Source: a virus. Taken from it: a DNA stretch of 22,521 nucleotides. The notes beneath the pieces are model-generated. The model was not told where the DNA came from and ran no database searches. It was given only the letters and a program-made list of their open reading frames with translations. Of the stretch, positions 1 through 22,521 are shown piece after piece (position 1 is the first letter of the stretch; every line of letters begins with the position of its first letter). The position numbers were made by a program, and so were the translations under genes. The stretch spans positions 1 through 22,521 of IMG/VR virus record IMGVR_UViG_3300042868_006272; one strand, given 5' to 3'.

Positions 1-107
1 TCAAACCCTTTCGCTTCTGCGCTGCTGATCGTTGTCGGCTCTGTCGACCAAGTGTTGTTTGCTCCGACAAGATAGAAAGTTTTTTCGGTTTTCGTTGCGG
101 TCGTCAT
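1..107 (-). CDS. Small protein of unknown function, cut by window edge
   Basis: A minus-strand reading frame starts at ATG 105-107 and stays open to the window edge, giving 35 codons beginning MTTATKTEKTFYLVGANN. A purine-rich stretch (GCGAGAAACGAAA) just before the ATG could act as a weak ribosome binding site. The gene sits directly downstream of the regulatory block at 156-212. This matches the arrangement at 2932, where a related block precedes another very small gene. I do not recognise the product. The visible part is polar, with no signal peptide or membrane segment. The frame being open to the edge and its position after a promoter-like region are the main support. Confidence 0.5.
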   Translation of the reverse strand, partial: MTTATKTEKTFYLVGANNTWSTEPTTISSAEAKGF

Positions 108-155
108 TTTCGTTTCTCGCTTGCTGGGGTGTTGTTATCGTTGTCCGACTTCAAG

Positions 156-212
156 ATCATAATCTTTGTATCGACAAAATAAAAGCCCAACTTGGCAATT
201 TTTCGGGAAACA
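156..212 (-). promoter_or_regulatory. Promoter/operator block A
   Basis: This gene-free stretch lies between the helix-turn-helix gene (stop at 242) and the small gene starting at 107. On the minus strand it carries the 12-mer TTGTCGATACAA (166-177) followed by a -10-like TATGAT (156-161); the -35 is poor. Upstream lie TTGGGC (185-190) and AAAAATTG (196-203). The same elements recur at 2996-3042, where the 12-mer is in the opposite orientation. I infer a phage-regulated promoter with an operator overlapping the spacer. Confidence 0.45.
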
Positions 213-241
213 TTTCCACCCCGTAAAATCGTTGGCGAAAC

Positions 242-430
242 TCACTTCTTTGGCCGTCCAGGTCGCGAATTGACCGCCGCCGCCGCTTTTGCCGCTTCGG
301 ATCTGCTGATCAGGATGGCTTGCCCGGATCGCTCGCCAGCAATGCCGCAAGTGCGGAGACCACGCCAAAGGGTTTTCGCGTGCAGGCCGAGTCGGCGAGC
401 GTGTGAACTGATGGATGCTTTAGTGCTCAT
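242..430 (-). CDS. Small helix-turn-helix protein with C-terminal AT-hook-like tail
   Basis: This 62-residue product begins MSTKASISSHARRLGLHAKT. Residues 6-45 resemble the short MerR/excisionase-type HTH: a first helix with ARRLG, then a turn, a basic segment, and a beta-like ILISRSEA stretch of the kind usually written as ILIPRS. Residues 56-62 read RPGRPKK, a good match to the AT-hook core (GRP flanked by basic residues). It would bind DNA in the cytoplasm, possibly as a regulator or excisionase-like architectural protein. A promoter-like TTGACA/TATGGT pair (640-667) lies 210 bases upstream and a perfect inverted repeat (447-461) lies just before the ATG. No Shine-Dalgarno sequence is visible, which weakens the start call. 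It could be a spurious frame, but the coherent HTH plus AT-hook argues for a gene. Confidence 0.5.
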   Translation of the reverse strand: MSTKASISSHARRLGLHAKTLWRGLRTCGIAGERSGQAILISRSEAAKAAAAVNSRPGRPKK

Positions 431-446
431 GGTAAAATTGAATTGT

Positions 447-461
447 GCCGGATTGTCCGGC
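447..461. promoter_or_regulatory. Inverted repeat GCCGGA-TTG-TCCGGC before the HTH gene
   Basis: Perfect 6-bp arms with a 3-base centre, ending 16 bases upstream of the ATG at 430. It could be an operator, possibly autoregulatory, or an RNA hairpin in the leader. The core ATTGTCCGGCC occurs again at 667-677, next to the TTGACA of the candidate promoter, and GCCGGATTGTC recurs near 1978-1988. Confidence 0.4.
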
Positions 462-639
462 CGTCCGTTTATTCGGCCCTATCCTTGCAAGGGCTCCCAA
501 GTCTCTTATTAACGGCAACGTGTTATTACCGAAGCACAACGCGATGTGCCGACAATTCAAAGCCGCTGCCAAATCACACGGAAGATCCCGAGTTTCGCCG
601 ACGGGTTAGTCGGTATAGGATTCGGCTAGCGGCCTATCA

Positions 640-667
640 ACCATAGCACAATCGCCAAGCCTGTCAA
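640..667 (-). promoter_or_regulatory. Candidate promoter for the HTH gene, with long leader 431-639
   Basis: On the minus strand TTGACA (662-667) is followed after 16 bases by TATGGT (640-645). It overlaps the 3' end of the metallopeptidase-like gene. Between it and the HTH start at 430 lie about 209 bases in which I see no gene, only the inverted repeat at 447-461 and a CCTTGCAAGG palindrome near 485. The leader is unusually long for a phage gene. Confidence 0.45.
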
Positions 668-960
668 TTGTCCGGCCACCTAACGCCAAGCCGATCAAGC
701 ACGTCGGCAAGCTCTGTAGATGTCTGATCAATCCACGCTTCGGCCGCAAAATGGATCTCCGATAGAGCGTGTTGGCATTCGTGAATGAGCGTGTCGACGA
801 TCTCTTTCGGCGGCTGATCGTATCGCACCAGAATTAGCCGCTTGTCCCAGTAACACGCTCCGAGGTCTTTTGGCAGCCTTGATCGCGTCACAAATTCAAT
901 CCGCCATTCCCGGCCACCGAGGGTGCAATCGATCGGCAGCGGCTTGCGTCGCTTTACCAT
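664..960 (-). CDS. Small HExxH metallopeptidase-like protein
   Basis: A 98-residue protein with the zinc-binding signature HECQH inside DTLIHECQHALSE, near residues 58-70. STELADVL follows about 20 residues later, and its glutamate could be the third zinc ligand. This layout matches minimal SprT/ImmA-like phage metallopeptidases, which are usually single short domains. The N-terminal half looks like the beta strands that normally precede the active-site helix (WRIEFV, KRLILVRYD). Its ATG (958-960) overlaps the end of the phosphoesterase gene by 7 bases, so the two are translationally coupled. The substrate is unknown. Such proteins may cleave repressors or host proteins, but nothing here shows that. 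The motif is seen directly; activity is inferred. Confidence 0.65.
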   Translation of the reverse strand: MVKRRKPLPIDCTLGGREWRIEFVTRSRLPKDLGACYWDKRLILVRYDQPPKEIVDTLIHECQHALSEIHFAAEAWIDQTSTELADVLDRLGVRWPDN

Positions 961-1922
961 ATTTTGCCCTCATGGATGCGGATGTTCTGTTCCTTCCAAT
1001 GGCCGCGAGAATCAAGATCAAGAATTGCAAAGCCTTGCGACCACTGATTGACCAACGCATAAGCCGGTGCCATGTCGCACAGACAACCAGTCGAAAAACA
1101 AACCCACGTTTTACGCTTGTCGCCTGATGTTTCGATGTGCGTACTTGCTTGATGAAAGTGCCCCGCCATCGATGTCTGCCGCGTCCTGAGCCACAAGCCG
1201 CGCGCCGGGTTGACAGCCGCTACAAGTCCCTTTGGTAGCTCGTGGCCGTGGTAACAATTGAGCGTGCCGAGCGTGTAGAGCTGCTTGCTGGCGATCATCT
1301 GCCACGATGAATCCAATCCCAATTGATCGGCAAGCACCTTGCAGAGATCCCACTTGCTCATGCCGATCATCTGTGGGGCATTCTCGAATAAATAACTTTC
1401 GATCCTGTCTTCGTGATTGCCGATCTTGTAATAACAATCGCCGCTGAAGTGCGGACGAATATCGGCAAGCCAACCCGCTAGCGTCTTGATTTCTTCGTCG
1501 ATGCTTCTGGCGTTCGGATCGCGTACCCACTTGCTCTGCTGGTAAGCGTCAAGCATGTCCCCGTTGAGGATAAGGTGGTCGCATTGCTCCTCGATGCCGT
1601 ACCGGACTGCCTCGTCAATCGCCGCTGGGCAGTGATATGGAAAGTGGGCGTCGCTCAAAATCAGATAACGCCCTGGCTTTCGGATCGCAATTGTCGGTCG
1701 TGTCTTTTTCTTTGCTTTTGGTGCCCGAGGGATGACAGTGTTTTCGTCGCTTCTTTTTTTGTTCGCGTAGGTTTCGCCGCGATGGTAGCGGATGAGGTCG
1801 CGGGTCGACTCAAATGCCGTGAAGAGTGCAGGGTATCGCGCGACAAGATACTTCGCTATTTCGCGCGTCGGTCGGTCGGGTGCCTCAGAAATAGCAGCCC
1901 TGACTATATCGGCCTTTCGCAT
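954..1922 (-). CDS. Calcineurin-like metallophosphoesterase with N-terminal extension
   Basis: The 322-residue protein carries the full set of metallophosphoesterase motifs in order: DAH (D91, H93), GDMLD (D122), GNHED (N169, H170), a later HGH (H225, H227) and GHFH (H255, H257). These residues bind two metal ions and hydrolyse phosphoesters in this superfamily. Residues 1-50 form a separate, probably helix-turn-helix-like region (IVRAAISEAPDRPTREIAKY), joined by a lysine-rich linker (about 66-75). The start at 1922 is supported by GGAGG five bases upstream. It has its own promoter-like TATAAT and an operator-like dyad, and lies just after a terminator, so it begins a separate unit with the metallopeptidase-like gene. 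Substrate is unknown: nucleic acid end-processing or cyclic nucleotide hydrolysis are both possible. Confidence 0.85.
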   Translation of the reverse strand: MRKADIVRAAISEAPDRPTREIAKYLVARYPALFTAFESTRDLIRYHRGETYANKKRSDENTVIPRAPKAKKKTRPTIAIRKPGRYLILSDAHFPYHCPAAIDEAVRYGIEEQCDHLILNGDMLDAYQQSKWVRDPNARSIDEEIKTLAGWLADIRPHFSGDCYYKIGNHEDRIESYLFENAPQMIGMSKWDLCKVLADQLGLDSSWQMIASKQLYTLGTLNCYHGHELPKGLVAAVNPARGLWLRTRQTSMAGHFHQASTHIETSGDKRKTWVCFSTGCLCDMAPAYALVNQWSQGFAILDLDSRGHWKEQNIRIHEGKIW

Positions 1923-1947
1923 TCATGCCTCCGGTGTAAAAGATAAG

Positions 1948-1977
1948 ACCGGCCTACATGCCGGTGAATCCATTATA
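1948..1977 (-). promoter_or_regulatory. Promoter -10 (TATAAT) and operator-like dyad before the phosphoesterase
   Basis: A perfect TATAAT lies at 1972-1977 on the minus strand. TTGACA is present upstream (about 2004-2009), but its spacing of 26 bases is too long for a standard sigma-70 promoter. Just downstream, at the expected transcription start, is a perfect inverted repeat ACCGGC-CTACAT-GCCGGT (1948-1965). A repressor bound there would block initiation. The -10 is clear; the -35 is uncertain. Confidence 0.5.
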
Positions 1978-2019
1978 GCCGGATTGTCGAGAGAGTCGCC
2001 ACCTGTCAAGGGTGGCAAC

Positions 2020-2055
2020 AAAAAAGCCCGACAGGTTTACAAGGCCTGCCGGGCT
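2020..2055 (-). terminator. Rho-independent terminator
   Basis: On the minus strand the arms AGCCCGGCAGG (2045-2055) and CCTGTCGGGCT (2025-2035) form an 11-bp stem with one G-U pair and a 9-base loop. A run of six T follows (2020-2025). It ends the small unit running from 2932 to 2108 and separates it from the phosphoesterase promoter. Confidence 0.85.
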
Positions 2056-2107
2056 TCGGGATCCCATTGCAAAGGGAAAGGCATGCTACCAGATTCGCCG
2101 CGGGAAA

Positions 2108-2314
2108 TCAAGCATCGGGGGTGTTGAGGATTTTTTCAATCCGTTGCCACATTGCTTCAATTTGCCTTTGCATGTCCTTAAGAACGTACGTCCGAACGGC
2201 ACACGGATCTTGTCTCGGCAACTTACCGACCATGCTTTCGGCCTTGTCTCGCTCGCCGCTGATCCACGACTGCATCTGCCAGAACTGTGCTTGCAGTTGC
2301 TCCTTCTTGCTCAT
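2108..2314 (-). CDS. Small hypothetical helical protein
   Basis: I start this 68-residue product at ATG 2312-2314 (MSKKEQLQAQFWQMQSW), because it shares an ATGA overlap with the stop of the preceding gene. A frame extending 18 codons further up is Arg/Gly-rich and looks like read-through of the neighbouring gene. The product is charged and probably helical, with EQLQAQFWQMQ and MQRQIEAMWQRIEKIL heptad-like segments that could form a coiled coil. It is the last gene before the terminator at 2020-2055. I do not recognise a family; a small phage accessory protein is all that can be said. Confidence 0.6.
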   Translation of the reverse strand: MSKKEQLQAQFWQMQSWISGERDKAESMVGKLPRQDPCAVRTYVLKDMQRQIEAMWQRIEKILNTPDA

Positions 2315-2688
2315 TCCGCCACCTCCAGCCCTGCCCCGACGAGTTCGGCCAGCGTGGCGCGGCGGCACTCAAACCAAACATTAACCCCTTTTTGGCATCG
2401 TGTCCGGCAGACATATCTTCCATTAGGGAGCTTGTCGACAAAAACAACTGGACCGTGCCAAGACGACATTTCGTGATCTCGCACCATTACCCACGGCCTC
2501 TGCCGTGCATCCTCGTCCGTTAGCGGCGGCTCGACGTAGGGGAGGCCGTCGGTAGTGCTGTGCCCAAGCATGTCACACACTGATTGACGGATTTTTTGAA
2601 TCTCCTTCCACGGGCTTTTGATTTGGCCAAGATAGTTCCATGTCACGCGTAGTTTTTGCTCTTCGCTTTCTGTCAATCGTCTCTGCAT
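2311..2688 (-). CDS. Hypothetical phage protein, 125 residues
   Basis: The start at ATG 2686-2688 has GAGGA about five bases upstream. Residues 1-45 look helical (TESEEQKLRVTWNYLGQIK). The C-terminal part, from about residue 60, carries PWVMVRDHE, a hydrophobic strand with GPVVFVDKLPNG, and a C-terminal ECRRATLAEL. This resembles the small beta-rich domain (modified-residue context, Arg at the end of a strand) found in many unnamed phage accessory proteins. It overlaps the next gene by ATGA. Function is unknown. The coherent start, overlap and codon structure make it a real gene. Confidence 0.6.
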   Translation of the reverse strand: MQRRLTESEEQKLRVTWNYLGQIKSPWKEIQKIRQSVCDMLGHSTTDGLPYVEPPLTDEDARQRPWVMVRDHEMSSWHGPVVFVDKLPNGRYVCRTRCQKGVNVWFECRRATLAELVGAGLEVAE

Positions 2689-2776
2689 GTTGTCCTCGGG
2701 GGTGGTTGTGCCGGAGCCTATCCCGGCGGGGGCGGGGGTATCGTTAGGCGGCCGCCTGCTGCTGCAATCGCTTTGA

Positions 2777-2932
2777 TTACGCGTTTCGAATCATCGCGAT
2801 GTTTTCGGCAGTTTCTTCGATATCGCGATCCACAAGGTAGTAGCCGATTTGCGAATCATCTATTTCGCTCATGTCCTTTTTTTCGTTTTGGCAAATTGCC
2901 ATCGCTAATTCGAATGCTTGTTGGCTGGTCAT
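2777..2932 (-). CDS. Very small acidic protein, 51 residues
   Basis: An open frame from ATG 2930-2932 to TAA 2777-2779 encodes MTSQQAFELAMAICQNEKKD and a further 31 residues rich in Asp/Glu, ending MIRNA. The predicted product is helical and strongly acidic in its middle (MSEIDDSQIGYYLVDRDIEE). It lies 40 bases downstream of promoter block B, with a weak GGAA before the ATG, and is the first gene of the short unit ended by the terminator at 2020-2055. It is too short for confident family assignment. A regulatory or anti-host peptide would fit the position, but this is speculation. Confidence 0.5.
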   Translation of the reverse strand: MTSQQAFELAMAICQNEKKDMSEIDDSQIGYYLVDRDIEETAENIAMIRNA

Positions 2933-2972
2933 TTTTGCGTTCCGTTGTTTGGGTTAACTGTCTGACTCCCTA

Positions 2973-3042
2973 ACTATAATCGACACCCCGCCGCATTGTC
3001 GATACAAGAAATGCCCAATCGGACAATTTTTTAGGAAATAGT
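2973..3042 (-). promoter_or_regulatory. Promoter/operator block B
   Basis: On the minus strand TCGACA (2997-3002) and TATAGT (2973-2978) are separated by 18 bases, each matching the sigma-70 consensus at five of six positions. The two elements sit within a perfect inverted repeat, ATCGACA ... TGTCGAT, with an 11-base centre (2979-3003), so a bound repressor would cover the promoter. Further upstream are TTGGGC (3013-3018) and AAAAATTG (3025-3032), shared with block A. Another dyad, GGTTG-T-CAACC (3053-3063), contains a perfect TTGACA. Confidence 0.6.
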
Positions 3043-3086
3043 TTTGTGATCGGTTGTCAACCTTTTTGTTGGTCCGCAGGAAATGG

Positions 3087-4244
3087 TTAGCCGTCGTCGC
3101 GTCGGTCGGAAAAATACTGCCGAATGTCGGATGCCAACTGGCCGAACGGGTCGCGAAGCTCGTAGAGGCCCGAATCGGCCACGATCAAATCTCGCTGCGG
3201 GTCGAAATCGTGCCGTGCCAAAATCTCGTCTCGGCTTGTGTACTGCCGATTCGCCCTATCTCCGTGCCAAAGATGCCGCACGGTTCCCGGCACGAAAGCG
3301 ACGGACGCACGATTTACGTGCCTGACGTACTGCTGGCAATCGTCGCGAAGGTGCCGTGTCTGTCGCTCCACGTAGTTAGTCCGAGCACCTGCCACAGCCT
3401 CGAAAAACGTAGCGTCTCCGCCCCCGCAGATGTTCCGGTCATATACGCCACCAATCCTTCGCAACCACGCTACAGACGCGATCCAGGCCCCTCCCGGTGC
3501 CGTGTTGTCAATCACGCCTCTGCGTTGCCACGACGCGACACTACCGGCTCGATCCTCGATCTTTCGGCCGTCTCGATCGTAGTATGCCACCGCGTCGAAT
3601 AGCTGGACGCAATTGGCCCCGCGGTTAATTAGGTCGGTGCCGATCTCTAGCCAGTCTGGCCGCTCAAAAAGCAAATCGTGATCGATCCACGCAAAGTAAC
3701 GAGCATGCGGACCGACGCTCGCTAGGGCAAGATTGATCAGCCGCTCCTTTTGCCAAATCGCTTGATCGCTTCGAAGGTAAACCGAACCCGCGATCTCTTG
3801 GCCGCGGTTGCCCACTTCGTAGCAAGTGTGGCGACGTCCAAGCTTCGCGGCCCAGTGTGCGTAGTTCGCTCGCAATCGCTCTCGATCGTGTGTGTTGAAG
3901 TGGTAGGTCACGATTTCGGTAGCGTCCGCCACGTCGACGCGATCGCTGCACCCTTCGCAAGCTTGGCCGCGGTAAGTGCTTTTAATCAGCGGCCGCACTA
4001 AGCACCGTTCGTGCCGCTCGCAATGGTAGAGCATTGCGTTACCTTCGCAGCCACAATCTATCTTGCGGATCTCCGGCCCGCGATAGACGCAGGGTAGCTC
4101 GATACTCTTGGCCGATTGCAGCGTCGACTTATCACAAGCGGCCGCCAGTTCGTCGCCGGTGTAGGTCTGGCCGCAACTGCAACGGACCTTTGGCCCTTCG
4201 ACGTAGCCGCCTTTTTTGCACGATGGGCAACGGAAATAAATCAT
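3087..4244 (-). CDS. Zinc-ribbon glycosyltransferase-like protein (GT-A fold)
   Basis: The 385-residue protein begins with a zinc ribbon (C6, C9, C22, C24). A second Cys/His-rich block follows (C52, C64, C66, C75, C81, C96, C99). From about residue 108 a GT-A-like catalytic domain follows: a strand IVTYHFN, then YFAWIDHDLLF, in which D188-H-D190 is the DxD metal and nucleotide-sugar site. Next come NTAPGGAWIASVAWL (about 247-261), GGVYDRNICGGGDATF (265-280) and a late HLWHGD followed by NRQY. These last motifs are typical of a phage-encoded glycosyltransferase group. It would transfer a sugar in the cytoplasm; the acceptor is unknown. It starts with an ATGA overlap at the end of the tail gene series, so it is probably made late, with virion proteins. 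Donor sugar cannot be predicted. Confidence 0.75.
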   Translation of the reverse strand: MIYFRCPSCKKGGYVEGPKVRCSCGQTYTGDELAAACDKSTLQSAKSIELPCVYRGPEIRKIDCGCEGNAMLYHCERHERCLVRPLIKSTYRGQACEGCSDRVDVADATEIVTYHFNTHDRERLRANYAHWAAKLGRRHTCYEVGNRGQEIAGSVYLRSDQAIWQKERLINLALASVGPHARYFAWIDHDLLFERPDWLEIGTDLINRGANCVQLFDAVAYYDRDGRKIEDRAGSVASWQRRGVIDNTAPGGAWIASVAWLRRIGGVYDRNICGGGDATFFEAVAGARTNYVERQTRHLRDDCQQYVRHVNRASVAFVPGTVRHLWHGDRANRQYTSRDEILARHDFDPQRDLIVADSGLYELRDPFGQLASDIRQYFSDRRDDG

Positions 4245-5083
4245 AGCCGCTCGATTTCCGCGGTGAATGTGCCGACCGGGATAAACTCTTCAGTTGTCTG
4301 GTCGTAAAAATCTTCGATTCCGATCCAATCGGGATCGTTTAGATCGTAGGTGTTTACCGGTGCAATTGACCCACTGAATCGGAACGTCACGTCGCCGCTG
4401 ATGATGTCCGGAAGTTGCTTTGCGTCCCATCCAATCTTTGAGACGTCGCGATTTGCCGGTGATCCAAACGTTCCGCCGTCAATGCTATTGCCGCGAAAGT
4501 AGCTCGACGGCTCAAAGGTGAGTGCCAACATCGGATGAGAGTCAAAGAAAAACGGCGGGTCGGGTTCCGCGTTGCTTGTAATTTCGTGAGTGATTCCAGC
4601 CTTGAGAAGATAGAAAAAAACGTCGCGATCGCTTCCGGGTGCACCGCTATCTCGGGCCGATTCGCTCAAGATGCCGCAATCGGCCGTAAAGCTCTGATCA
4701 TAAAGGTCATCGATTGAATCGTAACAATGGTAAGAAATTTCGCACGCTACAGCAAAGTCACTAGCAGACCAAATGCAACCAAACTGCGATCGGACGACGT
4801 CCAGATAGTATGTGCCGTTCCAGCCCGACATGCCCGCTACGTCGGTCTTATATCCTTCAATTTCGTAATTGAATGCGTCCTGCAAACCGGCGATAACAAG
4901 CTTAATCCGCAACCCGTCGCGATAAGCTCCGTAACGGGTGAAAAGATCGCTGTTCGTGTATAGCCCGCCGCACTTACAGCAACCGCAAGCACCGTGCCGC
5001 ATCGCACCGCTAGGCCAAGGCGACAACGGGCCGGAGGTCTGCAACTCGAGTAACGGCCTCTGGCCGAACCATCGCATCGCCAT
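4241..5083 (-). CDS. Tail-end structural protein candidate with Cys cluster
   Basis: I place the start at ATG 5081-5083 (MAMRWFGQRPLLEL), which forms a TAATG overlap with the previous stop; the frame is open 23 codons further up, but that part overlaps the previous gene. The product is 280 residues. Near the N-terminus C33, C35, C36 and C38 form a CGCCKC cluster that could bind metal. The rest is beta-rich and aromatic, with many Asp and Tyr residues and no membrane segment, ending TFTAEIERL. Its place after the tape measure and before the zinc-ribbon glycosyltransferase suggests a tail tip, baseplate or receptor-binding component. No family is recognised. Confidence 0.6.
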   Translation of the reverse strand: MAMRWFGQRPLLELQTSGPLSPWPSGAMRHGACGCCKCGGLYTNSDLFTRYGAYRDGLRIKLVIAGLQDAFNYEIEGYKTDVAGMSGWNGTYYLDVVRSQFGCIWSASDFAVACEISYHCYDSIDDLYDQSFTADCGILSESARDSGAPGSDRDVFFYLLKAGITHEITSNAEPDPPFFFDSHPMLALTFEPSSYFRGNSIDGGTFGSPANRDVSKIGWDAKQLPDIISGDVTFRFSGSIAPVNTYDLNDPDWIGIEDFYDQTTEEFIPVGTFTAEIERL

Positions 5084-5415
5084 TACACGTAACCCTCTTC
5101 GGCCGGGCAGAGTGCTTGAATTGCGTAATAGGTGCCGTCCTGTAAAATGCAATAGCCCTTCGACCCGCTCGGCAGACCAAAGAAGATCGCTTCCGGATCG
5201 CTTAGCGTGCCCGACGAAGTGACGGTTGTTCCGCCCATCGTTTTGATCGTCGCGCCGACTGTCGTGCCAGTGTTGTAGTTGGCGTTAAGCTGAAAGCGGT
5301 AGAGCGTTGCACCACCGCCACCGCCGCCCAATCGTCGCACGCTGTCGCCGGTGCCGATCATGCTGATTAGGGCTTCCGAGTCGGACGCGTTAAATCCATA
5401 TACGTCAGCCACCAC
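5083..5415 (-). CDS. Small tail-region protein with Gly-rich linker
   Basis: The 110-residue product starts at GTG 5413-5415 (or the adjacent GTG 5410-5412), with GAGG upstream, overlapping the previous gene by 11 bases. Residues 1-28 precede a run of six glycines (about 30-35). A beta-rich Thr/Gly segment (YRFQLNANYNTGTTVGATI) follows, then a Cys-containing end (GYCILQDGTYYAIQALCPAE). No enzyme motif is visible. It is translationally coupled on both sides within the tail-end block, so a minor tail or adhesin-like part is plausible. Function remains unknown. Confidence 0.6.
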   Translation of the reverse strand: MVADVYGFNASDSEALISMIGTGDSVRRLGGGGGGATLYRFQLNANYNTGTTVGATIKTMGGTTVTSSGTLSDPEAIFFGLPSGSKGYCILQDGTYYAIQALCPAEEGYV

Positions 5416-6208
5416 GCAGCCTCAAAAACGAGAAGTTAGACGTCGGGAACTGATCGAACGACAACACTGCGGGGGCTCCAGTCGCTGCCCCGCCTGTGCC
5501 GTTTAGCGGCTTGCCATCGCTGCCCATGTCGAGTCGCTTGTGTTGCCACGTCCGCACGTTGTACCGCAATTCGTAGTGGGTAAACCGAAGCTTTTGACCG
5601 TAGTAAAATCCGATATTACTTTTGACGATTGTGCAAAGTAGCGTCTTAATCGCTTTGCCGCGAAATGCTGCCGAGTTCACCACCTCGTTTCGATCAATGA
5701 TTTGCTCATCCGTAACAGTCGCTGGTTCGAATTGAAAAAACGACCAAATCGGAATAAATCGTCCGCGGCTTATGCCATCTGGAAACATTTCATTCTTCGA
5801 GTTGACAATCGGTGTTCCACTTGCGTCAACGTTTACGATTTCCTGTAATCGCTCAAACCGCGTTTCGTAAATCGGTATCCATTCAACCGGCGATACTCCA
5901 AACTCGGTTCCCTCCTTCTTGTCTTGGTTCTCTTCTACTTCGCTACTAAACTCGCAAGTGACGTCCCAATAAATCGGATTGATGGGGTCGCGTTGTGCGT
6001 CCTTGCTTCGGCAAGTGCAGAGGCCAAAAGCCGATAGCGATTGATTGACAATCGGCAACCCGGGCGTAGATGACACGCTCAATCGGCTTGCGTTTTTTGA
6101 GTTTGCCTTGACCCTAAAAACGTAAGTCTCTTCGAGCACCGGCACGCCGCTAGACGATCGCACCGAAAAGCCGCCTTCCCTTGCTTCGCCGACTAGTTGA
6201 TGCGTCAA
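5405..6208 (-). CDS. Tail or baseplate structural protein candidate
   Basis: This 267-residue protein begins with an ATGA overlap (6205-6208) with the preceding gene. The sequence is beta-rich, with GGFSVRSSSGVPVLEETYVF at residues 12-31, an ITWD-like YWDVTCEF strand, and a C-terminal tail rich in Gly and Pro ending FLRLRGG. It lacks a signal peptide, membrane segment or catalytic motif. Residues near 165-215 (FRGKAIKTLLCTIVKSNIGF) look like a conserved fold core. It is the second gene after the tape measure, where distal tail and baseplate hub proteins usually lie. That position is the only functional clue. Confidence 0.6.
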   Translation of the reverse strand: MTHQLVGEAREGGFSVRSSSGVPVLEETYVFRVKANSKNASRLSVSSTPGLPIVNQSLSAFGLCTCRSKDAQRDPINPIYWDVTCEFSSEVEENQDKKEGTEFGVSPVEWIPIYETRFERLQEIVNVDASGTPIVNSKNEMFPDGISRGRFIPIWSFFQFEPATVTDEQIIDRNEVVNSAAFRGKAIKTLLCTIVKSNIGFYYGQKLRFTHYELRYNVRTWQHKRLDMGSDGKPLNGTGGAATGAPAVLSFDQFPTSNFSFLRLRGG

Positions 6209-6609
6209 GGTACTTGCGCTCCGCTTGCTCGAATGTTCAGGTCAAGTTGTGTCGTCGTCGATGCCGTGCCAAGGATCGTCGAATAGTCGCCGCTCGATAA
6301 ATCATCGATCGGCATTATTCCGCCTGCTGTGTCGCTGACCACGTACGTCTTACCAACCGCTAGCGTAGCACCGACCAGGATGATCGAACCGCCCGTTGCC
6401 ATAAGTCCGTACCCGTTATTCACTCCCGGCGTGATTGCGATGCCTTCGCCGGCGGCAAGTACTGCCGATGCGTTGGCATCCGCCAAGACGTACTTGTCGG
6501 TCGAATAAATTAGCGCCTGACCGGCTGACACCGTCGCACCGTATAGGACGTTCCGAAAAATCGTTGTCGCTGTCGGTCTGATCGCCGTTATGCCGCTGAC
6601 GTCTGCCAT
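6205..6609 (-). CDS. Beta-rich phage structural protein (decoration/fibre-like domain)
   Basis: The 134-residue sequence has a recognisable pattern. It runs ATVSAGQALIYSTDKYVLAD, then an alanine-rich stretch with GIAITPGVNNG, then GATLAVGKTYVVSDTAGGI, then a final ILGTASTTTQLDLNIRASG. The same order (sugar-barrel-like strands with AGQ, ADA, GIA, VG-Y-VS, GGI, LG-A--T-L-L) occurs in a common small phage protein that I associate with capsid or virion decoration. Here it follows the tape measure rather than the capsid, so it may coat the tail instead. It has no enzymatic residues. It starts three bases after the tape-measure stop and is ATGA-coupled to the next gene. Confidence 0.55.
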   Translation of the reverse strand: MADVSGITAIRPTATTIFRNVLYGATVSAGQALIYSTDKYVLADANASAVLAAGEGIAITPGVNNGYGLMATGGSIILVGATLAVGKTYVVSDTAGGIMPIDDLSSGDYSTILGTASTTTQLDLNIRASGAQVP

Positions 6610-6612
6610 TCG

Positions 6613-8745
6613 TTAGTTCCTGAAAAGTTTGGCCCGTGTGTCAAGCATTGTGTCTGTCGCTTTCTTCATCGCTCGCATAAGCTCTTCTTGCTTCTTGCGG
6701 TTCTCCGCCTCGGCAACTAATAGCTCCTGAGCCTTGGCGATGAATTCCTTTTGTCCTGGCTCCTTGGGCCTGCCTGCCCGTTCTTGTTGCTGCCGATTGA
6801 AAGCTTCGGCGATTATTTTCGCTGCCTCTGATGATCCAACTTCGGCAGTTCCAGGGCCTTGGATGGCCCGTTGTCGCCTCTCTTCCTCAGCTCGCTTCTC
6901 TGCGTCGAAAAACTGCTTTGCCGCTGCCAGTGCGTTTTCTTGGCTCTTGGCAAACTCTTCGCCTAGTTGCTTCTTTCGCTCTAGCTCTTTTACTTGATCG
7001 CGAAGCACTTTAACCTGTGCGACCTGAACGTCATTGAGCCCCTGCGATCTCAAGCGAATTTCGTACAACTCATCTTCGGTGTACTTGAGTTTGATGATTT
7101 CCTGTTGAAGCCCCGCCATTGCTTCGGAGTAAGCACCTAGTGCGGCTAGCGAATCGTTGAATTCCTTTTTCCGCCTTCGGTCTGAGTCGATCGATGCGGA
7201 GACGGCAGAGTCGACGGACGCCGCCAAGCTCGCAAAAGTGCCCTTCATAGCCTGTGCCTGCTCTTCGGTCTGCTTGGCCGCTTCGTTAACTTGGCTGTAA
7301 GCTTGATAGATGCCGTAGATGGCGACGCCAGCGGCCACCGCACCCGCTGCAAGTAATGCCCACCCTTTGGGGCCTGAGAGCGATAGAAGGATCGCCTGAC
7401 CGATTGCCGCCGCCTTGGTCGCCGCGGTAAATACTGCGAGTGCCGTGCTTGCCGCCGCGATCACCGCCGCAAGCGAAATAAATGTCGCAACGCCAGCCAA
7501 AATAGATTTTTGCGTGGCCGTCATGCCGCTATAAAACGCCATGATCGACCGGACTATGCTTTCGATTGCGTTTGCGGTTGCGGCAAGGTAGGGCAAAAAG
7601 TCGGCACCGATTACGCCAGCAAGCTCTTCAATTGCGGACATCATCTGGCTATATGATCCGCTTGCGGTTTTCCCTAGCTTTTCTGTCATCCCGTCAAATC
7701 GGCCGCCCGATTGCGTTACGTAATCAAGTGCCTCGTTCACCATGTCAATGGTAAACTTTCCTTCCTCCATCATCTTCTTAAAGTAATCAAAGCTCTTTCC
7801 TGTCTTTTCCGCCATTATTGCCAGCGGGCTTAGGTTGTGCTGTGCCATCTGATTCGCGTCGGCACCCATCAACCTCCCTGCCGATGCTGCTTGGGCGTAC
7901 GCAAGAGTTAAGAGCTTAAATCGCTCAGCATTGCCGCCAGTTACCGCCCCAAGCTTTTCAACGATGCCCATTACGTTTTCGGCCTCAATGCCGTACGTCA
8001 TAAGCACTTTTCCGCCTTGCTGAACCGCACCCAATGAAAGCGGAGAAATAGCCGCAAACTTTCTCATATCCTCCATGATTGCGTTTGCTTTTTCCGCCGA
8101 TCCGGTTAACACCTCGAATTGCACTGCGGTTGCTTCAATGTCTGCCGCTATCGTGACGATGCTTTTCGCCGTCTGAAAACCAAGCCAAGCCGCTGCCAAT
8201 TGCTTGACGTAGGTTAAGGCCCCGCTTGTTCGCTTTTCAGTGTTTGCAAGTTGAGCGTTAAGCGACGCAATCGCCTTGTTATATTGATCGCTTGAGATTC
8301 TCCCATCCTTGAACGATTGCGACAATTCACGGCTCTGCCGAATAAGCTTATCGCGTTGGTTTTCGTTTTGGCGAATAATCGCAGCAGCTTGTGCGGTCGC
8401 CCTCTGAACCATTTGCATGTCTTGCACCATGTGCGCAACGGCTTCGCGTTGCACTCGGTCCAGTTCTTCGGCGGCTTTTTTTGCCTCCTGTGTTTTCTTT
8501 GTAAATGGAGCGTACTTGTCGGTAACAGACTGAACCGCGTTTGCGTATGTCGCGGTTTTCTTTCCCGATTCGCTAAAAGACTTTTCGAGCAAATCAAGCT
8601 CCCGACGCATTTTGATATGTGCCGGGATTGATTGATTCATGATCTGCACAACTTTTGCAACTTCATTTCTTGCAAGCGTCGTGCCCTGCGAAAAATTGCT
8701 CGCATCCATTCCGAGTCGGACATTTAGCGCGGCAATCGTTGTCAT
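6613..8745 (-). CDS. Tail tape measure protein
   Basis: At 710 residues this is the longest gene. The N-terminal 180 residues are mainly helical and coiled-coil-like, with many Lys, Glu and Gln. Residues about 205-400 match the tape-measure N-terminal domain: FEVLTGSAEKANAIMEDMRK, then PLSLGAVQQGGKVLM, MGADANQMAQ and FTIDMVNEALDYV. Two hydrophobic segments follow (about 414-440 and 461-482), and a charged coiled coil fills the C-terminus. The protein sets tail length and helps DNA enter the cell. At roughly 0.15 nm per residue the tail would be near 105 nm, a general rule rather than a measurement. The start overlaps the tail chaperone stop by ATGA. Confidence 0.93.
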   Translation of the reverse strand: MTTIAALNVRLGMDASNFSQGTTLARNEVAKVVQIMNQSIPAHIKMRRELDLLEKSFSESGKKTATYANAVQSVTDKYAPFTKKTQEAKKAAEELDRVQREAVAHMVQDMQMVQRATAQAAAIIRQNENQRDKLIRQSRELSQSFKDGRISSDQYNKAIASLNAQLANTEKRTSGALTYVKQLAAAWLGFQTAKSIVTIAADIEATAVQFEVLTGSAEKANAIMEDMRKFAAISPLSLGAVQQGGKVLMTYGIEAENVMGIVEKLGAVTGGNAERFKLLTLAYAQAASAGRLMGADANQMAQHNLSPLAIMAEKTGKSFDYFKKMMEEGKFTIDMVNEALDYVTQSGGRFDGMTEKLGKTASGSYSQMMSAIEELAGVIGADFLPYLAATANAIESIVRSIMAFYSGMTATQKSILAGVATFISLAAVIAAASTALAVFTAATKAAAIGQAILLSLSGPKGWALLAAGAVAAGVAIYGIYQAYSQVNEAAKQTEEQAQAMKGTFASLAASVDSAVSASIDSDRRRKKEFNDSLAALGAYSEAMAGLQQEIIKLKYTEDELYEIRLRSQGLNDVQVAQVKVLRDQVKELERKKQLGEEFAKSQENALAAAKQFFDAEKRAEEERRQRAIQGPGTAEVGSSEAAKIIAEAFNRQQQERAGRPKEPGQKEFIAKAQELLVAEAENRKKQEELMRAMKKATDTMLDTRAKLFRN

Positions 8746-9122
8746 GCGTTAAATCCGAAACTTTGAAGAATGTATTTCGTTTGCAACTTCCCATCACGGA
8801 TCCCGCCAGTTTTTTGAACGTGGCGAGATCGCTTAATCCACGGCAGGGAATCGCTAGGCAAAAAGTCGATCGGCGAAAGTGCTGTCATCTTCTGGCCCGC
8901 GGTCGCTGCGGTCATCGATTGTTGGACGCTCAACATCGAAAGCACTGCCGCCGTCTGCTGCCAATCGTTGCCGAATGGCTCGATTTTGTAATATGCTTCC
9001 CATATCGCAAGCGTTCTATGGCTGATCCGATCCAACCACGCCTCTGGATCGTCGCAGCCTATTTTTAAACAAACCCGACAAGCCAGAACTAGCTTGGGGT
9101 TTCTTCTGACTCCCCCAATACT
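8742..9122 (-). CDS. Tail assembly chaperone, frameshifted C-terminal part (gpT-like)
   Basis: This frame encodes NPKLVLACRVCLKIGCDDPE followed by the pattern WLDRISHRTLAIWEAYYKIE, ending at TGA 8742-8744. The coding pattern continues upstream of any ATG. It runs through the stop of the preceding chaperone gene to about 9134, where two successive TGA codons (9135-9140) close the -1 frame. No good start exists; the only in-frame candidate is a TTG at 9033-9035. I therefore read it as the -1 ribosomal frameshift extension of the upstream gene, as in the lambda G/GT pair, giving a fusion of about 239 residues. The YYKIEPFG stretch resembles the small domain (WxxYYRIEPFG) often seen just before tape measures. 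It is coupled to the tape measure by ATGA. Confidence 0.75.
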   Translation of the reverse strand, partial: SIGGVRRNPKLVLACRVCLKIGCDDPEAWLDRISHRTLAIWEAYYKIEPFGNDWQQTAAVLSMLSVQQSMTAATAGQKMTALSPIDFLPSDSLPWIKRSRHVQKTGGIRDGKLQTKYILQSFGFNA

Positions 9123-9460
9123 TTTTTCGCCTCTTCATCAAACTTCCCGCCTGTCGCGAAGCTTATACACTCGTCTTTGATTTGCTCGTAATAAGCAGCG
9201 TCGAGACCGTCTAGCTCCGCGTAATTATCGACAAGCGGCTTACCGTCATCGCCAATCAGCATCGACGCCACAAGCATCATTTGAGCGACGCCCAGGCGGG
9301 TCAGGTCGCCCTTGCCGGTTTTCGGGTCGATCAGTGACGATTGATAACGTGACCACTCAAGCGGCGAAGGCATCCGTAGCGTAAGCTCGTCGCCCTCTAC
9401 CGTTACCGTTTTGGTTTTACGCTCGAACCGCTTTTTCAATTGCTCTTTGCTGATTGCCAT
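9089..9460 (-). CDS. Tail assembly chaperone (gpG-like)
   Basis: The start is ATG 9458-9460 (MAISKEQLKKRF), sharing TAATG with the previous stop; a GTG three codons earlier is less likely. The 123-residue product has the acidic, helical character of tail chaperones: KTKTVTVEGDELTLRMPSPLEW (read in two parts, residues 14-35) is the small strand pair that opens this family, followed by helices and an acidic tail. The G-type protein binds the tape measure during tail assembly and is made in excess over its frameshift product. Near its 3' end the codons GCG AAA AAA GTA TTG GGG GAG offer a slip site. The place between the tail tube gene and tape measure fits exactly. Confidence 0.8.
   Translation of the reverse strand: MAISKEQLKKRFERKTKTVTVEGDELTLRMPSPLEWSRYQSSLIDPKTGKGDLTRLGVAQMMLVASMLIGDDGKPLVDNYAELDGLDAAYYEQIKDECISFATGGKFDEEAKKVLGESEETPS
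9110..9128 (-). other. Candidate -1 ribosomal frameshift site
   Basis: In the chaperone frame the codons are GCG AAA AAA GTA TTG GGG GAG. The A6 run (9122-9127) allows a two-tRNA slip: the A-site Lys codon re-pairs perfectly and the P-site re-pairs through a G-U contact. The G5 run (9112-9116) is a second candidate. The -1 frame is open from 9134 down to 8744, and its codons read as coherent protein from the shift onward. The shift must fall between 9134 and the TAG at 9089-9091. Confidence 0.65.
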
Positions 9461-9765
9461 TAGTTCCACTCGTCTTCAATTTCATCATCTTCATCGCCGT
9501 CAAGAAGCTCTTGCTCTCGAACCGGCGGCAACGAAGACACGCCCCGGATATTCCCGCCTAGCTTGCGTTCGACTGCGGCCATGACTTCGGCCTGTTGGGC
9601 CTCATCCATCGACACAATACACGCAAGCCAAGCATTCTCACACTTCGGCAGATAGCCAATCTGCTGGCCGTCTGCCCTCACGATCCACTGACCATGGTCA
9701 ACACGCTCACCGCGAAGGCCAGTGCCGATATGGTCAGTCAATTCGATTTCGATTTCTTCGGCCAC
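9460..9765 (-). CDS. Small acidic protein between tail tube and chaperones
   Basis: This 101-residue product starts at GTG 9763-9765, with GAGG eight bases upstream, and ends in TAATG with the chaperone. It contains a tryptophan- and glycine-bearing fold core (GQWIVRADGQQIGYLPKCEN), then an EAQQAEVMAAVERKL helix, and ends with a run of Asp and Glu (ELLDGDEDDEIEDEWN). No membrane or catalytic motif appears. It is in the operon slot between the tail tube gene and the chaperone pair, so a tail assembly or minor tail role is likely. The family is not recognised. Confidence 0.6.
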   Translation of the reverse strand: MAEEIEIELTDHIGTGLRGERVDHGQWIVRADGQQIGYLPKCENAWLACIVSMDEAQQAEVMAAVERKLGGNIRGVSSLPPVREQELLDGDEDDEIEDEWN

Positions 9766-9767
9766 GA

Positions 9768-10214
9768 TTACGCCTCGGCAGTGAACGCAAGCGACGCACC
9801 GGTCATGCGAAGCGTAAACTCCGCCGACATGGTATTGTCGTTTTCAAGCGTCGGAAATTGAAACGTTTTGAAAAACGCTTGGCCAGCAAGCGTCGCGCGA
9901 GTGACGCCGCTTGTAGCCGTCGACACTTGCGGAAAAGTGATCGTGGCCGTCGAGACGCTACCAGCCAACGACGGTATGCCAAGCGTTGGGCGAAAGAAAA
10001 TCGTTCCGCTAATCTCGTTTGGCGTCGCCAAGTCCGCCGGGTCCATCCGATGAAATCCTGTGTCGGCAAGAACGCTAACGTTGCGCTCACCCAACTCCCA
10101 TGAACCCGGGTTGATTGAGACGATATCGCCGACCCACGCCGTAGTAATCCCGGTCGTTAGGGTGCCGGACAGAGTCAAAGTTGCCGAGTTGCCGGTCTGA
10201 AATCGCTGCGTCAT
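9768..10214 (-). CDS. Major tail tube protein candidate
   Basis: The 148-residue beta-rich protein starts directly after the TAA of the tail terminator gene. Its sequence alternates Thr, Ser, Ala and Gly strands (NSATLTLSGTLTTGITTAWV at residues 9-28). It then has SWELGERNVSVLADTGFHRM (about 38-57), and the C-terminus TMSAEFTLRMTGASLAFTAEA repeats the strand style. The pattern of an N-terminal strand pair, then the loop with DTGFH and EISGTIFF, is typical of phage tail tube subunits, and location between DUF3168-like and chaperone genes is canonical. It should assemble as rings around the tape measure. No added immunoglobulin-like domain is present. Confidence 0.8.
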   Translation of the reverse strand: MTQRFQTGNSATLTLSGTLTTGITTAWVGDIVSINPGSWELGERNVSVLADTGFHRMDPADLATPNEISGTIFFRPTLGIPSLAGSVSTATITFPQVSTATSGVTRATLAGQAFFKTFQFPTLENDNTMSAEFTLRMTGASLAFTAEA

Positions 10215-10643
10215 TTATACGCTCTCCGTGTAGGTGATTAAGTAATCGAAAATCGTCAAATAGCGGTGTTCCTGTCCGCCGTCCGTTGGCAACTCATCTA
10301 GCGACTGATTGCCGCTGTCGATGTTCACCGAAAGAATCTGCATCGTACCCATCGCCCCTAAATGACCCACCAGTCCGCAAGTCCTAATTGCTTCAGCTAT
10401 CGCGTTTGCTCCGGCTCGCGTCGATGCGTAAGCGGTGAACTCAATCCGGCATCGAGCGACACCAGCCAGCCCGTTTAACTTCGTGTCGTGTAGTGTGCTG
10501 ACAACCACGTACGTCAACGCACCACCGCTTGAAACCCTGTAGGCTTGCGGCAATACGTCCGGATAAATCCGCGCACCAACCAAAGCGGCTACGCCGGTCT
10601 TTGCCGCAATGAAAGTTCGAACGGTTGTTCCGATGCCTGCCAT
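10215..10643 (-). CDS. DUF3168-like tail terminator/completion protein
   Basis: The 142-residue protein opens with VRTFIAAKTGVAALVGARIY and continues with PDVLPQAYRVSSGGALTYVV. This is the typical DUF3168 layout: a helix, a loop with ARIYPDVLPQ, then the strand TYVVVST. The segment CRIEFTAYASTRAGANAIAE matches the second conserved block, where a strand leads into a long helix. Members cap the tail tube and join it to the neck, acting late in virion assembly. The TAATG overlap with the preceding gp10-like gene and the immediate tail tube gene downstream agree. Family assignment is by pattern only, but the context makes it strong. Confidence 0.85.
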   Translation of the reverse strand: MAGIGTTVRTFIAAKTGVAALVGARIYPDVLPQAYRVSSGGALTYVVVSTLHDTKLNGLAGVARCRIEFTAYASTRAGANAIAEAIRTCGLVGHLGAMGTMQILSVNIDSGNQSLDELPTDGGQEHRYLTIFDYLITYTESV

Positions 10644-11176
10644 TATTTAAGTAGTCCGCTGCCTTGCGGATTGTCCAAGTATTCCTTGATAACGCGAATC
10701 GCCGCCGACTTCGCCGCTCCGCTTGCTTCGTCTGCCGATCGCTTAACGAATTGGTTGACGGTCCTCGATCGCTTGGAGGCTTGCACCGCGTCGCGTCCCC
10801 AGTAGACCGCCCTTGCGTGGTCCTTGCTAAATAGGTTGCCGTGCCCGCCGCCATCGCTCCAAGACGGACCAACGATTGCTTTTGCTCCGGTTCGAAACCT
10901 TCGGACAACGGTCATGATAGTTGTGTGCAATGGCTTACTGCCGCTCCATCGCTGCCGCGTTCTTTGGCTCTGTAGCTTGCGTGAATTGGTTGACCTACTA
11001 TCTGGCACAAGCATCAGCATTTTCGTTAACACCGGCCTTGCCGCTGACCTCATAGCCTTGTCGCAAACTGTGTATTTAACTTGTGTGTCAAGCTTTTTGA
11101 ACAAATCCTGAACCTCCTTGTCGTTCAGGACAGTTAATCCGACCGATGCTTTTTTTGCGCCTTTGATTGCAACCAT
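10643..11176 (-). CDS. HK97 gp10-like head-tail/tail completion protein
   Basis: I start at ATG 11174-11176 (MVAIKGAKKASVGLTVLND), which overlaps the previous stop as TGATG; a TTG six codons earlier is less likely. At 177 residues it matches the HK97 gp10 family. The N-terminal half has helix VQDLFKKLDTQVKYTVCDKA with AMRSAARPVLTKML, where the group usually reads KAL-A-A-PI---. A basic middle (VVRRFRTGAKAIVGPSWSDG) and the HARAVYWGRDAVQASKRSRT segment follow. The protein helps attach the tail or complete the head. It sits between head-tail joining and DUF3168-like genes, as in HK97-like phages. Confidence 0.8.
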   Translation of the reverse strand: MVAIKGAKKASVGLTVLNDKEVQDLFKKLDTQVKYTVCDKAMRSAARPVLTKMLMLVPDSRSTNSRKLQSQRTRQRWSGSKPLHTTIMTVVRRFRTGAKAIVGPSWSDGGGHGNLFSKDHARAVYWGRDAVQASKRSRTVNQFVKRSADEASGAAKSAAIRVIKEYLDNPQGSGLLK

Positions 11177-11520
11177 CACGCCACCGCCTTGCAATGAAGC
11201 TCTAAATATCTGCTCTTGCCTTCGACCGGCACGACGTGGACGATTCCATATCGTTGACCGCTTCGAGTTATCTGCATGCGAGTCGTGTAGCCCGATCGAT
11301 ACCGCACCGTGAATACCGCATTGATCCCTGCTTCGACTTGTCGCCCTCTTGTCGTCTCGCCGCCTGCGGTTGATTCGAAGCTTGCCGGCTCATCGACAAG
11401 CCAAGACGAAAGCGACACAACCGGCTGCCCCGCCGTGTCTTGTGTCGTGCCTTCCGTGCTGACGGTAACACGATCACGCATCTGACCAACGCGAAACATT
11501 TTGCCCGGGCGGTAGGTCAT
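11176..11520 (-). CDS. Head-tail joining protein (SPP1 gp16/Phage_H_T_join-like)
   Basis: The 114-residue protein has MRDRVTVSTEGTTQDTAGQP near its N-terminus, followed by SLSSWLVDEPASFESTAGGE, a typical -W-----A- strand, then GRQVEAGINAVFTVRYRSGY and TRMQITRSGQRYGIVHVVPV. Finally RYLELHCKAVA closes the barrel. This order is characteristic of the head closure protein that follows the gp6/gp8 connector and shuts the portal exit after packaging. The ATGA overlap with the connector gene and TGATG with the next gene show tight coupling. Confidence 0.85.
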   Translation of the reverse strand: MTYRPGKMFRVGQMRDRVTVSTEGTTQDTAGQPVVSLSSWLVDEPASFESTAGGETTRGRQVEAGINAVFTVRYRSGYTTRMQITRSGQRYGIVHVVPVEGKSRYLELHCKAVA

Positions 11521-12131
11521 GGATACGTGGCCCTCATCCGCTTGTAAACGAGTTGGGCATATCGCGAATCGTCATAAATAGCCGTCGAATAGAGCATGTC
11601 CGGCGTCTCAAACTTATGTGCGACCAGCATCAAGATTGCTCCGCGGTCCAGTTGTGAAACGTCGGTCGTGTTCGCTCCGTATCCGGCAACGTAAACAATC
11701 TGCCATGCGTCCCACTCTTCCTGGTAAGTCGGCACCGTGTACTGTCGCCGAAACCTGACCAGCCCGTTCGGAATGTCAAGTTTGTAATCACTTGCCGAAA
11801 CCGTCTGTAGCGTTCCGGCACTGTCTCGATACTTGACCGACGAAACCGATTGAAGCGGCCGAAAGCTTAGCCGTATGTTTGGCTCCCATCGCTCTTGGAC
11901 ATGCTCGATTGTTTGGGTGATCATCTTCGTATGCGTGTCCGCTTCCCAAGTCTCCGTTGCCTCTTGGATCAAATCGGCTAGCCGCTCATCGTGTGCCTCA
12001 TCGCTTGCGGCGATGTTGAGTTGACGCTTCGCCTCTTCGATCGTGACTGGGTCGTTCGTCGGCTTGATCGTGACGCGAACGCTCGGTCCCGTTGCCGGCT
12101 CGGTCGCTTGCAAGTTCGTTAGCGTTTGCAT
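11517..12131 (-). CDS. Head-tail connector (gp6/phiE125 gp8-like)
   Basis: A 204-residue protein with the family's clear opening PVTIEEAKRQLNIAASDEAH and DERLADLIQEATETWEADTH, which leads to a TKMITQTIEHV strand. After it come the beta block IRLSFRPLQSVSSVKYRDSA and the terminal WQIVYVAGYG, with a last helical part (DRGAILMLVAHKFE). In HK97-like phages it forms the ring under the portal. The ATG at 12129-12131 has GGAGG upstream; the first 28 residues before PVTIEEAK are longer than usual. Its 5' end overlaps the preceding small gene by 134 bases in another frame. It is coupled to the head-tail joining gene by ATGA. Confidence 0.85.
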   Translation of the reverse strand: MQTLTNLQATEPATGPSVRVTIKPTNDPVTIEEAKRQLNIAASDEAHDERLADLIQEATETWEADTHTKMITQTIEHVQERWEPNIRLSFRPLQSVSSVKYRDSAGTLQTVSASDYKLDIPNGLVRFRRQYTVPTYQEEWDAWQIVYVAGYGANTTDVSQLDRGAILMLVAHKFETPDMLYSTAIYDDSRYAQLVYKRMRATYP

Positions 12132-12255
12132 CCTTCACTACCTCCGCCAAGTTCATCCGACACAATAGATCCGCAACCCCGCCGCCGATAACCTCGCTGT
12201 CGAGGCGATGCCCAGCAGAAAAACGCCGCCAATCGGCTTTAAGTTCTACAAACAT
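11998..12255 (-). CDS. Small phage protein of the DWR/AGxxxD type, overlapping the connector gene
   Basis: The reading frame MFVELKADWRRFSAGHRLDS, ending near ADLLCRMNLAEVV, fits a small, common phage protein whose pattern is a hydrophobic strand, DW-----G--, -D-----A--L-----A. It usually lies between capsid and connector genes. I choose ATG 12253-12255, ten bases overlapping the glycosyltransferase stop. The first 42 residues look real. The rest (about 43-85: many Arg, Ser, Asp) runs 134 bases into the connector gene and looks like out-of-frame read-through. The frame may therefore have a trailing, nonconserved tail. Function is unknown. Confidence 0.55.
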   Translation of the reverse strand: MFVELKADWRRFSAGHRLDSEVIGGGVADLLCRMNLAEVVKDANANELASDRAGNGTERSRHDQADERPSHDRRGEASTQHRRKR

Positions 12256-12899
12256 TCCTTGACCCATTGATTCGGGTAGATGTGCTTCGCCTCAAACGTC
12301 GTCGGGTCGTGTATCACGATCATCTCTTCGAGGTGTCCGATTCTTACTTTTGGATCCAAGTACAACGAATTGCCAGCCCTTTCCCATTGTCGCCAAAAAT
12401 GAATGTCGTCGTCGGTTCGGCCGTCGCCAAACTCCCCGCGTTCGTCTGCCGAGCAAATGAACCACGGTTTCGGCACGTTCTTGAGCTTGTGCAAATCGAT
12501 CGCCGTCAAACCGAAATGAGCTGTCGCAACTCTGATCGGCGATTCTCCGATTTCGAGCTTGTTGCCATCACGTAATGAGGTCAGTACAACCGCATCGCCG
12601 CGACGTGCCTGAAAGCACGAAACCGCATCCGCTTCGGTGTTGACCAACGTCTGCACGACCTGCATCAAATCCGATGCGGTAAATACGCTGTCGCCATCGA
12701 CTGTAACTGCGACGTCTACGCCGGCCTCAATCGATTGCTCTAGCATTTTTTGCATACACTGCCCGTAAAACACGCCGCCGCTAACCTGTAGCGGGATTCC
12801 CGTTTTTCGAAATGCTGCGTCGATAACATTTCTGCAAAAACAGTTGACGTAGCGGGGTGCCGTCATGCAGCCCGTGATCTTTACTTCTTTCGTTTCCAC
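12246..12899 (-). CDS. GT-A-like glycosyltransferase inside the head-tail gene block
   Basis: I place the start at GTG 12897-12899, because GAGG lies six bases upstream; the frame is open 12 codons earlier to a TTG. The 217-residue protein begins with a strand KITGCMTAPRYVN, then a helix, and has VDVAVTVDGDSVFTASDLMQ, where D68-G-D70 is a DxD nucleotide-sugar site following a hydrophobic strand. DAVSCFQARRG and FGLTAIDLHKLKNVPKPWF match the variable part of GT-A enzymes, and TDDDIHFWRQW near residues 165-175 may supply the second metal or acceptor contact. The C-terminus IRVGHLE-like segment (KVRIGHLEEMIVIHD) ends with a typical His. The gene interrupts the capsid-to-connector order. Acceptor and donor unknown. 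Confidence 0.65.
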   Translation of the reverse strand: METKEVKITGCMTAPRYVNCFCRNVIDAAFRKTGIPLQVSGGVFYGQCMQKMLEQSIEAGVDVAVTVDGDSVFTASDLMQVVQTLVNTEADAVSCFQARRGDAVVLTSLRDGNKLEIGESPIRVATAHFGLTAIDLHKLKNVPKPWFICSADERGEFGDGRTDDDIHFWRQWERAGNSLYLDPKVRIGHLEEMIVIHDPTTFEAKHIYPNQWVKECL

Positions 12900-12924
12900 T
12901 TTGCGCCTCGGGTGGTTATTAAAC

Positions 12925-13353
12925 TTAGGCCACAACGACTACGTTGCCTTGTCCGGTCGTGCCGCTTGGCCTGATCTCAGGATCCAGAACGCCGATTGCC
13001 GCGATACCAACAGCGTCAGCCGTCGCGACCGTGCCGGGCGTGCTCAGCACTCTCAGGAACCGCTTTCGCGTTCCGTCGAGATTGACGTGAAAGACGGCGA
13101 CTTGTGCAGCCGTTCCAATTGCCACCGCCTTCGACAGCTCCGAGTTGAAGGTCGTGTAGCTTCCGGTCGCTGCATCCGCTTCGGTGATCGCAATAGTCAC
13201 GCTAGACGATTGCGTCGCCGCGGCCCTGGTGCCGACCGCAACTTGGATCGTTGCATAATCGGCTCCGAGCGTATCAAAGGCGGCCGATACGGTAGCCGTC
13301 GAGACTTGCGGCGAAATCAAAAGAGATCGCTGTTGGGATTGTGCTTGTTTCAT
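12925..13353 (-). CDS. Possible head decoration or minor head protein
   Basis: The 142-residue, Ala/Thr/Val-rich product starts at ATG 13351-13353 with AGGA upstream. Sequence QSSSVTIAITEADAATGSYT resembles a jelly-roll or Ig-like strand pair, followed by VAVFHVNLDGTRKRFLRVLS, a strand motif common in small phage head proteins. It lies immediately behind the capsid terminator at 13386-13417, so it is translated only from read-through or from another promoter. Its composition and place suggest a decoration protein, but no family is certain. It may instead be a scaffold remnant or head-tail adaptor. Confidence 0.55.
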   Translation of the reverse strand: MKQAQSQQRSLLISPQVSTATVSAAFDTLGADYATIQVAVGTRAAATQSSSVTIAITEADAATGSYTTFNSELSKAVAIGTAAQVAVFHVNLDGTRKRFLRVLSTPGTVATADAVGIAAIGVLDPEIRPSGTTGQGNVVVVA

Positions 13354-13385
13354 CTTTTTGCTTCCTGATTGTGTGTGTGATTTTC

Positions 13386-13417
13386 AAAAAGTGCGGCCGG
13401 CTCATCACCGGCCGCAC
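13386..13417 (-). terminator. Rho-independent terminator after the capsid gene
   Basis: On the minus strand the arms GTGCGGCCGG and CCGGCCGCAC (perfect 10 bp, 7-base loop) are followed by TTTTT (13386-13390). It lies 36 bases downstream of the capsid stop at 13453. It probably gives high capsid messenger and reduced expression of tail genes, a common phage arrangement. Confidence 0.9.
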
Positions 13418-13452
13418 CCGGGTCCACCCGAGGCGGCGAGTGGACTTGCTTT

Positions 13453-14799
13453 TTATCCGAGCTTGAGCGCGACCATCGGGCCGGCGTTCGTCGCGTCCCC
13501 GGTTTCGTGGACAACGATGTCGAATCGCTCAGTACAGCGGATGTAAATCGAATCCGAAGCGAAGCCAAGAGACGCATCACTGCGAATCTCCACACCGCGA
13601 CGACTGCCCATCGTTGCGGTCATAGCAAGATCGCCGAAATAGGCGATAAACTCAGCAGATGCCGCCGTCTTTGGCAATGTCTGAATAAACCGCACGGGAT
13701 AACCAAGAAACTGAAGAACCGGACCATTTCCAAGGTCTGCCGTGTTGTTTCCACCGGCTACATTCTGCAAGCGTCCAGCGGTTGCGTAGAATGCCGTTTT
13801 GCTCATGTACCACGCCGGGCTAATGCCAGGAAACTCTGGCAACATCCCAACGACAGTTTCGAAGTTTCCAAGCGTCACGTTAGCAAAGGTGGTAATGCCG
13901 GTGGCGGTCATGATCGACCCGGCGGCCAATGCGTTTTTGACGCCTACGATCCCGCCGGAAGCCGAAGTGCCGTCACCAAGCCAGCCGCAGGAATCTTCTT
14001 TGACCGCCAGAGCGTAAGCCATTTCGCGAGTCACGACGTCGGCTAGCGAGATGATCGAGTCTTCGTTCAGTTCGCTTGAAAGTTGCGTTAGAACCGCAAG
14101 CTTTTTCGCGTTCAGCTTGATTTGACCGAAAGACATTTCACTATCTGTGATCGTGTCGTTTTCGCCGACAAAGTAGGTGGTAAACCCACTAACTCGACGA
14201 GGCACTTGAGAAACCGGGCCGCTCATTGGCCATTGCATGGAGTATTGTCGGAAAGTACCGAAAGACTCCTTCAAGTCGATGAGCGTGTTTTCGAATACGT
14301 CCGGCACTAAGTAGCCGCCAGCGGAGTTGCTGTCTCCGCTGTGAGCCATTTTGACGCCGTTATCACGACACCACTGTCTGGCCCGCTCGGATCCGGCAAC
14401 GGTTGCCAAAAGAAACTGACCGCTTAGGTAAGCGTCTTCAGTAGCGTTTGGCCCCTTAAAGCTTTTGAGTGCGGTCGATCGCTTTGCGGTTGCCGGTACT
14501 CTGATCCGCGGCAGCTCTTCATCGCTCGGTGCACCCTCTTTGCCTCTTGGTAGCTGGCCGCCAAGCTTCGCCACGACGTTGGCCGCTTTGATCGCGTCAA
14601 ACCGCTCGGCCCGTGCGATCTGCGATTGCAAAGCCTGGATCTCGCCGGGCTTGTCCGAGGTGCCTTGTAGCTTGTCGACTTCCGCCGACTCTTCCGCGGT
14701 TAGATCGCGGTTTTCGGCTTTGGCGATTTCAAAAATCGCCTCACACTTGGCCGCAACATCGGCCATTTTCTCTCTTAGGGCTTTGATGTCCCATTGCAT
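13453..14799 (-). CDS. Major capsid protein (HK97 fold)
   Basis: The start is ATG 14797-14799 with AGGAACGAAACC before it. This gives 448 residues beginning MQWDIKALREKMADVAAKCE; the frame extends 38 codons up, but without a good start or RBS. Residues 1-100 form the coiled-coil delta domain that the prohead protease should remove. The mature part has DLKESFGTFRQYSMQWPMSG, QVPRRVSGFTTYFVGENDTI and LNAKKLAVLTQLSSELNEDS, the standard order of the HK97 N-arm, E-loop and spine. Next come REMAYALAVKEDSCGWLGDG and the terminal GVEIRSDASLGFASDSIYIR, in the usual final strand-plus-arm arrangement. It is preceded by the ClpP-like protease and followed by a terminator. Confidence 0.95.
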   Translation of the reverse strand: MQWDIKALREKMADVAAKCEAIFEIAKAENRDLTAEESAEVDKLQGTSDKPGEIQALQSQIARAERFDAIKAANVVAKLGGQLPRGKEGAPSDEELPRIRVPATAKRSTALKSFKGPNATEDAYLSGQFLLATVAGSERARQWCRDNGVKMAHSGDSNSAGGYLVPDVFENTLIDLKESFGTFRQYSMQWPMSGPVSQVPRRVSGFTTYFVGENDTITDSEMSFGQIKLNAKKLAVLTQLSSELNEDSIISLADVVTREMAYALAVKEDSCGWLGDGTSASGGIVGVKNALAAGSIMTATGITTFANVTLGNFETVVGMLPEFPGISPAWYMSKTAFYATAGRLQNVAGGNNTADLGNGPVLQFLGYPVRFIQTLPKTAASAEFIAYFGDLAMTATMGSRRGVEIRSDASLGFASDSIYIRCTERFDIVVHETGDATNAGPMVALKLG

Positions 14800-14933
14800 G
14801 GTTTCGTTCCTGTCAGTGGTGTTAGGCCACCGCCCAGAAACGACAAACGGCCCGAGCGGGTGGCGATGTTTAAGTCGCCGACCTGCCGAGCCGCTAACGA
14901 GTTGCCCGCACAAATCAGATAATACGATTTGGT

Positions 14934-14959
14934 AACACTCTAACGAATGCTAGAGCGTT
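14934..14959 (-). other. Stem-loop in the leader between protease and capsid genes
   Basis: On the minus-strand transcript AACGCTCTA (14951-14959) pairs with TAGAGTGTT (14934-14942), 9 bp with one G-U pair and an 8-base loop. No T run follows, so it is not a terminator. It lies in the 165-base gene-free leader upstream of the capsid ATG. A TTGACA (14959-14964) precedes it and a TATTAT (14919-14924) follows it, but their spacing does not make a standard promoter. Possible roles are RNA processing or translational control of the capsid. Confidence 0.35.
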
Positions 14960-14964
14960 GTCAA

Positions 14965-15621
14965 CTACTTTTTGAAAAAACTCGCTTTCATCGGTCTTGA
15001 GCACTTGAACCGCGAACCCGCTTGCGGCTTTACGCGATCACTCTTGGCCATCGCTGCATGTCGCATTGCTAACGCCAGCGGGTGCCACGATTCGTCCGAT
15101 AGCACACTGTCGCCGATCTCGGTTACGTAGCCTTCGGCCAACGCCTCTTCCGCCGTGTAATAAGTTTCGGCGTCAAGTTCCTCCATCACTTTCTTTTTTT
15201 CTTTGCCGCTGGCTTCGGCGTAAGCCTCTACGAGCACGTCGCGGTACTTGTCGAGAACGTCCGCCGTCTTTCGCAATTGCTCGGAGTTGCCGAACGTGAA
15301 CGTCCATGGATTGTGATTCATCAGCATCCCGTTTTTGGCGATCAAACGACGCTCGCCAGCCATCGCGATGTAACCGGCGGCCGAATACGCTGCCGAGTCG
15401 ATGATCGTGTCCGCCCCGCCAGGATGCCGCTTGATTGCGTTGTAAATGGCCCGCCCTTCGTCCACGGACCCGCCCGGGCTGTTGATGCGAATCGTCGCCC
15501 GTCGATTGCCAAGCGCCTTCAGGTCGCGAATAACGGTAGCGGAATCGATCATCCCCCAAGCCGCTTCGCCGATCACGTCATAGATAAAAAGTTCCCCAGA
15601 GTCTTTGTCAAATTCGTACAT
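14965..15621 (-). CDS. Prohead protease, ClpP-like (S14/S49 type)
   Basis: The 218-residue protein shows a ClpP-like fold: strand ELFIYDVIGE, then ATIRINSPGGSVDEGRAIYN. This is the oxyanion region (SPGGSV) followed by the helix. DSAAYSAAGYIAMAG follows, with S80 the likely nucleophile, then LMNHNPWTF with H103, and VMEELDAETYYTAEEALAEG, where D150 completes the Ser-His-Asp triad. It would cleave the delta domain of the capsid protein during head maturation. The start is two bases after the methyltransferase-like stop. Downstream is the capsid gene. The final 25 residues are basic and lack recognised features. Confidence 0.93.
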   Translation of the reverse strand: MYEFDKDSGELFIYDVIGEAAWGMIDSATVIRDLKALGNRRATIRINSPGGSVDEGRAIYNAIKRHPGGADTIIDSAAYSAAGYIAMAGERRLIAKNGMLMNHNPWTFTFGNSEQLRKTADVLDKYRDVLVEAYAEASGKEKKKVMEELDAETYYTAEEALAEGYVTEIGDSVLSDESWHPLALAMRHAAMAKSDRVKPQAGSRFKCSRPMKASFFKK

Positions 15622-15623
15622 TT

Positions 15624-16244
15624 TTAGCCCTCCAAGGCTGGCAACAGGTCGCGGCGAACGTAGATAGAATTAACACGGGAAAGAGCGATAATCGCATAGT
15701 CGCAGATTTCGCCTCCAAGTCGATCAAGTATTTGGCCAATCGTTGCTTGAAGTACAAATCCTCCTTGCTCAAGACGCTTTCCCCATAACCATTCCGGAAT
15801 ATCGCCAAGAGTGCTCGGGCTGAATGCAGCATCAAAATGCTCGACGCAAATAAAAGCCGGTCGCATTTTGAAAGCAACGTCACCAGCAATATCCAAATCG
15901 ATTGAATCAACATCGACAACCACGCCAGCAAATCGATTTGTTGTTAACGGTGGAAAATTATATTTTCCACGAACGTCGGCAAGGGGATAAACCTGCTTTA
16001 GTGCTTGCTGCCTAAGTTCATCTTGTTCAAAAAGAATCGCTGGGATGCCTTTCTGGTAAAGCGGCAGCAATGTTAGCGGCAAATCTTGGCCGCCGTCGCC
16101 TGCACCAATTTCGATTGCCTGATTGACGCCCAACCGCTCCGCCAAAGCGGCTAGATAACCGCTTTCGCCGAATTGCCAGCCGCCGCAGTGCTCATCAAGC
16201 CACTTAGCGGGCTCGTAAACCGTCCTGACCTGCCAATTATCCAT
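15624..16244 (-). CDS. SAM-dependent methyltransferase-like protein (FkbM-type)
   Basis: I choose ATG 16242-16244 (MDNWQVRTVYEPAKWLDEH) with GAGG about ten bases upstream, overlapping the portal stop by eight bases; a TTG five codons earlier is less likely. The 206-residue product contains motif I EIGAGDGGQDLPL (about residues 46-58), then an acidic position in ILFEQDELRQQAL, as in SAM binding. VVDVDSIDLDIAGDV and AFICVEHFDAAFS resemble the FkbM-type DxxxxD and glutamate strand. FkbM-type enzymes methylate sugars or small metabolites. It is inserted between portal and protease, where no virion gene is expected. GC content in parts (38-53% by hand count of 60-base lines) is lower than in the adjacent portal and protease (about 55-67%), so it looks acquired. 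Catalytic activity is unproven. Confidence 0.65.
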   Translation of the reverse strand: MDNWQVRTVYEPAKWLDEHCGGWQFGESGYLAALAERLGVNQAIEIGAGDGGQDLPLTLLPLYQKGIPAILFEQDELRQQALKQVYPLADVRGKYNFPPLTTNRFAGVVVDVDSIDLDIAGDVAFKMRPAFICVEHFDAAFSPSTLGDIPEWLWGKRLEQGGFVLQATIGQILDRLGGEICDYAIIALSRVNSIYVRRDLLPALEG

Positions 16245-17817
16245 TGCAAACCGCCTCAACTAATGCCTCTGCGCGGCCCGTCCACATCGCTACAAGCTCC
16301 GCAACGGCACCGGCTAAATCGTCTGGCCCAACTGTACCAGATAGCTCTAACAGCGTCTCATGCGATTCCTTGCAATAATCGGCCGCTATGGCTCTGTCTC
16401 CGCCAAGCTCTTCGACAACGTCGCCAAGGGTATTACGCCAGGAGCCATAGAAACGATCGATCGACCCGATAAACTTGCTCGGATTGGCCGCATAGCCGTT
16501 TACTCGCTTGGCTTCAACGCCGATCAGATGCTGTACACGCTCCGAAATGACCCGCCGATTACTTGGTCCGACCGGCTCGTTGTCTCCAGGTACTTGTTCC
16601 GTGTCTGATCGCGGATCGATCGCCGGATTGTCATACGTGTCGCCGCCATTGTATGGATTCATCGCCAAGTACTTAACGCGGATCTCGTTTGGCGACATGA
16701 TCCGGCCCATTACCATCTTCGTTGCGAAGTCTGCCGTCTTGCTCATGTCTGCTTTGAGCAATGCCGAGCGGTCGAAGGTAAATGCGTGGGTATAACGCTC
16801 CTTCTGCCGTTCGGTGAGAAGCTTCGTCCATGCCTCCTGCTCGATCTTGGTTAGCCAATTGTCGAGGCACGACGTTAAATACTCGAGATTGTGTTCTTCG
16901 AGGCTGTTGTATCCTTGCGAATCGCCATCGCCTGGAATTGATCCAAGCCCAAACCATAACATTACGTCCTGTCGCTGGAATTTTCGTTGCTCAAGCCATT
17001 GGGAATCGCGGCCATTCATTGCGACCATGTTAGCCTTGATGCCTTCGCGAAGCATCGCGGTTTTGCCTGCGTTATCTTCGCCATCGTGGGCATCTCGGAA
17101 AAAGTCGAGAAACTTTTTTGCATCGTCTTCATTGCGAAACATTCCGGGCGGGGCTTCTAGAATTAGCGATCCGCTGAAACCCTTTTTCGCGAGCGAAAAC
17201 ACTTGCTTCTCTGCCGCTAGTCCGGTGCCGAAGCTTTCGGCTGCTGTCGCAAAAACGCTCTTGCCCTGTACGCCGTCGAAGCCAAACCCCGGCACGTGAA
17301 AAACGTCCGCATCCGGAATTGCGATCACCTTTTCCGGATGCAAAATCATATCGTTGTAGAGGCTCAAATGGTCGTCGCGATCAATGATAGTAAGATGCCA
17401 CTTTTCACCATCGACCAAACCTGTGTCGCTTCGGTCTGGCAAAAGCGGGATAAGCTCTTTCGGCCTTCCCGCTGCGTCGCGAATAATCGCCGACCGCCAA
17501 TTGCCCCACAATAGAGCATGCCCCATACCCTGCTGCTTCCAATGGAATGCCGTCTGGTAGACGTTCGGGCGATACCCTACAAGCCGATAGGCAGGGTGTG
17601 ACGTGTCCGGCGTAACTTCACGCTCTCCGAGTCGATTAACAACCATTGGCAACTTGCCGACGTCGCCGCTTATTTTGTTAGTGCAGTACCAAACCGGTGC
17701 GTACTTGATCGATTTCGACGCCGTCATCCGTTCATCGAGGTCTTCTAGCGAAAACCCGAAGATACGGCCAGCAAATTGACGAAACCGTCCGGAGAACTGC
17801 GTTAAATAGTCCAGCAT
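16237..17817 (-). CDS. Portal protein (HK97 family)
   Basis: The 526-residue protein opens with a helical stretch and MTASKSIKYAPVWYCTNKIS, then DVGKLPMVVNRLGEREV, the usual N-terminal strand of HK97-type portals. YRPNVYQTAFHWKQQGMGHA with a LWGN segment marks the central clip region. WFGLGSIPGDGDSQGYNSLE and EHNLEYLTSCLDNWLTKIEQ give the typical wing/stem end, where the motif normally reads FGVPP----S-Y. The region from about 380 to 526 is an extra helical C-terminal extension. Twelve copies form the vertex ring that DNA passes through. It starts seven bases after the large terminase stop. Confidence 0.93.
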   Translation of the reverse strand: MLDYLTQFSGRFRQFAGRIFGFSLEDLDERMTASKSIKYAPVWYCTNKISGDVGKLPMVVNRLGEREVTPDTSHPAYRLVGYRPNVYQTAFHWKQQGMGHALLWGNWRSAIIRDAAGRPKELIPLLPDRSDTGLVDGEKWHLTIIDRDDHLSLYNDMILHPEKVIAIPDADVFHVPGFGFDGVQGKSVFATAAESFGTGLAAEKQVFSLAKKGFSGSLILEAPPGMFRNEDDAKKFLDFFRDAHDGEDNAGKTAMLREGIKANMVAMNGRDSQWLEQRKFQRQDVMLWFGLGSIPGDGDSQGYNSLEEHNLEYLTSCLDNWLTKIEQEAWTKLLTERQKERYTHAFTFDRSALLKADMSKTADFATKMVMGRIMSPNEIRVKYLAMNPYNGGDTYDNPAIDPRSDTEQVPGDNEPVGPSNRRVISERVQHLIGVEAKRVNGYAANPSKFIGSIDRFYGSWRNTLGDVVEELGGDRAIAADYCKESHETLLELSGTVGPDDLAGAVAELVAMWTGRAEALVEAVCNG

Positions 17818-17824
17818 CGCATCC

Positions 17825-19531
17825 CTACGCTATGAAAAGGCTTCCGGTCGGTCGTGAAGGTGCAAGCATTGCCAGCCGCAATGCCATGAGCGAAGCGACT
17901 GCCGCGTCAATTTTCTCTTCGCTGTTCTTTTTGTCCGGCATCATGCGGCCGGCGCTATTTTCGTTGGTCATCATCGCCAAAAAGCAGAACCGCAAAATGT
18001 CGTCTTCATCGTCGAATGTTACCCGATTTTCACGGATCGCGGACGCTATTTCCTGCAATGGCTCGTGAAAATGGTAGGCGTTTTGAGGCATCTTAAGCAC
18101 CTCTAAGCCCTTCTCTGCTAGCTCGTCGCCTAGTTGTGCCGCGTTGTAGGGGTCGTATGCCACCGCCTTGCAGCCCTGATCCCAAGCCACGGAGAGCAAA
18201 TCGTCGCGAAGAGACGCCACAACGTACCGCACCCGCCTCAATTGCCCTTCATGGATCCAATCAGCCCAGGGCAGCCGCGTTAAATCGCGGGTCGTGTCTT
18301 CAACGATGAAGTTCTTTGTCGTTAGTTCGTAACGCCAAATATCCTTTCCGTCTTCGTCGCGATCGTGTGGGAATCGAGCACACGATGCTCTCGATGCAAG
18401 GTCGTCACGCCCGCCAAGGTCGATGCCAGCGGTAATGCAATCGGCAGACTTCCAATCGGACAGCGGCCCCCTGCACCGGTCGAAATCTGCTGGGTTGATA
18501 AATCGGGCGGCGCTACTAACTTTGCGGTTCCCGTGATAGCGGATAAACCGAAGCATCGCCGCCGGTGACTCTTGGGCCTTCGTTGCTTGCTCTCGGAGGT
18601 ACTCGGTTTTGATCGAGACGCCGATATTTGGGTTAGCCTTTACCCAATTGCTTTCGTCAAGCGGCTCGTCATCTTCGTCAAGCTCAAAAACGTATGAAAA
18701 AAACGTTTCGTCTTTGATGTCGCCGCGGGCTACTTTCGTTGCGTAATCGTAATCCTCCTGCCAAAGCTTTGACGAATCATCTCCAGCGGTTGTGAAGTCA
18801 CCGATTAGCGGTTGAACGCGGTTGCCGCTGCCGGTAACCATCGTATCGTAAAACTTTCGGTGGTACTCTTGCCAAGCATGCTTTTCGTCCATGATCACGG
18901 CATGAGGATTTAGCCCGTCATAGGGCTTGTCGCTACCGACGCATCGAATCGACCCTTGATTGTGGGCGAAGGTAATCTGCCGATTGATCCGCGTAGACGC
19001 TTTGAGGATCCGCGGAGACTTCATTCGCATCCGCTCGATTTCGGCGTACATGACCTTTTCAACTTGTTCTTTTTTGGTCGCGCACAAAATCACTTCGGCG
19101 ACGCTTTCGGGCCCTCCGGTTATCGGGTTGCGGTCGATTGCGGCCAGTGCCAACGCAAGCCCAGCCCCGAGAGTACTCTTGCCGTTCTTGCGTGCCATCG
19201 ACCAAAAGAATCGGCGAAACCGTCGCGACTTGTCCGACGTCCGCTTCCAGCCGAATAGGCACCAAACGCCAAAAGCTTGCCACGCTTCAAGGTTAAACGG
19301 CTTGCCTGCACTGTCGCCAATTGAATGGCAAAGCATTACCGGAAAAAAATCAACATAAGCACCAGCCGCACACGAGTCGAAGTAATAAGGAAAAGCATCG
19401 TCGCCGATCTTGTCGAGGTCGTCGACGTGACGCTGCACCGCTGCACAAACGGACGAGCACACAACCAGCCGACCGCTCAATACGCCGTCGATATAGTTGC
19501 GCACCAGCCTGTCCGGCATAAAGTCAACCAC
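17825..19531 (-). CDS. Terminase large subunit
   Basis: The 568-residue protein has a Walker A motif ARKNGKST (about 113-120), preceded by FFWSM, and a Walker B HAVIMDEKHAW (D215, E216), the standard ATPase of the packaging motor. The later strand TAGIDLGGRDDLASR (D371) and VAYDPYNAAQLGDEL form part of the RNase H-like nuclease that cuts concatemers. The start is GTG 19529-19531, overlapping the small terminase stop by eight bases; ATG 19517-19519 (MPDRL) is an alternative. The P27-like small subunit and the HK97 portal flank it, which suggests a cos-type packaging system, but the cos site itself is not seen. Confidence 0.95.
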   Translation of the reverse strand: MVDFMPDRLVRNYIDGVLSGRLVVCSSVCAAVQRHVDDLDKIGDDAFPYYFDSCAAGAYVDFFPVMLCHSIGDSAGKPFNLEAWQAFGVWCLFGWKRTSDKSRRFRRFFWSMARKNGKSTLGAGLALALAAIDRNPITGGPESVAEVILCATKKEQVEKVMYAEIERMRMKSPRILKASTRINRQITFAHNQGSIRCVGSDKPYDGLNPHAVIMDEKHAWQEYHRKFYDTMVTGSGNRVQPLIGDFTTAGDDSSKLWQEDYDYATKVARGDIKDETFFSYVFELDEDDEPLDESNWVKANPNIGVSIKTEYLREQATKAQESPAAMLRFIRYHGNRKVSSAARFINPADFDRCRGPLSDWKSADCITAGIDLGGRDDLASRASCARFPHDRDEDGKDIWRYELTTKNFIVEDTTRDLTRLPWADWIHEGQLRRVRYVVASLRDDLLSVAWDQGCKAVAYDPYNAAQLGDELAEKGLEVLKMPQNAYHFHEPLQEIASAIRENRVTFDDEDDILRFCFLAMMTNENSAGRMMPDKKNSEEKIDAAVASLMALRLAMLAPSRPTGSLFIA

Positions 19532-20018
19532 GGCCCATCCGTTCCATTAAGCTATTAAATGGGTCATCAATTGCTTCATCAAGCTTTAGGCTCGTCAATT
19601 TCTGTCGACTCGCTGGCGTTAAGCCAAGCTCTGGCAGTAATCGATTCATTTCTTCTCGATACTTGTGCAGTTCTACACTGATCGGGTTGCGAGAGATCGT
19701 TCGCTTTCCGTCTTTACTCTTTTCGACCAGCACTATCCCGGTCGTCCTTACAAGTTGGCGCGCCTTCATCCAGCCGGAATACGCTGTACAGTATGAAATT
19801 AAAATTTCTCTATTGTCACTCGAAAGAACGCCGTTTTTTCGCAAATCGCTGCATAGCTCTTTCCACTTTCGCCGTTCATGTTCATCAAAATCCTCTGGCA
19901 TCTCGGGGTCGCTTCCGTCGGCAACAGGTGCTGCCTTGTTTTGCCGCTCTGGATGAATGCGATAGGTGCCGTTCGCTTTGTGTATTTCGGCCGCTATAGC
20001 CTTTCTGCCCTTTGCCAT
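19524..20018 (-). CDS. Terminase small subunit (P27 family)
   Basis: The 164-residue protein has the P27 order. A basic N-terminal arm MAKGRKAIAAEIHKANGTYR is followed by DEHERRKWKELCSDLRKNGV and LSSDNREILISYCTAYSGWM, the typical helices with L---D---L--Y---Y--W. NPISVELHKYREEMNRLLPE precedes the end LGLTPASRQKL, a strong family signature. It binds the packaging site and delivers DNA to the large subunit. The start ATG 20016-20018 has only a weak AGGG upstream. A 43-base gap separates it from the upstream sugar-enzyme genes. The downstream overlap with the large terminase is usual. Confidence 0.9.
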   Translation of the reverse strand: MAKGRKAIAAEIHKANGTYRIHPERQNKAAPVADGSDPEMPEDFDEHERRKWKELCSDLRKNGVLSSDNREILISYCTAYSGWMKARQLVRTTGIVLVEKSKDGKRTISRNPISVELHKYREEMNRLLPELGLTPASRQKLTSLKLDEAIDDPFNSLMERMGRG

Positions 20019-20061
20019 TATTTAACCCTAGCTGTAGTTCGCGGTTCAATGATTAGAATCC

Positions 20062-20826
20062 TTAGATAAGGTTGATCACATCGACAAGCTTTTGATAATC
20101 CAGTTCGCTTGCGTTGTGTATTTCTTTCCAAATCGATTCGTTCCGCTCTAGGTTAATCGACTCATCTTTAAGGTTTGCCCATACGTTGCTTTGCCTTGAG
20201 TGCCTGACTATTGGCCCGTTAAGGTTAAAGCACTTCCCGGATGCGTAAGCTTTCTTCTGCCAGATGAACCCTTGCCAAATGTCATCAAACCTCGCGACGT
20301 TAATAAACTGACACCACGGCCACTCCTCAGCCCTAAAAGCCAAGTTCATCCCGCAGAGTGGAAAATATCTCCCAAACTTCGGCGACCTATCAAAGCTCAT
20401 CGGCCTTAGCGCACCGTGCACAAGCTGAGACGGTGCGTCGTAATCGCCGACGTGAGACCAAAAGCCCATACTTGCGGCAACAGGCATCTCAATCGTTCGG
20501 CTAAAGTATGGCGTTCCTCTGCTTGGCGGGTCGGTCACCGAGTCGAACATAACAACTGACTGAGGTTCTAACGCCTTTTCGTGCTGCTGAATGAAGTCGC
20601 TAAAACTTTGGCCATCATGTGGGAAGCAATCATCGTCTAACACGATTACTACTTCGGCCCCCTCGTCAATCGCTCGCCTGACTCCCCTATTCTTGGTCAA
20701 AGCGCATCCGCTTTTGTCTTTATCTTGCTGGAATATAACGCGATGATCGCCGGTTATTTGCCAAGCGTCTTTAAATAGATCGATTTGTTTTTGATTGTGC
20801 CACGGCACGACGATGGTGGTTTTCAT
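20062..20826 (-). CDS. GT75-like protein (reversibly glycosylated polypeptide/UDP-arabinopyranose mutase family)
   Basis: The 254-residue protein opens with a GT-A-like strand MKTTIVVPWHNQ. IVLDDDCFP holds the DDD site (64-66). GFWSHVGDYDAPSQLVHG (121-138) corresponds to the conserved SHGLW--IPDYDAPTQ block of plant RGP proteins. GRYFPLCGMNLAFRAEEWP (152-170) corresponds to GTLFPMCGMNLAF, and RFDDIWQGFIWQ (179-190) to RYDDMWAGW. A late HS in GPIVRHSRQSNVWANLKDE matches the HSKASNPFVNLKKE end. R103 in PSRGTPYFSR may match the arginine that becomes glycosylated. These enzymes interconvert UDP-arabinopyranose and UDP-arabinofuranose. The protein is shorter than plant members (about 350). Start overlaps the TAGT gene by ATGA. 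Activity is inferred from motifs recalled, not computed. Confidence 0.75.
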   Translation of the reverse strand: MKTTIVVPWHNQKQIDLFKDAWQITGDHRVIFQQDKDKSGCALTKNRGVRRAIDEGAEVVIVLDDDCFPHDGQSFSDFIQQHEKALEPQSVVMFDSVTDPPSRGTPYFSRTIEMPVAASMGFWSHVGDYDAPSQLVHGALRPMSFDRSPKFGRYFPLCGMNLAFRAEEWPWCQFINVARFDDIWQGFIWQKKAYASGKCFNLNGPIVRHSRQSNVWANLKDESINLERNESIWKEIHNASELDYQKLVDVINLI

Positions 20827-21698
20827 TTCTTGTGGCTTTCGTCGATGATTTTAGGGACTGCCTTATGCCAGTTAATCTTGTGGTGAATGCGGGAAGTGTC
20901 GCTTCCAGGAGGGTCACCCATCGTTCCAATTTGAACGCATGACGGATTCGCCATCACCGTATAAAACGACTTGACATAGGTTCCGCTGCTTAAATACAAA
21001 TCCGACATTCCTCCAGGCGTTACTTGAGTCGGCTTCTGCACGAGCATAGCTTGCATAACAGTAAAGAACAAATCGCCGCGATGCCCATACGTGACATACG
21101 CCGAAACGTCCTCATTCATGTGCCCGAAAAATGGCCCGAACCTTCTTTCAGAGTCGCAAAACCAGCTGTTCATGCACTTGCGCCTAAGTATTCTTCTGTT
21201 TAGCCTTGCCCCCTTTGGCCCAGCCCCTCCAATCCAGTCGCCCGCCTGCGACATCGCCACGGCTGAACAATTTGTTTTCTGCAAGAACAACAACATCTCG
21301 GTAAAAATCGCGTCCATACTTAACACAATTCCTGCCGTCACAAAATTTCCCTTGCTGTCAATTCGTACGCTGAATGCCGTGTAGTCGTCATCAAGCTGCA
21401 CAAAGTATCGACACCCTACTTGCTTGGCTAAATCCCAACAGGCGTTGCGAGCATAGACGATTGCCTTGCGGTGGTTGAAGTTATCGCCTTCGTCGGTCCT
21501 TGCCGCCCACTCCGCTTTGTTAAACTGCAAAACCTTATCGCCGAACCGCTGCCGGTAACCATCGGCCTGCTTGTCTTCGTCGTCAATGACGATATAAACC
21601 TTGCCGGTGTAGCCTGCCTTCATCATCGTGTCGTAAGTGTGAACACGATCCGGCCTGCCGTGAGTCAGAACGAACGCACAGAAGTCATTACGCATCAT
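20823..21698 (-). CDS. TET-associated-type glycosyltransferase (TAGT-like)
   Basis: The 291-residue protein starts at ATG 21696-21698 with GAGG upstream, overlapping the ParB-domain gene by 11 bases. It reads FCAFVLTHGRPDRVHTYDTM, YTGKVYIVIDDEDKQADGYR and AIVYARNACWDLAKQVGCRY. Next comes FVQLDDDYTAF with the DDD site (103-105), which would bind metal and the nucleotide sugar. This order (HGRPD, IDDEDK, ARN-C, QLDDDY) is what I know from the TAGT family. That family was proposed to glycosylate modified bases such as hydroxymethylcytosine in phage DNA. No TET/JBP oxygenase or hydroxymethylase is in the window, so the acceptor could be DNA or protein. GC is low here (about 40% in one counted line). 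Confidence 0.75.
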   Translation of the reverse strand: MMRNDFCAFVLTHGRPDRVHTYDTMMKAGYTGKVYIVIDDEDKQADGYRQRFGDKVLQFNKAEWAARTDEGDNFNHRKAIVYARNACWDLAKQVGCRYFVQLDDDYTAFSVRIDSKGNFVTAGIVLSMDAIFTEMLLFLQKTNCSAVAMSQAGDWIGGAGPKGARLNRRILRRKCMNSWFCDSERRFGPFFGHMNEDVSAYVTYGHRGDLFFTVMQAMLVQKPTQVTPGGMSDLYLSSGTYVKSFYTVMANPSCVQIGTMGDPPGSDTSRIHHKINWHKAVPKIIDESHKK

Positions 21699-22488
21699 CG
21701 TCGGCCTCGCCTAGTTCAAGGTCAGCGATTGCCCCAAGTCGCTCCGACAGATGCACGAATCCGTTTTGAATTGCCTTCTGAAAGTCAATGATGATCAGCC
21801 CAGAACGCTCCATCAGGCTTTGAACTTCTTTTGGTGCGTGACAGTAATACTCGGCGATGCTTCGGAAGTTAAAAACCGTATGCCGCTGCGCGGCTGTTAG
21901 CAGGAAATCGCGGACCTCATCAGGCAACTTGGCTTTCTCAATTTCCTCGCAAAGCTCGTTGGTTTTGGTTTTGTCTGAAAGCTCGCACACTGGCGGAAGT
22001 TCGCCCTTGGGTTCATAGATTGGTGCCTCGATTTTGCCGGTGTAGGGATTGTCTGCACTATCCACGCTGCCGGTCGTGCCGTCGCCTGTCAGTTCATCCA
22101 ACAGCGCAGCCAGTTCATCCCCATCAAACCCCGTCGCGTCTAGCAACGCCTCATCCTCAGTCAGCAGCCCCTGCAACTGTGCGGCGAGAATGTCGTCGTC
22201 CCATTCGGCAAGTTCGGCCGTGCGGTTGTCCGCAATGGCGTAGGCGATCGCGTCGCTGCTTGTAAGATCCGTCCGCACGATCTGAATAGTATCCCAGCCT
22301 AATTGCTTGGCCGCTTCTAGGCGACAATTTCCGACGCGTACGACGTTGCTTTTATCGACCACCAACGGGATCTGCTGGCCGAAGCGGCGGAAGCTTGCGA
22401 TCACCGTTTCAAGGTTGCGGGCTCCGTGCTTTCGAGCGTTAGCCGGATCAGGGCTCAGTAAATCGATTTTGACCGTTTCAACTATCAT
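21688..22488 (-). CDS. ParB/Srx-domain protein with distinct C-terminal domain
   Basis: The 266-residue protein has a full ParB N-terminal domain: DLLSPDPANARKHGARNLET, then FGQQIPLVVDKSNVVRVGNC and LGWDTIQIVRTDLTSSDAIA with YAIADNRTAELAEWD. GNCR (53-56) replaces the usual GHGR/GNGR nucleotide-binding loop. GFDGDELAALLDEL (120-133) ends the domain. After a linker, GKIEAPIYEPKGELPPV begins a second domain (about 150-258) with HTVFNFRSIAEYYCHAPKEV and IIIDFQKAIQNGFV. I associate this second domain with phage ParB-like proteins next to glycosyltransferases. It may be a nucleotidyl-processing or DNA-modification partner, rather than a partition protein; no ParA is seen. RBS GAGGA precedes ATG 22486-22488, about 33 bases from the window edge. 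Confidence 0.8.
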   Translation of the reverse strand: MIVETVKIDLLSPDPANARKHGARNLETVIASFRRFGQQIPLVVDKSNVVRVGNCRLEAAKQLGWDTIQIVRTDLTSSDAIAYAIADNRTAELAEWDDDILAAQLQGLLTEDEALLDATGFDGDELAALLDELTGDGTTGSVDSADNPYTGKIEAPIYEPKGELPPVCELSDKTKTNELCEEIEKAKLPDEVRDFLLTAAQRHTVFNFRSIAEYYCHAPKEVQSLMERSGLIIIDFQKAIQNGFVHLSERLGAIADLELGEADDDA

Positions 22489-22521
22489 AAATCCTCAATT
22501 TTGGAGACAATTACGTAAGCT

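Follow-up and report, generated by a model that had tools for sequence, protein, structure and literature searches.

A methyltransferase gene between the portal and head maturation protease genes of uncultivated tailed phages, with an interior exchanged between relatives

Introduction

In the cluster O phage Catdawg, an O-methyltransferase and three glycosyltransferases are encoded between the portal and the protease. The cluster O study proposes that these enzymes add methyl and glycan groups to the capsid; it reports the slot proteins from infected cells but did not identify them in purified virions of Corndog (PMC4351075). The O-methyltransferases, gp33/gp35 of Catdawg and Corndog (phrog_6608, TylF-like, about 195 aa), occupy the slot that runs from the portal end to the capsid maturation protease, in an operon that also encodes glycosyltransferases. 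By similarity, a relative of Catdawg gp33 is the C-terminal methyltransferase-like part of Che8 gp108, and glycans have been reported on the Che8 capsid (PMC11256854). Virion glycosylation of the Che8 type combines phage-coded glycosyltransferases with a methyltransferase-like part, encoded at the right end of the genome.

Here we analyzed a 22.5 kb IMG/VR record (the window, i.e., the whole stretch of DNA analyzed), in which the terminase, portal, protease, capsid and tail genes all lie on one strand. A methyltransferase gene fills the same slot as in cluster O, and a glycosyltransferase-like gene is found in its operon. However, sequence homology between the cluster O enzyme and that of the window was not detected (BLASTP E 1.1, hhalign 0.9%), cluster O has three glycosyltransferases in the slot whereas the window has one glycosyltransferase-like gene after the capsid gene, and exchange of a gene core, as described below, is not reported in the accessible text of PMC4351075. 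The module that we propose would have the components of the Che8 type, but its genes lie in the head operon. In two groups of phages, methyltransferases unrelated to each other occupy the portal-protease slot, each with glycosyltransferase or glycosyltransferase-like genes in the operon, and this is the strongest argument by analogy for a role in glycan modification. Except for the cluster O paper, which concerns an unrelated enzyme, neither the methyltransferase family nor its slot was found in print in the literature covered, mostly outside subscription journals. The enzyme fold is ordinary; what is new is a family, unnamed in the libraries used, in a known kind of setting, and it extends the few cases in which a phage head operon includes enzymes that modify sugars.

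Results and Discussion

The methyltransferase gene and its fold

The features of the locus are presented in Table 1. The methyltransferase gene reads on the minus strand from an ATG at 16244 to a stop at 15624-15626, exactly as placed in the preliminary description of this DNA, which had also pointed out the SAM motif I EIGAGDG (residues 45-51). The first 8 bases of the gene are shared with the end of the portal gene (16237), and 2 bases separate its own end from the ClpP-type protease gene (15621). The slot had been described as one in which portal and protease are normally contiguous, and this agrees with at least 17 relatives in which ClpP directly follows the portal.

Table 1. Features of the methyltransferase locus (positions in the window).
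Feature	Position	Strand	Basis
Class I SAM methyltransferase gene, 206 aa, intact	15624..16244	-	fold model and motifs
Portal gene, upstream neighbour	16237..17817	-	PF04860
ClpP-type head maturation protease gene, downstream neighbour	14965..15621	-	PF00574 and phrog_94
Major capsid protein gene	13453..14799	-	PF05065
Glycosyltransferase-like gene, 224 aa, co-conserved partner	12246..12920	-	DxD pattern
Motif I EIGAGDG, residues 45-51	16092..16112	-	ExGxGDG invariant in 26/26 homologues
EQDE, residues 73-76, end of strand 2	16017..16028	-	E73 invariant in 26/26
Strand 4 motif VVVDVDSID, residues 108-116	15897..15923	-	alignment and model
Strand 5 motif CVEHFD, residues 133-138	15831..15848	-	alignment and model
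Exchanged, low-GC3 core, residues 56-188	15681..16079	-	diversity, pN/pS, tree tests, GC3
Conserved C-terminal end, residues 189-206	15627..15680	-	pN/pS 0

A structure predicted from 26 sequences reached a pLDDT of 87.6 and a pTM of 0.89; an earlier model from 13 close sequences was poor (pLDDT 50) and was set aside. The best Foldseek match in the PDB was the sugar N,N-dimethyltransferase TylM1 (E 3.9e-5, TM 0.52). Foldseek returned 80 PDB matches at E <= 0.001, and nearly all of the 50 matches listed were methyltransferases. With VIA, Z reached 12.0 with many methyltransferases tied, and was at least 8 for 811 of 1000 chains. The sugar N-methyltransferases TylM1 and DesVI are among the top Foldseek matches, at about 13% identity and tied with many class I methyltransferases, a likeness from which the substrate is not readable. 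Beyond motif I and E73, residues D111/D113/D116 and E135/H136/D138 are invariant in all 26 homologues, down to 34-35% identity. The methyltransferase identity first proposed from motif I is thus borne out as a fold, by the model and its PDB neighbours, together with the conservation of this motif. By fold and motif, the gene product is a class I SAM-dependent methyltransferase, of predicted activity.

A protein that keeps this fold and serves head assembly with no catalytic role would suit the fixed place in the head operon and a predicted enzyme without known activity. We consider this very unlikely, since motif I and the acids of strands 2, 4 and 5 are invariant in 26 of 26 sequences while the rest of the core varies, and since the gene is dispensable, the slot being empty in at least 17 relatives. 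DNA methyltransferases carry a catalytic (D/N/S)PP(Y/F/W) or PC motif at strand 4. Strand 4 of the window enzyme reads VVVDVDSID, without a DNA methyltransferase catalytic motif, and methylation of DNA was rejected as a function.

Searched as a single protein, the methyltransferase gave zero matches in Pfam, PHROGs, NCBIfam, PDB sequences and INPHARED phages. The FkbM family (PF05050, including the 2-O-methyltransferase NoeI) aligns with the window enzyme at motif I and at the strand-2 acid. Both were in register in an hhalign comparison with a broad profile of 7 FkbM sequences (66%, E 5.6e-5, 57 columns), whereas a single FkbM sequence and a narrow FkbM profile gave 0.2% and 0.3%, against 0.1% for an unrelated glycosyltransferase control. 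None of the 26 family members matched PF05050 at E up to 10, and the curated cut-off was missed. The two families are linked by a relative, the methyltransferase of L175:5262-5810, which aligns to the window's family along the greater part of its sequence (97%, E 8.8e-11) and scores E 0.0086 and 16.6 bits against PF05050, below the cut-off of 22.7. Since no member passes PF05050 and the profile comparisons gave differing results, 'FkbM-like' denotes resemblance and not membership. No FkbM structure was among the matches listed in the PDB fold lists, which excludes nothing.

Distribution of the gene in the slot

IMG/VR holds 20 close methyltransferase loci (72-100% identity), a distant homologue, L034 (45% by tblastn, 48-49% in alignments), a second clade at 42-47%, in which two short fragments reach 51% and 57%, and a most distant homologue, L063, at 34-35%. 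The order TerL, portal, methyltransferase, ClpP, major capsid protein, glycosyltransferase-like gene is preserved in homologues at 34-35 to 49% identity. A portal query, which is blind to the methyltransferase, retrieved 21 loci; 20 extend past the portal and the methyltransferase is present in all 20. In one portal-query locus, only the first 33 residues of the methyltransferase are present, at the contig end. A ClpP profile query, taken as its best 80 of 174 loci, returned 21 known relatives and 59 new records: 41 had the gene in the slot, with matches to the methyltransferase HMM at E 7e-52 or better, 17 had an empty slot and 1 was unreadable. Over 105 records (the ClpP query counted as its best 80 of 174), there were 84 carriers, 17 empty slots, 1 unreadable slot and 3 records without ClpP shown. 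The methyltransferase thus lies between portal and ClpP in 84 of 101 readable records, many of which were fetched by the gene itself. This count treats L176, unreadable in a first reading, as an empty slot, and omits L016 and the contigs of L015 (a near-duplicate of the window), L031 and L033.

A ClpP tree with 19 rows, in which the deep branches were not resolved, requires 4 changes between presence and absence of the gene, and well-supported branches force at least 2 of them; the slot has therefore been filled or emptied more than once. The methyltransferase gene is a long-standing head-operon member in this group of uncultivated tailed phages. The preliminary description had taken it for a recent horizontal acquisition. 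As far as the whole gene is concerned, this does not agree with homologues down to 34-35% identity or with its presence in 84 of 101 readable records. The gene is kept in the slot in most relatives, though at least 17 have an empty one. No relatives were found among INPHARED phages or in the genome contigs searched for a host.

A co-conserved glycosyltransferase-like gene

The glycosyltransferase-like gene at 12246-12920 sits between the capsid gene and the next structural genes. Residues D75 and D77 of its DxD pattern are invariant in 8 of 8 members. Against Pfam no cut-off was reached, 1 of the 8 members matching Glycos_transf_2 at E 0.11, and PDB sequences returned only an unrelated chain (E 0.67). 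The gene was present in 57 of 58 readable methyltransferase carriers (at least 3.5 kb from the ClpP start, or partner seen; shorter ORFs allowed), and absent from all 8 records that had an empty slot, the same room and no visible methyltransferase. L138 is the sole readable slot carrier without it in view. In L175:4585-5813, both genes are adjacent between ClpP and capsid, the slot is empty and the portal is joined to ClpP. After dereplication at 90% ClpP identity, seven of ten representatives had both genes, L175 had both in the moved position, L187 had neither and L172 was too short. Over so few lineages, this co-occurrence is a pattern and not a statistical proof. We infer that the methyltransferase and the 12246-12920 protein, which are seen to co-occur, would act jointly as a two-gene glycan module.

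The methyltransferase might instead act directly on a side chain of a head protein (portal, protease or capsid), with no glycan involved. That 84 of 101 readable records have the gene between portal and protease is consistent with this, as is the class I fold, which is also that of protein methyltransferases, the L11 methylase of the fold list among them. However, the co-occurrence with a glycosyltransferase-like gene and the joint displacement of the pair in L175 argue against it. Moreover, core alleles of the enzyme mix freely with capsid alleles, and portals are nearly constant. We therefore consider direct methylation of a head protein unlikely.

The window carries further glycosyltransferase genes. 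Upstream of the terminase, positions 20062-22488 hold an RGP-like glycosyltransferase, a TET-associated glycosyltransferase (TAGT, PF20691) and a ParB-like gene, which suggests DNA hypermodification. The presence of TAGT and of the RGP-like enzyme (GT20062) would be in line with a methyltransferase acting on a sugar that these enzymes put on phage DNA. By contrast, of 46 records, most of them fragments, only 2 have TAGT (at 20823 in the window), namely the window and its near-duplicate, and the L030 contig has no TAGT over 3.8 kb upstream of TerS; we regard a DNA sugar as a very improbable substrate. The TET-type glycosyltransferase is not the stable partner of the methyltransferase. The preliminary description had suggested that the enzyme methylates the sugar made by the phage's glycosyltransferases, which is plausible for the co-occurring 12246-12920 gene and does not hold for TAGT. 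TET/JBP (PF12851) was found in 0 of 46 records, a result that shows little since control genomes also gave nothing. In place of the glycosyltransferase genes of the window, L030:397-3659, upstream of TerS, contains structural-looking and zinc-ribbon/HNH-like genes. Elsewhere in the window, the 385 aa product of 3087-4244 has a zinc-ribbon-like N-terminal part and a glycosyltransferase-like look, without a family match.

GC content and codon usage

The GC3 of the methyltransferase gene (0.454) is the lowest of 29 genes (z -3.06). Its GC is 0.496 (z -1.48 over 29 genes), with lower values for TerS (0.485) and GT20062 (0.484). The lower GC reported earlier is thus right in direction, and its figures need correction: lines of 60 bases range over 40-60% in the methyltransferase gene (eleven lines) instead of 38-53%, and the neighbours, given as about 55-67%, actually span 40-68% (ClpP) and 43-62% (portal). 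Codon usage diverges from GC3 in this respect, as the gene's synonymous codon likelihood, scored against codon usage pooled over all other genes, is unremarkable (z -0.82); 7 of 28 other genes have a lower value, three of them near -2.7.

The GC3 deficit is confined to residues 56-190 (0.356, against 0.636 for residues 1-55). GC3 fell to 0.40 or less in 42 of 3286 windows of 133 codons, every one inside the methyltransferase gene. Core GC3 was 0.35-0.53 in the window and its close relatives (all 20 readable rows). Elsewhere, GC3 of the whole gene was 0.635 in L034, 0.53-0.56 in four second-clade members, 0.465 in L063 and 0.49-0.59 in a third clade. Core-only queries did not reveal a donor for this low-GC3 segment.

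Exchange of the gene's interior

Among close relatives, mean nucleotide diversity was 0.080 for TerL, 0.077 for the portal, 0.189 for the methyltransferase, 0.074 for ClpP and 0.187 for the capsid. Along the methyltransferase gene, it was 0.02-0.10 over residues 1-50, rose to as much as 0.41 inside and fell to 0.03-0.05 after residue 190. The ratio pN/pS was 0.333 for the core (a rough value, because mean core pS is high at 0.55), 0.105 for residues 1-55 and 0 for residues 189-206, compared with 0.031 for the portal, 0.043 for ClpP and 0.304 for the capsid beyond residue 80; L018, L014, L031 and L033 were omitted from these calculations, and the portal GC3 of L018 (few columns) was likewise disregarded. 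The variable elements are loop 95-105, helix 116-128, loop 139-149 and residues 169-188, and the motif-bearing strands are conserved. In the second clade, the variability of the methyltransferase does not exceed that of the adjacent genes (0.157 vs 0.148 and 0.146), whereas in the third clade it does (0.223, core 0.250, vs 0.155 and 0.143).

In AU tests on 15 sequences, the portal tree and the core tree rejected each other (p 4e-84 and 0.009), and one pair of relatives has portals 99.9% identical and methyltransferase cores 61% identical. Between L011 and L027, a single difference was observed from about 19290 to 16213 (about 3 kb, TerL and portal), followed by 216 differences from 16212 to 15013 and zero in the next about 650 bases, at the end of the shared stretch; this exchange carried the methyltransferase along with ClpP. 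Comparison of L003 with L036 shows identity over about 17430-16712, then moderate divergence as far as about 15930 and strong divergence as far as about 15690, with a return to identity over about 15510-15270. This pattern suggests that a breakpoint lies within the methyltransferase gene. Conversely, L011 and L030 have identical methyltransferases and portals 92.1% identical. The interior of the methyltransferase gene has been exchanged by homologous recombination between near-isogenic phages, and the low GC3 noticed in the preliminary description is the mark of this exchanged interior. Its word 'horizontal' therefore fits the interior, by the low GC3 of residues 56-190 and the allele exchange, and not the gene as a whole. 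On the pattern of differences, a diversity-generating retroelement was rejected, as they form long, allele-like stretches with conserved motifs between them and not scattered codons.

All the relatives are metagenome contigs, and the breakpoints fall within conserved stretches, at which an assembler may pass from one sequence to another, as chimaeric assembly would produce. However, the same configurations recur in different metagenomes (L026/L027; L010/L011/L030; L003/L004/L005/L014/L016), and the core's low GC3 is seen in the window alone, without any comparison. An assembly artefact is, in our view, highly improbable.

Proposed function

The reading that we favour, at about an even chance, is that the methyltransferase and the 12246-12920 glycosyltransferase-like protein finish an O-methylated glycan, probably on the virion, and that the core of the enzyme is exchanged between phages. 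The 12246-12920 protein would attach a sugar to an acceptor, and the methyltransferase would cap this sugar by SAM-dependent O-methylation. Expression among head genes suggests a virion protein as acceptor, most likely the capsid or another head protein, and the modification would occur around head assembly. The loops of class I methyltransferases usually face the substrate. The exchanged interior, strands 2-6 with their loops, may thus change the decoration pattern. Core types and capsid types are freely combined among close relatives, which argues against a tight fit of the enzyme to the variable part of the capsid.

The pair could also modify a surface glycan of the host instead of the virion, in serotype conversion or superinfection exclusion. 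Core diversity would fit varied host glycans, and FkbM-type enzymes include NoeI, annotated as a Nod-factor methyltransferase. Both genes, however, lie inside the head operon, where late expression would be expected, and the ORF list has no membrane or lipid-carrier gene beside the pair; a host-surface target seems improbable to us.

Returning to a virion glycan, a more specific version, unlikely in our opinion, is that this glycan is varied as a serotype: the fixed ends of the gene would be recombination anchors, the core a cassette swapped by plain homologous recombination, and methylation of the capsid glycan would be under diversifying selection. If the substrate is a virion glycan, core exchange would provide a set of naturally occurring alleles with which to study the selection acting on the surface decoration of phages. 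If true, this would be selection on decoration outside animals, where antibodies cannot be the cause.

Other variable places in the window

Beside the methyltransferase, the other variable places are the capsid, TerS, the tape measure and the genes at 4241 and 5083. Beyond about residue 80 (13453-14559), the capsid occurs in at least three allele classes, at about 69%, 90% and 99% protein identity to the window, and these classes are found in otherwise similar phages. Gene 4241-5029 is only 44-45% identical in L070 and L071, despite a next gene (3087-4244) whose product is about 90% conserved in both. TerS (19524-20018) has a GC3 of 0.485, the second lowest of the genes, and is 61-62% identical to the TerS of close relatives, though their large terminases are 96-99% identical. 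The low GC3 and the divergent TerS beside a near-identical TerL point to a second replaced segment.
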